From contig NZ_JADMLB010000043.1 in NCBI RefSeq assembly GCF_015482765.1, positions 1 through 64,000 of the forward strand: a stretch of 64,000 bases of DNA, written 5' to 3'. Both the position numbers and the translations under genes were made by a program. The notes beneath the pieces were generated by a model. The model searched no databases. It saw only the letters and a list, made by a program, of their open reading frames with translations, and had not been told where the DNA came from. This DNA is from Halodesulfovibrio sp. GTDB taxonomy: Bacteria > Desulfobacterota > Desulfovibrionia > Desulfovibrionales > Desulfovibrionaceae. Of this stretch, positions 1 through 64,000 are shown piece after piece (within the stretch, counting starts at the first letter, position 1; every line of letters begins with the position of its first letter).

Positions 1-82
1 GCCCAGGGGGAGACTCGAACTCCCACGGGCGTGGCCCACTACCCCCTCAAGATAGCGTGTCTACCAATTCCACCACCTGGGC
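1..82 (-). tRNA. tRNA-Leu (anticodon GAG), cut by the window edge
   Basis: Read on the minus strand, the sequence folds as a class II tRNA. The acceptor stem pairs GCCCAGG at the 5' end with CCTGGGC at the 3' end. The D-arm carries GGTAGACAC, the anticodon stem is CTATC/GGTAG around a seven-base TTGAGGG loop (anticodon GAG), there is a long variable arm, and the T-loop is GTTCGAGTC. The long variable arm and the anticodon identify leucine. The discriminator base and CCA tail would lie before base 1, so the gene is truncated here only by the window. Confidence 0.95.
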
Positions 83-433
83 ACTTATATGAGCTTCGCT
101 AGTGCGTCACTCTGAGGCTGCGCTAAGCTGTTGTTCCTCAGCGCGGAAAAGTGTTTATGCGGAACGGCGGTGCTTGGCAAGCCTTTTTTTTGCTTTTTTA
201 AATTTTTTTATAACGACTTAATAGCTTGAATCTCTGTTTGTTTGCCTATCTAGTTGATTAAACGAACTCTTTATAGTTTTTCATTAGAATCAGATAATTT
301 TTGTGCTGACAAAAAATCTGGCTTTTTGCTGGGCATGAAATTAGATACGTGAAGAATCTTGCTGGTAAGGTCGTTATTTTACAGCCTGCTGATAGATTTT
401 TTTTATGTCACTTAACTCCCTTGGAGCATCAAT
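83..433. other. Intergenic region, 351 bases, no gene seen
   Basis: This AT-rich stretch separates the divergent tRNA-Leu and DUF1786 genes and must hold both promoters. It contains a T-rich tract around 187-212. I found no convincing ORF with a ribosome binding site and no strong hairpin with a T-run. No promoter hexamer pair is good enough to call. Confidence 0.5.
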
Positions 434-1459
434 ATGAGATCGACACTCTTTCTTGATATCGGAAGCGGAACACAGGATGTTTTGTACTACCGTGATGATG
501 TAGAGCTGGAAAACTGCAGTAAATTTGTGCTGCCTTCTCCTGCTAAAATGGTAGCAAAGCGAATTATGGAACTGACCGCTGCTAAACGCGATATTTATAT
601 GTTTGGTTCAAATATGGGCGGCGGTTTCTTTGGAGCAATGAAAAAACATCTTGATGCCGGATTGCATGTCGCTATTCATCCAGAGGCTGCATATGCCTTG
701 AATGATGATCCGAAGCGAGTGGCAGCTCTTGGCGTTACTATTTGTGAAGATTGTCCATCCGGCTATGTTCCCATAGAGTTGTGCGACGTTAATGCCGGAT
801 GGTGGAGTGCCTATTTAGGAATGGCAGGCTTAGCTGCTCCTGACGAAATTATTGTTGCTGCGCAGGATCATGGTGTTCATGAAGAGGAAAGCAACCGGAT
901 CGGAAGATTTAAAATGTGGAATGAGCTTTTAACTCGTCATGAGGGAAATCCTTATTCTTTGTTATATAAAAAGCCTGCTGAGTCTTTAACAAGGTTGGCT
1001 ACTATTCAAAAGGCAACTGGCGGCGGTTGTGTGGCGGACAGTGCTTCCGCAGCCGTTTTAGGCGCACTTTTTGTTCCTGAAGTTGCACAACGAAGCTGGC
1101 GTACCGGTGTAACAGTAGTAAATGTCGGCAATAGCCATATCTCCGCGTTCTTAGTGTATCAGGAAAAAATTTACGGTGTGTATGAACACCATACAGGCAT
1201 GCTTACAGAAGAAGAGCTTCAACACGATCTTAAAGAATTCCGTCGCGGATGGCTTACAGATGAAATGGTTCGTGATGCAGGTGGACACGGCTGTATGTAT
1301 CTTGAACTTCCGGACGAGGGAGAAGGATTTTTCCCGACATACCTGCTGGGACCTAAGCGCAGCATTTTGGAAGGACAAGGGGTTATGCTTGCCCCTGGCG
1401 GCGACATGATGCTTGCCGGTTGTTTCGGAATGCTTAAAGCATTGCAGAATATTGAATAA
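434..1459 (+). CDS. DUF1786 family protein (actin-like ATPase fold, role unknown)
   Basis: This 341-residue protein resembles the DUF1786 family, sometimes annotated as pyruvate formate-lyase activating enzyme-related although it lacks a radical-SAM CxxxCxxC motif. The N-terminal DIGSGTQD (residues 8-15) looks like a phosphate-binding loop of the ASKHA (actin/hexokinase) fold. A second glycine-rich loop, VVNVGNSHISAF, lies near residue 230, and glycine-rich segments follow near the C-terminus. Cysteines occur in ICEDCPSG and GGGCVADS. TTGGAG seven bases before the ATG supports this start. It precedes paaK, but an independent promoter lies between them. The biochemical function is unknown; the family call is from memory. 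Confidence 0.7.
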   Translation: MRSTLFLDIGSGTQDVLYYRDDVELENCSKFVLPSPAKMVAKRIMELTAAKRDIYMFGSNMGGGFFGAMKKHLDAGLHVAIHPEAAYALNDDPKRVAALGVTICEDCPSGYVPIELCDVNAGWWSAYLGMAGLAAPDEIIVAAQDHGVHEEESNRIGRFKMWNELLTRHEGNPYSLLYKKPAESLTRLATIQKATGGGCVADSASAAVLGALFVPEVAQRSWRTGVTVVNVGNSHISAFLVYQEKIYGVYEHHTGMLTEEELQHDLKEFRRGWLTDEMVRDAGGHGCMYLELPDEGEGFFPTYLLGPKRSILEGQGVMLAPGGDMMLAGCFGMLKALQNIE

Positions 1460-1484
1460 AAAAACACATTCGATAATGCCGAAA

Positions 1485-1512
1485 TTGACATCATGCGCTA
1501 GCTACGTATAAT
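1485..1512 (+). promoter_or_regulatory. Sigma-70 promoter for phenylacetate-CoA ligase
   Basis: A perfect -35 hexamer TTGACA (1485-1490) and a perfect -10 TATAAT (1507-1512) are separated by 16 bases. The start of transcription would fall near 1519, giving a leader of about 26 bases with an AAGGGG ribosome binding site before the ATG at 1545. This is the most consensus-like promoter seen in the window. Confidence 0.8.
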
Positions 1513-1544
1513 CGCCCCTCACTTAGAGAATAAGGGGTTGTAGA

Positions 1545-2837
1545 ATGAGATACTTTGATCCGGCAGAAGGATGGTCACGGGAAGAAATCGAACAGGCACA
1601 GGTTGCTCGTTTACGTACTACTATAGCTCAGGCAGCGAAGGCTCCTTTATATAAGGAAAAATTCGATGAAATGGGAATCAATCCAGATTCCATCCAGAGC
1701 GTAGAAGATATTCGTAAACTGCCTGTGACAACAAAAGATGATCTTCGTGCCCAGTATCCGGATAAAATGAATACTGTTCCGCGTAAAGACATTGTACGCA
1801 TGCATGCTTCCAGCGGAACGACTGGTTCTCCGACCGTTATTCATTATACTCAGAGCGATCTTGATAACTGGTCAGATCTTGTTGCCCGCTGTCTGCATAT
1901 GGTGGGCGTACGTCCTGAACATGTGTTTCAGAATATGACAGGATACGGCTTGTTTACCGGTGGACTTGGTCTTCATTACGGGGCAGAGCGCCTCGGATGT
2001 TTGACAATGCCTTCAGGCCCGGGAAATACAAAGCGTCAGTTTATGTTGATGAAAGATTTCAATACGTATGCTGCACACATTATTCCTTCCTACGCATTGT
2101 ACTTAGGTGCTGCGTTGCGGGATATGGGGATGTCTCCAGAAGACCTTCCGCTCGGCATTATTATTACCGGTGCAGAACCGCATACAGAAGAAGCTCGTCA
2201 ACGTATCGAAGAGCTACTGGGTGCAAAAGCATACAATTCATATGGACTTTCAGAAATGAACGGTCCCGGTGTTGCTTTTGAATGTACTGAGCAGCACGGT
2301 ATGCATATATGGGAAGATGCGTTCCTCCCTGAAATAGTTAATCCCAAAACGCTGGAACCTGTTGCAGACGGAGAGGTTGGCGAACTGGTAATGACGACAC
2401 TTTGTCGTACAGGTATGCCGATCATTCGCTACAGGACAAAAGACCTTACTCGATTTATCACTGACGAATGTCCATGCGGAAGACAGCATAGACGTATTGA
2501 TCGAATTTTAGGCCGCGCAGATGATATGTTAATTATTAAGGGTGTTAATATTTACCCTATGCAGATTGAGCGTGTGCTGATGGAATTTGATGAAGTTGGT
2601 GAAAACTATGTAATTGAGCTTGAGCGTGAGAATTTTATAGACCAGTTGCGTGTAAAAGTGGAAATTAAAGATGAACACTTTGTAGAGGACATGCGTGTCC
2701 TTCAGGGACTGCAGCGTAAAATTGCCTCACGGCTTTGTAGCGAAATTCTTATCACGCCGCGTGTTGAGATTGTTCAGCATAACAGCTTGCCTAAATCAGA
2801 AGGTAAAGCACAGCGGGTGGTAGATAAACGAGAATAA
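1545..2837 (+). CDS. paaK: Phenylacetate-CoA ligase family AMP-forming enzyme
   Basis: This 430-residue adenylate-forming enzyme would activate an aryl acid, typically phenylacetate, to its CoA thioester through an acyl-AMP. The length and motifs fit PaaK: the P-loop SSGTTGSPT (residues 89-97), the adenine-binding YGLSEMNGPG, the hinge region near GRADDMLIIKGVNIYP, and a C-terminal catalytic lysine in LPKSEGKAQR. In sulfate reducers such ligases often act in aromatic amino acid oxidation, downstream of indolepyruvate-type oxidoreductases, but no such partner is in this window. The true acid substrate is therefore open. The gene is followed after nine bases by a DUF456 gene, probably in one transcript ending at the hairpin at 3379-3412. 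Confidence 0.93.
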   Translation: MRYFDPAEGWSREEIEQAQVARLRTTIAQAAKAPLYKEKFDEMGINPDSIQSVEDIRKLPVTTKDDLRAQYPDKMNTVPRKDIVRMHASSGTTGSPTVIHYTQSDLDNWSDLVARCLHMVGVRPEHVFQNMTGYGLFTGGLGLHYGAERLGCLTMPSGPGNTKRQFMLMKDFNTYAAHIIPSYALYLGAALRDMGMSPEDLPLGIIITGAEPHTEEARQRIEELLGAKAYNSYGLSEMNGPGVAFECTEQHGMHIWEDAFLPEIVNPKTLEPVADGEVGELVMTTLCRTGMPIIRYRTKDLTRFITDECPCGRQHRRIDRILGRADDMLIIKGVNIYPMQIERVLMEFDEVGENYVIELERENFIDQLRVKVEIKDEHFVEDMRVLQGLQRKIASRLCSEILITPRVEIVQHNSLPKSEGKAQRVVDKRE

Positions 2838-2846
2838 GGAAGACTA

Positions 2847-3356
2847 GTGGAAACAGTTCTTGCAGTTGTTTTTACAGCCTTGATGGTCATGTTTCTTGGC
2901 CTTCATTTTTTGAGTATGCCGGCAAACTTTTTAATTATGGGTATGCTGGTTCTGTGGAAATATATGTATCCTGCACAGTCCGTGGATATGGACACCATGT
3001 TTTTTGTGGTGACAGGCGGGCTGGTGTTACTAGGCGAAGCGCTTGAGTTTATCTCTCAGCTCATGGGAGCTAAAAAGTATGGCGGTTCAGCAAAAGGTAA
3101 CCTTGGCGGGATCATCGGTGCCATTTGTGGCGCTATCCTTGGTGCACCTTTTTTCCTCGGGCTTGGTGCCCTTTTCGGTGCCCTAGGTGGTGCGTACGCC
3201 GGTTGTCTCATCTTTGAATTAGCGCATGGTCGCCAGAAAGATGAGGCCATGACCGCAGCAAAAGGTGCTTTTTACGGAAAGTTTCTTGGTATGAGTATTA
3301 AGTTCGGTATTGGCGCTTTTGTCGTTGTATATGGAGCAGCTCATATCTGGAGCTAA
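2847..3356 (+). CDS. DUF456 family membrane protein
   Basis: A 169-residue hydrophobic protein with about four to five membrane segments and glycine-rich turns (GGIIGAICGAILGAPFF and GALFGALGGAYAG) typical of DUF456. The start is GTG at 2847, nine bases after paaK, with GGAAG upstream. Coupling to paaK suggests co-transcription, but no functional link is known. It is a bacterial inner-membrane protein of unknown role. Confidence 0.8.
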   Translation: METVLAVVFTALMVMFLGLHFLSMPANFLIMGMLVLWKYMYPAQSVDMDTMFFVVTGGLVLLGEALEFISQLMGAKKYGGSAKGNLGGIIGAICGAILGAPFFLGLGALFGALGGAYAGCLIFELAHGRQKDEAMTAAKGAFYGKFLGMSIKFGIGAFVVVYGAAHIWS

Positions 3357-3378
3357 CTACAGTACTAAAAGAATAAAA

Positions 3379-3412
3379 GAGGCAGCGGAATATTCCGCTG
3401 CCTCTTTTTTTT
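3379..3412 (+). terminator. Intrinsic terminator of the paaK-DUF456 unit
   Basis: A perfect 26-base palindrome, with arms GAGGCAGCGGAAT and ATTCCGCTGCCTC, is followed by eight T residues 20-odd bases after the DUF456 stop codon. Confidence 0.93.
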
Positions 3413-3476
3413 ATGAATGGGATTGGTTGAATTTGATTGTGTGGCGTTATTGAATGAAAAGAATAGAAATATGAAA

Positions 3477-3503
3477 GGCACCCCCGCGGGAGCTTGGGGT
3501 GCC
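3477..3503 (-). terminator. Hairpin, possible terminator of the small minus-strand ORF
   Basis: GGCACCCC and GGGGTGCC form an eight-base-pair stem around an 11-base loop. On the minus strand the stem is followed by a T-rich but interrupted tract (TTTCATATTTCTATTC). It lies about 120 bases downstream of the small ORF at 3623-3709. The imperfect T-run keeps this tentative. Confidence 0.4.
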
Positions 3504-3622
3504 TACAGTGCCGGATTTCAAGTGTTGAAACTCAAATGCTTATCAGTGAAGAGACCGAGTTAATGGCACTTGAAGATTTCAACAGGGGGTAAAATCCGAC
3601 GAAGAAATTTATTTTGTGTCCG

Positions 3623-3709
3623 CTACATCATTAAGTTCGCTGCTGCAATTTGCAGTGCAATAACTGCTGACATAAAAGCTATTGTTTCAAAAATATTACG
3701 TTTGCTCAT
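3623..3709 (-). CDS. Small hydrophobic peptide ORF (28 aa)
   Basis: A short ORF encodes 28 residues starting MSKRNIFETIAF, followed by an uninterrupted hydrophobic, alanine-rich stretch to the C-terminus. This is the profile of a single-span small membrane protein with a basic N-terminus inside. AAGGGGG lies seven to eight bases before the ATG and makes a credible ribosome binding site. It sits downstream of flavodoxin and the 48-residue ORF on the same strand. I do not recognise a family. Length and composition alone cannot prove translation. Confidence 0.45.
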   Translation of the reverse strand: MSKRNIFETIAFMSAVIALQIAAANLMM

Positions 3710-3735
3710 ACTACGCCCCCTTGTGGGTGTAAGAG

Positions 3736-3771
3736 GGGGAACAGGTGCTGCACTACCTGTTCCCCTTTTTT
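3736..3771 (+). terminator. Hairpin with T-run on the plus strand
   Basis: GGGGAACAGGT and ACCTGTTCCCC form an 11-base-pair stem with an eight-base loop, followed by six T on the plus strand. No convincing plus-strand gene ends here. On the minus strand the same hairpin sits between the two tiny ORFs and lacks a T-run, so there it could only be a partial attenuator or an RNA stabiliser. Confidence 0.6.
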
Positions 3772-3916
3772 ATGGGTGCCGTACGTTATCATCATGCTGT
3801 GGGTTCTTGTCCGTATAAGGGGCAGGACGTTCTGTTTTTAAGATCCGCGATTTTTTAAAAAATTTGCGGATAGCTTGAGCATGATGACAAGAGCTAATGC
3901 TTAACGATTTATTCAT
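3770..3916 (-). CDS. Small basic ORF downstream of flavodoxin (48 aa)
   Basis: This ORF starts 16 bases after the flavodoxin stop codon. It has a strong ribosome binding site (AAAGGGGTGG, about four bases before the ATG). The product begins MNKSLSISSCHHAQAIRKFF, is rich in basic residues in its first half (RKFFKKSR) and polar in its second half (TDKNPQHDDN). It would be co-transcribed with flavodoxin. No family is recognised and no membrane segment is visible. The position and ribosome binding site argue for a real gene; the missing family keeps confidence moderate. Confidence 0.5.
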   Translation of the reverse strand: MNKSLSISSCHHAQAIRKFFKKSRILKTERPAPYTDKNPQHDDNVRHP

Positions 3917-3932
3917 AGGCCACCCCTTTTTG

Positions 3933-4385
3933 CTATGCATTCAGTTTAGCAGCGAGGTCCTGTGCCCATGCATCAATGTCAGCCTGTTCGGCTCTTGGGT
4001 CGCCGTCAATTTTTAATGAATCTGCAAGCACTGATGCACCGGCTTTTTTGCAAGCTTCTTCAATGGCATCTACTGCGCCGCAGTAGTACTCATAGCTGCT
4101 GTCACCGCAACCGAAGCAAACAACATTTTTACCGGAAAGATCTGTATTTTCGATGTCTTCAAATACCGGAATGAAATCATCCTGTAATTCAATTTCATCG
4201 TCGCCCCAAGTGGAGCAGCCAAGGCAGCAAAGATCATACGTTTTGGTAAGGTCAGCAGCGTTGATGTCGGCAACATCGGCGAGAGTTACTTCATGACCGC
4301 TTTGCTCAAGGGTGCGCTGAACGCTTTCTGCAACGTACTCGGTATTGCCTGTGGTGGAACCGTACGTAATGAATACTGATGCCAT
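3933..4385 (-). CDS. fld: Flavodoxin
   Basis: A 150-residue short-chain flavodoxin, the size of Desulfovibrio flavodoxins, carrying one FMN for low-potential electron transfer in place of ferredoxin. The FMN phosphate loop TYGSTTGNTE is at residues 7-16. The 60s loop GCSTWGDDEIE carries the stacking tryptophan. The 90s loop is CFGCGDSSYEYYCGAVD. The reading frame is open 14 codons further upstream, but AGGAG eight bases before the ATG at 4385 and the family N-terminus (MASVFITYGS) decide this start. The candidate promoter at 4579-4607 has a Fur-box-like palindrome, in line with flavodoxin being iron-repressed in related bacteria. Confidence 0.96.
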   Translation of the reverse strand: MASVFITYGSTTGNTEYVAESVQRTLEQSGHEVTLADVADINAADLTKTYDLCCLGCSTWGDDEIELQDDFIPVFEDIENTDLSGKNVVCFGCGDSSYEYYCGAVDAIEEACKKAGASVLADSLKIDGDPRAEQADIDAWAQDLAAKLNA

Positions 4386-4478
4386 AATCTTGTCTCCTGT
4401 TTGGTTATGCTGCTGTATACAATACAACAGCTATCTACAGTAGACAGAGAATGCTTTCGGAGTGCGCAGTGTAAACAG

Positions 4479-4508
4479 ACCGGACCGTCGTTGGGGAGAC
4501 GGTCCGGT
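4479..4508 (-). promoter_or_regulatory. Stable hairpin in the flavodoxin leader
   Basis: ACCGGACCGTC and GACGGTCCGGT make an 11-base-pair perfect stem with an eight-base loop. If transcription starts from the promoter at 4579-4607, this hairpin is inside a 5' leader of roughly 185 bases. It has no T-run on either strand. It could be a leader structure, or a weak end for the pseudouridine synthase transcript reading in the same direction. Confidence 0.45.
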
Positions 4509-4578
4509 GGACTGCGAAGGAGTAATGATGGTGTATAATTTCATATTTGTTTCAGCCAACTATGTTCGGGTTGAGTCT

Positions 4579-4607
4579 CTTATATTGAAATTGAAATTCT
4601 TTTTCAA
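4579..4607 (-). promoter_or_regulatory. Candidate flavodoxin promoter with overlapping Fur box
   Basis: On the minus strand TTGAAA (4602-4607) and TATAAG (4579-4584) are spaced by 17 bases, a good sigma-70 arrangement facing flavodoxin. The palindrome TTGAAATTCTTTTTCAA (4591-4607, plus-strand reading) overlaps the -35 and closely resembles the TGAAAATnATTTTCA form of Fur boxes described for Desulfovibrio. The overlap would allow iron-dependent repression. The motif comparison is from memory. Confidence 0.55.
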
Positions 4608-4650
4608 TTAAAAAATGCAAAAAAAGTATATTTTCTTGTAACGCACTTAA

Positions 4651-5604
4651 TTATTTGGAAGGAATTGACCCTTTCCATTGATTCCATGTTTCCCATTCAG
4701 GAGGACACATGGCGGAAAAGGAGCCCAGTTCTATTTGATAGTGGTGCAAGTACATTGTGTTATCAGATGTGAGCGATGCTTCGTCATCCCCATAAAGCGG
4801 GTCGCCGACGATAGGGAATCCCTGCGAAGCTATATGAGCACGTATTTGGTGACGGGCGCCTTTACTGATGGCTGCCATAAGCAGGGTTGCTGTACTGGAA
4901 GGATCATCAGGTACAGTGGTTTCGAGTAATGGGAGAAAGGTTGTGTGGCGTAGCGGATCAGTATCCGGCTCTTCAAGTACCTTGGTCTTTTTGCGTTTTG
5001 CCATATCAAGTTTATTCGTGACAACAAGAGGGGCAGGGACAGAGCCGTGAACGAGCAATAGATATATTTTTTCTACCGCACCAGCATTTTCTATTTCTCT
5101 AAAGAGAGTTGCGGCGGTGTCAGACTTAGCAGCCATAACCATGCCAGAGGTTAGGTAGTCCAGTCTGTTGACAAGGATCGGTTGGTGATCTTCGGAAGTG
5201 AGTCTGTCTGCAAATAGAGCAGGAAGCTCAGCCTCAAGGCTCGGTGTAGATTTACCTGAGATGGTTGCAGTGTGAAGTCCCCCCGGTTTGTATATCGCGG
5301 CAAAATGAGAATCTTCATGAACAATATGCAACTTTTTAAGACGAAGTTGCTCTTTGTTAAGGGCAGCAGTTTCGTGTTCCTGAGTCTCAGGGCGAGGAGT
5401 TTTTTCAACAAGTAAAATCTGATCACCGGTTGATACAGTATGACCTTTCGATCGTGGTACGCCGTTGACCAGTACAGTATGAGTATCGAAAATTCTTCTA
5501 CGGATTCGCATTCCGGCGCCTGGAAGAAATAAAGAAAGCGCACCGTCAAGGCGCACGTTGTGCATGTTTTCAGGAACAGTGGCAGTTGCAAGATTTGCTA
5601 TCAT
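4651..5604 (-). CDS. RluA-type RNA pseudouridine synthase
   Basis: A 317-residue enzyme that would isomerise uridine to pseudouridine in RNA. An N-terminal S4 RNA-binding domain (about residues 14-68) includes the RRRIFDTHTVLVNG segment. The catalytic motif reads VNRLDYLTSG with Asp149; the usual histidine of HRLD is asparagine here, a tolerated variation. The C-terminal HQIRAHIASQGFPIVGDPLY signature is typical of RluA. The start lies next to a run of eight C on the coding strand with no clear ribosome binding site, so the start is less sure than the family. The exact RNA target (RluC/RluD or another type) cannot be told from sequence alone. Confidence 0.9.
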   Translation of the reverse strand: MIANLATATVPENMHNVRLDGALSLFLPGAGMRIRRRIFDTHTVLVNGVPRSKGHTVSTGDQILLVEKTPRPETQEHETAALNKEQLRLKKLHIVHEDSHFAAIYKPGGLHTATISGKSTPSLEAELPALFADRLTSEDHQPILVNRLDYLTSGMVMAAKSDTAATLFREIENAGAVEKIYLLLVHGSVPAPLVVTNKLDMAKRKKTKVLEEPDTDPLRHTTFLPLLETTVPDDPSSTATLLMAAISKGARHQIRAHIASQGFPIVGDPLYGDDEASLTSDNTMYLHHYQIELGSFSAMCPPEWETWNQWKGSIPSK

Positions 5605-5623
5605 AAAATTGGGGGGGGGAGTG

Positions 5624-7090
5624 TTATTCTTCGTCTGATCTCAGCGGAAAGCTGATGCTAAATTCCGTACCGTTGCCCAGTGAGCTCGCTACATCTACAC
5701 TACAATTATGGGCACTAGCAATACGCTTTACTATGTGCAGCCCGAGCCCGTGACTAGGTTCATCACCTGTGGGGATTGCAGCACCTTTGGAAAAAGGAGT
5801 AAAGAGTTGTTCCAGCTCATTATCTGCTATTCCCGGACCTTCATCTTTTACAGATAACTTAATGTAATTTTTTATTTTTTCAGTTTTTATAGAAATTGTA
5901 GTGTTTGGGTACGAAAACTTAATAGCATTGGAAAGCAGGTTATCCACAAGTTGGCCGATGCGTTTTGGATCGCCATGAATTTCTTCCAATGGGTCAAGTG
6001 TTGTTATGAGAGTTATGGATTTTCTATTTGCAGAAAGTTCTGCAAGTGCGACTCGTCTGGCGATAATCTCGTTAAGTTGGACGGGTTTTCTTTCAATAGA
6101 AAGAAGGCCGCTTTCAATTGTTGAAACATCCAGAATATCTGTCACCAGAGTGAGCATATCGTCGCTGGCAGAAAATATAGCATCTGCAATTTCTTTTTGT
6201 TGTTCCGTTAACTCGCCAGCATATCCCTCTTTTAAAATTGAGGCTAAGCCTTGTATTCCAGTAATCGGGGTTACCAGATCGTGTGCGGCCATACCAAGCA
6301 TTTTGTTTTTTATGTCATTAAGTTGTTCCAGATAGTGCAAAAGTTCAGTCACTTTTAGATTCTGCACCATCCTGCAATAGAGTTCTTCTCGTTTGAACGG
6401 TTTATTCAGAAAGTCACTGGCACCGCTTTTTAAGAACATTGCAGAAATATGCATGTCTGAGTTTCCAGAAATGCCTATAATAGAGGTTCGCTCAGGCGGG
6501 TGTTTCTGACGAATAAGGCGTGTGAGTTCAATGCCGGACATGTCATTGAGGTAAGCATCAATAAGTATAAGTGGAAAACTCTGGATATCAGTAAGAGCCA
6601 GAGCTTCTTTGCCGGATCGCGCTGTTTTTGGATTCAGCATGTAGTTGGAAATGACATAGGAGAGGTAGTGTCTGATTGAGGCGGAACTGTCTACAATGAG
6701 CACTTCAGTATCTTTGTTTTTATGGAGACGTTCAACAACTTCTAGAACATTGGCAACAAGCTCATCACTTGTAAGAACAGTGTCAATAATCGTGGGTGAC
6801 ATAGTGCAGGAGGAGCATGCCTCCGTATAGTCGTCACTAATGAGTAGAGTGGGGATGCTGTGTTCTGCCGTAACAAACAGTAGGCTTTCTGAAATTTCCG
6901 TTAGAGTCGTGTCGAGGATTGCAAGCTGAAGTTTATCACTATACTGGGTTACGGTGTTGAAGCCTTCAGAAGGTCGCACTGCGACAAGACAAGGAATTGC
7001 ACAAGCTGATTCAATCCCTTTTTTTAGTTTGGTTGCTATGTCTAAATCAGCCATGGCAATCAATATATACTCTTTCTTCTCTGAAGGCAT
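5624..7090 (-). CDS. Hybrid histidine kinase with two N-terminal receiver-like domains
   Basis: A 488-residue cytoplasmic signalling protein with no membrane segment. Residues 7-122 form a divergent receiver-like domain with Asp60. Residues 128-245 form a clearer receiver (LIVDSS, probable phospho-acceptor Asp178 in ILIDAY, switch lysine in FLNKPF). The histidine kinase follows, with H270 in AAHDLVTP, N-box DNLLSNAIKFS, DEGPGIA and GLGLHIVKRI. This order, receiver before kinase, suggests a kinase controlled by phosphotransfer. GGAAG precedes the ATG. It sits 17 bases after an HD-GYP gene on the same strand, so the two probably work together, the kinase perhaps relaying to the HD-GYP output or to the nearby CheY. 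Confidence 0.9.
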   Translation of the reverse strand: MPSEKKEYILIAMADLDIATKLKKGIESACAIPCLVAVRPSEGFNTVTQYSDKLQLAILDTTLTEISESLLFVTAEHSIPTLLISDDYTEACSSCTMSPTIIDTVLTSDELVANVLEVVERLHKNKDTEVLIVDSSASIRHYLSYVISNYMLNPKTARSGKEALALTDIQSFPLILIDAYLNDMSGIELTRLIRQKHPPERTSIIGISGNSDMHISAMFLKSGASDFLNKPFKREELYCRMVQNLKVTELLHYLEQLNDIKNKMLGMAAHDLVTPITGIQGLASILKEGYAGELTEQQKEIADAIFSASDDMLTLVTDILDVSTIESGLLSIERKPVQLNEIIARRVALAELSANRKSITLITTLDPLEEIHGDPKRIGQLVDNLLSNAIKFSYPNTTISIKTEKIKNYIKLSVKDEGPGIADNELEQLFTPFSKGAAIPTGDEPSHGLGLHIVKRIASAHNCSVDVASSLGNGTEFSISFPLRSDEE

Positions 7091-7107
7091 GACTTGTCTT
7101 CCGTCTC

Positions 7108-7905
7108 TTAAAGTATCTTGGTAATTGAAGAACTATGGGTTAACGGGCAATCGGGAAGTACCTCTTTAAAAAGCATTTCAACATCCTGTCGTTCAGGGTT
7201 ACGCAATTTCTCATCAACGTGGTTGAAGCGTGTAATATTTTGAAGAAATGCTTTTACCAACTGTGGATCAAAATGTTTTCCCGAACTGTTTTTGATAATA
7301 GAAATTGTCTTTTCAAGTGAATATGCGCGCTTGTATGGACGTTCAGATCGCAAAGCGTCGTAGACATCAACAAGTCCAACTATACGCCCTTCAATCGGTG
7401 TATTAGTTCCTATAAGACCATTAGGATAGCCAGTACCATCCCATCGTTCATGATGATTGAGTGCGATAATGTGGCCGGTTTCCAGTAAGTGAGATTTAGA
7501 GTTTGCTAATAATTTTGCACCCACGGTTGTATGGGTTTTCATTATTTCAAATTCTTCTGACGTCAGGGGGCCGGGCTTCAGCAGTATTGCATCGGGGATA
7601 CTTATTTTACCAACATCGTGCATTGCTGCTGAATTGTAGATGCGCAGAATTTTGTCATTGGGCAGCCCCAGTGCATGAGCAAGGATGGCACTGAAGAAGC
7701 AGATGCGCAAAACATGGTGGCCTGTGGCTTCGTCTTTGTATTCAACAGCCTGAGCCAGTCTGTTTACAGTATCAACGTATGCCATTTCGAGCTCTAAATG
7801 CGAGTCTCTAAGCAGGTTAATAGTTGTATGTAAGTCTTCAGCATATTTGAGAAGCTGTGCATGAGCTTCTTTCAATTCAAATTCGCATGTGGTGTCCTTA
7901 GGCAT
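7108..7905 (-). CDS. HD-GYP domain phosphodiesterase (cyclic di-GMP hydrolase family)
   Basis: A 265-residue protein with an N-terminal helical, probably coiled-coil segment (residues 8-45) and an HD-GYP domain that in this family hydrolyses cyclic di-GMP to pGpG or GMP. The metal ligands appear intact: H96-D97 in MHDVGKI, HTTVGAKLL, the paired H151-H152 in ALNHHERWDGTGYPNGL, and a GYP motif at residues 159-161. VDVYDALRSERPYK completes the signature. Unlike many relatives it has no receiver domain; the adjacent hybrid kinase may supply the signal. AAGGA lies about nine bases before the ATG. Confidence 0.92.
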   Translation of the reverse strand: MPKDTTCEFELKEAHAQLLKYAEDLHTTINLLRDSHLELEMAYVDTVNRLAQAVEYKDEATGHHVLRICFFSAILAHALGLPNDKILRIYNSAAMHDVGKISIPDAILLKPGPLTSEEFEIMKTHTTVGAKLLANSKSHLLETGHIIALNHHERWDGTGYPNGLIGTNTPIEGRIVGLVDVYDALRSERPYKRAYSLEKTISIIKNSSGKHFDPQLVKAFLQNITRFNHVDEKLRNPERQDVEMLFKEVLPDCPLTHSSSITKIL

Positions 7906-8073
7906 GACATGTATCCTTCAAAGAATAGATTGTAGAAAGCCATAATTACCGGACGGTAAATCTTTCTGTAATAATAGGCGGTATTCTTGAAGAAGTACTA
8001 TGAGAATAGCGTGTATAGCGGGTATTTTACGCCACTTCATTTAAAGAAAGAAGAAGTGCGCGCTGTTATAGTA

Positions 8074-8448
8074 TTAACTGTTGCGTGCAAATTGCTGAAC
8101 GTGTTTCAATAGGTCGATGGGGCTGAAAGGCTTGGTCATATAGGCGACAGCACCGGAGGCAAGGCAGTTTGGCGCAGAATCTTTTGATGCTGTGAGCATA
8201 ATGACTGGAATAGATGATGTGGATGCATCTGCTGCAAGCATGCCGATGGCGGTAACACCGTTGTATTCTCCGGGCATATCTATGTCCATGAGGATAAGGT
8301 GCGGTAACAGCTGCTTAGCAAGTTTTACGGCTTCCGGAGCACTTTTACATTCAGCAACAGCGAATCCGTCACTGGCTAGAGTCAGACGAACCAGCGTACG
8401 GATTTCAGGACGATCATCCGCTATAAGGATTGTTCTTTGTCGTTCCAT
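8074..8448 (-). CDS. CheY-like single-domain response regulator
   Basis: A 124-residue stand-alone receiver. The acidic pocket is D11-D12 (IADDRPEIR), the phospho-acceptor is Asp55 in LILMDIDMPG, then threonine in MLTASKD and the switch lysine in MTKPFSP. GGGGGAG directly precedes the ATG. It lies upstream of the HD-GYP and hybrid kinase genes on the same strand, 168 bases away. No output domain is present, so it acts by protein contact. Partner unknown. Confidence 0.92.
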   Translation of the reverse strand: MERQRTILIADDRPEIRTLVRLTLASDGFAVAECKSAPEAVKLAKQLLPHLILMDIDMPGEYNGVTAIGMLAADASTSSIPVIMLTASKDSAPNCLASGAVAYMTKPFSPIDLLKHVQQFARNS

Positions 8449-8545
8449 TGCTCCCCCGAAAGTCTGAGGAATATCAGTATATAAACAGAAACTGCCAGAC
8501 GATTATATCAAATCGTCTGGCAGCAAAACATCATAAATGTGTTGA

Positions 8546-8815
8546 TTACTCGTCGGTGAAGGGGTGATCTAATTCAAGCTGTACAGGACTGAGTTCGTAA
8601 CCAAGCTCTTTTGCCATAAATTCAAGGGCAGTAATGTCTTTGGTGGCACGCATGATGTCGAGTAGAGTATCCGCACCAAGTTTTGCACTCTGGTCATACG
8701 GATTTAATTCACGCATCATTGTCGGATAAGGTTTACCGATTTGCTCTGCTACCCATTTGGACTGCCGTGCGCCTAGAACCATGTTTTGTGTCACGCGAGT
8801 TACAGTTTCTCTCAT
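8546..8815 (-). CDS. Phage CII-like regulatory protein (CP76 family)
   Basis: An 89-residue protein resembling the phage regulatory CII/CP76 family (Pfam Phage_CP76), recognised by the segment QIGKPYPTMMRELNPYD followed by KLGADTLLDIMRATKD and FMAKELGYELSP. Such proteins are usually DNA-binding helix-turn-helix regulators in prophages of proteobacteria. No other phage gene is nearby, so this is an orphan that may have been recruited by the host. It is divergent from the LuxR-type regulator at 9107, with about 290 bases shared between them. The target is unknown. Confidence 0.75.
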   Translation of the reverse strand: MRETVTRVTQNMVLGARQSKWVAEQIGKPYPTMMRELNPYDQSAKLGADTLLDIMRATKDITALEFMAKELGYELSPVQLELDHPFTDE

Positions 8816-9106
8816 AAAGCCATCCTTACTATCAAAGTTAGACGAATTACCATATATCCGCAGTCGTTGTGAGGTCCCGCGGATACTCTCCTACTCTGAT
8901 ACAAAATAGACCATATAGTTCGAGATGCGTGAATTAGGCTGATGCTGTATTTTTGTATTGAGATTATCCGTATTTTTATGGTAGGGTATAGTCTGATTAC
9001 TACTTATATAAGGGTAGCAAATGAACATACTTAGCGTATGATATAGGCAAAAGGATTGGCTTTTTGTCTATGTATATTGGGGGAAAACCTAAAGGCAGGC
9101 GTTTTG

Positions 9107-9781
9107 ATGGAAGAGTTGTATCGTGTTGTTTTAGCTGAAGATCATGTTTTATTGCGTGAGGGGCTGAAATCATTATTACAAACTTTTGAAAATTTCAAAG
9201 TAGTAGGAGAAGCAAGTGACGGGTATCAGGCAGTAGAACTGTGTGAAACCTTGACGGTTGACTTGGTGTTGATGGACTTGTCAATGCCTAAGCTTGACGG
9301 CTTGAAGGCTACAAAAATCATTAAACGCTCTCTCCCTGATATTAAAATTCTTGTTATCACACAGTACGACGCTAATGATTATGTCCATTCTGCACTTTCT
9401 GCCGGAGCTGATGGCTACATTCTTAAAGATGCTACAAGTGAAGAGTTTCTTCTTGCCGTAACCAGTGTGCTTGACGGCAAAACGTATATTTCTCCGGGAG
9501 TGGCCAATAACGTTATCCGAGGGTATTTGAATGGTGGAGCTGCGGCAGAAGCTGTTTCTCCTTTGGCAGAATTGACACCAAGGGAAGAAGAGATTTTTCA
9601 GTTGGTAGCTGAAGGGTATAAAAGTAGAGAGATTGCTGACATGCTTGTTGTGAGTATTAAAACGGTAGAAAAGCACCGTTCAAATATGATGCACAAACTT
9701 TGTGTACATTCAGCAGCGGAGTTACGAGAATTTGCAGCACAGCAGGGAATAATTTTTAAAAAGCCTGAACTGAGCGCATAG
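9107..9781 (+). CDS. LuxR/NarL-type response regulator
   Basis: A 224-residue two-domain regulator. The receiver (residues 5-125) has ED at 11-12, phospho-acceptor Asp57 in LVLMDLSMPKLDG and the lysine in YILKDATSEEF. The DNA-binding LuxR helix-turn-helix is at about 155-215 (LTPREEEIFQLVAEGYKSRE, then VSIKTVEKHRSNMMHKL). The frame is open to a TTG at 9056, but ATG at 9107 begins the family N-terminus, with AGGCAGG upstream. No cognate kinase is adjacent, so this is an orphan regulator of unknown regulon. Confidence 0.93.
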   Translation: MEELYRVVLAEDHVLLREGLKSLLQTFENFKVVGEASDGYQAVELCETLTVDLVLMDLSMPKLDGLKATKIIKRSLPDIKILVITQYDANDYVHSALSAGADGYILKDATSEEFLLAVTSVLDGKTYISPGVANNVIRGYLNGGAAAEAVSPLAELTPREEEIFQLVAEGYKSREIADMLVVSIKTVEKHRSNMMHKLCVHSAAELREFAAQQGIIFKKPELSA

Positions 9782-9798
9782 CGATAGATTAAAAAAGA

Positions 9799-9827
9799 AA
9801 AGGGGAAGCAGATGCTTCCCCTTTTTT
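9799..9827. terminator. Bidirectional terminator
   Basis: GGGGAAGC and GCTTCCCC, extended by A/T pairs, form a stem over a four-base loop. T-runs lie on both sides, serving the LuxR-type regulator on the plus strand and the Tim44-like gene on the minus strand. Confidence 0.92.
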
Positions 9828-9845
9828 GTGTACTTAGCGATGTTG

Positions 9846-10781
9846 TTAGCCTTCCAATTGCTGGATACCGTCAAGCATCCACATGGAATCGTCTTTCTGA
9901 TTTTTAAGGAAGTGCCATACTTCGCGAACTTGCTCTGGATGCTGTGCGGACTGATCTTCGCGCATCAACACATCAAAGTATACAGTTGCAAGTATGCCAT
10001 CTGCTTCTTCTTTTACTTCGAGTAACCGAGCATTAGACATAAGGATTTCTGTGCGTGAAGGCACAGGGTCATCTTTAGCCTGTTGTTTGATGGATTCAAA
10101 CACTTCAGGAGTTGTAAACTGCTTGATGTCATCAAGATCTCTTTTGTCCCAGCTCTCTTGAAGGCGATTGAATACAATTTTTGCCCCTTCAAGGAACTCA
10201 TCGGAATCAAATCCTGCAGGAGTAGTTACTTCCGGCTGAACATTCTGGGCATGGCCGCCGCCAGCGGGAGTGCTACGCAGATTTGACCATGCATCATGCG
10301 ATTCGCGTTGCATGGTAGAGTAGTTGTCATCAGGCGGAGTGTACTGCTGCTGATTGTAGTTTGCATGCCCACCGCCTTGATAAGCGGTCTGTTGTGATTC
10401 CATTCTTCGAGAACGGAACATTTTTCGGAGAAAGAAGAACGCTAATACTAGTAGGATGATGTCAAGAAAACCAATACCGCCAAAACCACCGCCGAAAAGG
10501 AGGGAGCCGAGCAATGTACCGGCGAGAAGGCCGCCGAACATGCCGCCCATGCCGCCAAAGAGACCTTTGCGGGGCTGCTGGGTGTTATTGGTTACAGCCT
10601 TGTTCTGTGTCAGCGGAGCTTTTGGTACGGGCTTAGAGTAGCTCTTGCTGAACATCGGCTTACTGCCGAATGACCTACCCCCGCCAAAACGCTTGGCGTC
10701 TGCAAAGTCAGCCATGCCGAGGATAAATACGGCGGCTAAGACCGGCATTAGAAGTAGGGCAATAGGGCGAATCATTTTCAT
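9846..10781 (-). CDS. Tim44-like domain membrane-anchored protein
   Basis: A 311-residue protein with an N-terminal signal or anchor (residues 1-29, ending DFADAK). A long glycine- and proline-rich linker follows, with a GLFGGMGGMFGGLLAGTLLG membrane-like segment and a second hydrophobic span (FLDIILLVLAFFFL). The C-terminal domain of about 130 residues resembles Tim44 (FLEGAKIVFNRLQESWDKRD, then FTTPEVFESIKQQ). Bacterial homologues are inner-membrane proteins of poorly known function. ATG at 10781 is chosen over 10793 because GGAG lies seven bases before it. Confidence 0.85.
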   Translation of the reverse strand: MKMIRPIALLLMPVLAAVFILGMADFADAKRFGGGRSFGSKPMFSKSYSKPVPKAPLTQNKAVTNNTQQPRKGLFGGMGGMFGGLLAGTLLGSLLFGGGFGGIGFLDIILLVLAFFFLRKMFRSRRMESQQTAYQGGGHANYNQQQYTPPDDNYSTMQRESHDAWSNLRSTPAGGGHAQNVQPEVTTPAGFDSDEFLEGAKIVFNRLQESWDKRDLDDIKQFTTPEVFESIKQQAKDDPVPSRTEILMSNARLLEVKEEADGILATVYFDVLMREDQSAQHPEQVREVWHFLKNQKDDSMWMLDGIQQLEG

Positions 10782-10864
10782 ACAATTCTCCATGTAAATA
10801 GGTATACCGTACCATGTAACTATAATCAGCCGCGAGTCAAGAGCTGAGACACAGGAGTGTATGC

Positions 10865-11626
10865 TTACTTTTCAAAGTTTTCGAATTTGATCCATGTAAC
10901 AGCGCCTAATTCAACAGGCTTTTCTTTTCCTTCAGGTGAGGTGAGAGTGTAGTCTGCTGTAGTGAGTGCTGCAAAACCCCACCAGCCCGCTTTCGGGCAG
11001 GTTACAGTAAATACACCGTTGCTGTCTGTTTTTGTGACGAGAGTAATATGATGTTCTGATGGTGCCTTGTATCCGTCTTTATTGTAGAGTTCATATTCTA
11101 CTTCGGCGTTGGCAACAGGTTTTCCGTCTTTCAGCACCTGTCCGGTAAAACTCATTCCTGCATATAATCCGTATGGTCGGGTGAGAGGAATAATTTCTGT
11201 GGCAACTCCAGCCGGAGCATCCCAATCTTCTTCAGAGCCGAATGCAGCAACATATGTTTTGGTGTAGTGGATGATGAAACAGTCTTCTTCCGGTTCCCAG
11301 TACGCTTTTGGCTCCATAACAAATTGGTATACACCCGGACGTTTAAAGCGGAATGCTGTTTTCCATGACTTCTCATTCATGACAGAAGTTTCAGTGAGTG
11401 AGGAAAGCAGGTCAGTTTTTTTGCCAGATGTCACAACGAAAAATTGTTTTGGTTTTTCCAGTGTCATCCCTGCGCCTTCAAAGGGATGAGAAAAGGAAAG
11501 GGTAAGGTTGGTGCTGCGGGTATCCTGAGTGGCAACGTTGGAATCAGGGATAACCATGCCGAAATGGGCAAACGCTGGCGTGGCAAGAAACATAAAGGCA
11601 ACAAGTGAAAGAATAGTGATGCGCAT
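10865..11626 (-). CDS. DUF4198 exported protein (NikK-like)
   Basis: A 253-residue periplasmic protein with a clear signal peptide (MRITILSLVAFMFLATPAFA, then HFG). The first mature residue after AFA is histidine, as in DUF4198 proteins, where an N-terminal His may bind metal. HPFEGAGM and a C-terminal beta-rich segment (FTVTCPKAGWWGFAALTT) fit the family. In Desulfovibrio, relatives are annotated NikK, an extra periplasmic part of ECF nickel transporters. No nickel transporter gene accompanies it here, so a role in nickel or cobalt handling is only a guess. AGGAG precedes the ATG. Confidence 0.75.
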   Translation of the reverse strand: MRITILSLVAFMFLATPAFAHFGMVIPDSNVATQDTRSTNLTLSFSHPFEGAGMTLEKPKQFFVVTSGKKTDLLSSLTETSVMNEKSWKTAFRFKRPGVYQFVMEPKAYWEPEEDCFIIHYTKTYVAAFGSEEDWDAPAGVATEIIPLTRPYGLYAGMSFTGQVLKDGKPVANAEVEYELYNKDGYKAPSEHHITLVTKTDSNGVFTVTCPKAGWWGFAALTTADYTLTSPEGKEKPVELGAVTWIKFENFEK

Positions 11627-11783
11627 AACTGCTCCTATTACTTAGAAAATTGGATTATGTTGAACACCTGTGTCGTGGTTACACGATTTATATATTCGTG
11701 TCACTATTAAAATAAAAAGGCTAAAAGTGTGTCACATGTCCGACAGACTAAGGAAATTGGAGAAAAATATTTGATGAGAAGAG

Positions 11784-12626
11784 CTAGTTGGAGATGTGTT
11801 CCGGCTCTGGAGTGCGTGCCATAAAAGCAATTTCAACAGACCCTGCACCGCCTTGGAGCAGCGTGTTTGTTGCTTGTCGTAAGGTGGAGCCGGTAGTTGT
11901 AATGTCGTCTACCAAAAGAATGTGCTTGTTTCGCAGGGGTGATGGAATTGCAGCAGTGAATGCGCCGGAAAGGTTTTTTTGGCGTTCTTTTTTACTCAAC
12001 GTCGCCTGCGGTGTCGTCGCGCGTGTTCTTCTGAGAAGGTCAGGCATCAAAGGGCGTTCTATTTTTTGCGCTAACAGTTTTGCTGAAAGCATACTCTGAT
12101 TGTGCCCACGTTGCATAAGGCGTGAGTCGTGCAAGGGGATAGGGACAACTGCATCCGGTTTAGTTTCATGCGGGATGTAGATTGCCGCCAGTAGCCGCGC
12201 AAGAGTAAGACCGGCATCTAACCTATTATGAAATTTATGTTTGAGTAATAACTCTCGAAGTATTCCTTCATATGCTCCGTAGAACGTTAGATACGTCCAA
12301 GGGGGAGGAGTGATCAAACATGTAGAACAACGTGAAGGAGATCCGACAGCTTTTGCATACAGCATTCCGCATGAGGGGCAGTAGCCTTGTGTTCTGGGGG
12401 CAAGCTGGCGCAGGCAGTCGGGACACAGCTGTGGTGAAAGGCTCCATTGATGATGGAGCCTTTTGGTATAGTTAGGAGGGGTTGGAGGATTGTTCTGTTC
12501 CTCATACAGTGCTTTAAAAGAGGTACTTTTTGTTGGACTGAAAGGCGCAAAGCAAGAGACGCATCGGGTTTCATCCAATCCGAGAAAGGAGGCAGTACTC
12601 TTGAGTAAGGCAAAAACACTGTGCAT
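11784..12626 (-). CDS. comF: ComF family phosphoribosyltransferase-like protein
   Basis: A 280-residue ComF/GntX-type protein, linked in naturally competent bacteria to DNA uptake and otherwise of unclear function. The N-terminal cysteine clusters CVSC, CPDC, CPSC and CSTC suggest zinc binding. The C-terminal type I phosphoribosyltransferase domain carries PIPLHDSRLMQRGHNQS and the PRPP loop ILLVDDITTTGSTL. An in-frame GTG at 12644 is also open, but ATG at 12626 with GGGGA seven bases upstream is preferred. It follows the iron-sulfur flavoprotein gene closely, probably in one transcript. Confidence 0.88.
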   Translation of the reverse strand: MHSVFALLKSTASFLGLDETRCVSCFAPFSPTKSTSFKALYEEQNNPPTPPNYTKRLHHQWSLSPQLCPDCLRQLAPRTQGYCPSCGMLYAKAVGSPSRCSTCLITPPPWTYLTFYGAYEGILRELLLKHKFHNRLDAGLTLARLLAAIYIPHETKPDAVVPIPLHDSRLMQRGHNQSMLSAKLLAQKIERPLMPDLLRRTRATTPQATLSKKERQKNLSGAFTAAIPSPLRNKHILLVDDITTTGSTLRQATNTLLQGGAGSVEIAFMARTPEPEHISN

Positions 12627-12643
12627 CTTTCGATCCCCGTGCA

Positions 12644-13279
12644 CTATTTTTTCGTTGAGTAAAGCGGAACAGTATCGGCATATGCAGCTTTACCGTACTC
12701 CAAGAGACGCACTTTCGTTTCTGGATCACCGGCAAGTTCGTCTGGGCCGTCTTTGCCGTATATAAGTAACGGTTCTGCCAGATGGATATTGAACGGTGAA
12801 AGGAAATACTTAAGCGTCAGCAAAGAGCCAGTAAAAAGCTGTTCACCGACAGGGCGGGCAGCAACGAGACAAATATATGCCTTCCTTTTTGGAAGTGAAA
12901 GCATAAACGGGTCGCGGTTGAATTCTCGAAACCAGAAACATTGGCAGCGATCTATAAACGTTTTAAAGATAGATGGAAGGTGGTAGAAGTAAATTGGTGA
13001 ACTAAAAAACAATGCCGGTGCTTGAGTGAGCATTGAATACAGTTCAAGACTGTCATCCTTTTTTTCTTGAACGCAAGACGTACTACCGGGAATTGCGCAT
13101 GCTTCACAGGCTGTACAGTGTCGTATGGTGTAATCCCGCATGAAACGTGTGTGTGTCTTGCCGCCTGCAGCTTCGTACCCTTGGGCAAAGAGTTGTGCCG
13201 CATGGTCTGAGTTCCCGTTTTTTCGGGCGCTGCATGCTAAAATTTGGAGTGCATCTGCAAAGGAGTGCGGTGCGTTCAT
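12644..13279 (-). CDS. Iron-sulfur flavoprotein (Isf-like NAD(P)H-dependent FMN reductase fold)
   Basis: A 211-residue flavodoxin-fold protein. SARKNGNSDHAAQ (residues 17-29) is the FMN phosphate loop. The compact motif C55-x2-C58-x2-C61-x7-C69 (HCTACEACAIPGSTSC) matches the spacing described for the [4Fe-4S] cluster of iron-sulfur flavoproteins, which move electrons between ferredoxin-type carriers and small oxidants such as oxygen or peroxide in anaerobes. SSPIYFYHLPSIFKTFIDR is the usual flavin-binding segment. AGGGAGG precedes the ATG. The small gene with an internal TGA ends 24 bases upstream, so the pair is probably co-transcribed. Confidence 0.85.
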   Translation of the reverse strand: MNAPHSFADALQILACSARKNGNSDHAAQLFAQGYEAAGGKTHTRFMRDYTIRHCTACEACAIPGSTSCVQEKKDDSLELYSMLTQAPALFFSSPIYFYHLPSIFKTFIDRCQCFWFREFNRDPFMLSLPKRKAYICLVAARPVGEQLFTGSLLTLKYFLSPFNIHLAEPLLIYGKDGPDELAGDPETKVRLLEYGKAAYADTVPLYSTKK

Positions 13280-13303
13280 GATTCCTCCCTGGGCTGTTGC
13301 AGA

Positions 13304-13552
13304 TTATTTTTTTGCAACACGCTTGCACAGAGCCGAAAGCTCTGTTTCATCATCTGTCTGAATTTCACAGTTCCATTGCGGGTATTTCCCCAGCGCATAC
13401 TCTAAAGGAGCATGTGCCTTTGCCGGAAGCAGAAGAAGGACTTTGTCTTTCTTCTGAAAGCCGAGATAAAAACTTATCTCGAGTCCAAGACCTCAGCATG
13501 CATTGCGAAGGTCGGCTACTGCGGTATCGATGGCTTCAGGGGGTGTTGTCAT
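13304..13552 (-). CDS. Candidate small selenoprotein (82 aa, Sec20), unrecognised family
   Basis: The reading frame from ATG at 13552 runs 19 codons to a TGA at 13493-13495, then continues for 62 codons to TAA. Reading TGA as selenocysteine gives an 82-residue protein starting MTTPPEAIDTAVADLRNAC, with vicinal Cys19-Sec20 and further cysteines at 62 and 76. The part after the TGA looks like real protein (KKDKVLLLLPAKAHAPLEYA, then DDETELSALCKRV). AGGAG lies about seven bases before the ATG. A perfect hairpin follows the TGA (see 13462-13481). The host clearly uses selenocysteine in fdhA. The gene ends 24 bases before the iron-sulfur flavoprotein gene. Alternatives are a pseudogene or a sequencing error at TGA. 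No family is recognised. Confidence 0.6.
13462..13481 (-). promoter_or_regulatory. SECIS-like hairpin after the TGA codon
   Basis: CGAGATAA-GTTT-TTATCTCG forms a perfect eight-base-pair stem with a four-base loop, 11 bases after the TGA. Counting the T of TGA as 1, the loop G and T fall at positions 23 and 24. These are the positions of the essential loop G and U in the E. coli fdhF SECIS element, as I recall it. The bulged U at position 17 of that element is replaced here by a paired A. There is no T-run, so it is not an intrinsic terminator. Confidence 0.55.
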
Positions 13553-13654
13553 ACCTAACTCCTGCTGGATACTTGCCCGTAGTTCTTCTGGTGTAGACTC
13601 GCTCTGAGTATATACCGTTGATGGGGGTGTGCATTTTTTACAGTTTCACAGGCT

Positions 13655-13695
13655 GTAAGAGAAGTTGTTCAGGCACCAAATGATGCCTGAACAAC
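13655..13695 (-). terminator. Intrinsic terminator of the metallo-hydrolase gene
   Basis: GTTGTTCAGGCA and TGCCTGAACAAC form a 12-base-pair stem with an eight-base loop, followed on the minus strand by a pyrimidine-rich TTCTCTT. It begins six bases after the stop codon at 13701 and separates that gene from the candidate selenoprotein operon. The short T tract means termination may be partial. Confidence 0.7.
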
Positions 13696-13700
13696 TGGTA

Positions 13701-14327
13701 TTAGCGCTGGAAATCAGAAAAATACGGGTTGTTAATCTGTTCATCTTTTACGGAAGACTGTGGACCGTGTCCTGAATATACTACAGTTTCCGGTGGTAGT
13801 GCGAAGATTTTTTCTGTTACAGATTTTTTCAGTACATCGAAATCTCCACCGGGAAGGTCTGTTCGGCCAATGGCACGGTAGAAGAGGAGGTCACCCACGA
13901 AAACTGCCTGTGCAGCAGGGAAGAAGAAAGAAAGACTGCCTGGAGAGTGCCCAGGAGTTGCAAAAACTTTACAGTCCAGATCCATAAATGTGTGGTCGCC
14001 TTCTTCGATAGAGGTAAAGGTGAATGGAGGAACCTTAGGGAATCCCCACATGCCGCCCTGTCCAACTTCGGAGTCGAGAAGGAACACATCTTCAGTTCCT
14101 GCAATAACTGCTGCATCTGTTGCTTCTTGTAGATCTTTGATGCCGTATAAATGATCAAAGTGGAAGTGAGTAACAAGAATATGTGTAAGAGTAAGGTTTT
14201 CTTCTTTCAGAAAATCGATAACAGCAGTCGGTTCACCGCCTGGATCAACTGCAATAGCTTTTCCCTCATGGAAAAGAACATAGCAATTTGTTTCAAGCGG
14301 GCCTAAAGGAAATGTTTTTACTTGCAT
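13701..14327 (-). CDS. MBL-fold metallo-hydrolase (glyoxalase II-like)
   Basis: A 208-residue metallo-beta-lactamase-fold enzyme. The dinuclear metal motif is THFHFDHLYG (His54, His56, Asp58, His59). Downstream ligands lie in ATPGHSPGSL and VYSGHGPQSS, and the aspartate in VFVGDLLF. The arrangement fits the YcbL/GloB-like group that hydrolyses thioesters such as lactoylglutathione, but the substrate cannot be fixed. Its ATG overlaps the nitroreductase stop codon by one base (TAATG), which indicates translational coupling. Confidence 0.9.
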   Translation of the reverse strand: MQVKTFPLGPLETNCYVLFHEGKAIAVDPGGEPTAVIDFLKEENLTLTHILVTHFHFDHLYGIKDLQEATDAAVIAGTEDVFLLDSEVGQGGMWGFPKVPPFTFTSIEEGDHTFMDLDCKVFATPGHSPGSLSFFFPAAQAVFVGDLLFYRAIGRTDLPGGDFDVLKKSVTEKIFALPPETVVYSGHGPQSSVKDEQINNPYFSDFQR

Positions 14328-14839
14328 TAAAATTGCTCCAGCATAATATCTTCCAGCGGCTTGCGTGAGGAAGTTCCTTCCTGTGCAGGTTCGCCGATGG
14401 CGATAAACGTGATGAATTCATATTTATCAGAATCTAAGGACAGCACATCAAGCACTTGTTCGGCATTGTTCATCATTTGTCCCAGCCATACAGAGCCGAG
14501 ACCGAGAGAGTGTGCCGCAAGCATGATGTTCTGGACACAACCGCCAGCAGACTGATGATCTTTCAGTTCATGATAAAGGCATTCCTTGTCGAGGAAGACA
14601 CCGATCATCAGAGCTGCATTGTGTACGATATGTGAGTAAATCGTGCAATCTGCCAATGCGTCCATGCGCGGGTCGTTGCGACGCAGTGCAATAAAACGGA
14701 ACGGCTGATTGTTTTTTCCGCTCGGTGCCCAGCGGCCTGCTTCCAGCATGGCTGTAATTTCTTCACGGGTTACTTCGCGGTCAGTATATTTACGTATGCT
14801 GCGGCGCTCTTGTAAAGCATCAAGAACAGGGTTGGACAT
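14327..14839 (-). CDS. Nitroreductase family FMN oxidoreductase
   Basis: A 170-residue nitroreductase-fold protein, using FMN with NAD(P)H on nitroaromatics, quinones or related compounds. The N-terminal RRSIRKYTDREV is the usual FMN phosphate segment, APSGKNNQPFRF is the second FMN loop, and GLGSVWLGQ follows. It is shorter than NfsB and fits the compact anaerobe-type group. GAGGAG precedes the ATG. It forms a coupled pair with the downstream metallo-hydrolase; both could serve detoxification, but that is inference. Confidence 0.9.
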   Translation of the reverse strand: MSNPVLDALQERRSIRKYTDREVTREEITAMLEAGRWAPSGKNNQPFRFIALRRNDPRMDALADCTIYSHIVHNAALMIGVFLDKECLYHELKDHQSAGGCVQNIMLAAHSLGLGSVWLGQMMNNAEQVLDVLSLDSDKYEFITFIAIGEPAQEGTSSRKPLEDIMLEQF

Positions 14840-15018
14840 GAGTGTCTCCTCATTTTTATGTTATACTAGAGGTTGTTACGATGTGTTTTTATTCTGGTAG
14901 CGTGTTTTTTTATTTAATACCACAAATCATGGGTGTCATGGTTGCCGGTTCCGGCCTTTGAAAATTATGGCGAAATGGAAGCGACACTTTGCTTTGTGGT
15001 GTAACCTATGTATAAAAA

Positions 15019-17424
15019 ATGGTTATGAAAGCGCAAATAGATATTCTGAATTCAGAGCGGACACAGTTAAGCAGATATGACCTCATAACCTATGAGCATC
15101 TGCTCGCAGAATCGATTAAATCTATTATCAATTATTCATCATACAGTCTGTACTTTCCACGTAAAATACAAAGCTTGGAAGCTGTATGGGATGCAAAAGA
15201 AAAAAAACTTTTGCTTCCTCTTGTAATGAACAACAAATTCTACGGGCAATTTGTTGCCAGAGGTGTCACCATTCGTGCGCCTAAGACTCTTGTTGCCATA
15301 CTTCCTGCTGTTGCAACGTTAGCTCTTGAAAAAATACAGGGGATTAAATCCAGCATAACAAATGCACAGAACGGGTTATTCTCACGTGATTACTTGCATC
15401 ATGCTGCGAACCGTGAATTATGCATGATTCGTGAAGGGTTTCATCTCTCCGGTGAGCGACGTACAGCGGGGAGTGAAGAATATCGCGCTTCAGTGGGTGT
15501 CGTTTTATTAGATCTTTCTGGCTTACGATCTGTTGAAACAGAATTTGGACATCTTTTTGCGGAAGATCTTTCAGTTCAGTTTGCAGATGCACTGGCATCC
15601 GTAGCTCCGGAACAGGCGCTTGTGTGTAACAGCGCCGTCTATGAATACGCTATCCTTGTTCCTGCCGGAACATCAAGTGCCTGTCGCAAAATTGCCGCTG
15701 AAGCTGTCCGCACTCTGCGCTCAATCCAGAAGGTACATGACATTACAGAACACCGCGTCGGTGTCGACATTGCCGCAGGCTATGCTGCTTTTCCTCAAGA
15801 TTTTGAAGGTGCTCAGTTTGAGCTGAACAGCAAGGAGCAAAGCCGTTTGCTTCTCCGAAAGGCACGTATCGGTGCCGGAGTTGCAAAACGTCTTGGGGAG
15901 ACGTTAACGATTCCTCATGTGCTTGGCTTCAATCGCCTTCTGCATGAAGGAGGGACTGTCCGTGAGGTATTGCCGGTAAGCCGTGTTGTTGTAGATGTAG
16001 GGATGGCGATGGGCGCACGCGAAGGACAGCGCTTCTCAGTGTGGTCATGTCATTATGACTCGACATATGCGAGCGGTGTGCCGGCTGACTCTTTAATTAA
16101 CAGACACCCATTGTATAAAGGTGAGCTCGTGCTGATGGAAGTTCGCGAAACGAGTTCCATAGCAGAAATTATGCATATGGGTGACCCTACATGGGCGGTT
16201 GAGCCGACGGATGCGATTAAGTTGCTTCCTGAAGAAAAGGGTGTTGGGGTAACGGTTGAAAAAGATGGCGAGGCAGAACAGCTTGATCCGTTAACAGGAC
16301 TATATAAGCACAGAGATTTTATTGCCAGATTTACGAAAGAGCGTGAAGAAACTGATTCCTTCGCCCTTGCGTTGATTAGACTCTCCCGTATGCCGCATGT
16401 GGATGGTGGAGCAGGAGAGCAGATTCTTGCCGAAGCAACTCAGCAATGCCGTGACATTTTAGGAACCGATATGATCGGCGGCAGATATGGACTTAATTCG
16501 CTGATTTGTTTTTCTCCAGAAGGAAAGCCGGAGTTTGTTCAGATTCTATTCAACGAGCTCTGCGAGCGGTTGTTGACGAATTTAGGGATTGAAGCAGCGG
16601 TGGGAGTTTTTTGTTATCCGTACTTGGATTATCGCAAAGGAGATGCTTTGGAGTGCTGTTTGAAAGCACTTGAATATGCAATGCTCCTTCCTGCTCCTCG
16701 TGTAGGTATTTTGGATTCTCTTGCGTTAAATATCAGTGCGGATAAGTTGTACTCCAAAAATGATTCCTTTGGAGCTATCGAAGAGTATAAGCGAGCCTTG
16801 CTGGCAGATGAAGACAACACCATGGCGTGGAATTCTCTTGGTGTGTGTTATGCTGGACTGGGACGTTCTGAAGAAGCCCGAAAGCATTTTGAAGGAGCAC
16901 TGGCAAGAGATGAAGACGATGTAATGGCACTATACAATCTAGGCCACATCTCACAGACTCTTGGTAATTTTTCCGCTGCACGTACCTATTACGACACATG
17001 TCTTCATCAGGATGAGAAACACTTTTTCTCCCTTATTCGCCTCGGGCAGGTGAATGAAATGGAGAACGACTTTAAAACAGCTCGTACTTTCTTTGAGCGG
17101 GCGCGTGAATTGGAAGAAAACAAGCCGCTTGTGGAGCGTAACTTTGCAAGGCTGTGCATGAAAGAGGGTGATCCGGATAAAGCCCGTGAACATCTGCATC
17201 AGGCATTGCTGTATAATCCACAGGACGCAGTAGCGTTGGAACTTATGGCGCGGCTTTATTTGGATGGGGGTGAAGATCCGGAAATTGCGGAAGTGCTTGC
17301 TCGACAAGCCGCTGCGTTGCGACCGGACTTTAAAGGAGCATGGCTCCAGCTTGCCCGTGCGCTAGAAGCGTGCGGCAAGAAACAGGATGCGCATCAGGCG
17401 CTTGTGAAGGCAGGGGAGTTGTAG
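15019..17424 (+). CDS. Double degenerate-GGDEF protein with C-terminal TPR repeats
   Basis: An 801-residue cytoplasmic protein. Residues about 120-290 look like a first diguanylate cyclase-type domain whose active loop has decayed (AVYEYAIL in place of GGEEF). A linker with a possible ligand-binding domain follows (290-425). A second GGDEF-like domain starts at DPLTGLYKHRDFI (about 434), with GGRYGLNSLI at the signature position. Residues about 580-800 are at least six tetratricopeptide repeats (for example NSLGVCYAGLGRSEEARKHF). Loss of both catalytic signatures argues for a scaffold or effector rather than a cyclase. The stop codon overlaps the GTG of the next gene, so the two are translationally coupled. 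Confidence 0.82.
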   Translation: MVMKAQIDILNSERTQLSRYDLITYEHLLAESIKSIINYSSYSLYFPRKIQSLEAVWDAKEKKLLLPLVMNNKFYGQFVARGVTIRAPKTLVAILPAVATLALEKIQGIKSSITNAQNGLFSRDYLHHAANRELCMIREGFHLSGERRTAGSEEYRASVGVVLLDLSGLRSVETEFGHLFAEDLSVQFADALASVAPEQALVCNSAVYEYAILVPAGTSSACRKIAAEAVRTLRSIQKVHDITEHRVGVDIAAGYAAFPQDFEGAQFELNSKEQSRLLLRKARIGAGVAKRLGETLTIPHVLGFNRLLHEGGTVREVLPVSRVVVDVGMAMGAREGQRFSVWSCHYDSTYASGVPADSLINRHPLYKGELVLMEVRETSSIAEIMHMGDPTWAVEPTDAIKLLPEEKGVGVTVEKDGEAEQLDPLTGLYKHRDFIARFTKEREETDSFALALIRLSRMPHVDGGAGEQILAEATQQCRDILGTDMIGGRYGLNSLICFSPEGKPEFVQILFNELCERLLTNLGIEAAVGVFCYPYLDYRKGDALECCLKALEYAMLLPAPRVGILDSLALNISADKLYSKNDSFGAIEEYKRALLADEDNTMAWNSLGVCYAGLGRSEEARKHFEGALARDEDDVMALYNLGHISQTLGNFSAARTYYDTCLHQDEKHFFSLIRLGQVNEMENDFKTARTFFERARELEENKPLVERNFARLCMKEGDPDKAREHLHQALLYNPQDAVALELMARLYLDGGEDPEIAEVLARQAAALRPDFKGAWLQLARALEACGKKQDAHQALVKAGEL

Positions 17425-18332
17425 TGCTTCAACAGTTGAAGGCGTTTTTTTCTTCGCCGTATATCGCGGTACCATTCGGTGCCTTGATAATTAGTTTTTC
17501 TCCGGTGCTGGTGCGGCTTTCCAGTGTTTCACCGGACAGTTCAGCGTTTTATCGCGTTCTTTTCGGCGGGATTACGCTGATGATCTTTTCGTTTATGAGG
17601 CGCGAGAGTTATTCAATCCCCCTTAAAATTTGGGGTCTTGTTATATTGACGGCACTTTTTTTCGCTATTGATCTTCAGTGCTGGCATAGAGCCATCGGAT
17701 ATGTCGGCCCGGGGTTGGCAACGATTCTTGGTAACTTGCAGGTCTTTGCAACAGCGGCTTTTGGTGCAATTCTTTTTAAGGAAATTATCTCAAAACGATT
17801 GATTGTCGCATTACCTCTTGCCGTTGTTGGACTGTTTTTGCTTATCGGACTGGATATTAATGAAATATCCTCTGACATTTTGTGGGGATTGTTTTTCGGT
17901 ATTCTGACGGCGATATCTTATTCCTGCTACATCATCTGTCTGCGTCAATCTCAATCTACCGAAAAAAAGCTTCCTCTTTTTGCTAACATGGGAATCATAT
18001 CGTTGCTTACAGCGGTAAGTGTGGGCATATCCATGGAAGTAACAGGGGACTCCTTTGTTATTCCAACCGTGAGTGACTGGTTCTATCTCGTTATCTACGG
18101 TGTGTTTTGCCAAGGTATCGGGTGGGCATTTATTTCTAAAGGCTTGCCTAACCTGCCGGCTGCCATTGCGGGCTTGTTAATGTTACTGCAACCGGCATTG
18201 GCTTTTGTATGGGATGTTGTTTTGTTCAACCGACCTACAGGAGCTTACGGATTATTCGGAGTAGCGCTTGTTCTTTTTGCCATTGGAATGGGCATTTATG
18301 GACAACAGGCTGTGGCAAAGAAAGATACATAA
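17424..18332 (+). CDS. EamA/DMT family transporter
   Basis: A 302-residue membrane protein with about ten hydrophobic segments, arranged as two EamA repeats. FSPVLVRLSSVSPDSSAFYR and the repeat-ending ATILGNLQVFATAAFGAILF segment are typical of drug/metabolite transporters. The frame is open from 17340, but the N-terminus there lies inside the preceding gene. GTG at 17424, sharing one base with the upstream stop and preceded by AGGGGAG, is the likely start. The substrate is unknown. The coupling to a TPR regulator gene is unusual but may only reflect compact packing. Confidence 0.88.
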   Translation: MLQQLKAFFSSPYIAVPFGALIISFSPVLVRLSSVSPDSSAFYRVLFGGITLMIFSFMRRESYSIPLKIWGLVILTALFFAIDLQCWHRAIGYVGPGLATILGNLQVFATAAFGAILFKEIISKRLIVALPLAVVGLFLLIGLDINEISSDILWGLFFGILTAISYSCYIICLRQSQSTEKKLPLFANMGIISLLTAVSVGISMEVTGDSFVIPTVSDWFYLVIYGVFCQGIGWAFISKGLPNLPAAIAGLLMLLQPALAFVWDVVLFNRPTGAYGLFGVALVLFAIGMGIYGQQAVAKKDT

Positions 18333-18430
18333 TACGTTTTTGATTATGAACGAACCCCCTTTGACTGTACGTTGTTGCGGCGCATATTACTGAGCTGTTT
18401 GATTGTAACGGTTGTTAAGTGAATACCAAA

Positions 18431-18464
18431 AAAGGCTGTCCTAAGTGAGGGACAGCCTTTTTTT
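18431..18464. terminator. Bidirectional terminator between the EamA and mqnD genes
   Basis: AAAGGCTGTCC pairs with GGACAGCCTTT around a seven-base loop. It has seven T on the plus strand and six T on the minus strand. It serves the convergent EamA and mqnD genes. Confidence 0.93.
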
Positions 18465-18507
18465 GTAACAAGTTTTTTATAACTGCATCGTTACATGTAC
18501 CATGTGG

Positions 18508-19344
18508 TTAGTCTGTTACGAATATTGGAAGGTCAGGCATTGATTTGCCGGCAATGTCGAACGCTTTTTCGAGCATCAGTTGGATAGCGTATTCTCCATC
18601 AGCTCCGAGTTCCATGGAAAATTCATTCACGAATGTTGCGATATGTTCTTTTATAACAGCATCATCCATTTCCTGAGCATGCTCTTTAATGTATGCCGTG
18701 GCTTCATCCGGATGTTGTTGAACGTAGGAAAGGCTTGCGCGGATAGCTTTTTCAAGATCTCGTGCTACATCCATTCCCAAATCACGGCGGATTGCGATTG
18801 CTCCTAAAGGTAGCGGCAGACTTGTGGTGTTTTCCCACCATTGACCAAGGTCGAGCACTTTTTTGAGACCGAAGTTTTCGTAGGTGAAACGTCCTTCGTG
18901 AATAACAACACCTGCGTCTACTGCTCCGCTCTGTACAGCCGGCATAACTTCATCAAACAGCATTTCCACGCGTTCACCCTTTAACGAGTTGTTAAGGGAA
19001 AGCAGCATATTGGCAGTTGTCATTTTGCCCGGTATGGCAACTTTTTTATCAGCTTCACGTGCTGATTGGAAGCACGTGTCCTGCTTGGTGACAATAACAG
19101 GGCCGCAGCCTCTGCCAAGTGCTCCGCCGGTACGAAGCAGGATGTAGTCATCCAGACTGTCTACCATTGCTGCAACTGAAAGTTTTGTTGCACTGATGTC
19201 GCCCTTGCGTGCACGGATATTCAAATCTTCTACGTCTGCCATGTACATGGAAATGTCGAAAGGATGTTGAATTTTGTTGTTTGCTAATGCGTAAAAAATC
19301 CATGTATCATTGGGACACGGGGAAATACCAAGCTCTAACTGCAT
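18508..19344 (-). CDS. mqnD: 1,4-dihydroxy-6-naphthoate synthase
   Basis: A 278-residue enzyme of the futalosine pathway for menaquinone. It converts cyclic de-hypoxanthine futalosine to 1,4-dihydroxy-6-naphthoate. GISPCPNDTWIFYALAN at the N-terminus and the periplasmic-binding-protein-like fold (VVIHEGRFTYENFGLKKVLD, then WWENTTSLPLPLGAI) are characteristic. GGAGG precedes the ATG. It is divergent from mqnE-mqnC-mqnA across about 290 bases, so four steps of one pathway are clustered. Confidence 0.95.
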   Translation of the reverse strand: MQLELGISPCPNDTWIFYALANNKIQHPFDISMYMADVEDLNIRARKGDISATKLSVAAMVDSLDDYILLRTGGALGRGCGPVIVTKQDTCFQSAREADKKVAIPGKMTTANMLLSLNNSLKGERVEMLFDEVMPAVQSGAVDAGVVIHEGRFTYENFGLKKVLDLGQWWENTTSLPLPLGAIAIRRDLGMDVARDLEKAIRASLSYVQQHPDEATAYIKEHAQEMDDAVIKEHIATFVNEFSMELGADGEYAIQLMLEKAFDIAGKSMPDLPIFVTD

Positions 19345-19424
19345 AAAAAACCTCCATTGTACAGGAGTTTGTTGTTATAAAAGGTAACGCACTTAGTGCG
19401 GTTTATTTGTAGTTATTCTTACGG

Positions 19425-19453
19425 TTGACATAGCGCGCATGCAAGCAGATACT
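19425..19453 (+). promoter_or_regulatory. Candidate promoter for mqnE-mqnC-mqnA
   Basis: TTGACA (19425-19430) and GATACT (19448-19453) are spaced by 17 bases, upstream of mqnE on its strand. The -35 is perfect and the -10 matches four of six positions. It implies a leader of about 175 bases before the ATG at 19635. I see no recognisable riboswitch in that leader. Confidence 0.5.
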
Positions 19454-19634
19454 CAGCCCGCCGAAGACCACACACAAAATGTTACCGCATGCTTTTTATA
19501 CTGTGCATTCATTGTTAGGTAAATTGAAACGTTTTAGTTTGCCTGTTCATGTTGCGGTAACAACAGTATTACGTACTGTTTTTCAATAGCGCATGGTGCG
19601 TGGTTGTTTTAGTAGACATCTGGAGACCGTGATT

Positions 19635-20759
19635 ATGTTAGATGCTGATTACTATGCTCATCTTGGACTGGGCAGCGTATTTGAAAAGGTTATGAACGGT
19701 GAACGCCTGTCCATTGAGGACGGTAGAAAACTGTTTGCCTGTGAAGACATAAACGCCCTTGGCGCTTTGGCGCATCATGCCCGTACACGCATGCATGGGG
19801 ATTCCACGTATTATGTCCTTAACCGTCACGTCAATTACACAAATGTGTGTGTAAATGCCTGCCTTTTCTGTGCCTACCAGAAAGAAGAAGATGAGCAGGA
19901 AGGCGCATTTCGTCTAAGCGTAGATGAAATTGTTGCTAAGCTCGATCCCAAAGATGGTCTTCCCTACGATGAAGTGCACATCGTCGGCGGCTGTCACCCA
20001 AAGTTGCCGCTGAGCTTTTTTGAAGAAGCCATTGCACGCATTAAATCTACATATCCTGGCATTGTTGTAAAAGCGTTTACCGCTGTTGAAATTGCACATT
20101 TTGCCGAATTGGAAAAAATTTCTACTCAGGAAGTTCTGGAGCGTTTGAAAGCTGCCGGTCTGGAAGCAATGCCTGGCGGCGGAGCTGAAATTTTTGCTCC
20201 TGAAGTTCGTGAAAAAATCTGTCCGCGTAAAGCAACCGGTGAAGAATGGCTCACAGTTGCACGCGAAGCACATAATCTCGGTATTACATCAAACTGTACC
20301 ATGTTATTCGGTCATCTTGAGTCCATTGATGACCGTCTTGATCATCTTGATAAGCTACGCAGGCTTCAAGATGAAACCAACGGCTTCTCCTGTTTTATCC
20401 CGCTTCCTTTCCTTACTGAAAACAGCATGCTTGAACTGCCGGAAGAGCGAAAAGGCAAGCATACCGGTCTGGATAAATTACGTACCATCGCAATTTGCCG
20501 TCTCATGCTGGATAACATTCCTCATATTAAAGCCTACTGGGTCATGCTTGGCGTAAAGCTTGCGCAGGCAGCATTGCACTTTGGTGCTGATGATCTTGAT
20601 GGAACCATTGTTGAGGAAAAAATCGGTCATGATGCAGGAGCACAGTCAGATCAGGCTATGACGATCCCGCAGCTTGAGGAAATGATTGTCCGTTCCGGCT
20701 TTAATCCGGTACGTCGTAATAGTTTCTTTAAGCCCGTTAACAAAGAGCAGGAGGCATAG
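19635..20759 (+). CDS. mqnE: Aminofutalosine synthase (radical SAM)
   Basis: A 374-residue radical SAM enzyme that joins 3-[(1-carboxyvinyl)oxy]benzoate and SAM to give aminodeoxyfutalosine. The [4Fe-4S] cysteines are Cys72, Cys76 and Cys79 in VCVNACLFCAY. EVHIVGGCHP and AAGLEAMPGGGAEIFAPEVR are signatures shared with MqnC. The frame is open from 19593, but ATG at 19635 with GGAGA upstream gives the family N-terminus. MqnE and MqnC are paralogous; this copy is called MqnE by its position before MqnC and by its N-terminal half (about 85 percent sure of the split). Confidence 0.9.
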   Translation: MLDADYYAHLGLGSVFEKVMNGERLSIEDGRKLFACEDINALGALAHHARTRMHGDSTYYVLNRHVNYTNVCVNACLFCAYQKEEDEQEGAFRLSVDEIVAKLDPKDGLPYDEVHIVGGCHPKLPLSFFEEAIARIKSTYPGIVVKAFTAVEIAHFAELEKISTQEVLERLKAAGLEAMPGGGAEIFAPEVREKICPRKATGEEWLTVAREAHNLGITSNCTMLFGHLESIDDRLDHLDKLRRLQDETNGFSCFIPLPFLTENSMLELPEERKGKHTGLDKLRTIAICRLMLDNIPHIKAYWVMLGVKLAQAALHFGADDLDGTIVEEKIGHDAGAQSDQAMTIPQLEEMIVRSGFNPVRRNSFFKPVNKEQEA

Positions 20760-20760
20760 C

Positions 20761-21873
20761 ATGTTTGTTCATAGTCCATTTCATGAAAACGATGCTGTAA
20801 TTGAAGTTTCCAAAAAAGTTCTTCGTGGTGAGCGAATTGATCAGGGTGAAGCTAATGTTTTGTACAGTGAAGCCAGCCTGCACACGCTTGCGTACCTTGC
20901 CAACAATGTTCGTTTTGCAAAACATCCGGAACGGGTTGTAACATATGTTGCAGACCGTAATATCAACTACTCCAACATTTGTAGCTGCGCTTGTCGCTTC
21001 TGCGCTTTTTATGTTGCACCGGAAAAAGCAGACACTGATGGCGGCTATGTAATCAGCCGTGAAGAGCTTGCTCAGAAAATTGAAGAAACCATTGCACTTG
21101 GCGGTACACAAATTCTTATGCAGGGCGGTCATAACCCGAACCTGACAATGGAATTTTATGAAGATATGATCCGCTGGATCAAGCAGACATATCCGTCAAT
21201 TCATGTGCATGCGTTTTCTCCGCCTGAAATCGTATTTTTTGCAGAAAATGAAAAGCTGTTGGTGAAGGACGTTATTGCACGTCTTCGTGCAGCAGGACTT
21301 GATTCTATTCCGGGTGGCGGCGCAGAAATTTTGGTGGATGAAGTACGTAAGCGTGTTTCTCCAAACAAATGCAGTGCAACTCGTTGGCTGGCAGTTATGG
21401 AAGAAGCTCACTATCAGGGGCTTAATACTACTGCGACAATGATGTTCGGTCATGAAGAAAAGCCGGAAGATCGTATTGAGCATTTATTTGCAGTACGCGA
21501 AGTGCAAGATAGAACGAACGGTTTTACTGCATTTATCCCTTGGACATTCCAGCCGGGTAATACCAATATTACTTGCCGCCCTGAACCAAGTGCCGGATAC
21601 CTCCGCGTGCTTGCTATGTCCCGTATCGTTTTAGATAACATCGATAACATTCAGGCTTCATGGGTTACCATGGGACCTGAGATTGCACAGCTTTCTCTTT
21701 CCTACGGCGCGAACGATTTTGGCTCCTTAATGATTGAGGAAAATGTCGTTGCGGCGGCAGGTACGTCATTCCGTCTTTCCCGTGAAGAAATTCATTCTAT
21801 TGTTGAGGCTGCCGGATTTACTCCAAAGCAGCGCACAATGGATTATTCATTGGTAGAAGATAAGGAAGCGTAA
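20761..21873 (+). CDS. mqnC: Cyclic dehypoxanthinyl futalosine synthase (radical SAM)
   Basis: A 370-residue radical SAM enzyme that cyclises de-hypoxanthine futalosine. The cluster cysteines are Cys74, Cys78 and Cys81 in ICSCACRFCAF. ILMQGGHNPNL, IPGGGAEILVDEVRKRVSPN and FIPWTFQPGNTNI are MqnC hallmarks. The ATG at 20761 lies one base after the mqnE stop with AGGAGG just upstream; the longer open frame inside mqnE is not used. It is the middle gene of mqnE-mqnC-mqnA. Confidence 0.93.
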   Translation: MFVHSPFHENDAVIEVSKKVLRGERIDQGEANVLYSEASLHTLAYLANNVRFAKHPERVVTYVADRNINYSNICSCACRFCAFYVAPEKADTDGGYVISREELAQKIEETIALGGTQILMQGGHNPNLTMEFYEDMIRWIKQTYPSIHVHAFSPPEIVFFAENEKLLVKDVIARLRAAGLDSIPGGGAEILVDEVRKRVSPNKCSATRWLAVMEEAHYQGLNTTATMMFGHEEKPEDRIEHLFAVREVQDRTNGFTAFIPWTFQPGNTNITCRPEPSAGYLRVLAMSRIVLDNIDNIQASWVTMGPEIAQLSLSYGANDFGSLMIEENVVAAAGTSFRLSREEIHSIVEAAGFTPKQRTMDYSLVEDKEA

Positions 21874-21876
21874 CCC

Positions 21877-22722
21877 GTGCAGAAAGCTGCTAAGAAATTA
21901 CGTGTCGGTCGTATCCGATACCTGAACGTACTCCCGATCTACCATCCGTTAGAAACCGGATTGCTCGGTGAGAACTTTGATTTAGCTTACGGAACTCCCG
22001 CTGAGTTAAATGAGCAGATGGAAGCCGGAGAACTTGATGTGTCTTCGTGTTCATCATTTGAATATGCAAGACACCCTGAGAAGTACTTTTTATTGCCGGA
22101 TATCGCGATCGGCAGTGCTGGGCCCGTGATGAGCGTATTGCTTATCAGCAAAAAGCCAATATCAGAGCTTGCCGGTGAAGAAATTCTGACAACGGCACAG
22201 TCTCATACCTCTGCTGCATTGCTTCGGATGCTGTTCCGCGATTGCCTTAAAATGGATGTCTCATATAAGACAGGTTCTGTTTCCGATTATATAGATCGCG
22301 ATGAACTGCCGACGGCAGCGTTATGTATTGGTGATGAGGCACTTCGATTGAGAAGTGATGATCGTTATCCGTATCGCCTTGATCTTGGTGAAGCATGGCG
22401 GGAATGGACGGGCTTGCCGTTTATCTTCGGGGTCTGGATTGTTTCCCGCAAGTCTGTTGAAGCAGGATGTTTTACGCAAGATCCTGCAGAGCTTTTCCGC
22501 AATGCTAAGGATTGGGGATATGAGCATATTCAGGAAGTAATCGAGCTTGCTGAAAAGGCAGGCTATATGGATAATGAAGGATTGACACAATATTTCCAAA
22601 GCCTTGTGTACCATCTTGGTGACGAGGAACAGAAAGGATTGCGTTTGTTCTTTAAACGTCTCGCAGAAGCTGGTGAAATTCCACAAGCTCCTGAATTAGA
22701 GTTTTATACTCACGATTGTTAA
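21877..22722 (+). CDS. mqnA: Chorismate dehydratase
   Basis: A 281-residue protein starting with GTG three bases after mqnC, with GGAAG upstream. It would dehydrate chorismate to 3-[(1-carboxyvinyl)oxy]benzoate, the first committed step of the futalosine menaquinone route. KLRVGRIRYLNVLPIY, LDVSSCSSFEYARHPEKYF and GLPFIFGVWIVSRK are typical. mqnB (futalosine hydrolase) is not in the window; the nucleosidase step must be encoded elsewhere. Confidence 0.94.
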   Translation: MQKAAKKLRVGRIRYLNVLPIYHPLETGLLGENFDLAYGTPAELNEQMEAGELDVSSCSSFEYARHPEKYFLLPDIAIGSAGPVMSVLLISKKPISELAGEEILTTAQSHTSAALLRMLFRDCLKMDVSYKTGSVSDYIDRDELPTAALCIGDEALRLRSDDRYPYRLDLGEAWREWTGLPFIFGVWIVSRKSVEAGCFTQDPAELFRNAKDWGYEHIQEVIELAEKAGYMDNEGLTQYFQSLVYHLGDEEQKGLRLFFKRLAEAGEIPQAPELEFYTHDC

Positions 22723-22756
22723 GCTCGCTCTTTCCTAATGTAAGTAAATAAAAAAA

Positions 22757-22786
22757 GCTGCCTTACTCAGTAAGGCAGCTTTTTTT
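22757..22786 (+). terminator. Terminator of the mqnE-mqnC-mqnA operon
   Basis: AGCTGCCTTACT and GTAAGGCAGCT form a long stem with a two- to three-base loop, followed by six T on the plus strand, about 35 bases after the mqnA stop. Confidence 0.93.
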
Positions 22787-22859
22787 CTATTGAAGGAATC
22801 GGGGCGCTGTCGCAGTTGTTACATGTTGAACCGATTCTGAATAAAAGTTTTAGGAGATT

Positions 22860-22892
22860 CTTAAGAAGCCCTTTTTTAAAAGGGTTCTTAAG
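22860..22892 (-). terminator. Hairpin at the end of the AraC-type gene
   Basis: CTTAAGAA-g-CCCTTTT and AAAAGGG-TTCTTAAG pair over 15 base pairs with one bulged G and a two-base loop. It lies about 35 bases past the stop codon at 22926. The following minus-strand bases are not a clean T-run, so it may terminate weakly or protect the 3' end. Confidence 0.5.
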
Positions 22893-22925
22893 CCTCCGGA
22901 GGCAATCGCGCTTAACAGTCAGCGG

Positions 22926-23783
22926 TTACTTTAGCGGAATCCGTAACTCTGTAAGCAGATCGTGCTCAGGGGTAACAGAAGGGCAGTTCAAATATACCTC
23001 AAGGGGCGGTGTGTTTGTCAGCTCCTCTCCAGATTCAGGAAACCAGCTGCCAAGCATTGCCACAAACGTTTGCGGAATATTCCGGTATGAGCCTTTGTGA
23101 ATACAGCATGCGTATCGGCCGCCTTGAATTGTGTATTTTTTGGCAGCGCCCGTTACATCAAAGTCGTTTGGAATTTCCATACAGGCATCATAACGGAGAG
23201 TTTCTGCAGGTGCTGTTCTTGGGTCATCATGTGAGACACCAATAACTTGTCTGTATGTTCCGTAGAGTCCATTTTCTCGCGCCCAGGCACAAAGTGTTTT
23301 GAATGCAGCTTCACATTCTGCGTATGGCCCTGTGTGACGGACTGTTGCAACCGTAATGGCATCGCAGTCTTTTATTGTCACTTCAGGCTGGATTATATCT
23401 ATGGAAGACTCCATGAGATTCCCTCCTGACAGAAAGTTATAATCAGACTGTAACTTTCTGAATTTGAGTGGTGAAAAGGAAAACCGCTTTTTAAATGCGC
23501 GGGAAAAGCCTTCCTGCGATTCGTACCCTGCATCCAGAGCAATATCGATGAGCGGTGTTTCAGAAAAAAGCAGTTGCGTCGCGGCACGCTGCAATCGTAA
23601 ACGGCGCTGGTATTCCTTCACTCCTTCACCAACTATTCCCGTAAATATAGAGTGAAAGTACAAAGGTGAATACCCGCATGCTTTTGCCAGAGCATTGAGG
23701 GGGATTGTTGCATCGAGGTGTTCCTCAATATACCGTTTCGATTGTGCTATTTGCTCGCGAATGAGTGCTTTCTTCGTGTTCAT
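22926..23783 (-). CDS. AraC family regulator with GyrI-like effector domain
   Basis: A 285-residue transcription regulator. Residues about 10-112 hold two AraC-type helix-turn-helix motifs (LNALAKACGYSPLYFHSIF, then DIALDAGYESQEGFSRAFKK). Residues about 125-285 form a GyrI-like small-molecule-binding domain (VTIKDCDAITVATVRHTGPY and RYACCIHKGSYRNIPQTF). This architecture is that of Rob/SoxS-like multidrug-sensing regulators. AGGAG precedes the ATG. No obvious target gene is adjacent. Confidence 0.92.
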   Translation of the reverse strand: MNTKKALIREQIAQSKRYIEEHLDATIPLNALAKACGYSPLYFHSIFTGIVGEGVKEYQRRLRLQRAATQLLFSETPLIDIALDAGYESQEGFSRAFKKRFSFSPLKFRKLQSDYNFLSGGNLMESSIDIIQPEVTIKDCDAITVATVRHTGPYAECEAAFKTLCAWARENGLYGTYRQVIGVSHDDPRTAPAETLRYDACMEIPNDFDVTGAAKKYTIQGGRYACCIHKGSYRNIPQTFVAMLGSWFPESGEELTNTPPLEVYLNCPSVTPEHDLLTELRIPLK

Positions 23784-23845
23784 AGAGCTCCTTTACCACG
23801 AAGGGGATTGTGATTCTTGACCGTTTTTCCGAAAAAGGAATGGAA

Positions 23846-23875
23846 TAAAAAAACGGGCAGGAATTCCTGCCCGTT
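23846..23875 (-). terminator. Terminator of the cobalamin gene cluster
   Basis: A perfect palindrome AACGGGCAGG-AATT-CCTGCCCGTT is followed by a run of T on the minus strand, just past the cbiF stop codon at 23882. Confidence 0.9.
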
Positions 23876-23881
23876 GGTTTA

Positions 23882-24661
23882 TTAGCTTCTGAATCCATGC
23901 AGAAAGCCTGCATCATATAGTTTCGAAAAATGTTCTTGGTTGTCCTCACCCGGAAGAACAAGAAAAACGGTCTGGCGGGTAAGATTGTGTTCCGCAACCG
24001 TATCACAAAGATTGCCGATAGTTGTGCGGATAATTTTTTGTTCCGGCCAGCCCACACGGTAAGCTATGACAACGACGATGTCGTCCTCAAGGCCACCCGC
24101 GTGAAGTTCTTCTACAAGGCGCTCCGGATGCGCGGCAGAAAGGTATACAGCCATCGCACAACGATGTCGCGCCATATCCCGCAGCTTTTCCGTCTCCGGA
24201 ACAGGAGTGCGTCCCTCAAGACGAGTAATAATTACAGACTGTGATTCTTCAGGAACTGTTAACGACGTTGCAGAAGCCGCTGCTGCGGCAAAGCTTGCGG
24301 TTACACCGGGGATAGTACCGTAACCGATATCTTCTTTGTCCAAGAGGCGCATTTGTTCCCGAATGGCACCGTATAGGCTCGGGTCTCCGGTATGAACACG
24401 GGCAACTGTTCCACCGTTGCGGACAGTTTTTACCACTGCTGCGTGTGTTTCTTCAAGATTCATCGGGGCAGAGTCCATAATTGTGGCGGACTTTTTTGCT
24501 CCCTCAATGATGACTGTTGGAACCAGTGAACCAGCGTAGAGGACGAGGTCTGCCTCTGCGATCATTCGTGCACCTTTTACAGTGATGAGTTCAGGGTCAC
24601 CCGGGCCGGCACCGATAAACCAGACAGGAGCTGTGTTCCATTCAAGACGAGTAGTTGTCAT
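23882..24661 (-). CDS. cbiF: Cobalt-precorrin-4 C11-methyltransferase
   Basis: A 259-residue SAM-dependent tetrapyrrole methylase that methylates C-11 in cobalamin synthesis (CbiF/CobM). VWFIGAGPGDPELITVKGAR is the family N-terminus, VARVHTGDPSLYGAIREQ and GIPGV-like TIPGVTASFAAAAA follow, with GWPEQKIIRTT at the C-terminal side. GGAAAG precedes the ATG. It follows cbiET on the same strand after 90 bases and precedes a terminator. The cbiD neighbour favours the anaerobic (early cobalt insertion) name. Confidence 0.93.
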   Translation of the reverse strand: MTTTRLEWNTAPVWFIGAGPGDPELITVKGARMIAEADLVLYAGSLVPTVIIEGAKKSATIMDSAPMNLEETHAAVVKTVRNGGTVARVHTGDPSLYGAIREQMRLLDKEDIGYGTIPGVTASFAAAAASATSLTVPEESQSVIITRLEGRTPVPETEKLRDMARHRCAMAVYLSAAHPERLVEELHAGGLEDDIVVVIAYRVGWPEQKIIRTTIGNLCDTVAEHNLTRQTVFLVLPGEDNQEHFSKLYDAGFLHGFRS

Positions 24662-24752
24662 AATCTTTCCGTGTAATTATTTCGTGTCTATCCCGTACTC
24701 CACTGTTTTTATTCTGTGCGGAAATGGTTACAGCGAGTGGATAGTTTTTGTT

Positions 24753-25982
24753 TTAATCAGGTGTTTTTTCAGGCACAGGTTTACGAGCACTGATTATAAA
24801 AATCGGGTTCATGCTGTCGAGACGAATATCATCTGCTAACGGGCGGGAGGTGGATGCCTGAATCATGGTTACATCATATTCCCAGCCAACATGTTTGAAG
24901 TGGTTTTTGGCAGCCTCCAGACTGGAGAGCAGGGTGCAATTTACAACGAGCACGCCGTGTTCCTGTAATGCTTCACAGAGAGGGGCAAGCAAAGAAGCGT
25001 CAGACCCAAGACCGCCGCCTATGAAAATTCTATCAGGTGTCGGTAATTCGTTGAGTACCGTTTGAGCATCTCCATGTCGTACATCAATGTTGATGGCTCC
25101 AAAGCGGGCGCGATTTTCGCGGATAAGATCTATCCGTTCACTTTTACGTTCTACTGCGTAGACTGCTCCATGAGAAAGAAGATGGGCAGCTTCGATGCTG
25201 ACAGAACCGCTACCTGCGCCGATATCCCACATGACGTGGTGCGGTTCAAGTTCCAATGCACCGAGAGAGGCAGAACGGACAGGGCGTTTCGTAATGAGTT
25301 TTCGCTCTGTTGCAAAGAGTGTATCCGGAATACCGATGCGTAGCTGCTGTTCAGGCTTTCCAGTACGTTCGAGCAGAACAGCGTTGAGTCGGGAAAAACT
25401 GCGATTACTGGCTTCTTCAAGAGAACACTTGGAAAGTTGCTCGTTATCTGTTCCCATTTCTTCAAAAATACCAATGCGGAACCATGTGATTCCTCTGTCC
25501 AGCAGCCTTTGGGCAATGACAGCAGGAATATTTGTATCATCAGTAAGGACAACAACATGATCACATTGCATTAATGCTGAGTAGAGGGGAGTGTAATCGT
25601 TACGTCCATGGAGGGAAACCATCCGCATGTGCTGCCATGAAACATTGGCACGCGCAGCTATCGCTTGTACTGTGGCTGTGTTGGGATGGATGACAACATT
25701 ATCCGAACCGAATTCTTTGATGATTCTGTCACCGATGCCAAAAAATAACGGGTCACCGTCTGCTATGACAACTACTTCTTTGCGGGCATTGTAGCGTTCA
25801 GCCATTGCTGTAAACACGTCTGATAACGGTGCGGTTATCGGAATAGTTTCTGTTTCAAGTTCGGCAAAAGCTTCCAGTTGGCGTTTTCCGCCTACCAGTA
25901 CATCCGCAGTTGTAATAATTTGCTCATGAATTTCTGGAAGCGTGTCAGGATCAATCCCAAGACCAACTACATGAATAGCCAT
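24753..25982 (-). CDS. cbiET: Fused cobalt-precorrin-7 C5-methyltransferase / precorrin-6Y C15-methyltransferase (decarboxylating)
   Basis: A 409-residue fusion. The first half (residues 1-205) is a CbiE-type tetrapyrrole methylase (VVGLGIDPDTLPEI, then VVVIADGDPLFFGIGDRI). The second half (about 215-405) is a CbiT class I methyltransferase that also decarboxylates the C-12 acetate (MWDIGAGSGSVSIEAAHL, IFIGGGLGSDASLLAPL). Together they perform late methylations of the corrin ring. GGAG precedes the ATG. It lies 42 bases after cbiD. Confidence 0.95.
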   Translation of the reverse strand: MAIHVVGLGIDPDTLPEIHEQIITTADVLVGGKRQLEAFAELETETIPITAPLSDVFTAMAERYNARKEVVVIADGDPLFFGIGDRIIKEFGSDNVVIHPNTATVQAIAARANVSWQHMRMVSLHGRNDYTPLYSALMQCDHVVVLTDDTNIPAVIAQRLLDRGITWFRIGIFEEMGTDNEQLSKCSLEEASNRSFSRLNAVLLERTGKPEQQLRIGIPDTLFATERKLITKRPVRSASLGALELEPHHVMWDIGAGSGSVSIEAAHLLSHGAVYAVERKSERIDLIRENRARFGAINIDVRHGDAQTVLNELPTPDRIFIGGGLGSDASLLAPLCEALQEHGVLVVNCTLLSSLEAAKNHFKHVGWEYDVTMIQASTSRPLADDIRLDSMNPIFIISARKPVPEKTPD

Positions 25983-26024
25983 AAATTTCTCCAGCAGGTT
26001 TCCGGTTGCAACGATTGAGTGTGA

Positions 26025-27137
26025 TTAAACAACAGTAAGCAAAGTACCATCAAAATCAAAAAGATATACTGTAATTTTTACGCGATGCTTTGCCCATGCT
26101 TCTGCTGCATCACGAGCTATGGTTGCCACATAACGTAGCGCGTTATTTTTGTTGGGGTCATCTTTCAGTATGTCCAGCACTTGTCGAGCTGTATTAGCGC
26201 CTTCAATTTCATGAAGGAGGGAAGATGACACTCCGGCTTCGCTACACCATTTTGCGAGCAGAACGAAGTTAATGGGTGCAGTTTTTGCGTGAGTATAAGC
26301 ATGTCCCTGCGCTAATTTAACGAGTTTTCCAAAAAAGCATGACCATGCAGCGCAGGAAAACCCTTTATCGGCAGCCGATTCAAGAGAAAATTGTACAAAG
26401 TCAGCTGCCTGTACAAAGGAAAGTTCAAGCCAGTCCGGAAGTTTTTCCATTAACAGGCGTTCGCTGCGTCTGCCTGTTGAGAAACCAATGCATTGTGCTC
26501 CGGCAGCAAGAGAAACATCCATCCCTTGTAGAATTGTTGCCTGCCATGAACTATGACTGAACGGTTTCACTGTTCCGCGGGTTCCGAGAATTGAAATGCC
26601 TCCCAGAATGCCGAGACGGGCATTCATGGTATTTTTTGCCCGTTCTTCTCCTTTGGGAACGACGATTACGATTCGAACACCGCCTGTATATCCAGCGTCA
26701 GCGCAAGCTTCACGCGCAGCAGCTTTAATTTGTTCTTGGGGTTCCGGGTTAATAGCTGGGTTTCCCGCAGGGACGGGTAATCCGGGCAGTGTGACGTGTC
26801 CTACCCCTTTGCCGCCCTCAAGGATGATATCATCTGTGTCCGGCAGTAAATAGACATGCGCCTCTATATGCAGCCCGTTCGTAGCATCAGGATCATCTCC
26901 GCCATCTTTTATTACGGTGCCGACCGCATGCTCTTTTTCCAATTTTACGGAGTTAACAGGAACGGTTAACCGTGCGTTTGGTGCACCTGTAGCGCCGTTC
27001 TCCGGTAAAAACGGGGGAAGGGCTATTTCCAGCGATGTAACTTTTTTCTGTAGCAATAATAAACGAAGCGCCGCACCGGCAGCAGCCGATGCAGATGAGC
27101 CTGTTGTATAGCCTTCTCGTAGTCTCTTTTCTGCCAT
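26025..27137 (-). CDS. cbiD: Cobalt-precorrin-5B C1-methyltransferase
   Basis: A 370-residue CbiD, marker of the oxygen-independent cobalamin route. REGYTTGSSASAAAGAAL is the family N-terminus, DGGDDPDATNGLHIEAHVYL and GGKGVGHVTLPGLPVPAG are signatures, and SILGTRGTVKPFSHSSW follows. It is the first gene of cbiD-cbiET-cbiF. GGG lies very close to the ATG, so the ribosome binding site is poor. The C-terminal end (KITVYLFDFDGTLLTVV) has an HAD-like look, probably by chance. Confidence 0.94.
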   Translation of the reverse strand: MAEKRLREGYTTGSSASAAAGAALRLLLLQKKVTSLEIALPPFLPENGATGAPNARLTVPVNSVKLEKEHAVGTVIKDGGDDPDATNGLHIEAHVYLLPDTDDIILEGGKGVGHVTLPGLPVPAGNPAINPEPQEQIKAAAREACADAGYTGGVRIVIVVPKGEERAKNTMNARLGILGGISILGTRGTVKPFSHSSWQATILQGMDVSLAAGAQCIGFSTGRRSERLLMEKLPDWLELSFVQAADFVQFSLESAADKGFSCAAWSCFFGKLVKLAQGHAYTHAKTAPINFVLLAKWCSEAGVSSSLLHEIEGANTARQVLDILKDDPNKNNALRYVATIARDAAEAWAKHRVKITVYLFDFDGTLLTVV

Positions 27138-27301
27138 TTCCCTTATATACTGCTGAGCGGGTTAAATTGCAAAAAAATTAGTTCGCAGAACATTTGTTCT
27201 TTCAACAGCTATCATAGATAGATTCTATGGGTTCGTGTGATTACAATGCGTATTATCGATTTGATTAAAAACATCAGGATGATAAAAATAGGAGTATGAG
27301 T

Positions 27302-27775
27302 GTGCTCAATAATATTTCATCACGTATTTTCGAACGTACAACGATTGTGCTGGTTGTGCGTGTTTTTCTTGGTGCAGTGTTTGTATACGCTGGTGCCGGA
27401 AAGTTATGGGATGTGCGCGGTTTTGCACTCATCATAGAAGAATTTGGTCTAGTTCCATTATGGTTGCTCCCGCATGTTGCGCTTGGCCTTCCTGCTCTTG
27501 AAGTTTTCGCAGGTGTAGGTCTTATTTTCAATGTACGTGGTAGCTTATCCATGATTACAGCTATGACTGTCGCGTTTATGGTGGTGCTAGGATACGCCAT
27601 CTATGAAGGACTTGTTATCGCTGACTGCGGTTGCTTTGCTGCAGATGAACTTCCTTCCGGATATGATGACGGTAGTGCATTGCGTGAAGCATTCATACGG
27701 GATGTAGGCTTATTGGCTGCCTGTTGCTTTTTATTTTTCTCTTCATTGCGAAGAAAGCAGACTGCTCGTATTTAG
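27302..27775 (+). CDS. MauE/DoxX family redox-associated membrane protein
   Basis: A membrane protein of about 158 residues with four hydrophobic spans, resembling MauE/DoxX. FLGAVFVYAGAGKLWD in the first span is typical, and the DCGCF motif (VIADCGCFAADELP) matches the paired cysteines of MauE-type proteins thought to help disulfide or thiol chemistry at the membrane. ATG at 27296 is also open, but GTG at 27302 sits seven bases after AGGAG and is preferred. It heads a three-gene set with a rhodanese and a C_GCAxxG_C_C protein. Confidence 0.82.
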   Translation: MLNNISSRIFERTTIVLVVRVFLGAVFVYAGAGKLWDVRGFALIIEEFGLVPLWLLPHVALGLPALEVFAGVGLIFNVRGSLSMITAMTVAFMVVLGYAIYEGLVIADCGCFAADELPSGYDDGSALREAFIRDVGLLAACCFLFFSSLRRKQTARI

Positions 27776-27808
27776 TAGTCGCTGAATTCAGATTAATCGG
27801 AGTGTGCT

Positions 27809-28318
27809 GTGCGTAAGTTTTTTGTTTGCTGTATGTTGCTGGTAAGTGTTTTTATGTTGAGCGGCTTTATGGGGCTTGGCGAGTCAGAAGTTGAACTTGA
27901 AGGAAAAGCTATTAAGCTTGCTAACGAAGTTCAGCGCGGTGACTACAACGTTATGTCTACTGCTGAATTGAAAAGCGCTTTAGCAAAAGGCGACGTACTT
28001 GTTGTAGATACAATGCCCTACGAAGCTTCCTACAAGAAAAATCATATTCCTGGTGCAAAACAATTTTTATTCCCGATTCCTGATATGAAGACTTGGGATG
28101 CTAAAGAGACTGGCGGAAAAACTCAGGCCGAATTTGAAGCCATGCTTGGCGCAGATAAAGATCGTATGCTTGTTTTTTACTGCGGTTTTGTAAAATGCAC
28201 CCGCTCTCATAATGGTGCCATGTGGGCACGTAAACTTGGCTACACAAATGTATACCGTCACCCGGGTGGCATTAAAGCATGGAAAGAAGCCGGATACACA
28301 GTAGATGAAGTTAAATAA
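27809..28318 (+). CDS. Exported rhodanese-like protein
   Basis: A 169-residue protein starting with GTG, with an N-terminal signal or anchor (residues 1-22, FFVCCMLLVSVFMLSGF) and a rhodanese domain. VLVVDTMPYEASYKKNHIPG and HPGGIKAWKEAGY fit the family, and Cys125 in VFYCGFVKCTRSH is the expected catalytic cysteine, with Cys130 nearby. It would transfer sulfane sulfur or act in thiol relay on the outer face of the membrane. Its last codons overlap the start of the next gene. Confidence 0.88.
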   Translation: MRKFFVCCMLLVSVFMLSGFMGLGESEVELEGKAIKLANEVQRGDYNVMSTAELKSALAKGDVLVVDTMPYEASYKKNHIPGAKQFLFPIPDMKTWDAKETGGKTQAEFEAMLGADKDRMLVFYCGFVKCTRSHNGAMWARKLGYTNVYRHPGGIKAWKEAGYTVDEVK

Positions 28319-28916
28319 GTACACAGAAGCGTCACTTGTTGATGCTGAGCTTTCTCCTGAAGCAGAAGCAATGGTTGAAAAACTGAAGCTTCGTGCGGAG
28401 AATCTTTTTAGTACCCGTGCGCTGATGTGTGCTGAAGCTGTGCTGGTTACGTTGAACGAAGCGTTTGATGGTTCTCTTTCTGAAGAAGAGGCAATCAATC
28501 TCGGTTCAACTTTCTGCATGGGCGTCGGAACCGCTGGTTGTATGTGTGGTGCTTTGGCTGGTGGACTTGCATCAGTGGGGATGTTCACAGGTAAGGGACG
28601 CATTGCAACAAGCAATGCTCATGCTCGCGAATGTGGTAAAGATTTGCACGATGCGTTTGTGCGGAATCATAAATCTACCTGCTGCCGTACGTTGACCAGA
28701 CATGTGAAAGATGACTCAGCAAAGCATTTTGCGCAGTGTACTATGCTTACCGGAAATGCCACAGAGTTGGCTGCACGAATAATTCTCGCAGAGCGGGGTG
28801 GTGAGTTGCTTTCTTCAGCTGACCATAAGCCGTTATCTAAAGTGCAGGTACTTGGGATGCGTATAGGAAACATGCTTCGCAGCTTGCTTCATAAAGGCGC
28901 GTTAGTGAACCGGTAA
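28305..28916 (+). CDS. C_GCAxxG_C_C family protein
   Basis: A 203-residue cytoplasmic protein of the C_GCAxxG_C_C redox family, common in anaerobes. It has FCMGVGTAGCMCGALAGG around residues 65-85, an upstream cysteine in ALMCAEAVL, and paired later cysteines (STCCRTL and FAQCTML). A link to selenium or sulfur redox chemistry has been suggested for the family but no reaction is proven. It overlaps the rhodanese gene by 14 bases, which supports a joint function. Confidence 0.85.
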   Translation: MKLNKYTEASLVDAELSPEAEAMVEKLKLRAENLFSTRALMCAEAVLVTLNEAFDGSLSEEEAINLGSTFCMGVGTAGCMCGALAGGLASVGMFTGKGRIATSNAHARECGKDLHDAFVRNHKSTCCRTLTRHVKDDSAKHFAQCTMLTGNATELAARIILAERGGELLSSADHKPLSKVQVLGMRIGNMLRSLLHKGALVNR

Positions 28917-28940
28917 CGCAATAGAAAGACATTGAATGAA

Positions 28941-28971
28941 AAAAATCCGCATGCATTGCATGCGGATTTTT
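28941..28971 (+). terminator. Terminator of the MauE-rhodanese-C_GCAxxG operon
   Basis: AAAAATCCGCATGC and GCATGCGGATTTTT form a 14-base-pair perfect stem with a three-base loop, about 25 bases after the stop codon, with a T-run on the plus strand. Confidence 0.93.
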
Positions 28972-29376
28972 TTATGATCTGAAGAATAGGAAAAAAGGGT
29001 TGGCGAACCGACATGGTGTGGGCAAGTCGGTTCGCCGACCGAGAGATATCATATATGTTGCAGGCATATATTTTAAAGACAGAGGAGAAGACCGCTGTTC
29101 TCTCGGTACAGTCTGTCAAACGCGGGCTAGTCGATGACAGACTGGAGTGGCAATGAGCGCACCCGAAGGTGCTGCAGAGAGAAATTTGTAGCCATCATTG
29201 ATAGCGTAGTTGGGTTGTATACTCAACCAATGTTGTTTGCAAGGTAAAATAACAGCGTCAGTTATAGAAAATATAGCGCTGCCTATGTAATGATGAATTG
29301 TTACTGTGTCTTATGACAAAAATGCTAAAAAGGGGGCGGCGCTGTCCTTTTGTCTACCTGACATGTTTTTCCAATA
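28972..29376. other. Intergenic region, 405 bases, one hairpin, no gene seen
   Basis: This stretch lies between two converging genes, so it needs no promoter. It holds an inverted repeat GGCGAACCGAC (29002-29012) and GTCGGTTCGCC (29026-29036) with a 13-base loop and no T-run, and a weaker GTTGGGTTGTATACTCAAC dyad near 29209. No ORF has a convincing start. A small RNA is possible but not shown. Confidence 0.4.
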
Positions 29377-29889
29377 CTAAATGAGGCTGACCCCATATTT
29401 ACAAGGACAGCTTTCAATGGTTGCTGCTTCAACAAGGCAGTTCTTTTCCCAATGACTTATGCGGTCTGTAATGATTTTAAGGAAAATTTTAGCATTTTCA
29501 GGATCTTTATCGAGTTCGCTTAATGCTTTGGGACGAGGGAGAAGCAAGCATGTTGACGGTACAACTGCCTGCACAGAAAAAAGACGTTCTGTATCAGCAA
29601 TAAGCGCAAGAGTGCCGAATACTTTTCCTTGGGAAACAGTGCCGTGCGTTGAGTGCTTTTCCATATAGCTATGCGAGATGGAAAGTGAGCCCTGAATAAG
29701 CAAGTACGCTTTGTTGTCAAAGTCACCTTGGTTAAAGACATGTTCGCCAACCTGATAATTCATACGTTTTACAAGAAGGGCGTATGAACGCAGGCGTTCG
29801 AGCGGTACCTTCGAAAAGATATCTGTTTTTAGTAACAGATCAAGATTCTGGTCATATTCACATGATGGTGCTTTAGGCTTGGTATCCAT
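29377..29889 (-). CDS. Cyclic nucleotide-binding-fold protein without DNA-binding domain
   Basis: A 170-residue protein with a CRP-type sensory beta-barrel (about residues 20-140): VGEHVFNQGDFDNKAYLLIQ and GKVFGTLALIADTERLFSVQ. The usual phosphate-binding GExxL...RxA signature is not clear, so the ligand may not be a cyclic nucleotide. No helix-turn-helix follows; the C-terminus carries CPCKYG. ATG at 29889 with AGGAG upstream is chosen; the longer frame lies within the ABC gene. It is 37 bases downstream of the ABC exporter gene and may regulate it. Confidence 0.8.
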   Translation of the reverse strand: MDTKPKAPSCEYDQNLDLLLKTDIFSKVPLERLRSYALLVKRMNYQVGEHVFNQGDFDNKAYLLIQGSLSISHSYMEKHSTHGTVSQGKVFGTLALIADTERLFSVQAVVPSTCLLLPRPKALSELDKDPENAKIFLKIITDRISHWEKNCLVEAATIESCPCKYGVSLI

Positions 29890-29926
29890 AAGTACTCCTG
29901 AAAGTAATCGATAATTTTGCTGTGGG

Positions 29927-32455
29927 TTATGAACCGCCATGAACAAGTTCGTAAAGAGCGCCTTTGCGAGCCATGAGATCCTCGTAGGTGCCTTTTTCAA
30001 CAAGCTTGCCGCTGCGAAGTACCGCCACTTTGTCATAACCCGGCAGGGTATCCAGTCGATGGACAACAGACAGGATGGTGGCTTTGCCTTTTAACATTTT
30101 TTCCATAACGTTCTGAATTCGTGCCTGTGAGGCATTATCCAGCGCTGATGTTGCTTCATCGAAGATATAGATCGGCGGCTGTTTGAGGAAGGCACGGGCA
30201 AGAGCAACTTTTTGTCGTTGCCCGCCAGAAAGGTCTTCGCCCATATTACCGACGTTGTGCTCGAGGCCGATCTGAAGAATTGTTTCCAGCACGCCTTCAA
30301 GGATTAGAAGCTGATTCATATGTTGCTGGACGCGTTCTTCTGCACCTGCGTTGTCGAGTTTGATGTGTCCGTAAGCTATGTTGTCCATGATGGTCAGAGT
30401 GTGAACATAGCTTTCTCTGCAATAGGTGTTGAATGTGCCCGGCAGATGGATATCCATGTAAGTTTTAAATGAGCTTCTGATTTCACTGATGGAACTGTAG
30501 ATCTTTTCAGGAATTGAAGCGATGGAGTGCTGACTCAGGGTGAAGTTCAAACTCAGATAGAGTAGTGCGGCACGTCCTTCTTCATCAAGTTTGACAAGTC
30601 CTTCTTCCGGTGTCTGCGCGCGTTGTAATTGTTCAACTATTTTATTGTATACAGGCAGTTCATCCGAAGGCACGGGGCTGCGTTGGAGCAGTTCTTGTTC
30701 ATCGGGTGAGTTATGGATGAGTTCTATTGTTCGGGTCGCAATAATGCTGCCGAGAAGCTCAAGTTCAGCCAGTAAATTGAACTCTTTTAAGAAAGAAACA
30801 AATTGAGGAACCTTATGAAGGTTTTTCAGAGAGATATCTTCATCTTTTGAAGCACCAAAGATGATGTTTTCTGCTATTGGAGCATAATGCAGGTAATTGT
30901 CAGAATTAAAGAATTCAATATCATTATGTAGTTGAGCACCGTGTAGTTGCTGGAATTGTTCACGGGCTCTGATAAGGCTTTCTATCAACTCTGGTGAAGT
31001 ATCTTTTTTTAATGTAGTTCGCAGACCAAAACCGAGCACGTCAACAAATAGACCAACCTGTTGCGCAACTTCAATGACTCTGTCCAGATCTGGAAGTTCT
31101 GGGTCATCATCTCCTCGTTGCCGCATGAGTGCTTCACTGCTGTAAATAAGGTTGTTGAAGATTGTTCCGTCAAAGATGAACGGATGCTGTGCAACAATCC
31201 CTACGTTTTCCGCAATGTCCTGTTTACTCATATGTCCAACTTCATGTCCGTCTAACTGTACACTGCCGCCAGTGTAACGGAGCATCTGTCCCACAGCACC
31301 GGCCAGTGTTGACTTGCCGCTTCCTGAGAATCCAACAAGCGCTAAATGCTCACCCGGTTTGATGTTGAGATCAATGTTATCCAGTAAGCGGATGTTAGTT
31401 CCTATTGTGAAGGACAAATCCTTGATGTTGATATCACCTTCGAATTTATACACATCGCGTCCTTCAGGAATGGAAGGGAATTCGGCTGCCATATCAAAGT
31501 AATCCATGACCTGTTTGTAGCGAACCACGCAGTCCTGATAGAGTTGGTAAAACTCCATGAGCTCTTTCCATGGGTCATACAGTTTTTCATAGGCTGAAAG
31601 GAAAGCAACCAAAGCGCCGAGTTCAAATTTCCCCTGAATGGCGAGATAACCACCTACAAGGAATAGAAAGAATGGGCCAAGGGATTGGAAGAGGTTGTTT
31701 GTGAACTTGATGCCGAACTTAACAATAAGCAGGCGGTACGTAATGTTGTAGAGCCAGAGTGCAGATTTTTTGAACTTGTTTTCTTCCAGAGAAAAAGCGC
31801 AGTTTCCTTGGATTTCATGAATGCCGGTCATGGATTCACTAATAATGCTGCTAGTCCTTCGCCAACCATTTGTCTTTTGCCTGTTAAGACTGTTGTATTT
31901 ACGCTGAAGGATAGGAATGATCATCATTTCGACAGGATAAATTGCAATAGATAACCCTGCCAGAAGAGGGTCCAGATAAAGCATGTATCCTGCAAAAGCG
32001 AGGAACGTAAGGATGTTGACCAGTGGGGCAGATATCGCCATGCCTGCAAAAGTTGCCATGGGGAGCAACTCTGCCATCAGTGTGGAAACAACCAGCCCCG
32101 GGGAGGTTCTGCGGAAGAACGGCATGGGGAGTGTTAAAATGTGATCGTAGAGATGAGTTCTGATTCTGTAGAGTGTTCGTTCGCCGACTTTTGCCTGAAG
32201 AATATTAATGGCATATTTTAATGAACCTGCAAGAAAGACTGCCGAGATGTAGATCATGCAATAGTAGATGAGGGCGTCAATTTTCTTTAGCTGGATTGCG
32301 TCAGAAACGATACGTTTCTGCATCTCAATAGGAACCAGTCGCATGCCAACCGTTATGACAATGATCGTAATCATTGTTAGTTGTAGCGGTTTATTTTTAT
32401 GTAGTACCCAAAAATACATGGAACGCTTGGTGATCGGGGGCAGTTCATTAGCCAT
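29927..32455 (-). CDS. ABC exporter half-transporter with a large insertion in its ATPase domain
   Basis: An 842-residue fused permease-ATPase. Residues about 20-320 are a type I exporter membrane domain with six spans. The ATPase has Walker A GFSGSGKST (about 375-383), Q-loop VGIVAQHPF (about 423), LSGGQ (about 742-746), Walker B IYIFDEATSALD (about 762-773) and the H-loop histidine (about 799). Q-loop and LSGGQ lie some 320 residues apart, against about 60 in ordinary exporters, so roughly 250 residues are inserted in the helical domain. Inside the insert, APIAENIIFG and LTIMDNIAYG resemble the segment after a Q-loop. ATG at 32455 follows AAAGGA. The substrate is unknown. Confidence 0.85.
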   Translation of the reverse strand: MANELPPITKRSMYFWVLHKNKPLQLTMITIIVITVGMRLVPIEMQKRIVSDAIQLKKIDALIYYCMIYISAVFLAGSLKYAINILQAKVGERTLYRIRTHLYDHILTLPMPFFRRTSPGLVVSTLMAELLPMATFAGMAISAPLVNILTFLAFAGYMLYLDPLLAGLSIAIYPVEMMIIPILQRKYNSLNRQKTNGWRRTSSIISESMTGIHEIQGNCAFSLEENKFKKSALWLYNITYRLLIVKFGIKFTNNLFQSLGPFFLFLVGGYLAIQGKFELGALVAFLSAYEKLYDPWKELMEFYQLYQDCVVRYKQVMDYFDMAAEFPSIPEGRDVYKFEGDINIKDLSFTIGTNIRLLDNIDLNIKPGEHLALVGFSGSGKSTLAGAVGQMLRYTGGSVQLDGHEVGHMSKQDIAENVGIVAQHPFIFDGTIFNNLIYSSEALMRQRGDDDPELPDLDRVIEVAQQVGLFVDVLGFGLRTTLKKDTSPELIESLIRAREQFQQLHGAQLHNDIEFFNSDNYLHYAPIAENIIFGASKDEDISLKNLHKVPQFVSFLKEFNLLAELELLGSIIATRTIELIHNSPDEQELLQRSPVPSDELPVYNKIVEQLQRAQTPEEGLVKLDEEGRAALLYLSLNFTLSQHSIASIPEKIYSSISEIRSSFKTYMDIHLPGTFNTYCRESYVHTLTIMDNIAYGHIKLDNAGAEERVQQHMNQLLILEGVLETILQIGLEHNVGNMGEDLSGGQRQKVALARAFLKQPPIYIFDEATSALDNASQARIQNVMEKMLKGKATILSVVHRLDTLPGYDKVAVLRSGKLVEKGTYEDLMARKGALYELVHGGS

Positions 32456-32538
32456 GCTTGGTTTCCTTTGATGTATGTAAGTCACATCGTGCGGGCATAT
32501 ATAACAATATTAAGAAGCAAGGTACGGTACAATGCCTA

Positions 32539-34812
32539 ATGGCACTTAGAAAACTGACGTTTATTCACAGATTATCCCTTAGGTGGAAATTGTTTCTCAC
32601 GCTTGTGTTATTCAGCGTGCTGCCTATCTGCGGGACATTAATTACGGTGCAGCAGCTGGAAACGGATATTAAAGAGTATCTGTATGAAAGCACCCGTAAT
32701 GACTTAGTGAAACAAGCCAGTAGATCTATAGAAAATGTTGCTGTTAATTCTGCTATGAGTCTGGAAAACAGCGAGCGAATGCGAAGTGTTATTGTAGATG
32801 TGGTTTCTCTGATTGCTGAGCATTTTCTAAGTATGGCTCCTGTTGAAAAAACAAAGTTGCTATACACCGATCAAATCAATCCTAAAATTCCTTATCCGAA
32901 AGATCTTGTGGTTGATCCGCTCTATGCTCCGACTCGTGAGTATATGATCAAATATGACAGTACCATAAGCAAGTATATTTCCCTTGGTAATATTGCCTTT
33001 TATGTTTCTGATAATTCCACTCAACCTGCGGTTGCAAAGCTTGAAGCTGAAAAATTAGTGCGCCTGTTTCCTTTGTTTCAGGAATTGAAAAAATCATACG
33101 GCTCATTTATTTATAACCTGTATATTGCAACTAATTCCGGACTGTTAGCATATTACCCGGCTCATGGAGGGATTCCTAAAGGATATGACCCTCGAGAGCG
33201 CCTTTGGTACCGGCTTGCTGTAGAAGAAAAGCAAATCGTATGGCGTGCACCGTTGCGGGATATTTCAACCGGCAGACTTTTATTTACCGTGTCCAAACCG
33301 CTGTTTGATAAGCAGCAGAATATTCTCGGTGTTGTTGGGTTGGATATCTTAATGGAACAGGGGCTTTCCGGCGGTAGTATGGCGGCAGCATGGTCAAACC
33401 ATGCCCGATTAATTCTTGCAGAAGAAGCCGATGACAAACGAACCGGCAGTGCAGGGCTGCGTGTTATCGCGCACGCATTCAGACGTGATAAGAATGACGA
33501 AAAATATACATGGGTTATGGGCGGTTCGAAGCAGGAGTGGATTAAGTTTAGCGATAATGAATCAAAAGCAAAATTTATGAATGCTATTGCTTCCGGAACT
33601 TCTGGAACCCTACTTATGCCGTGGGGTGGGAAATCCTGCCTCGTGGCGTGGGCGCCGTTTAAAGATAGTAGTTATTTCATTACTGTTGTTCCGGAAGAAG
33701 ATGTAATGCAGCTTACGAATAAGATTCTTGCTTATTTGTATTGGGCAAGCTCAGCGCAGCAGCGAGTAGTAGAAATAGCTGTGGTTGTAATTATCTTTTT
33801 GACATTCCTTTTTGCCGTTTATGCCAGCCAGACAATATCCAAGCCGATGAATTTGATGGTGGATGCATTCAGGGAACTGGCTCAAGGTAACTTTGGTGCG
33901 CGTGTTGATTTTAAAACCGGTGATGAACGTGATACCCTTGTGGAAACGTTTAACCGGATTGGTCCTCAACTCGAACACCTGCTTGAAACACAACAGGCAT
34001 TAGACGTAGCACATGAAATTCAGGAAAACCTGCTTCCGGCGCGCAGTCCCAAATTCCCCGGTTGGCAGATTTCCGGTGCTATCAGGTACTGCGACCAAAC
34101 AGGTGGGGACTACTACGATTACTATATGACAGCCTGTGATGGGGATCCTGTTCTATCAGTTGTTGTCGGTGATGTTTCGGGGCATGGCGTTGCCTCTGCT
34201 TTGCTTATGACTACGGCTAGAGCTTTACTGCGAGTACATACAGAGTGTGCCAGAATCAGGCCTTCACATCGTGTGTCTCAGGTAAGTAACTTGTTGGCAC
34301 AGGATGTTCATGGGACAGGGCAGTTTATGACCTTGTTTTATCTGGAAATTATGGCAGATAATGACATTGTTCGGTGGGTACGGGCTGGGCACGATCCTGC
34401 TATTGTGTATTTGCCAGAACAGGATGAATTTACAGAACTGCGGGGTAAGGGGCTTCCTCTTGGTGTGATTGAACGTTTTGAATATGAAGAGAGTGAGGTG
34501 GAACTTACCCAGCAAGGAGCCATTATCCTTCTGGGAACGGACGGCATATGGGAAGCAAGAAAAAGCGGATACGGTGAACTGTATGGTAAAGATCGCGTCC
34601 GTGATTTAATTCGTGAACATGCTTCAAAGTCAGCAGAAGAGATACGGGATTATGTACTTTCCGCTGTAGAGAGATGGCAGAAGAATGTTCCTAACGCCGA
34701 TGATGTAACATTGGTTGTTCTTAAAAAAGATAGAAAAGCGAATAAGGGTTGTGAAGATGTAACAATCTGCAATCTTGATTTCTTTATTCAAGGTAAGGAC
34801 AAGGATGAATAA
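32539..34812 (+). CDS. Membrane-bound SpoIIE-type serine phosphatase with extracytoplasmic sensor and HAMP
   Basis: A 757-residue sensor phosphatase. A membrane segment near residues 18-40 is followed by a long extracytoplasmic Cache-like sensor (about 45-410, including YDPRERLWYRLAVEEKQIVW). A second span near residues 415-435 (VVEIAVVVIIFLTFLFAVY) leads to a HAMP domain (about 436-490). The C-terminal PP2C phosphatase (about 510-745) has the metal-binding VVGDVSGHGVASALL and LGTDGIWEARKSG. It should dephosphorylate a STAS antagonist. The frame is open from 32458, but ATG at 32539 is the best start although its ribosome binding site is weak. Its end overlaps the kinase gene by eight bases. 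Confidence 0.9.
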   Translation: MALRKLTFIHRLSLRWKLFLTLVLFSVLPICGTLITVQQLETDIKEYLYESTRNDLVKQASRSIENVAVNSAMSLENSERMRSVIVDVVSLIAEHFLSMAPVEKTKLLYTDQINPKIPYPKDLVVDPLYAPTREYMIKYDSTISKYISLGNIAFYVSDNSTQPAVAKLEAEKLVRLFPLFQELKKSYGSFIYNLYIATNSGLLAYYPAHGGIPKGYDPRERLWYRLAVEEKQIVWRAPLRDISTGRLLFTVSKPLFDKQQNILGVVGLDILMEQGLSGGSMAAAWSNHARLILAEEADDKRTGSAGLRVIAHAFRRDKNDEKYTWVMGGSKQEWIKFSDNESKAKFMNAIASGTSGTLLMPWGGKSCLVAWAPFKDSSYFITVVPEEDVMQLTNKILAYLYWASSAQQRVVEIAVVVIIFLTFLFAVYASQTISKPMNLMVDAFRELAQGNFGARVDFKTGDERDTLVETFNRIGPQLEHLLETQQALDVAHEIQENLLPARSPKFPGWQISGAIRYCDQTGGDYYDYYMTACDGDPVLSVVVGDVSGHGVASALLMTTARALLRVHTECARIRPSHRVSQVSNLLAQDVHGTGQFMTLFYLEIMADNDIVRWVRAGHDPAIVYLPEQDEFTELRGKGLPLGVIERFEYEESEVELTQQGAIILLGTDGIWEARKSGYGELYGKDRVRDLIREHASKSAEEIRDYVLSAVERWQKNVPNADDVTLVVLKKDRKANKGCEDVTICNLDFFIQGKDKDE

Positions 34813-35245
34813 CGGACGCATATGCTATAGATTGGTGATTCATACAAGAGATGAATTCATCAAACTCGTTTCAGCAATAGACGATATGGCTGAAAAGAGA
34901 TCTATTGCGCCATCCGTTGTATTCAAAATTACGCTTGCACTTGATGAATTGATAAGTAATATTTTCGATTATGCATTCGAGGATACACAGGAACCAGAGG
35001 TTGATGTTGTCGTTTGCATTGATCGAGGTGTTTTTTATGCCAAGATTATAGATAGCGGTATTGCATTTGATATTTCTAAAATTCAAGAGCCGGAATTTGA
35101 TAAGCCGATAGGGGAAAGGAAAAAGCCTGTAGGGGGCATGGGGGTTCATTTAGTACGTAAGCTCATGGATTCTTTCACGTACTATCGGTATAACGGCAAA
35201 AATTATGTTTTGATTTGTACTAAAATAGATCCGGAAACTCATTAG
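34805..35245 (+). CDS. RsbW-like anti-sigma factor serine kinase
   Basis: A 146-residue HATPase_c protein of the RsbW/SpoIIAB kinase type, which phosphorylates a STAS partner and may hold a sigma factor or other target. It has the N-box ALDELISNIFDYAF, the G1 box IIDSGIAFD, and GGMGVHLVRKLMD. ATG at 34805 overlaps the phosphatase gene and follows AAGGACAAGG. No sigma factor gene is in the window, so the final target of the switch is unknown. Confidence 0.9.
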   Translation: MNNGRICYRLVIHTRDEFIKLVSAIDDMAEKRSIAPSVVFKITLALDELISNIFDYAFEDTQEPEVDVVVCIDRGVFYAKIIDSGIAFDISKIQEPEFDKPIGERKKPVGGMGVHLVRKLMDSFTYYRYNGKNYVLICTKIDPETH

Positions 35246-35258
35246 AAAGGAGCCAGAT

Positions 35259-35591
35259 ATGGCATTAACAACCATTGAACTACCTAATTGCACGGTTCTT
35301 GCCATGAGTAACCGCCTTGACGGTTCCCATACCAAAGAGCTTGAAACAAAAGTTGAAGAGCTTATAGGCGGCGGAAGTTCCCGTATTCTTTTTGATTTTG
35401 AAGAGCTTGATTACATTAATAGTGCAGGACTGCGCGTGCTTGTCATGGCATATCAGCAATTACAGCCTAATGGGGGTAAGGTTGCGGTATGTTGTGCCCG
35501 TGATTATATACAGGAAGTGTTTGAAATTTCAGGGTATGATCAATTGTTTGGCATGTACACAACCCGCGATGATGCTGTGAGTGATTTTTAG
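35259..35591 (+). CDS. STAS domain anti-sigma factor antagonist
   Basis: A 110-residue single STAS domain protein (SpoIIAA/RsbV type). The phosphorylatable serine lies in DYINSAGLRVLVMAY. It would be phosphorylated by the kinase encoded just upstream and dephosphorylated by the SpoIIE-type phosphatase, completing a partner-switching module. GAAAGGAG precedes the ATG. A terminator follows at 35714-35748. Confidence 0.93.
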   Translation: MALTTIELPNCTVLAMSNRLDGSHTKELETKVEELIGGGSSRILFDFEELDYINSAGLRVLVMAYQQLQPNGGKVAVCCARDYIQEVFEISGYDQLFGMYTTRDDAVSDF

Positions 35592-35713
35592 CGCAGCCGT
35601 TTGAGCATCCGGTCTACTATGACAGAAAGGCAGGCTGTGCCAAGCTGTTTACTTTTTGTTTCAGCTTTTGTGCTTTGGTTACAGAGTGGACTGTCTTTTG
35701 TAGTATTACAAAT

Positions 35714-35748
35714 AAAAACCGACCAGCGATTATTGCTGGTCGGTTTTT
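35714..35748. terminator. Bidirectional terminator
   Basis: AACCGACCAGC and GCTGGTCGGTT enclose a seven-base loop, with T-runs on both strands, between the convergent STAS and mobB genes. Confidence 0.92.
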
Positions 35749-35751
35749 TTA

Positions 35752-36462
35752 TTAAGAAATTTTGATTTCAACTTTACTGCCGGGAGCATAGCCCTTTAAC
35801 GAGCCAAGCATTCCTTCAATTGAACCACGTATTATGTTTTCAACGAAGGGGTTAAGGCCAACAGGGGAGCCATTTACTGTAATCGACATGGAAGCATTGT
35901 TGACCGACTTGCATGCTTTCATAGTGGCTTTTCCTGCTACAATTTTCTGGGCTATAACTTCGCATGTTTCTTCACCGCATGCACCACAGTCCAGTGCAGG
36001 GAGCATGAATCCTTTTTCTTCAATACAGTCTACAAGTTCTTCCAGAGTGGCGTCGGTGTAGTTTGGAAGCTCGGCCGCACCAAGATCACCGAATGATGCA
36101 ATAGCCAGCCCTCTGTCCAGCGCTTCTTGTTCTTCAGGAGCGCGAAGAAGAATAACGCGGGGCAGCCAGCTGAGTGTTTTTCCACCTTCGATCAGTAAGT
36201 AATCGGCTTGTGCTAGCGGCAGCACGTCCGGCAGCATCTTTTTTTCTCCCCAGTGGATAGCGCATTCCTTTTCACTGAGTCCGATTACCGTACGGTTTTC
36301 TTTTGCGAAGTTACCTGTGTCGGTGTCCGGTGTTGAAAGTCCAGAGTGTGTAAATTTTGCAATGGTAACGCTTTTTCCGCGTGCTTCAAGAGCATCTGCA
36401 AGTTTACGTGTGAGGGTAGTTTTTCCTGACTTTTTGTATCCGACAATACTGACAGCTTTCAT
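35752..36462 (-). CDS. mobB: Molybdopterin-guanine dinucleotide biosynthesis protein MobB with C-terminal Fe-S motif
   Basis: A 236-residue GTP-binding MobB that assists guanylation of the molybdenum/tungsten cofactor. The P-loop is GYKKSGKTTL (residues 8-17), and YLLIEGGKTLSWLPRVIL follows. After the MobB part comes C159-x2-C162-x4-C167-x16-C184 (DCGACGEETCEV), the spacing of the small [4Fe-4S] domain found in RnfB-type proteins. This extension is absent from E. coli MobB. ATG at 36462 with GAGG upstream is the start; the longer frame has no such support. It lies downstream of fdhAB on the same strand but after a terminator. Confidence 0.85.
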   Translation of the reverse strand: MKAVSIVGYKKSGKTTLTRKLADALEARGKSVTIAKFTHSGLSTPDTDTGNFAKENRTVIGLSEKECAIHWGEKKMLPDVLPLAQADYLLIEGGKTLSWLPRVILLRAPEEQEALDRGLAIASFGDLGAAELPNYTDATLEELVDCIEEKGFMLPALDCGACGEETCEVIAQKIVAGKATMKACKSVNNASMSITVNGSPVGLNPFVENIIRGSIEGMLGSLKGYAPGSKVEIKIS

Positions 36463-36549
36463 AGTGGGGACCTCAAATTGTAGTGTAAAAAAACAGTTTC
36501 GCTTTTGAATTATGAAAAAGCAAGTGTTGTTCAATGTGCGGCATGAAGG

Positions 36550-36597
36550 TTGTATAATAAAAAGAAAAGAGGCACGCAGCAGATGCCACGCGCCTCT
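36550..36597 (-). terminator. Terminator after fdhB
   Basis: AGAGGC and GCCTCT enclose further GC-rich pairing (CGTGGC with GCTGCG, imperfect) and are followed on the minus strand by TTTTCTTTTTATTAT. It lies about 20 bases past the fdhB stop codon and would separate fdhAB from mobB. Confidence 0.8.
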
Positions 36598-36617
36598 ATA
36601 TGCGGAGTTAAGGTTAT

Positions 36618-37328
36618 TTATGCCTTTGTTGTGCCGAGCAAGCGGGCAAACATTTGTTTACGGTTCATCATTGTCGGTGATGCAGAGGCAATCGCTTTCT
36701 CAAAGTATTTTGTCGGATCCTGTTGGAAGAGGTAGACGACGCGAACGTCTTCTGGATCTCCCAGAACAGCTTCTGGGTATCTTTTTTGAGCAGCAGCGAG
36801 ACGTTCCTGTGCGAGTGCATCAATCTCTTCTTCTTCTCCGAAGGACATAGCACCTGTCGGGCAGGAAAGAACGCAGGCTGGCTTCATGCCGTTCTGAATG
36901 CGGTCAATGCACATGTCACACTTGGAAAGCTGACCTGTTACAGGGTCTTTGCGAGGGATATCATATGGACATGCTTCGCGGACGCCTTCAGCATCAACAT
37001 TTTTTGTGTATTCAGTGAAAATGACTGCTCCGGTGGCTTCGTCTTGAATGACAGCTCGTTCGTCATCAAGTTCCGCCTGCCCCAGACAAGGAGGCTCGTA
37101 GCAGTGACGGCACTGCTCTGGGAAAAACAGCCAGTCTACTTTGCCGTCGTTAACAATTTCTTCAAAACGAACAAGCCGTAGAGTATTGAAGCTTAAATCT
37201 TTGGGGTTCTGGTGTGAGCCCCAGTTGACGGTTGCTTCAGCCGGAAGCTTTTTCCATTGCTTGCACGCTACCTGACAGCCACGGCATGCCGTGCAGCGGG
37301 TAAGGTCGACGAGGAATTTTTTAGCCAT
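36618..37328 (-). CDS. fdhB: Formate dehydrogenase iron-sulfur (beta) subunit
   Basis: A 236-residue electron-transfer subunit with cysteine groups for four [4Fe-4S] clusters: CTACRGCQVACKQW, FFPEQCRHCYEPPC, CPYDIPRKDPVTGQLSKCDM plus the following Cys, and CVLSCPTGAM. It has no signal peptide of its own and should cross the membrane together with the Tat-signal alpha subunit. It begins three bases after the fdhA stop. No C-terminal membrane anchor and no cytochrome gene follow, so the enzyme is a soluble periplasmic alpha-beta type whose acceptor would be a periplasmic cytochrome c3. Confidence 0.95.
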   Translation of the reverse strand: MAKKFLVDLTRCTACRGCQVACKQWKKLPAEATVNWGSHQNPKDLSFNTLRLVRFEEIVNDGKVDWLFFPEQCRHCYEPPCLGQAELDDERAVIQDEATGAVIFTEYTKNVDAEGVREACPYDIPRKDPVTGQLSKCDMCIDRIQNGMKPACVLSCPTGAMSFGEEEEIDALAQERLAAAQKRYPEAVLGDPEDVRVVYLFQQDPTKYFEKAIASASPTMMNRKQMFARLLGTTKA

Positions 37329-37331
37329 GGC

Positions 37332-40300
37332 TTACGCTCCCTTTATCTTGCTCACGTTAACCATGAACGCCTTTGTTTCCGGAATACCGGTGTTCGGGTC
37401 GCCCACAGAAGGAGTGAGGAGGTTTGCAGAATCACCACCGTGTTTCGGTGTCACCCAGCCGTAGTGCCAAGGAAGACCCACAAGGTGGACATCCTGACCA
37501 TGCACTTTGTATGGCTTGATGCGTTTTGTCACGATGGCAACACATTCGAGCTTACCGCGCAGGCTTGAAACATGAACAGTCTCGCCGTTGGCAATATTTT
37601 CTTTCTTTGCCAGTTCTTCACTGATTTCACAGAACAACTGAGGTTCTGTTTCAATCAACCAACCCTGATAACGGGTCATAAGACCTGTCTGCCAATGTTC
37701 GGTTACACGGTATGTTGTACCGACGTATGGGAAGCGCGGGTTGGCAACTGCTTTTTCTTCACCTTCAATCTGGTACGCTGTCGGGTTGTGCAGTCGTGAT
37801 GAGAACGGGTTCTTCGCAATTGGACATTCAATTGGTTCGTAGTGCTCAGGGAACGGTCCTTCAGCGCGTCCCGGACCGTAGATCTGTCCAAAACCGTGCT
37901 TGCGCATAATGAACGCATGCTTTGTACCAGGTTTCCAACCACCGTCAGGTACGTCGCCCTGCCACTTTGTGGTATCACCTGTCCATTTGATAACAGCTTT
38001 TTTCGGTGCGTACGGCTTACCGGTCAAGTCAACAGATGCTCTGTTGTAGAGAATACGGCGGTTTACAGGCCAACACCATGCCCAGTTAGGGTACAGCCCG
38101 ATATTAGCCTGTGCGTCGTTCTGTTTTTTATCACGACGTGCAGCCATGTTGCCTTTATCTGTGTAGGAACCACAGTAGAGCCAGTTACCGGAACAAGTGG
38201 AACCGTCATCTTTAAGGTACGCGAAGCTAGGCACTTGCTGACCTTTTTTAAACTGCTTCCCTTTCACTTCAGTATCTTTCAGGAAGTAGCCATTGATGAG
38301 TTTGGCGATTCCGTGAGGATCGAAATGGCCATGGCTGTTCTGCCAGTCACTGAGTTCGAGTCCTACGATAGGATCAGGGTAGGAACCGCCCTCAGTTCTG
38401 TAGAGCTGCTGGATGCGGTCGGTGAGTTTAAGGATGATGTCACCGTCCGGAAGTGTTTCGCCATATGGCTTCGGTCCCTGATAACGCCACTGCATCCAGC
38501 GGCCGGAGTTGGTAACAGAGCCTTCTTTTTCGATGGAAACCGCACACGGCAGGAAGAATACTTCTGTTTTGATGTCCTTCGGATTCATATTCGGGCCGCG
38601 CCAGAAGGAAGCTGTTTCGTTATCGAAGATGTTTACGTTAACAAGCCAGTCCAGTTCGGCCATAGCTTCGCGGTTTTTATTTGCGTTTGCACCGCCGCAG
38701 GCAGGGTTCTGTCCCCATGCAAAGAAGCCATCAAACTGCCCCTTATGCATTTTTTCAAACATGGAGAGCCAGTAATATTCTGTCATCGGCTTGTGGGCAT
38801 CAAGTTTCGGCAGCATTTCATACCCTTTCTCAGGGGATGCTTCCGGATACATGGCCTTTACGAAGCTGGAAACATACTTAGGCTTGTTGCCCCACCAGTT
38901 AGCGGACATAGGATCTGCGGACTGCGGGGTACAGTTTTTATTGTATGCTGCAAGGTCTGCCCATTTGGATTTCGGTGTGCCGAGATATCCTGGCAGAATA
39001 TGAACGAGAAGACAGTGGTCAGTGGAACCCTGTACGTTGGATTCACCACGCAGAGCGTTTACACCGCCGCCGGCAACACCGATGTTACCAAGCAGAAGCT
39101 GTACGATTGCCATTGTACGAATGTTCTGAACACCTACTGTATGCTGTGTCCAACCCATCGCGTACATGATGGTTGCAGATTTATCCGGAGCGCCGGAAGC
39201 TGCGTATGTTTCGTATACCTTAAGGATGTCTTCTTTCGGAGTGCCTGTTACTGTTGATACGGTGTCAACATCGTATCGTGCGAAATGCTTTTTGAGCAGG
39301 TTGAAAACACAACGCGGATTCTTCAACGTTTCGTCTCGAACCGGAACGCCTTTTTCATCCATTTCGAAAGCCCATTTGGACTTATCGTAGGAATTGGTTT
39401 TCGGGTCAAAGCCGGAGAATACACCGTCATCAAATTCGTAGTCTTTTCCGACTACAAAAGAAGCGTTGGTGTAATTGACCACATAATCGTGGAAGTGCTT
39501 GTTGTTATCGAGGATGTACTTAACGAGACCGCCAAGGAACGGAATGTCCGCACCGGAGCGAATTGGTGCGTATACATCACATTTGGTGGAAGTACGGGTG
39601 AAACGAGGGTCAACGTGGATGAGTGTTGCGCCCTTGTCTTTCGCCTTCATAACCCATTTAAATGAGATAGGGTGGTTTTCGGCAGCGTTACTGCCCATGA
39701 TTAATACACAGTCACTGTTCTTGAGGTCGATCCAGTGGTTCGTCATCGCACCGCGTCCAAACGACTCTGCCAGAGCCGCTACAGTTGCGCTGTGTCAGAT
39801 ACGCGCCTGATGCTCAATGTACACCAGGCCGAGAGATCTAAGTAATGACTGATATGCCCAGCATTCTTCGTTATCCATAGCTGCTGAGCCTGCGGAAGCA
39901 ATTGCTTCTGTGCGGTTAACCTGTTCCCCTTTCTCATTTTTGAGCTGGAAAGATTTATCGCGGGTTTTTTTTACGCGTTTAGCGATTTCGGTGAGCGCCC
40001 AGTCCCATGAGACCGGCTTCCACTCTGTGCTGTTGGGAGCACGATAGAGTGGAGTTTGAGGGCGGTTAGCGTTTTCGGCCAGCTGCCAGATGGAAGCGCC
40101 TTTTGCACACAGGGAGCCTTCGTTGATAGGGTGATCTGGATCACCTTCTACGTTAATTGCGCGTCCTGCTCCGTCCTTGGCTGTGTGTACAATAAGACCA
40201 CAACCTACAGCACAGTAACAGCAGACAGAAGTTGTCTGCTTGGCCCATTTAAGCTTTTGAAGCTCAGCTTTCGCAACGGTCGGCTTTAAAGAAATACCGA

Positions 40301-40370
40301 GTCCGCCAAATGCAGTTGCGGTGGCAGCACCTGCAGAAAGCTTGAGGAATTGCCTACGGGAGACTGTCAT
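37332..40370 (-). CDS. fdhA: Selenocysteine-containing formate dehydrogenase catalytic (alpha) subunit
   Basis: With the TGA at 39795-39797 read as selenocysteine the product has 1012 residues and Sec192 in EHQARIUHSAT, the ligand of the Mo or W atom. The N-terminus is a twin-arginine signal (SRRQFLKLSAGAA), so the enzyme is periplasmic. CCYCAVGCGLIVHT binds a [4Fe-4S] cluster. NNKHFHDYVVNYTNASFV, VMKAKDKGATLIHVDPR and NVGVAGGG-like NIGVAGGGVNALRG fit bis-MGD binding. It oxidises formate to CO2 in the periplasm. ATG at 40370, preceded by AGGAGG, starts the Tat signal. The apparent split into two frames is not a frameshift: both halves share one frame. Confidence 0.97.
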
Positions 40371-40395
40371 TGTTCCTCCTAGTAATGAAGCGTTG

Positions 40396-40632
40396 CTATC
40401 GGCCTCGTATTTCACGACCCAATGCTATTTGCAGACTGAAACCCGAGCCGTATCCATTACAGACAAGGAGAAGGTCTGGCAGCATGTGGCGTGAACAGAG
40501 AACTTTTTCATAACGGACCGGAATAAGGTGGCAACACGCAGCCCTGGCGGTTACGCCGGACAACGCTATTCCGAGTCCTGAAAAAGGAAGCAAAGCCGCT
40601 TCATTGTGTTGAGAACGAGTTGTACGTTCCAT
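40396..40632 (-). CDS. Possible small ORF upstream of fdhA (78 aa)
   Basis: An ORF from ATG 40632 (GGAAGG upstream) to TAG ends 25 bases before fdhA on the same strand. The product begins MERTTRSQHNEAALLPFSGL and contains ARAACCHL, VLCSRH and LLVCNGYG, so it has four cysteines in 78 residues. I do not recognise the family. Its position and ribosome binding site would make it the first gene of the fdh operon or a leader peptide; it could also be a chance ORF in the leader. Confidence 0.35.
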   Translation of the reverse strand: MERTTRSQHNEAALLPFSGLGIALSGVTARAACCHLIPVRYEKVLCSRHMLPDLLLVCNGYGSGFSLQIALGREIRGR

Positions 40633-40807
40633 AACAAAAATCCCTTCCAAAAATGATCACAGTGTTGGAGACACGAGTAATCGTTATGATGGATGTATTT
40701 TGCGGCTAACGGTGACAATCTTCAAAAGAAAAGAACTTAGAAGGTCTACTGCACTCGGTAAGGGGTGCATTTCCTTATATTACGAAGGGTTATGGGGTGT
40801 GCGTTTT

Positions 40808-40853
40808 TAATTACGCACGGTTTCGCACTACATATGCGCACAGTTCGGCACTA
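40808..40853. repeat. Tandem pair of 23-bp imperfect repeats upstream of fdhA
   Basis: Two adjacent 23-base units (40808-40830 and 40831-40853) match at 16 positions and share the core CGCACrGTTyssGCACTA on the plus strand. An inverted GTGCGT/ACGCAC pair (about 40800-40817) overlaps the first unit. They lie between the transposase-like gene and the fdh genes, where a regulator could bind. Confidence 0.5.
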
Positions 40854-40897
40854 GTTTTTGCATAACTATCTAACATGTATGTTTTTGTATTAGCTGC

Positions 40898-41773
40898 TTA
40901 CTTCTTGAAAGGATCAAAGTCCGGAACCAGATCGCATAACTGTGACAACAGAAGGGAGAGCATATCCCCTCCTTTGTTGTTGTAGCGAAATTCAAGTTCC
41001 TTGAGGTAGAGCGGGAAGCGTTGCGGCGTAATACCTTTGAAACGCTTCAAACGTGAGTGCCCGAATTCCCAGAAGGAGCCTTCTTTTATTGGGAAGTCAT
41101 GGTCATATTTACGTATGTACTCATAAGGAAGGGAGTCATCTCCGCACAAAATAAGGGCATCATACTGACGGTATTTTCCCGTATATATAATGTTACCTGC
41201 GCGGAAGAGAGTAAGGTGGAAGCTATGGTTAAAATGGAAAACGGTTTCAGCTTCAATGCCACTGACAAGGTCAATGAAGACCCAGCCATTGCGTTCCATA
41301 ATACCAAAGACAGGGATTGCACCTTTAGCACGTGCTGGTGGTGCACCTGTAAGTTTTTTACCTTTAATATATTTTCCGAGACCGGTTTCAGGGCCGAGTA
41401 ATTGGCGGGCATCTGTTGCATGGGCAAGCAGAGCAAAGCGGATAGTGGTTACGGCTTTATAGGCAGCGTTGTAGGAAAGATTAACTTCTTGTGCCAGTTC
41501 GTGCACAGTGTATTCCTGCAAAAACATATGTGCCAGATGAAGCCATGTAGACGGAGAAAGGCTGCCGTTATTTATCCAGCGTCCGCTGAAGTCCTGAAAG
41601 GTATATTTGCAAGTCGCACAGCGGTAACGACCCCCTGAAAGCGTGTAAAGTTTATGTTGTCCGCATCTTGGACAAAACCGAACGCCAGAAGGCCAGCAAA
41701 AAGAAAGAAGGTATTCTAATGCGGCTTCTTCAGAATCAAGCATTGAGATGTCAAAAACTGCTGTTTCTTGCAT
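40898..41773 (-). CDS. ISXO2/IS1595-like transposase-derived protein, apparently catalytically dead
   Basis: A 291-residue protein with the layout of ISXO2-type transposases: an N-terminal zinc ribbon (CPRCGQHKLYTLSGGRYRCA plus the next CxxC cysteine), a helix-turn-helix-like region (about residues 70-115, VHELAQEVNLSYNAAYKAV), and an RNase H-type core. The positions where relatives have the catalytic acids look changed: DE(S/T)Y(I/F/V)GG reads GPETGLGKYIKG, the SDGW motif reads YTGKYRQYD, and GIESFW reads KEGSFWEFG. No terminal inverted repeats or target duplication are visible. It may be a domesticated DNA-binding protein. It sits between the fdh operon and the sensor operon. Confidence 0.75.
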   Translation of the reverse strand: MQETAVFDISMLDSEEAALEYLLSFCWPSGVRFCPRCGQHKLYTLSGGRYRCATCKYTFQDFSGRWINNGSLSPSTWLHLAHMFLQEYTVHELAQEVNLSYNAAYKAVTTIRFALLAHATDARQLLGPETGLGKYIKGKKLTGAPPARAKGAIPVFGIMERNGWVFIDLVSGIEAETVFHFNHSFHLTLFRAGNIIYTGKYRQYDALILCGDDSLPYEYIRKYDHDFPIKEGSFWEFGHSRLKRFKGITPQRFPLYLKELEFRYNNKGGDMLSLLLSQLCDLVPDFDPFKK

Positions 41774-41869
41774 ACAGCTTAATTACTGCTAAAATGACAC
41801 TAGCGCAAGAACTACATTCTTTTTAGTTGGTTGCACAATCAAGGCGGGGAAAGATTAATGCGTTATAAA

Positions 41870-41943
41870 ATTCGCAAAATGCTGTATATATCAGCCTAGG
41901 ATGTATGTAAGACACAGCATTTACTTACAAAGAACTTGCGAAT
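41870..41943. repeat. Nested inverted repeats upstream of the sensor operon
   Basis: ATTCGCAA (41870-41877) and AATGCTG (41878-41884) are mirrored by CAGCATT (41915-41921) and TTGCGAAT (41936-41943). The outer and inner arms are perfect inverted pairs but the right half has 14 extra bases between them. It is 71 bases before the start of the lipoprotein gene and could be an operator. Confidence 0.45.
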
Positions 41944-42013
41944 AACTACCTGAGAGTATACATCTTTTAAGAAGAGTACCCACTGTTTTTTTCTGCTTTT
42001 TCAGGGAGAGTGT

Positions 42014-43264
42014 ATGCGTGAAGCATTCAAGTTTGTGGCTTGGGCAGTGCTTTGTTTTGTACTGTTAGGATGTGAACCGGAAGAGAGAAGTGCGGCACAG
42101 CAGGAGGTGGTGCCCGGTGTTTCTTCCACAGAGATCACTCTTGGCTCCTCGCTCGCTTTGGAGGGGCATGCAAGCTACCTTGGAGTTCAAACCTTGCGTG
42201 GTGCGTTAAGTTATTTACGAAATGTAAACGCGCTTGGTGGCGTACATGGACGACTGATAGCACTGGAAGCTATTGACGACGGGTACGATCCTACCAGATG
42301 TCTTGCGAACACCCACCAGCTGGTCAGCAGTGGTAATATTTTCGCATTGTTCGGATTTGTGGGAACTCCTACTACAGTCCGTGTCTTACCTCTCATCGAG
42401 GATGCCCAAATTCCATTAGTCGGAGCTTTTACCGGAGCAAATGCTCTGCGTGAGCCTTTCAATCGGTATGTGTTTAATATTCGGGCATCCTACTATCAGG
42501 AAACCAAAGCAGCGGTAAATTTACTGGTTTCCAATCTGAAATATAAAAGAATTGCAGTTTTTTACCAATACGATGCGTATGGATTTGACGGACTTATGGG
42601 AACAGAGCTTGCTTTGCGTGAAGTAGGACTTGCGCCCGTTGCGCGAGGCTCATATGTTCGGGGCGGAGTCGATATCGATGAAGCGTTGCAGCGAGTTGTC
42701 GGTGCACAGCCGGATGCCGTTGTCCTTGTCGGTACGTACGAGCCATGTGCTGAGTTTATTAAACAAGCTGACGCCCTCGGGCTTGATGCAGCTTTTTTTA
42801 ATTTATCTTTTGTTGGTGCGGAAGAGCTTGCCAGACGTTTGCCGGACAACATAAAGGGAGATGTCTTTGTATCACAGGTAGTACCCCCTCCAGCTGCTCC
42901 CAGAGTGCACGAGCTGATGGGGATTGCCGAAGATTATGTGCGTCACCTTCGTGAGTATTATCCGGAAGATGTTCCCAATGCGGTTGGGCTTGAAGGGTAT
43001 TTAAATGCCCGCATTCTAGTTGAAGGTCTGCGCAGAGCCGGCCGTAATTTAACTAGAGAGAGTTTTATGGATGCACTTGAGTCTATGGATGTGTTCCCGC
43101 TTGGAGGAGATGCTTCGATTGCGTTTACTTCCAAGGATCATCAAGGGCTGGATATGGTGTATTATACCGTGTTGGACGATGGCGAATTTAAATTGATTGA
43201 CGATACTGACCTACAGTTAAAGCGTAGTGCTTTGGTCAAAATTGAGGAGCCTGTTAAGCAATGA
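42014..43264 (+). CDS. Periplasmic-binding-protein lipoprotein (LivJ-like sensor component)
   Basis: A 416-residue lipoprotein with lipobox VLLGC at Cys20 and a type I periplasmic ligand-binding fold of the leucine/amide-binding class (ITLGSSLALEGHASYLGVQT, VLVGTYEPCAEFIKQADALG). Transport permease and ATPase genes are absent. Its stop codon overlaps the ATG of a histidine kinase (ATGA), so it is more likely the ligand-sensing part of a two-component system than a transporter subunit. GGGAGAG precedes the ATG. The ligand is unknown; amino acids, urea or aromatic acids are possible for this fold. Confidence 0.88.
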   Translation: MREAFKFVAWAVLCFVLLGCEPEERSAAQQEVVPGVSSTEITLGSSLALEGHASYLGVQTLRGALSYLRNVNALGGVHGRLIALEAIDDGYDPTRCLANTHQLVSSGNIFALFGFVGTPTTVRVLPLIEDAQIPLVGAFTGANALREPFNRYVFNIRASYYQETKAAVNLLVSNLKYKRIAVFYQYDAYGFDGLMGTELALREVGLAPVARGSYVRGGVDIDEALQRVVGAQPDAVVLVGTYEPCAEFIKQADALGLDAAFFNLSFVGAEELARRLPDNIKGDVFVSQVVPPPAAPRVHELMGIAEDYVRHLREYYPEDVPNAVGLEGYLNARILVEGLRRAGRNLTRESFMDALESMDVFPLGGDASIAFTSKDHQGLDMVYYTVLDDGEFKLIDDTDLQLKRSALVKIEEPVKQ

Positions 43265-45252
43265 TTCGCTCTAAATTTGCGCAGCTCAGTCTGAAGAATA
43301 AATTTTTCTTTTCTATCCTGATAGTTATTCTGCTCATCAGCGGGACAATTGCGTTACTTGCCCGTTGGATTCTTATTTCCGGTTTGACTCAGGAACTTGA
43401 AATGCGGGGCACTGCCATTGCGCACAGTGTTGCAACGCGCGGGACAGAATATATTTTAGAGAATGATACAGATCATTTGTTGAATGTGCTCTTCGACGAA
43501 AAACAGTTGAACGAGCGTCGTAATCTTGTGGCGTATATATACGTTACAGGAAAAGATGGAAAAATACTCAGCCACACGTTTACTACCCCTTTTCCTGAAA
43601 GGTTAAAGGGAGTTAACTCCGTTACCGAAAAGGTAGAGAAGAGTGTGGAAGTGGTGCCACTTGGAGAGCATGAAGCGTATGATATTGCAGTACCCATCAA
43701 AGAGGGTATTTACCAGATAGGTACGGTTCATGTGGGGTTATCGAAAGCGCACATTGATAACCTCGTCGGAAAATTGCGCGCCATGTTCTTGGGCTTTATC
43801 TCCGCAGTTATCATTATCACGTTCTGGGTCAGCCATAGGCTTGCAAAGTATATTGCAGATCCGGTTATGACGCTGACAAAGATATCTGATGATTTGTCAC
43901 GGGGTAATTTCAGTTCCTCTGATCTTGTAGATACAGAGGAACATATAGAGTGTCCTGCCTTCCACGATACGGATTTGCCTTGCTGGCATTTTGATGAACA
44001 GCGGGGAACCAATAAGGGAGCAAGACCTCATCGGTGTAAGAAATGTGCGTTCTATCATGAACCGAGTGACGGTGATGAAGTACAGCAGCTGACCACTTCC
44101 TTCCGCAATATGGTGTGGTCTATCCGCTTGTATCGTCGTAGATTGCAGGAATCTGAAAGTACATATCGTTCTTTGTTCCGCAGCGGGCCTGACCCTATTT
44201 TTGTTGTGGATGTGCATACACAAAAGCTTGTGGATGCCAACCCGCGAACAGAAGAGGTTTACGGGTACACGCGTGATGAACTTGTAGGCATGCGCTATTC
44301 CGTACTTGGCGAAGAACATGCCAAGGAATGTTTTGAGTACTTTAATAACGACGTGCTGTGTGCAGAGGCTATGAAATCTGCGCGTATTGTCCATTTACGC
44401 AAAGGAAATATTCCTATGTATGTGAACGTGACAGCGTGCCTCATTAGCTATCGCACCCGTCCGGCAATCATTGTTGCTACAACTGATGTTACCGATCTTG
44501 TAGAAAAAGATGCCCAGCTTATTCAGGCATCAAAAATGAAGTCTCTTGGTGAGATGTCCACCGGTGTTGCACACGAGCTGAATCAGCCGTTAAATGCTAT
44601 CCGGATGGGCAGTGATTTTCTGACCATGGTGCATGAACAGGGAATTGAAATTCCTCAGGAACAGTATGCTCAGGTGGTTACAGAAATCAGCACCCAAGTG
44701 GACAGGGCTTCGGATATTATCAATACACTCAGGTCGTTCGGACGTAAGGCAGATTTGTTGCTTGAAGACGTTAATCTGAATGAACCGGTAGGGTCTGTTG
44801 TGTCGTTACTCAGCAGGCAATTCCTTATTGAAGATGTCCACATCGTTACGGAGCTTGATCCGGCATTGCCGTATATCACTGCACAGCACAACAAGTTGCA
44901 GCAGGTACTGCTTAATCTGGTGATTAATGCACGTGACGCTATTGTAGAGAGAAATGAAAAGGGATCGGAGGTGAGAGGCCGCATCCTGATTCGCACAGAA
45001 TATGACGACGAAGGAGTATCTGTTTCGGTAGAAGATAATGGAACAGGTATTCCAGACCATGTGGCAGAGAAGGTATTTGAACCGTTCTTTACAACAAAAG
45101 CCACAGGGCAAGGAATGGGACTAGGCCTTGCAATATCCTACGGCATTGTGCGTGAGTATGGAGGAGAACTCAGTATTCAAAGCGCAGTAGGAGACGGTAC
45201 ATGCTTTACCGTTCGTTTCCCGCGTCAAGAGGTGGCTCTAGCAGCCAATTAG
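43261..45252 (+). CDS. Membrane sensor histidine kinase with Cys4 linker and PAS domain
   Basis: A 663-residue kinase. Membrane spans at about 16-38 and 173-192 flank a periplasmic single-Cache-like sensor. A HAMP domain follows (about 193-225), then an unusual linker with Cys231, Cys241, Cys259 and Cys262 ([20 protein letters not shown]), able to bind a metal or Fe-S cluster or sense redox. A PAS domain spans about 300-415. The kinase core has His438 in [31 protein letters not shown] and GMGLGLAIS. It is encoded between the lipoprotein sensor and a response regulator, all in one operon. Confidence 0.92.
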
Positions 45253-45267
45253 GGAAAGGTAATTTGT

Positions 45268-45966
45268 ATGAAGATTTTAGTTATTGATGACGAGCAGCCT
45301 ACACTAACAATGTTTGAATTGTTATTAAGTACGCTGGGACATGAAGTCCTTTTGGCTGACTCCGGTGAACGCGGGCTTGAAGTTTTTGCAGAGCATCGTC
45401 CGCCACTGGTGTTAACCGATATTAAAATGCCGGGCATGGATGGCATTGAAGTACTCGGTCGTCTTAAAGAAGAAGAACCTAATGTTGAAGTGGTAGTTAT
45501 TACAGGACATGGCGATATGGATGTTGCTATCCAAGCGCTTAACCTTGATGCTACTGACTTTATCAATAAACCGCTTCGTCTTGAAATTTTAGAAAAAGCG
45601 CTTGAACGTGTGGAAGAGCGTATTAAACTTAACACAGAAAAATTTGTAACTCTGTCCACACGGTTTACAAGTGACACAATGGTCATCACAGTGCGGGGTA
45701 CATTAGGCACTGCGGATGAGGCTGAAATAAAGCATGCCTTCAAAGGGGCAGGGAAAGCACAGCGTATTGTTTTGGATTTTGCTGAAAATACATCCATTAA
45801 CGGTGCCGCTATTGCCTTGCTTACAGATTCTATCCGAACCTTCTATAACGATGGCGGCAAAGTAGTTATTTCCGGACTGTCTGAAAACTTCCGGAATGTT
45901 TTTGAAATTATGGGTGTAACCAGATTTGCTGCATTTGTAGATAAAATACAGGATATAGATCTGTAA
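45268..45966 (+). CDS. Response regulator with C-terminal STAS domain
   Basis: A 232-residue protein with an N-terminal receiver (residues 1-120: IDDEQPT, Asp51 in LVLTDIKMPGMDG, lysine in FINKPLR). About residues 137-232 form a STAS domain (RIVLDFAENTSINGAAIALL, with serine at the usual phosphorylation position). Receiver-STAS fusions link two-component phosphorelay to partner-switching control; no DNA-binding domain is present. GGGAAAGG precedes the ATG, 15 bases after the kinase stop. It is probably the output of the lipoprotein/kinase pair. Confidence 0.9.
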   Translation: MKILVIDDEQPTLTMFELLLSTLGHEVLLADSGERGLEVFAEHRPPLVLTDIKMPGMDGIEVLGRLKEEEPNVEVVVITGHGDMDVAIQALNLDATDFINKPLRLEILEKALERVEERIKLNTEKFVTLSTRFTSDTMVITVRGTLGTADEAEIKHAFKGAGKAQRIVLDFAENTSINGAAIALLTDSIRTFYNDGGKVVISGLSENFRNVFEIMGVTRFAAFVDKIQDIDL

Positions 45967-46110
45967 GAGATGTTTCATAATCTTTGATAGTTAGAACACG
46001 AGATTGGCTGTAACTCCGCATGAAACGGGGCTGCGGGCAAAAAAATCGTGTCCGGACAGGTGACTTTTTTGTATTTTTTTACAAGGTACCTAACTATCAG
46101 GAGGTGAGAC

Positions 46111-46587
46111 ATGACCCGGTCAACAATAAAACGGTATCAGCTTGTTCTGCTGTTGCTTGCGTTAGTAGCGCTTGTCGGTTGTACAAATAGATATAATCCT
46201 AATGTGTACTCCGGCGATCAAGCAATGCAGGCTGATAGCATCAGCTACGGAACAATCACCCGCATGAATGCGGTGACTATTAAAGATGACAATACAGGCG
46301 TTGGTCTGGTCGGCGGCGGTGTCGCCGGTGGTGTACTCGGTAGTCAAATTGGCGGTGGTTCCGGAGCAGTTGTTGGTGCAGTCGGCGGTGCAATTCTTGG
46401 TGCTGCTGCCGGTGCATATGCAGAAGATGAATTCCAGAAAACAAACGGAGTACAGATTACTGTAAGATTGGATTCCGGACGCTCTGTATCTATCGTACAG
46501 GCCGCTGAAGGTTCGAACTACAGTGTCGGTCAGCGAGTCCGAGTGGTGACTTCACCTAACGGACGAGCCAGAGTACTTCCGTACTAG
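46111..46587 (+). CDS. SlyB/PcpT-like glycine-zipper outer-membrane lipoprotein
   Basis: A 158-residue lipoprotein with lipobox ALVGC at Cys24. The central glycine-zipper segment (GVGLVGGGVAGGVLGSQIGG and GAVGGAILGAAAGAYAEDEF) and a small beta-rich C-terminal domain match the SlyB/PcpT/OmpA-associated family of stress lipoproteins. AGGAGGTGA gives a strong ribosome binding site. It stands alone and ends at a terminator shared with moaA. Confidence 0.9.
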   Translation: MTRSTIKRYQLVLLLLALVALVGCTNRYNPNVYSGDQAMQADSISYGTITRMNAVTIKDDNTGVGLVGGGVAGGVLGSQIGGGSGAVVGAVGGAILGAAAGAYAEDEFQKTNGVQITVRLDSGRSVSIVQAAEGSNYSVGQRVRVVTSPNGRARVLPY

Positions 46588-46604
46588 CTGAGAATGACGT
46601 CATT

Positions 46605-46636
46605 AAAAAAAGCGACCCTTTTGGGGGTCGCTTTTT
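46605..46636. terminator. Bidirectional terminator between the slyB-like gene and moaA
   Basis: AAAAGCGACCC and GGGTCGCTTTT form a stem over a short loop, with T-runs of five or more on both strands between converging genes. Confidence 0.93.
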
Positions 46637-46660
46637 CTGTTTGTTTGATGCAGTCATCAC

Positions 46661-47695
46661 CTAACCGCCGATGGCATTCATGCGCTTGAGGGCTACCTCA
46701 TTTTGTTTTTTAGCCTGCAACAGTTCAACGCCAAGAGGTTTGTTTACGTTTGCTTCACGCATAACATTTGCAATATCTGCATCGGTTATAGACGGGTTAC
46801 GAAGCATTGTGCGTAAATCTATTTCACTGTCGGAGAACAGGCACGTACGAAGCATACCGTTCGCTGTAATGCGAAGCCGGTTGCAGGTGGAACAGAAGTG
46901 GTTGGACATTGGAGTGATAAATCCGAGTCTACCTTTTCCACCTTTAATGCCAAAGAGCTTTGCAGGGCCGGAGCGGCGTTCTCCTTTTTCAAGTTTTGTG
47001 AGAACAGCATATTTTTCAGCCTGACGTAAAATGTCGGCAGCAGCCCAGAAATTGCTTTCATTCCATGCACTGCAACTTCCCATAGGCATAAATTCGATAA
47101 ATCGCACATCTACCGGATTATGTTTGGCAAAGTTTACGAAGACGGGAAGTTCGTCATCGTTCACTCCTTTCAGAGCGACAGTGTTAATTTTAACTTTTAA
47201 TCCATGAGCAAGGCATTCATCAATAGAACGGGTCACGTTGCGGAGCATGTCGCGACCTGTAATGCTTTGGAATTTTTTGCGGTCAAAGGTGTCCAGAGAT
47301 ATGTTGATGTGGCGGACGCCGAGATCTGCAAGTGCCTGTGCTTTGCCATTCATGAGAGTAGCATTTGTTGTGAGGCGTAAATCAAGATCCGGATGCCTTT
47401 TGAGCAGCATATCTACTAAATCGAGGAAATTACGTCGGGCAAAGGGCTCCCCTCCTGTGAGGCGGACTTTACTTACACCCATGTCAACGGAGAGATCGAC
47501 AAGTCTTGCAATCTCTTCATATGTAATAATGTTGTCGTGAGGGATAAATTTCATCCCGTCAGCAGACCAGCAATACATGCAGCGTAAGTTGCAACGGTCT
47601 GTAATGGAAACTCGCAGATAATTGACTGTCCGTCCGTGGTTGTCTGTAAGAGCCACGGAAGGATTTGTGTGAGCACTTATTGTTGTATGTGTCAT
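46661..47695 (-). CDS. moaA: GTP 3',8-cyclase MoaA (radical SAM)
   Basis: A 344-residue enzyme that starts molybdopterin synthesis by cyclising GTP. The N-terminal radical SAM cysteines are Cys35, Cys39 and Cys42 (DRCNLRCMYCW). The second cluster lies in FCSTCNRLRITANGMLRTC. The C-terminus ends in the conserved Gly-Gly needed for activity. It is the last gene of fdhE-fdhD-mobA-moaA; its ATG overlaps the mobA stop (ATGA). Confidence 0.96.
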   Translation of the reverse strand: MTHTTISAHTNPSVALTDNHGRTVNYLRVSITDRCNLRCMYCWSADGMKFIPHDNIITYEEIARLVDLSVDMGVSKVRLTGGEPFARRNFLDLVDMLLKRHPDLDLRLTTNATLMNGKAQALADLGVRHINISLDTFDRKKFQSITGRDMLRNVTRSIDECLAHGLKVKINTVALKGVNDDELPVFVNFAKHNPVDVRFIEFMPMGSCSAWNESNFWAAADILRQAEKYAVLTKLEKGERRSGPAKLFGIKGGKGRLGFITPMSNHFCSTCNRLRITANGMLRTCLFSDSEIDLRTMLRNPSITDADIANVMREANVNKPLGVELLQAKKQNEVALKRMNAIGG

Positions 47696-48306
47696 ATCGC
47701 AGCTATGATCCGGCGGGCCATTTCGAGGTCTGCGGGATAGTTGACGTTAAAGAACGGCAGTGAATCTTGCTGGACATACGGCAGACAGTGTTGTTGCTCT
47801 TTAGGAACAACGCGGCTCAGCTTGTACATCCCGTCATCAACAGCCTGTTCAAAAAGGGGCAGCGCTTTGAATTCATAAATAGAAACAAGAGCTTCAATAA
47901 AACCGGTCTCTTCCTGTATATACGTTGTATGCAACGTACCTTCGGGCTTCTGCTTCCAGAATGCAATGAGCTTTTCTAACATGCTTGCATTCATAAAGGG
48001 CAGGTCACAGGAAAGGACAAGCACAGGGCCCTGCGCTGCGCGCAAGGAGGTCATTACACCTCCTATAGGCCCTTTGCCTTCAATTTCATCTTTTACCCAC
48101 AAGTACCCGTCTGCATGCGGCTTCACATCCCTGCTGGAAATCCAGACTTCAGGGCAGACAGTTTCAAGCAGTTTGCATGTGTAAACAAGCAGATCTGGCT
48201 CGGAATCGCCGTGCACATGGATTCGGGTCTTATCATGTCCCATGCGGGAACTTAAACCGCCAGCAAGAACGATTCCGGTGAGAATATCAGAACCGTTGTT
48301 ATGCAT
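47692..48306 (-). CDS. mobA: Molybdenum cofactor guanylyltransferase
   Basis: A 204-residue nucleotidyltransferase that adds GMP to molybdopterin, giving the MGD form used by formate dehydrogenase. LAGGLSSRMGHDKTRI is the NTP-binding signature and VLSCDLPFMNASML holds the metal-binding aspartate. The frame runs further upstream, but ATG at 48306 overlaps the fdhD stop (TAATG) and gives the family N-terminus. Translational coupling to fdhD and moaA ties cofactor supply to enzyme maturation. Confidence 0.94.
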   Translation of the reverse strand: MHNNGSDILTGIVLAGGLSSRMGHDKTRIHVHGDSEPDLLVYTCKLLETVCPEVWISSRDVKPHADGYLWVKDEIEGKGPIGGVMTSLRAAQGPVLVLSCDLPFMNASMLEKLIAFWKQKPEGTLHTTYIQEETGFIEALVSIYEFKALPLFEQAVDDGMYKLSRVVPKEQQHCLPYVQQDSLPFFNVNYPADLEMARRIIAAI

Positions 48307-49025
48307 TAGGTAAGAACCCTCGGTGCCTGTAAGTCGTGGAAAACGGTAAAGCGTTTTTCCTGATCTCGAGCAAAGCCGACAAGTGTAACGCCGTGTTCTT
48401 CTGCCATTGCAATAGAAGCACTCGTTACAGCTGAACGGCTGATAATAAACTTGTATCCGGCACGAATGGCTTTTGCACAAAGACTGGCTGTCACGCGGGC
48501 AGAAACCATAAGCACCAGACCGGAAAGCGGTGTGCCGGTTCGGCTTGCCCAGCCTGCGAGTCTGTCTACACAGTTGTGTCGCCCGATATCTTCAGTACGG
48601 TGAAGCATAGTATGCGTTTGAGCATCGTAAACACCAGCACGATGGAAACATCCTGTTCCATGCCACTGGCCTTCTTCATCGATAAATTTCGCCATTGCGC
48701 TCAGCATTTCAGAACCATGCAGCTTTCCCGGTTCAAGATCGTTTTCGATCTCGTCACCAGTAGTCACTGTAAATTCATCATCGCTGATTTTTTCTACCGT
48801 TGTTTTTACGCTGCCACCGCCAAGGTCGAGCAAAGCATGTCCAGCAACCAGATCTTCAAGGTGTTCCGGCCATGCCCAAAGCATATGCGATTCACCGTTA
48901 AAGTTCAGTTTAATAGGCACTTCAATGCTTACAACATCTGGATGAACAGCCCATTGGCCGTCTTTATACTGTGTTACCGTAATAGGTCTTGGCTCACAGT
49001 TACAACGAGTTTCATTTTTTGGCAT
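48306..49025 (-). CDS. fdhD: Formate dehydrogenase accessory sulfurtransferase FdhD
   Basis: A 239-residue FdhD, which in E. coli passes sulfur from IscS to the bis-MGD cofactor. GQWHGTGCFHRAGVYD, HRTEDIGRHNCVDRLAG and LVLMVSARVTASL are family motifs. The well-known CGxCG loop that normally precedes the GTGG-type helix is not present; the only nearby cysteine is in TGCFHRAG, and CNC lies at the extreme N-terminus. Sulfur transfer may use a different residue. ATG at 49025 overlaps the fdhE stop (TAATG). Confidence 0.93.
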   Translation of the reverse strand: MPKNETRCNCEPRPITVTQYKDGQWAVHPDVVSIEVPIKLNFNGESHMLWAWPEHLEDLVAGHALLDLGGGSVKTTVEKISDDEFTVTTGDEIENDLEPGKLHGSEMLSAMAKFIDEEGQWHGTGCFHRAGVYDAQTHTMLHRTEDIGRHNCVDRLAGWASRTGTPLSGLVLMVSARVTASLCAKAIRAGYKFIISRSAVTSASIAMAEEHGVTLVGFARDQEKRFTVFHDLQAPRVLT

Positions 49026-49906
49026 TAGAACCCCCATGCTGAGAGTGTAGGGCGAGCGTATCCTTGCTTACGTGCGAGAATGTCGAGAGTAAGAGATTCA
49101 AGATCATCGAGGACAGGTATGCTCACCCGGTCAAATTCGCGGAAATCGCTGACTTTCATGTAGCAAGAGCATGTCTTACAAACATGAACTTCGTACCCCG
49201 GTTCGCCGTCAGCCTTGAAGTACTCCAGTTTTTCATGGTGCTCTTCTCCACAGAAAGCACATTGAAGACGTTTTGCTCGGTACTCGAGACGGCAGAATGA
49301 ACAGGTAAGAAATTTGAGGCCCTCTTTTTCTTTTAAAGTAGCAACAAGCGGCTGAGAACCACAGTGAGGACAGTGTCCGAATGCCCATGGCTCGTCATCG
49401 TTTCTATGCTCTTTTAACTGTTCAGATTGTACCTGAAGTGACGGGGTAAGGCTGCCTTGAGCCAGAAAACGTACAAGGCTCGGTGATTCAGGGATACGGG
49501 CAGCCCAGTCAGCGTAAAACATGTTATCTTCAGCAATGAAGGCTTCACATGCTTCCTGAATGCTTAACTCCTGTTTTTCAATAGCTTCGCGGATTTTTGC
49601 GGCAGAAGATGCCAGCGGTTCTTCTGCTTTATCCAACATAGCAAGCATTTTTCCAAAGAGAATAGCTGTTTCTTTAGGGTCATACGTAAACGCTGCACGG
49701 TTTACAAGTGGCGCGCCTTGAAGATGCATGTCCGGTGTAACCTGAGGGCGTAATGGTTGTACGGAAACATTGGCGCGGCTTGCAAGCTGTAACACTGCAG
49801 TGTTGCTTACGATTTGTAAAAGAGCTTGAGGCAGAAAACCTTTTTCAGCAATTTGTGTCAGTTTACGTTCAAGTCTTTTGGTTTCTAATTCCAGATTGAA
49901 TTCCAT
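49025..49906 (-). CDS. fdhE: Formate dehydrogenase accessory protein FdhE
   Basis: A 293-residue metal-binding chaperone needed for assembly of periplasmic formate dehydrogenases. Four CxxC pairs lie in the C-terminal half (HCPHCGSQP, LTCSFCRLEY, LQCAFCGEE, VHVCKTCSCYM), as in E. coli FdhE. The N-terminal half is helical. GAGGAG precedes the ATG. It opens a four-gene, fully coupled operon for formate dehydrogenase maturation and cofactor synthesis. Confidence 0.94.
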   Translation of the reverse strand: MEFNLELETKRLERKLTQIAEKGFLPQALLQIVSNTAVLQLASRANVSVQPLRPQVTPDMHLQGAPLVNRAAFTYDPKETAILFGKMLAMLDKAEEPLASSAAKIREAIEKQELSIQEACEAFIAEDNMFYADWAARIPESPSLVRFLAQGSLTPSLQVQSEQLKEHRNDDEPWAFGHCPHCGSQPLVATLKEKEGLKFLTCSFCRLEYRAKRLQCAFCGEEHHEKLEYFKADGEPGYEVHVCKTCSCYMKVSDFREFDRVSIPVLDDLESLTLDILARKQGYARPTLSAWGF

Positions 49907-50373
49907 GCTATCTCCTCAGGAGTATTTATATCCGAACATTCAGAAGTCCGTACTGTATCGTGACTACGAGTGAGGACAACGCTTTTATTTCCTGCTCATA
50001 GTGTTACACAAGTGAGATTATGCACAAAGCAAGGCATAACCCGTGGTGACAGAAATGAACTTGAAATAACTAGAATGAACAATGTTTATTGAAAGCAAGT
50101 GCGTTATTAACGTTATGTATTGAAATGATGAAAGAATACGTAACGTTCTTCCGGCATTGTTGCAGCACTTCTATTTACAGGATGAATGCCGTTCTGTGAA
50201 GGAAGCACTATGTGCTGAACGCGGTTTGTGAAGGTGAAGTACAGTACTGCTGATACTACTGTATAGTAAGTTGAGAATGCCTTCTGTCAATGAGGCAGAA
50301 CAATGAAAACCGCTCCGGAAACGGCTGTTTCCAGAGCGGTCATGTTTTTTTTAATAGATGCTGTGTGTAGTCG
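49907..50373. other. Intergenic region, 467 bases, terminator plus unexplained sequence
   Basis: This stretch separates fdhE (which starts at its left edge and is transcribed leftward) from the end of the OPT-like gene. It must hold the fdhE promoter and the hairpin at 50303-50350. Between 49990 and 50290 it is AT-rich with several short direct repeats such as GTTATTAACGTTATG, but I find no ORF with a ribosome binding site and no good promoter pair. Confidence 0.4.
50303..50350. terminator. Hairpin terminator, T-run stronger on the plus strand
   Basis: ACCGCTCCGGAAAC and GTTTCCAGAGCGGT pair over 14 positions with one mismatch and a four-base loop. Eight T follow on the plus strand; only four T follow on the minus strand, where the OPT-like operon ends at 50374. 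It probably terminates that operon; if it also serves a plus-strand RNA, that RNA is unknown. Confidence 0.7.
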
Positions 50374-52329
50374 TCAGTAGGCAAGTTGACTCAGAGATTT
50401 AAGAATAAGTGTGCAACCCATGGCGAGCATGCCTGTAAGCCCCATTCCACAGGAAAAACCAGCCAGCAGTACCGGTGCATAGTGTCGCCATTCTTTGCCA
50501 TATTTTTTAAGGAAGAAGTAGCGCCCTAACAGAGCACCCAATACTTCCAGAATAATCCCATGTGGCGTCGACTGCCCCAGTCCGCGGACAACACCATAGA
50601 TAAGCATGACGGGAAGACCGAAGACTGACAGGAATGCATACATAATAAGCCCTAACCCGATACCGGACGTGACATAGGAGAAACTCAATGCTTGATAGAA
50701 GAGCGAGTTTCCTTCAAGCGTAGAAGACTGGAGAAGAAGTGAGTTCAGAGCTTGAAGATGCCATATTTTTTGGGCGTAAGGATAGCTGGCCGATGGAATA
50801 GGTGCCAGCTTCCATAGGAACTGGGAGAAGAGAAGCGAGGCGATAATAACAATTGGGAAAACAACAAACTCTGCTTTAATAATACCGCGAAGGTTTGTTC
50901 CCGTAAGTTCAATTTCGCGGAACTGAACGGTTGCTTCACCGTAGTTGTGTAATGGAATCGGAGCATACCATATTTCAATACCGCTGTAGCCGAAGTACTT
51001 GGCACCAGCTATGAAACTGGCTTCGCGGACGAACGGGAGTGACACGAATTGTCCTACTATGCCTTCCATTCGTGCGCTGATGTAAGAAACAATCGGTGTG
51101 TAGATAAAACCGTAGATCAGGAAGAATACCCACGGAAAACTAGGCACTAACCAGCGGCAGATAAGTGTATAGGCAAAGGTTGAGAAAAAGTAGATTCCGA
51201 TAGAAAGCCAGAAGTTGATATCACCGCGTCCTGCTGGCGGATTAAAGAGTTTGGAAAAATCCAACCCGCCGCTTTGAGTACGGAATGACCGGATAACCTG
51301 CCAGATACCGATAATGGCAATGGCAAGCCCAAGCCCGATGCCGAAAGACATATAGAAATCAAAGTTGTTGGCAAAAACTGTTTCAACTGTTTCCATGCCC
51401 GGCTTCCAGCGATGGAGGATGCCGGCATCAAAAAGAATCGGGTTTGCTGCAATAGTGACTAACAGACCGATAAGGCCTCCGATAACTGCCCAGAACGGGA
51501 GCACCATGCCCACAAAGACCAGCGTTAAATCAAACTGAAGTCCTGTGGCAACTGCTGGAAGAATAGATTCTGTGTGCCGTGTCAGTTCAATCCAGGGAAT
51601 AGGGATAAGGCGTATGGGTTCTTCAAAAAGAAGACCGGAAAGAGCAGGAAGTAAAATATAGAAGAAGCCGAAAGCAAGACCTATTACGCCGCCGATAGAA
51701 AATACTCTCCATTTCCAACCGGACTTTTTGTCTTCGGTAGATTCAGCAAGCGCCATTGTTCCCAATGCCCCTACGGGAGCCATAGGGAACGGGAGCTTCT
51801 CAACATCAGACGTAAGTCTGTACAGGGCGTATCCCAACCCGAAGTGGTCTATCCTTTGTACAATCTGTGCACCTACAAGAAGAAGGATAGGGATCAACCA
51901 ATCCTGATGGAAAAAAGTTCTGTCAGCCAAAGCCTCAGAGCCGGGCTGCGGTGCTATCCAAGTCGGGATAAATTCCGTAAGACCAAGCATTTTTGCGGCA
52001 TCAGATTGTACTAGATACTGGTTCCATAATAGACCGGAGAACGGCGAAGCTAATGCCGCACCTGCCATGTAAAATAGTAGGAAAACTTCTTGTTGTTTCA
52101 GTTCGGTATATGAACGTTTTGCAACTTCTGCGAAAAGAATGATGGTTACCCAGCGCGCAGCAGGACCAATGCCTTGCCCAATGACAAGCTGCAGGTACAT
52201 ACTGCCCGGCATCATGAGAAAGCCGATAAAAATGGCACCGATGATGGTTTTCCAGTCAAACCCTTGTTCAAATTCGGTTGGTGGCTGGAGCAGGTCACGA
52301 TATTCTTGTAATTCTTTATCCTGATACAT
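50374..52329 (-). CDS. Large polytopic membrane protein, OPT-like (possibly DUF6784/6785 group)
   Basis: A 651-residue protein with about 14 hydrophobic segments. GSMYLQLVIGQGIGPAARWV, the tail FFLKKYGKEWRHYAPVLLAG and GLGQSTPHGIILEVLGALLG resemble the oligopeptide-transporter (OPT) superfamily and the DUF6784/DUF6785 proteins that occur as pairs in some bacteria. It follows a second such protein after three bases and closes the six-gene operon. The two together could form one transport unit. The family assignment is from overall pattern and is not certain. Confidence 0.6.
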   Translation of the reverse strand: MYQDKELQEYRDLLQPPTEFEQGFDWKTIIGAIFIGFLMMPGSMYLQLVIGQGIGPAARWVTIILFAEVAKRSYTELKQQEVFLLFYMAGAALASPFSGLLWNQYLVQSDAAKMLGLTEFIPTWIAPQPGSEALADRTFFHQDWLIPILLLVGAQIVQRIDHFGLGYALYRLTSDVEKLPFPMAPVGALGTMALAESTEDKKSGWKWRVFSIGGVIGLAFGFFYILLPALSGLLFEEPIRLIPIPWIELTRHTESILPAVATGLQFDLTLVFVGMVLPFWAVIGGLIGLLVTIAANPILFDAGILHRWKPGMETVETVFANNFDFYMSFGIGLGLAIAIIGIWQVIRSFRTQSGGLDFSKLFNPPAGRGDINFWLSIGIYFFSTFAYTLICRWLVPSFPWVFFLIYGFIYTPIVSYISARMEGIVGQFVSLPFVREASFIAGAKYFGYSGIEIWYAPIPLHNYGEATVQFREIELTGTNLRGIIKAEFVVFPIVIIASLLFSQFLWKLAPIPSASYPYAQKIWHLQALNSLLLQSSTLEGNSLFYQALSFSYVTSGIGLGLIMYAFLSVFGLPVMLIYGVVRGLGQSTPHGIILEVLGALLGRYFFLKKYGKEWRHYAPVLLAGFSCGMGLTGMLAMGCTLILKSLSQLAY

Positions 52330-52332
52330 GGT

Positions 52333-54309
52333 CTAGCCCCCGAGTTCCGGAAATACTGGATACACGATGCCTGAATACAGGCTAACAATAGCCCATACGC
52401 CTCCCATAAGCATATCCCCTATAATCAGTCCTACAAAGACCATTTGAATCCTTCGGTAGAGTGAAGTGCCTCCGTAGTGCAGGACAAGGTAGTTGCAAAG
52501 CCAGCCAAGGAAGAAACATACCCACAGAATGCGCATACTTTTGCTGTAGGCGGCAATGAACCCCAGAGGGTGGAGCGGCCACCATGGGAATTTGTAGAAG
52601 CAAAATACCAAGACAGTCATGAAGAGTGCTCCGAAAAGGGCGAACATGCTGATCCACGGGTTTGCGCTTAGCGGTGCATCGATGAGTCTGCCGGCATTTT
52701 CGTATATGGAAAGTACGGACTGCGTTTCCACTTCAAGCTGAAGGTCACGTAGCCCTGTTTTGTAGCTGAGAATGAGCATAGAACAGAATGCAGTGCAGAT
52801 GCATACAGCAAGCAGGATGGTGAGAGCGATAAAGAAGCGACGCTTGCTGGTTGTACTCTCAGATATTTTATTTCCGTGCACAAGATTCGGCATCAGAGAT
52901 TCCTGTACGTCCAGAAACATCATTTTTTGTATGACCGCAGTAACGGCAACGCCTGCTGCACCGAGAAAGCGTGTGCCGAATACACCGGTTACGCCATCTG
53001 AAGGGGCAGCAGTCAGCATAAATTGTGGTAATCCGCCCTGAGTGATGACGCGGGAAATGACGAGCATGATCATAAAGAAGACTATCGGAATTATCACTGA
53101 ACCACCGATAGACATACCGAACCAGAAACACCAGACCATCATGCATCCTATACCGGCAAGAGCCCCGAAGAGAGACCATGATGCGGGAAGAATTTCTCCC
53201 TGATGTACTGTTCTGTCACGTAAGCTTGTTGTGAAGACGTTGACCAGATGTCCGCGTGCCAGCCAGAGAATAAAAAGGAAGAATACAAATGTTGCGCCGA
53301 TGACAGTTGCTTCTGCAGGACGGGCAAGGTTAGGGCCGAAGTTTATCCCCATTGCTGATTGGGGAATATTGAAGCCCATGACGTATAAAATACCCATGAA
53401 CAATGCGCCAAGGATGTAGAACACCCAAAAACTGAATGCTATTTGACGAGTCGCAAGGAATGCGAATCCGATATATGCGGGAACAAGATAGAGTTGCAGC
53501 TTGTTAAAGCCTGAGAATAACCCGTATTTCGGGAAATATTGTCCGGCAAGCACCAGTGTAGGGAGTTGCGGGATTGAAGGATAATGATAGCTGAGTCCAT
53601 TAATTAGATGGATGAACACAGGAATACCGATTCCCCAAAGGAGGTATCGATTGGTTAAAAACTCTTTCATCTTTCCAGCATCAAGTGCTTCGCTTAAGAA
53701 CTGAGGGACTCGTAAAAGTGGAAAGTTAACTCGTTCATTTTCAACCCACTGCCTGCCGAACAGGTTAACCAGACAGAGCATAGTAAGATAGGCTATCATG
53801 ATGAACAGTCCCCAAAGCAGAAGAACACCTACCCATGCACTCCAGGGAACTTGAAGAACAACCTGCCACAGGCTCATGTTGTGCCCGCCGATAAAACCTT
53901 CATACAGCGGTTTTACCACTTCAGGATTATTCATATACCATGATTGAGGTAAGTATGGTTTCAGTGTGCTAATCCATCGATAGCCGCCACTTTCATAGTA
54001 GGCAGGGGCAGTGATATTGAGGAAAAATGTCTCTGCTAGACCGGAGTAACCGATGCCTACACCGATAACCATAAAAAGCCATATGACGAGTTGTTCTGTA
54101 CCGTTTATTAAAGGAGCTTTCTTTGTTGTCATTGCAATTGTTGCAATGGCAATGAAAAGAAAGAAGGAGATGAAGAACGGTGCAAGCGGGAAATGGCCAC
54201 CGCCAAGAGCAGTGCCGCCAAGCCACGCAGTGTTGAATGGTCCTGCTGCGCACATGAGCATACCGAGAATGATGGCGAGAACTAAGTTAGGGAGTCGTAA
54301 CGTGTTCAT
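52333..54309 (-). CDS. Large polytopic membrane protein, DUF6785-like
   Basis: A 658-residue protein with about 14 membrane segments. YLPQSWYMNNPEVVKPLYEG, VPWSAWVGVLLLWGLF and NLFGRQWVENERVNFPLLRV follow the pattern of DUF6785 proteins. GGLPQFMLTAAPSDGVTGVF is a polar loop within the second half. Its ATG overlaps the stop of the giant permease gene (ATGA), so translation is coupled. Substrate and direction of transport are unknown. Confidence 0.65.
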   Translation of the reverse strand: MNTLRLPNLVLAIILGMLMCAAGPFNTAWLGGTALGGGHFPLAPFFISFFLFIAIATIAMTTKKAPLINGTEQLVIWLFMVIGVGIGYSGLAETFFLNITAPAYYESGGYRWISTLKPYLPQSWYMNNPEVVKPLYEGFIGGHNMSLWQVVLQVPWSAWVGVLLLWGLFIMIAYLTMLCLVNLFGRQWVENERVNFPLLRVPQFLSEALDAGKMKEFLTNRYLLWGIGIPVFIHLINGLSYHYPSIPQLPTLVLAGQYFPKYGLFSGFNKLQLYLVPAYIGFAFLATRQIAFSFWVFYILGALFMGILYVMGFNIPQSAMGINFGPNLARPAEATVIGATFVFFLFILWLARGHLVNVFTTSLRDRTVHQGEILPASWSLFGALAGIGCMMVWCFWFGMSIGGSVIIPIVFFMIMLVISRVITQGGLPQFMLTAAPSDGVTGVFGTRFLGAAGVAVTAVIQKMMFLDVQESLMPNLVHGNKISESTTSKRRFFIALTILLAVCICTAFCSMLILSYKTGLRDLQLEVETQSVLSIYENAGRLIDAPLSANPWISMFALFGALFMTVLVFCFYKFPWWPLHPLGFIAAYSKSMRILWVCFFLGWLCNYLVLHYGGTSLYRRIQMVFVGLIIGDMLMGGVWAIVSLYSGIVYPVFPELGG

Positions 54310-57300
54310 GCGCTGTCTCCTTTGTCCTCCATAGCTGTTTTGGGAATTTCAGTTCCTTTTTCAGCAAGGGCTGTTATGAAGTCGCGTTCATAGGACTTAC
54401 GGGCACTTTGATCTATTGAGCGCCAGACCAGAAGCTGTTTACGCAGGCCATGCAGGAAAGGCTTGTTCAGGTTTTGCCATACTCGTATCTCACCGGCCTC
54501 TCGGGTGAGAATAACGTGGATTTCCTTGAACCCGTGATGGGTTTCTGATGGACATAAAATAAGCTGAACTTTCTGTCGGACACCAAAATCAAACGGGGAG
54601 AGCCATGTCTTAAAGTCGAAGGTAAGGCAGGCATCACCGGCAGTTTCTTTTTCAACATTATTTTGTATCAGTCCCCGGTTAACCAGTTCGTGTGGCGGAA
54701 GGAAGTTGCATACAATGTCCTCAGTTGAAAAATCACCATGTGATATGTCCGCATGTCCGCTGTAGTATTCAAGCAGGAAGCCGCCTGCAAAGGCCTGTTC
54801 CGAATTTTTAACAAGGAATGGCAGTTCAATGCGCATGGTGTCACCATCCGGCTTTGGCAGTTTCCATGCTCTGGTTACGTCAGGGATAGCTATCTCAGAT
54901 GCTACGCGTGACGGGTAGATAGAGGAAATGAGAACCACGATGATGATAAGCAACATAGCCATCACACCGGCTGTGGAAGAATAGTTAGCCGTCATTCCAG
55001 CCCAAAGCTCTGTTCCCGACATGAACCCCGATACCGTTTGGGCGATGAGGTAGCCGAAAACAGCACTGATGATCGCAAACGCCAATGACTCCGCTACAAA
55101 CAGGAAGGCAACATGCGATGGAGCCAGACCTACAGAAGTGTAAACTCCGATTTCACTGCGGCGTTCGTATACAGAGCCGATCATAGTGTTCAACACAATG
55201 AGAATAGCGATGCCGATTGGAATGATGATAGTGGACAGTCCACTGTAACTGATAAAGTTTGAGGCGTAGTACAGGTATGTTCCGGAAGTTGTTCCGCTGA
55301 AGATGAGCATGCCGAATCGGTAGCCGAGATTTAATAGACCATGGTTAACATCATCAATTTTCTTTTCGCCTGTTTTAATGGCAACCGCTTTTAATGATCC
55401 CCCTTCTGAGAGGAGAGTTCGTGCTGGAATAATTACAGTGCGCGCACCGCTGATATGCTCATAGCGGCTTTCGTACTGCAAAAGATCCTCACCTCGGTTC
55501 AAGGCTTCAGCTTCGGTATCACTAAGATCAGATGCTGCAATATTCGGGTAAATAATAGGGGTAACAGGTTCACCGTCTAAGTCTTTGCTTGAAGCCAATG
55601 CCTTGTTTTTAATGATACCGCGGACGGTATAAGGGATTCCCCAGAACGTAATTTGTGGTGCAATAGCGCCAATATGAGTAATGCCCAACTGTGTGGCAAT
55701 CTCTTCAGGAAGTATAATAGCATGCTGGTCACTGTCATCGAACCATGAGCCTGAAATAAGATGCGTTGTAATGGTACTCATATCCACTTCAGATGGAGCA
55801 AGACCGATAAGAGCGCGTGCAGAAGATGACTTACCATTGTATGTCATAGGGAGGAATGGAGCACGGGTTTTGTCCTGAATCTCAAACCAGACGCGCGGGG
55901 CGATAGTACCTTTTCCACCGAAGAGGTCATTTGTTATCTGTAATGTTTCAACCGGCATGTCTCGCCAGTTCGGATTTTTTAGGAGTAATCCGTAATAAGG
56001 AGCTGTTTTACTGAACTCAACCCATCCTGCTGTGCGGATACTTTTGGTGGAGGTAAAGTTCATAATAGTAAATGTCAGAATGGTCAGTGTGGTAATGGTA
56101 AGCGCAGTCCTTAACGGTCTGCGTTTTAAGTTACTGACACCGATAGCCATTGCTGCTGTGAACGTAGCGCTTTTGTTGGCTTCAGAAACGCGTATATTGT
56201 GCGCCTGTTCCTGAAAGTTTTTAATCTCTCGTTCAAACCGTAGGAAAATGAGAAGCGACACAAGGAACGATAGCCCGATAATAAAAAATGCCAGAATAAC
56301 AATTAGTGGGCTGTATGTAAGCTGGAATGCCGGATGAACAAGGTACACAACGAATATTGTAACCGTCAGCAAGCCGAGGAATGCCAGTATGCGTTTGTAA
56401 ATTGAAGCATATCCGAAGAGCAGACGCTCTAAGCAATAGGCAAAAGGTACAAATAGGGCGATGTAAAATAAAACCCCAGAAAGGACATCACGTTGTGTAC
56501 TTTCAATGTCGTTGTAAACCATCGAAGCTGTTGCCAGTGAAGCACGCGAAATATTGAGAAGCCCCACCCAGTCTTTGGCCATGTAATATTCTTCAGCCTG
56601 TTTGAGCAGTCCCTGTGCTTGTTGATACAGGCTGGCGATTCGTTCGTTGTTAATTCCTTTTTCTTCAAGGTTTTTGATACGTGGAATCAGTAGTGTCCAC
56701 ATATCGCGTGCTGCATGATATTCTGTAAAAGGAATAACCGGCCATTGGCTGATGAGATACCCTTTTCCAAGAGGATCAGCTGGTGAGTTGTTGAGAAGCA
56801 GTACCTTTTTCCCGAGAACCGTGTCTGAAAGGGTCAGCTTAAAGGGAACATCAGGTTCGAGGAAAAATGTACCAAGCGTAGAGCTGCGTGTGTCCAATCT
56901 TGAGTACCAGAAGCGCAGCGGGCTTGTTTCTGTGCGTGAGTCAATAATCTCTGTGCGGTATAGGTAGGCAAGAGTTCTGGCATCAAGCAGGTTGAATAAT
57001 GTTGATTGCGCACAGTCAAACATTGTCAGCTGGGTGCCTATGGTATTGCGACGCATTTTTACGCGGTAATTACTTTTTCCTGTACTTGGTTTGTCCACCG
57101 CCCATACAGCAAGTCCTGTTTGCGGATTGATTCTGTAAGCTTCAATTACCGCCTTGTGAATTGTTTGCTGAGAGGTTGCCAGCCCCGGCAGTTCAAAGGT
57201 TCCGTCGGTGTTTACCATTGAATAAAAACGGGATGGCCCTTGGTACGTCAGTACAAGTGTGCCTGCCGCCGGTTTATCTGGGAATGGTTCACCTTGACGC

Positions 57301-59279
57301 TGTAAGTTAACACTGCCGCCAAGAGTTGCGAAGCCATCTCTGGCTCGAGCTATTTGTGGCAGTGTGTCATTCGCAATTCTCGTGATCAGCGAGGTTACAA
57401 AAGCGTTTTGCTTGAGAGCGTATTCTTGGTCTGTTTCTTCAAGTACGTCATACGGGGTTCCCCATAACGGACGGAAGTCATGTAGTGATGCAAGACTGAT
57501 TACGGGGTATCCGGCAATTGCCAGAACTTCACTGCCAAATTTTGGAATATCAGGAAGATAGCTTTGCCATGGTGTTGTCGGGGTTGGATGAAGCGAGTCT
57601 TGCCAGAGTGTATCAAAATTTTTCAGCATCTTGGCACTTTCTGTAACCATTTCAGAAAGAGGGCCGAAAAATGATGTGCGGTTAATCGTAGGTTTTAGCT
57701 CATAAAGGTAGCCACGTGTAAAACCGCCTACTCCCGTGCTGTGAGTGGATAAGTAGAGTCCGAATCCCGCTTGGAGAGTTCGGTCGCCAATGGCTTCTTT
57801 GAGGTCCTGTTTACTTTCGGCACTGCGCAAACGAAGAACTAAGTCCGCAAAGCGTTCCTGTTGTTCTGCAAGTGCTAATGACACAAGGCTTCGAAGCAGT
57901 TGCAGTTCGTTGGGTGGAATTTCTTTTTGTGCCTGTTGTTTTGAGCTGAGCCAAACAAGGTTTCTGTATTCAAGACGTTTTGCTGCCAGTTCTTTAATGC
58001 GTGTGTTGTCCTCTGTTGTTCCAGTGGCAGCAAGGCGCAGACGGGTAACTTCTCGGGTAAAAAGATCAACCTGTGTTTTTGATACAGAATCAAGTGCTAA
58101 ACGCAACAGCTCACATTCTCGGGGAGAATAAACAGCAAGTGATTGCGGAGTGGAGAGCAGGTCTGGATTGCGGAGAATCGCGATTGTATCCCGCGTGTCA
58201 GCTGCTTTTCTTGCCAAAATAGCCAGCTGTTTTTTTACTGTTCCGGCTGGCTGGGTGAGAACAGAAGCAAAAGAACGCATGCCTGCATTACTTTGAGAAT
58301 GTCCGGATGTTGCCAGTAGTAAAACAGAATTTTTCGGAGGATTGTTACCAAGGCGTTCTGCAATGGAAAGCAAGGTAGCAACAGATGTTGATTCATCGGC
58401 ACCTGGAGCGTGTTCAGGTACAAACGCTCCAGTATCATAAAAAGCTTCAACAAGCATAAATTTGCTGTCAGCATCTTCACCGGTTCCAGGAATGAAAGCC
58501 CAAATGTTTTCGCCTTCTGCCTGAATCCATTGCACGTTTGCTGATACTGTAACCGTGATAGCCTCATTTTCTGCTAACGTGCGTCCATAGAGGGCATCAA
58601 GGTTACCAAAAAGTTCTACAGCTTTTTCATGTGATATCCAGAAGCGGGGGAAGTTAACAGGAGTCAGTTCAAATTTATCGTTGAATAATGCTTTTGTCGG
58701 TGGAGTATTATGCCCGTCATCAACGTAGATCAGTGCAGAAGCACCGAGCTGGGCAGCATTGATCCAGTTTTTTCCAGAATCAAGATTCATGATGACAATG
58801 GCATCTTGCACATCTTTGCCATTAAATTCTGCCAAGTCACCAGTTTTTACATAGATAATATGACCGGTGATGCCCTCTACAGGCGTGGTGGGCGGCGTAA
58901 CTGCATTCAACCGCAAAGGCGGGAGAACAACAGGCTGGTCAGGGGTTACATCTGTTTTGCGTAACGTACCTATTTTAAAATGCGTTACAGGTAGAAGATA
59001 AGATTGAATGCCGGTTTGGACACTTGGATTTCCAGAAAAATCTGCTTTGAAATGTTCGTAGATAAACCGCGCAGCTTCTCGTGCCCCCTGTGATCCAGTG
59101 TAACGGTCATGAAGTAGTGAGAGGGCATGAGTGGTTTTGCCGAACTTATTAGCAGTATCTTGAATTTGGTTTGCAAAAGAAGGAAGTGTTGTAGCAAGCA
59201 ACAGGCAAGAAAAGATGACCAGCAAAGCAAAAAGCAATGAGCCATGTTTTTTTAGTACTGTGGCAAAGATGGAGTTCAT
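54306..59279 (-). CDS. Giant FtsX/MacB-type ABC permease with PA and M28 peptidase-like domain
   Basis: A 1657-residue membrane protein. After an N-terminal anchor (about 13-37) comes a large extracytoplasmic region: a protease-associated domain (around 150-215, GHIIYVKTGDLAEFNGKDV) and an M28 aminopeptidase-like domain (about 265-640). The M28 metal ligands look lost: AFYDTG for AHYD, GADEST for GADDNAS, and ATSGHSQSN where EE is expected. Hydrophobic spans at about 940-1040 are followed by two FtsX blocks (RRPLRTALTITTLTILTF near 1060; IIPIGIAILIVLNTMIGSVY near 1357 to about 1450) and a soluble C-terminal domain of about 190 residues. It pairs with the ATPase gene just upstream (one-base overlap). 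Confidence 0.82.
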   Translation of the reverse strand: MNSIFATVLKKHGSLLFALLVIFSCLLLATTLPSFANQIQDTANKFGKTTHALSLLHDRYTGSQGAREAARFIYEHFKADFSGNPSVQTGIQSYLLPVTHFKIGTLRKTDVTPDQPVVLPPLRLNAVTPPTTPVEGITGHIIYVKTGDLAEFNGKDVQDAIVIMNLDSGKNWINAAQLGASALIYVDDGHNTPPTKALFNDKFELTPVNFPRFWISHEKAVELFGNLDALYGRTLAENEAITVTVSANVQWIQAEGENIWAFIPGTGEDADSKFMLVEAFYDTGAFVPEHAPGADESTSVATLLSIAERLGNNPPKNSVLLLATSGHSQSNAGMRSFASVLTQPAGTVKKQLAILARKAADTRDTIAILRNPDLLSTPQSLAVYSPRECELLRLALDSVSKTQVDLFTREVTRLRLAATGTTEDNTRIKELAAKRLEYRNLVWLSSKQQAQKEIPPNELQLLRSLVSLALAEQQERFADLVLRLRSAESKQDLKEAIGDRTLQAGFGLYLSTHSTGVGGFTRGYLYELKPTINRTSFFGPLSEMVTESAKMLKNFDTLWQDSLHPTPTTPWQSYLPDIPKFGSEVLAIAGYPVISLASLHDFRPLWGTPYDVLEETDQEYALKQNAFVTSLITRIANDTLPQIARARDGFATLGGSVNLQRQGEPFPDKPAAGTLVLTYQGPSRFYSMVNTDGTFELPGLATSQQTIHKAVIEAYRINPQTGLAVWAVDKPSTGKSNYRVKMRRNTIGTQLTMFDCAQSTLFNLLDARTLAYLYRTEIIDSRTETSPLRFWYSRLDTRSSTLGTFFLEPDVPFKLTLSDTVLGKKVLLLNNSPADPLGKGYLISQWPVIPFTEYHAARDMWTLLIPRIKNLEEKGINNERIASLYQQAQGLLKQAEEYYMAKDWVGLLNISRASLATASMVYNDIESTQRDVLSGVLFYIALFVPFAYCLERLLFGYASIYKRILAFLGLLTVTIFVVYLVHPAFQLTYSPLIVILAFFIIGLSFLVSLLIFLRFEREIKNFQEQAHNIRVSEANKSATFTAAMAIGVSNLKRRPLRTALTITTLTILTFTIMNFTSTKSIRTAGWVEFSKTAPYYGLLLKNPNWRDMPVETLQITNDLFGGKGTIAPRVWFEIQDKTRAPFLPMTYNGKSSSARALIGLAPSEVDMSTITTHLISGSWFDDSDQHAIILPEEIATQLGITHIGAIAPQITFWGIPYTVRGIIKNKALASSKDLDGEPVTPIIYPNIAASDLSDTEAEALNRGEDLLQYESRYEHISGARTVIIPARTLLSEGGSLKAVAIKTGEKKIDDVNHGLLNLGYRFGMLIFSGTTSGTYLYYASNFISYSGLSTIIIPIGIAILIVLNTMIGSVYERRSEIGVYTSVGLAPSHVAFLFVAESLAFAIISAVFGYLIAQTVSGFMSGTELWAGMTANYSSTAGVMAMLLIIIVVLISSIYPSRVASEIAIPDVTRAWKLPKPDGDTMRIELPFLVKNSEQAFAGGFLLEYYSGHADISHGDFSTEDIVCNFLPPHELVNRGLIQNNVEKETAGDACLTFDFKTWLSPFDFGVRQKVQLILCPSETHHGFKEIHVILTREAGEIRVWQNLNKPFLHGLRKQLLVWRSIDQSARKSYERDFITALAEKGTEIPKTAMEDKGDSA

Positions 59280-60019
59280 TAGCGCTCCTTCTCTCCGATA
59301 GTTCCAAGAGAAATGCTCAATTCGTCACGTTTTTCTACTTTTTCAACTCGTCCGTCTTTTACCCAGACTACCCTGTCGGAAACGTTAAGCATTTTGTAGT
59401 CATGAGTAGCAGTGATAATGGTTACGCCTCGTTCTCGACATAAGGTGCGTAATAACTCAATGGCCTCCTCGCCGGTTCGTTGGTCAAGGTTCCCTGTTGG
59501 TTCGTCTGCTAAAATGATTGCGGGATCGTTTGCCAGAGCACGGGCGATTGCAACGCGCTGCTGCTGCCCGCCGGAAAGCTCTAACGGTTTGTGCTGGTGG
59601 CGGGTTCCCAATCCTACTAAGTCGAGAAGTTCCAATCCCTTTTCGGTAGCAGCTTCATGGTGCATGCCGGCAAAGGTCATAGGAAGTGTAACATTTTCAA
59701 GGGCCGTCAACGTCGGGATAATGTTGAATGTCTGGAAAATGTAGCCGATTTTACGGTTACGCAGCCACGCCAGTTCATACGCATCCAGTTGCGAGATATC
59801 CACCTCATCAATGAACACTTTTCCTTCTGTAGGTTTATCCAGTCCGCCGATCATATTGAACAGTGTGGTTTTCCCACTGCCGGATGAACCCATAATGGAG
59901 AGGTATTCGCCAGTGTATATTTCAAGATTAACGCCGCGAAGAGCATGGACGTGCTGTTTCCCCATCTTAAAGGTTTTCTTAACGCCTTCAACTCGGACAA
60001 TTATCTGTTTTTCTTCCAT
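59279..60019 (-). CDS. LolD/MacB-type ABC transporter ATPase
   Basis: A 246-residue ATPase of the group that drives FtsX-fold permeases. Walker A GSSGSGKTT, Q-loop GYIFQTFNIIPTLTALENV, signature LSGGQQQR, Walker B AIILADEPTGNLD and the H-loop in ITATHDYKM are all present. Its start overlaps the methyltransferase gene by 19 bases and its stop touches the giant permease gene. It should energise the two FtsX permeases of this operon, which is typical of mechanotransmission rather than classical transport. Confidence 0.94.
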   Translation of the reverse strand: MEEKQIIVRVEGVKKTFKMGKQHVHALRGVNLEIYTGEYLSIMGSSGSGKTTLFNMIGGLDKPTEGKVFIDEVDISQLDAYELAWLRNRKIGYIFQTFNIIPTLTALENVTLPMTFAGMHHEAATEKGLELLDLVGLGTRHQHKPLELSGGQQQRVAIARALANDPAIILADEPTGNLDQRTGEEAIELLRTLCRERGVTIITATHDYKMLNVSDRVVWVKDGRVEKVEKRDELSISLGTIGEKER

Positions 60020-60897
60020 CGAGCCTCTCCCTGACTGTGTCCCGTTGCCGGAGTCTCCAACGTGCGGGCGCGGATGGTTACTTCAAAGAATTTATCCGGA
60101 GTCATGGCAAACTCCTGATACGCAGCTGACAAAGGTTTACGCGTATAGAGGGCGCAAAGTGTATTGGATACGTGATACAGATGCTTGTGCTCTTCCTGCG
60201 GTAAACCGTCTAATATTCCGGCGAGGATGGCCCAGCGAACCTTTTCCGGTGAGTTTGCATAGTCGTGCCAGACGATCATGGAGTGCTCATCTTTCAGTAA
60301 CGGAAACAGGTTGCGGGTATCACTGGTTACTGCTGCGGCGTGGTGGTCGCCATCGATAAATATGAGATCAAATTTTTGATTGAGCGTTGAAAAGTCAAAT
60401 GCCAACGTGTCGCAGTTTATGCATGTTATGTTGGGATATTGTTCCGGGTCTATGAAGAAGCCGTCCTGTTTAATCATAGAATTGCTGAAGCCTGCTTCTA
60501 TCTGTTGATCCGGCGAAAGGCTCAGGGAGTAACATGTGCCGGTATGAGGAGCGACATTCGTAATGGATTCTCCGCGCCAGCGCCCCACTTCCAAGTAATC
60601 GCAAGGCTCATAGGAGCGTGCAAGCCCTTTCAATAAGGCTATATCCATTGGGGTTGCGGCGGCCTCCAGCATTGCGTAGGGGGTGATGGTTTCTTCAAAA
60701 TCAGGAAGTAGATCCAACAGATTTACTTGCGGTAGACCTTGTTTCATTTCGTAGTGTTCGGTCACGTATTGTTGCCACCAAAGCGCATCATATCTGTCTC
60801 GGTAGATAGCTTTTAGTGCTTTCTGCGGTTTGCGTAGCAGATACCCTAGTGCTGTAAGCATTCGGTTACGTTTAGACTGTGTGAGCGTGCGTGACAT
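60001..60897 (-). CDS. Class I SAM-dependent methyltransferase (CmcI/Methyltransf_24-like)
   Basis: A 298-residue enzyme. The SAM-binding motif I is CDYLEVGRWRGESI, and FDLIFIDGDHHAAAV is the acidic post-motif typical of Methyltransf_24 and cephalosporin hydroxylase-type (CmcI) methyltransferases, often acting on sugars or surface glycans. A helical N-terminal region precedes it (residues 1-80). It is embedded between the small FtsX permease and the ATPase, with an overlap into the latter. Together with the upstream glycosyltransferase and deacetylase this hints at a glycan substrate; that is inference. Confidence 0.8.
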   Translation of the reverse strand: MSRTLTQSKRNRMLTALGYLLRKPQKALKAIYRDRYDALWWQQYVTEHYEMKQGLPQVNLLDLLPDFEETITPYAMLEAAATPMDIALLKGLARSYEPCDYLEVGRWRGESITNVAPHTGTCYSLSLSPDQQIEAGFSNSMIKQDGFFIDPEQYPNITCINCDTLAFDFSTLNQKFDLIFIDGDHHAAAVTSDTRNLFPLLKDEHSMIVWHDYANSPEKVRWAILAGILDGLPQEEHKHLYHVSNTLCALYTRKPLSAAYQEFAMTPDKFFEVTIRARTLETPATGHSQGEARWKKNR

Positions 60898-60905
60898 GAG
60901 ATTTC

Positions 60906-61598
60906 CTAGTGCTGAGCATTGAGTGCTTTTACAGGTTCCATACGGGCGGCAAGAATAGCCGGATACAACACGCCGATGATACTTAGAGCAAAGCCTGTGG
61001 CAGTTGCGAGAAGAAACGAAATGAAAACATCAAAAAGCGAAACAAGGATAAGCGCAGCAACACCAAAGTTGAACAGCCCGTTAATAAAGGCAAAAGCAAT
61101 ACCAGCAGCTGCACCTATTGCGGCTCCGATAACGCCGATGATTGCGGCTTCAATGAGAAAAAGTCGTAAAATTATGGAATCAAGCGCCCCGAGGCATTTG
61201 AAGATGCCGATGATACGAAATCGTTCTGTAACGGACATGAGTTGGGCGTTGATAATGCCTACAGTGCAGACAAGCAGGGAAAGAAGCACTATCCAGCGTT
61301 CCTTGGGGCCTGTTGTAACTGTGCCCAGAGCGGTATCTACATCAAATCCCATTTCTGAAAGGATGGAAGCGAATTCAGTTCCGCCGAACTGAACAAGCCC
61401 TGTGGCAATATTTAAATTGACCAGAATAAACGCAAGAAAGGCAACCGCAAGGATAAGGCTGCTCATTGTGATAAGCGAGCGGGTGAAACGATTACGCAGA
61501 TTTTGGACTGCAAAATCAAACGATTTACTCCAAGGAAAGCCGATTCGATGACGTTCATCATGGGTAAAAAAGCCAGTGCGTGATGTTTGTTCCGGCAT
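60906..61598 (-). CDS. FtsX-like ABC permease (short)
   Basis: A 230-residue permease with one N-terminal span (LITMSSLILAVAFLAFILVN) and the three-span FtsX core (WIVLLSLLVCTVGIINAQLM, then AAIIGVIGAAIGAAAGIAF, then ATATGFALSIIGVLYPAI), ending in AARMEPVKALNA, typical of MacB/LolC partners. Its periplasmic loop is very short. ATG at 61598 with AGGGA upstream is preferred to 61628. It is the first gene of the six-gene operon and may dimerise with the giant permease. Confidence 0.88.
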   Translation of the reverse strand: MPEQTSRTGFFTHDERHRIGFPWSKSFDFAVQNLRNRFTRSLITMSSLILAVAFLAFILVNLNIATGLVQFGGTEFASILSEMGFDVDTALGTVTTGPKERWIVLLSLLVCTVGIINAQLMSVTERFRIIGIFKCLGALDSIILRLFLIEAAIIGVIGAAIGAAAGIAFAFINGLFNFGVAALILVSLFDVFISFLLATATGFALSIIGVLYPAILAARMEPVKALNAQH

Positions 61599-61802
61599 AG
61601 TTTTGTCCCTGCGGTTGCGGCGTTGCACTGGTGCCTGTCATGTTTTGGACAAACACGTGATGGATTGATGACAAATCCTTTTCTGCATGCGTTATGAGAA
61701 AAAGTGTTTTCTACTGCCTGCTGGGCATGTCTTTGATGGTAACCGTCAACGCTCTTCATCGAAGGTGTTTAAGCGGAAGGAATACCTTTGTTGAGACATG
61801 CG

Positions 61803-61838
61803 ACTCATGATTCTCTATCTATGAGTAAAATCATGAGT
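61803..61838. repeat. Inverted repeat upstream of the ABC/OPT-like operon
   Basis: ACTCATGAT (61803-61811) and ATCATGAGT (61830-61838) form a nine-base inverted repeat with an 18-base spacer that itself contains ATGAGT. It lies just past the deacetylase stop codon and about 200 bases before the operon start. No T-run follows, so it may be an operator rather than a terminator. Confidence 0.35.
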
Positions 61839-61846
61839 AATCGTCA

Positions 61847-62650
61847 TCATAGCATATAGGGATATAAGGGAACAGGTTGAACGGGGTAGCTTTGCAAGAT
61901 TATCAGTAGTCGTTGCAAAAATAGTTCAGCTGCCGGATTCATTCTTTCATGGTGGAGCATCACGCCGCACCTGCCGGAAGCTATGCCTGCGCGCAGTTCT
62001 TCTAATAATGCATTCCATCCGCTCTCAGCCGTCAGCTCTGAACGCGTATGCAAATCAACATTAACAGGTATATCCGGCAGTATGTTTTGTTTTGGTGCGG
62101 ATTCAGAACGAGATATTGCTTTAAATCCTAATTCTTTTACGGCTGTTATGCTGTCTTCTCCCATTCTATTCCAAGGGGGAGTGAAGACAGGCTGCAAGGT
62201 ATCGCCCAGCAGTGAGGTTAATGTAGCAGTGCCTTGTTGTAGCTCTTCAACACATTCTTCAGTGGGACGGTTGCTCCCAAATTCACATTTTTTTCCTTGA
62301 AGCGTATGGCTGATATGAGACCATCCATGTTGATGCCAACACCACAGGTCATTAGAATTCGGGGCAACAGAAAGAAGTTTTTCTATGCGGGAAGGAGTAC
62401 TCCATGCCGGAACGGCAGCTAATGCAAGCGGAGTATTGTGTTCAGCAAATATTTTCAGCATAGCCGTGCATTGTGAAGAAGGGATGGCAATGTCGTCGGC
62501 TCGAAAGAAGATTTTTGGAACAGCACTGGCTTGCTGAGGGGATGTGTGAAAATCTTCTATCCCGCGCTGAATGCTTTGTTCGAGTCTTGCATGGATGTTG
62601 GAAGGGACGGCGTGCCACAGGGCTGAAATATATGGTCGTTGTTTTGCCAT
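61847..62650 (-). CDS. Polysaccharide deacetylase-like protein
   Basis: A 267-residue protein with a NodB-like barrel. FFRADDIAIPS carries the catalytic/metal aspartates, WCWHQHGWSH the histidine pair, and FTPPWNRMGEDSI the conserved proline-tryptophan loop; MLHHERM is the terminal histidine motif. It would remove acetyl or similar groups from a sugar polymer or glycolipid. No signal peptide is seen, so it acts in the cytoplasm. It follows the glycosyltransferase gene after about 70 bases. Confidence 0.8.
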   Translation of the reverse strand: MAKQRPYISALWHAVPSNIHARLEQSIQRGIEDFHTSPQQASAVPKIFFRADDIAIPSSQCTAMLKIFAEHNTPLALAAVPAWSTPSRIEKLLSVAPNSNDLWCWHQHGWSHISHTLQGKKCEFGSNRPTEECVEELQQGTATLTSLLGDTLQPVFTPPWNRMGEDSITAVKELGFKAISRSESAPKQNILPDIPVNVDLHTRSELTAESGWNALLEELRAGIASGRCGVMLHHERMNPAAELFLQRLLIILQSYPVQPVPLYPYML

Positions 62651-62721
62651 TGAGTACCTGCCTTTGTTGTACCTGCCGAATCATTGTAATCGGAAGTTGT
62701 CATATCTTTGTGCTTACAATG

Positions 62722-63903
62722 TCAGAGTAATTTCTCCATTATTTTAACAGATTGTACTGCACCGTTTAAATCTACGGTGTTGTTTGGGGAAGGTGTCTGA
62801 TTCAAATGGCGGGAAAGAATATGCTGTAATGCGTCCGGCGTAATATCGTTCTGTTCTATAACCTTAAGCGCACCCAGCTGCTCCAGACTTGTAGAGCGCA
62901 TTCGTTGTTCTCTGTTTTGATCAAAAGGATAGACGAGTCCGAACGTGTTTACTGCCAGCAAGTTCATTGTGGTGTTGTAGCCGGCCATGCTGAATGAGAG
63001 GTCGGCAGCATTTAAGTAATCTATGAAGTTGGGTATGAAGTCGGTGACAGTAATGTGCGGATACGGTTCACAGAGTTTTCTAATTTTTTGTTGAAATCGT
63101 TGCTGCATAAAAGGGCCGGTTGAAATGAGCAAAGAGTGCGGTGTTGTTTCTTGAAGCAGGATTGAAGCAGAGGCCAGATGTTCCATAAGTTCTGGATGGA
63201 CAGATCCGCTGCCGATACTGCCAAGGATAAAAGGAGTGCCATCAGCTATAGATAATGAGTTCCGGACTGTTTGCGAATTGGTGATTCGGGGTTTGGGAGA
63301 AATATATCCTGTGTTGTAAATAGGAATAGATATTTCGTTGATGCGTGGAAAAGTTGCACCGAGTGTAATGACCGAAGGGTCGGTGTGCACAAGAATAGCA
63401 TCAAAGTATGTATTCAAGATTGAAAGAACCCGCTCTTCAAATTTGAGCTGATTAGCCTTTTCTACAAGAATATCCCGTACGCTGCATATCGTTTGCATTG
63501 TGGGAAAGGCATTATCCTTCACAAGTTCAAGTACCGGCATGAGTTCAAAACTGAACTGTTTTCGACCGAACGGAAAGAGCTCTACAAGAAAGATGTCAGG
63601 TTGAAGAGCAAGTAATGTTTCCGTTAATATTGTTGCGCGTTGTGCCTTGATACCTTCAAGTTCCTGCTCTGTAAGGGGATGTTTTTTCCCCTGCTCATCA
63701 GTGCGGATAAATGTGCCGAAATCTTCATCCATTGATAGAGAAGGAAGCTCAATGACTTGAACATGTTTTGGATATGAAACAGATACAGGAGTACCACCTG
63801 TGATGAGTGTGACCTCGTGTCCGGCGAGTGCATGGTCAATTTCGAGACTGCGGAAGAAGTGCCCCATGCCGAGCACATGCTGACAGTAATGAACAACACG
63901 CAT
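62722..63903 (-). CDS. Predicted glycosyltransferase (GT-B fold, MurG/COG4671-like)
   Basis: A 393-residue GT-B enzyme. The N-terminal YCQHVLGMGHFFRSLEI is the glycine- and histidine-containing donor/acceptor loop typical of COG4671 and MurG-like enzymes. The C-terminal half has PFILGSIGSGSVHPELME and DLSFSMAGYNTTMNLLAVNT, the nucleotide-sugar binding region. The ATG overlaps the stop of the preceding partial gene (TAATG). Donor and acceptor are unknown. Confidence 0.85.
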   Translation of the reverse strand: MRVVHYCQHVLGMGHFFRSLEIDHALAGHEVTLITGGTPVSVSYPKHVQVIELPSLSMDEDFGTFIRTDEQGKKHPLTEQELEGIKAQRATILTETLLALQPDIFLVELFPFGRKQFSFELMPVLELVKDNAFPTMQTICSVRDILVEKANQLKFEERVLSILNTYFDAILVHTDPSVITLGATFPRINEISIPIYNTGYISPKPRITNSQTVRNSLSIADGTPFILGSIGSGSVHPELMEHLASASILLQETTPHSLLISTGPFMQQRFQQKIRKLCEPYPHITVTDFIPNFIDYLNAADLSFSMAGYNTTMNLLAVNTFGLVYPFDQNREQRMRSTSLEQLGALKVIEQNDITPDALQHILSRHLNQTPSPNNTVDLNGAVQSVKIMEKLL

Positions 63904-64000
63904 TACAATACCTCATTAAGTTCGAGTACGGAGTAGTGGATTTCATCTGGTGTCGGGGTTTCCGCAATCAGGTGATGCAGGGCATGCTTACGGATAGTTT
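63903..64000 (-). CDS. C-terminal end of a gene cut by the window edge
   Basis: An open frame enters from the right edge and ends with TAA at 63903-63905. The last 32 residues (ending EIHYSVLELNEVL) are visible. The stop overlaps the glycosyltransferase ATG, so it belongs to the same operon. Too little is seen to name it; another glycan biosynthesis gene would be a reasonable guess from context. Confidence 0.65.
   Translation of the reverse strand, partial: TIRKHALHHLIAETPTPDEIHYSVLELNEVL

Follow-up and report, generated by a model that had tools for sequence, protein, structure and literature searches.

Thioredoxin reductase carries a C-terminal Gly-Cys-Sec-Gly sequence able to close into a selenenylsulfide, which a flavin reduces. 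The Cys-Sec-Gly tripeptide is common to this enzyme and to the small protein described here, although in thioredoxin reductase the motif lies at the flavoenzyme's own C-terminus, whereas here it is internal and belongs to a separate small protein. The TusA/SirA/TsuB (YeeD) family (PF01206) may resemble the protein in predicted fold, and is like it in length and in having its reactive residue six positions past a conserved Asp (or its counterpart), but the selenoprotein has C-U-G in place of C-P-x-P, lacks a PF01206 match, shows weak profile similarity and is limited to one order in the samples searched. A vicinal Cys-Sec motif is shared by KCU-star (DUF466), MbdU, SaoC, SaoL, HgcA and Csac_0668, according to Table 1 of a 2026 review (PMC13188914), which lists 119 selenoprotein families. 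The deep-Sep paper (PMC12013277) states that every selenoprotein known so far now appears to have homologs with Cys, and that a family lacking them may be filtered out.

The locus lies in the window, by which we mean the whole stretch of Halodesulfovibrio DNA that was analysed (64 kb). The original prediction had described an ATG with a ribosome binding site, 19 codons, an in-frame TGA, 62 more codons, a TAA and, 24 nt further on, a flavoprotein gene, but it had omitted the strand. All of these elements are present on the minus strand, where the gene occupies 13304..13552: the ribosome binding site GGAG (13559..13562) lies 6 nt ahead of the ATG at 13552, 19 codons lead to the TGA (13493..13495), which stands immediately 3' of the Cys19 codon, and 62 codons follow before the TAA that ends at 13304; the flavoprotein gene starts 24 nt beyond, with its ATG at 13279. 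With the TGA translated as Sec (U, residue 20), the product has 82 residues and begins MTTPPEAIDTAVADLRNACUGLGLEISFYLGFQKK. Ordinary gene finding, with a table 11 reading, would end the gene at the TGA. No frame of this kind exists on the plus strand of 13304-13552, and that reading was rejected. We also rejected a longer N-terminus reached through a further in-frame TGA upstream (about 13553-13655, minus strand), because it is absent from the genus members examined; the stretch itself is protein-like and Cys-rich, with the sequence L-U-N-C-K-K-C.

Searching with the 82-residue protein, we obtained matches in 105 of the 288 host-family genomes, and 104 of these matches contain the TGA. The 105th, in genome G233 (L088, L150), proved to be a spurious frame and was dropped; the real ortholog of that genome also has the TGA. 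In a sample of 297 genomes from the order, 156 were matched by a profile, and members in other families of the order surfaced only at this level. Among the order-profile matches listed, every place except that of genome G341 holds the TGA; the two of the 156 genomes without a TGA gene are G341, which has a TGA-less ortholog, and G165, which has only a Cys-containing paralog. In a sample of the phylum, the profile matched 6 of 395 genomes, all within the host family, and plasmid records gave no family match. In the samples searched, family members were seen within one order only. A scan of public genomes, incomplete and resting on one effective pattern (the other spells C-C-G and is blind to a TGA), yielded at least 17 loci, of which 15 are real and all have the TGA, while two (L045 and L047) were judged spurious and dropped. 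In total, 132 loci were collected, and they gave 92 distinct sequences; dropped before this count were 15 loci without such a TGA: 11 with Cys paralogs (one sequence occurring twice), two with the G341 ortholog and two with the G233 artefact.

All 92 distinct homologs continue past the TGA, which stands at the same column in each of them, and are conserved on both sides of it, with D and R before and G, E, L and W after; the pattern that would have counted against the gene, homologs all ending at the TGA or starting after it, did not occur. The Sec codon lies six residues past a conserved Asp (D-x5-U) in 92 of 92. The vicinal Cys19-Sec20 pair of the original prediction holds for nearly the whole family, since the residue before Sec is Cys in 91/92 members; the residue after it is Gly in 85/92. 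C-U-G as a whole is found in 84/92 members, and the remainder have C-U-H, C-U-R, C-U-A or, in one case, G-U-G. One member from genome G329 (L099) is intact, while in another (L115, G228 C1) a TAA 36 codons past the Sec codon interrupts the frame, possibly marking a decaying gene. In a third (L118, G004 C6), selB is about 1.1 kb away and on the other strand.

For six genus members, including that of the window, dN/dS was 0.17 before the TGA, 0.04 in the codons of the SECIS and 0.09 beyond; the more distant members of the genus were left out of this set, and synonymous sites are near saturation. The low dN/dS past the TGA therefore indicates that the frame after it is coding. The host genome appears equipped for selenocysteine insertion, with a SelB match of 389 bits (cut-off 242) and a tRNA-Sec of 84.6 bits (gathering threshold 47). 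Across 205 good genomes of the host family (completeness of 90% or more, contamination of 5% or less), in which a match with E 1e-72 or better counted as presence of SelB (a threshold set from the observed scores), the gene turned up in 107 of 177 genomes with SelB and in 3 of 28 without it (p 7e-7, treating relatives as independent); some of the absences of the gene may be misses, because one underlying profile search reached only part of the family. The three genomes that have the gene without a full SelB match (G175, G263 and G269) are assemblies of 430, 490 and 220 contigs, respectively, and SelB is also present in 70 of the 177 good genomes where the gene was not found. The host also seems to use Sec elsewhere, as had been claimed for its fdhA: a gene for an fdhA-like molybdopterin oxidoreductase with a TAT signal match (37332-40415, minus strand) has a frame that stays open through an in-frame TGA near 39797, and it is likely to be a second selenoprotein gene of the window.

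Immediately after the TGA lies the predicted SECIS hairpin (13462..13481, minus strand), with the DNA sequence CGAGATAA-GTTT-TTATCTCG. As originally claimed, it begins 11 nt past the TGA, forms a perfect stem of 8 bp and presents in its loop, GUUU, a G at position 23 and a U at position 24, counted from the U of UGA. The folding energy of this hairpin is not exceptional: relative to dinucleotide shuffles it has a z of -1.49, with 16 of 200 shuffles equal or better, and relative to synonymous recodings a z of -0.67 (p 0.275). For the window itself, energy was rejected as a proof of SECIS since these values are too weak, and we therefore relied on covariation and on codon usage. In the family as a whole, folding compared with synonymous recoding gave a mean z of -2.07, with 49 of 87 distinct 48-mers at p ≤0.05. 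Over 80 distinct stretches of 42 nt, a seven-pair stem was formed in 93.0% of 560 cells, against a mean of 86.7% after shuffling and with 0 of 500 shuffles as high; 36 cells were changed on both sides of the stem, against a shuffled mean of 6.7, and versions of the stem slid along the sequence paired in at most 67.3% of cells. The innermost pair of the stem is broken in 19 of 80 SECIS sequences. The loop GU at 23-24 is present in 71/87 distinct 48-mers and missing from 16/87, and thus it is not universal. Some members, for example L098-L100, break the standard stem, and by eye a shifted stem around the same loop seems to be formed in them.

The hairpin requires particular codons, ones that these genes use less often elsewhere. 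Where it forces a Val codon, GTA is used in 44/57 sequences, compared with 26/380 farther along the same genes (p 2e-30), and where it forces a Leu codon, CTC is used in 79/87 compared with 47/384 (p 1e-46). The forced Glu codon is GAG in 80/80 (257/473 farther along), and the forced Gly codon is GGT in 50/63 (31/262 farther along). In the same set of genes, no comparable bias was seen at one Gly codon outside the stem.

A single ortholog lacking the TGA was found, that of G341 (L086/L136), in which C-P-C replaces C-U-G and which still adjoins the flavoprotein gene. The best SelB match of this genome has an E-value of 1.7e-26, under the cut-off, and the TGA and SelB are both present in G295 and G343, which belong to the same genus; the SelB look-up outside the family extended to 41 of 60 order genomes (G288-G347) and was used for these three only. 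SelB is likely to be absent from G341, but because the assembly is 85% complete this is unproven. G341 looks like a natural case of Sec loss, the two other members of its genus that were checked having kept Sec. More distant relatives are the Cys paralogs, of which 11 were matched in 19 chosen genomes (L085, L141, L143-L149, L151 and L152), nine as second matches and two as the sole match of their genome (G162 and G165); a sample of 297 genomes of the phylum gave one. They follow the pattern D-x-[RK]-x3-C-G-L-[VMI]-P. When eight of them were aligned and compared with the Sec family, the profiles matched over 77 columns with a probability of 99.2% (E 3.6e-19), and an invariant Cys fell on the Sec column; scanning the eight gave no credible Pfam match. 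Thus the paralogs are homologous to the Sec family over 77 columns and have Cys where it has Sec, but they lack Sec, the residue ahead of their Cys varies (C, T, V or K), and their C-terminus is different.

We conclude from these comparisons that UGA at codon 20 is almost certainly read as Sec, by way of SelB and the downstream hairpin. We regard conservation as decisive for the reality of the feature, as the claimed 82-residue selenoprotein is supported by 92 distinct homologs with the TGA at the same column, by purifying selection past it and by a covarying hairpin. It is true that a table 11 reading terminates at the TGA and that L115 has an additional TAA, as would be expected if the TGA were a real stop and the locus coded for two short peptides or were a pseudogene, with an accidental similarity downstream. 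However, that 92 distinct members share the TGA column, that selection is purifying beyond it, and that the hairpin covaries and the gene is associated with SelB makes a real stop scarcely credible. It is also very improbable, nothing having been found in its favour, that the UGA is read as some other amino acid, or is passed by general leakage of the stop codon, without Sec. Such a reading sits poorly with a hairpin that comes right after the TGA and has GU at 23-24 in most members, and with the presence of both SelB and tRNA-Sec in the genome; the ortholog without a TGA sits in a genome without SelB over the cut-off, and the paralogs have Cys at the Sec column.

Downstream of the selenoprotein gene, after the 24 nt noted above, lies a gene on the same strand (12644..13279, minus) with an FMN_red domain (PF03358, E 2.9e-14) and the motif C-x2-C-x2-C-x7-C. 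By this domain and the compact four-Cys motif, its product is a predicted iron-sulfur flavoprotein. In 85/92 loci, a flavoprotein gene follows immediately downstream in the same orientation, an arrangement that extends to genomes from other families (L090-L102) of the order, and in 79 of the 85 the gap ranges from -30 to +60 nt, ten pairs overlapping by four bases (with starts picked by script). The Cys motif, in the form C-x2-C-x2-C-x4-8-C, is found in 60 of the 85 neighbours, and by eye the other 25 have a longer last spacing. No flavoprotein gene was found in the flanks of six members (genera g3, g17, g23 and g39), and the sequence of L133 is too short to tell. At one locus without an adjoining flavoprotein gene (L104), the selenoprotein gene follows genes assigned by Pfam to Zip and GDT1 metal transporters; by eye, a GDT1-like gene holds the same place in L105.

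Two other genes of the neighbourhood are also syntenic, each in 81/92 loci when truncated loci are scored as misses. Upstream is a gene for a hydrolase of the metallo-beta-lactamase (MBL) fold (13701..14327, minus strand; PF00753, E 1.9e-31), whose functional tie to the selenoprotein is putative. After the flavoprotein gene comes a gene with a phosphoribosyltransferase domain (11784..12644, minus strand; PF00156, E 2.8e-8), which we take to be ComF-like and which is probably bystander synteny. The upstream genes on this strand also include one with a nitroreductase domain. A perfect inverted repeat of 12 bp (13664-13695) in the interval between the MBL and selenoprotein genes resembles a terminator, suggesting that the two are transcribed separately. 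The adjacency of the flavoprotein gene is the strongest functional clue. The link with the flavoprotein that the original prediction had proposed is supported by this synteny, and the two proteins may act together in redox chemistry, as it had suggested.

An AlphaFold2 model built with 45 family sequences (pLDDT 85) has the order beta-alpha-beta-alpha-beta-beta and places Sec20 just ahead of helix 1 (residues 22-32), six residues past the conserved Asp. Structural comparison of the model gave as its best matches TsuB with a Z of 9.4 (2.7 Å over 75 residues), the SirA-like structure 3hz7 with a Z of 8.5 (2.3 Å over 70 residues) and E. coli TusA with a Z of 8.0 (2.9 Å over 74 residues), while other folds of the same class scored close to these (Smr domain, Z 8.2; Alba, Z 7.6). 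A Foldseek search with the first model returned no match under E 0.001, and Alba, SpoVS and methyltransferases ranked first. When solved structures were searched by sequence, only weak and unrelated matches appeared, the best with E-values of 0.16 and 0.018, and TusA was not among the matches listed. Profile similarity to TusA is weak, 10% when compared directly and 52% by way of the Cys paralogs. No match to PF01206 up to E 1 was obtained in 26 members (HMMER filters remove most matches with an E-value over 0.1); another gene of the host genome is matched by this model (E 2.1e-12). The CPxP motif is missing from the selenoprotein family, which has C-U-G in the large majority of its members where C-P-x-P stands in 18/18 aligned TusA domains. 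In these 18 domains, which were taken from relatives, the CPxP Cys sits six residues past Asp or its counterpart, a spacing identical to that of Sec. The predicted shape and the position of the reactive residue thus look like those of TusA. We do not assign the protein to the TusA/SirA family (PF01206), given that it lacks the model match and the CPxP motif.

What the protein does can be proposed from these features. A redox or sulfur relay based on the Cys-Sec pair, with the flavoprotein serving it, would proceed as follows: Sec20 would attack a sulfur, selenium or peroxide substrate; Cys19 may then resolve the Sec20 intermediate as a selenenylsulfide, closing a Cys-Sec ring; and the co-encoded iron-sulfur/FMN flavoprotein would give or take electrons, resetting the Cys19-Sec20 pair. 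A persulfide, polysulfide or thiosulfate as the substrate would fit the fold and the host. We give the complete statement, that this is a genuine selenoprotein of about 80 residues with a Cys-Sec redox mechanism served by the flavoprotein, slightly better than even chances. Its more specific form is offered tentatively, as a possibility: a selenium-dependent sulfur relay specific to the order, in which a TusA-like carrier may have acquired Sec for the persulfide Cys, together with a new adjacent Cys, to become a fast switch for redox or sulfur transfer driven by a dedicated flavoprotein. In this sulfur-relay reading, the family would have gone unnoticed because orthologs without the TGA are nearly non-existent.

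Two other functions of a true selenoprotein have to be weighed against the flavoprotein-served Cys-Sec mechanism. The TusA-like predicted fold, the TusA-like spacing of six between a conserved Asp (or its counterpart) and the reactive residue, the MBL-fold hydrolase upstream in most loci and the fact that the hosts are sulfate reducers would all suit a carrier of sulfur or selenium in the sense of TusA/TsuB, with Sec carrying a perselenosulfide and the flavoprotein acting later or on the cargo. We consider such a carrier somewhat unlikely: the CPxP of TusA is missing, with C-U-G in its place in nearly all members, PF01206 gave no reported match, and a neighbouring Cys that almost never varies is more in keeping with a redox pair than with a carrier. 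If, on the other hand, the flavoprotein link reflects inherited gene order only, the function could lie elsewhere, for example in metal handling, as the Zip and GDT1 metal transporter genes ahead of the gene at L104 may hint; the MBL and phosphoribosyltransferase genes are syntenic too, and no joint function is obvious. But the flavoprotein gene is the nearest downstream neighbour, its junctions are short or overlapping in the great majority of cases, and the adjacency persists in other families of the order, making inherited gene order an improbable explanation.

The selenoprotein family seems to be absent from the published lists with which we compared it. In 26 members, neither Pfam nor NCBIfam gave a credible match; the sole NCBIfam match was that of one member to an unrelated model (E 0.078), in a library that includes one or more recent selenoprotein models, NF047643 among them. 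KCU-star (DUF466, NF033934), whose inclusion in the library is assumed, was not among the matches, and neither was any NCBIfam model named for the other C-U motif selenoproteins. Table 1 of PMC13188914 contains no family that fits the description, the families of two Haft papers being compared only through that table. No description was found in the consulted parts of PMC13188914, PMC12013277, PMC9312934, PMC1794560, PMC5322559 and PMC2432076. The test genomes of the deep-Sep paper (PMC12013277) included Desulfomicrobium orale and Salidesulfovibrio onnuriiensis, for which its table gives no new selenoprotein.

Relative to the list of 119 in Table 1 of that review (PMC13188914), the family would extend the catalogue of selenoprotein families by one, and one with matches in roughly half of the order's sampled genomes (156/297, two of them without a TGA gene). 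With a single TGA-less ortholog and otherwise only distant Cys paralogs, it would come close to the case that methods of the deep-Sep type miss, as far as the consulted parts of that paper describe them. It also poses a concrete question on the chemistry of selenium and sulfur.
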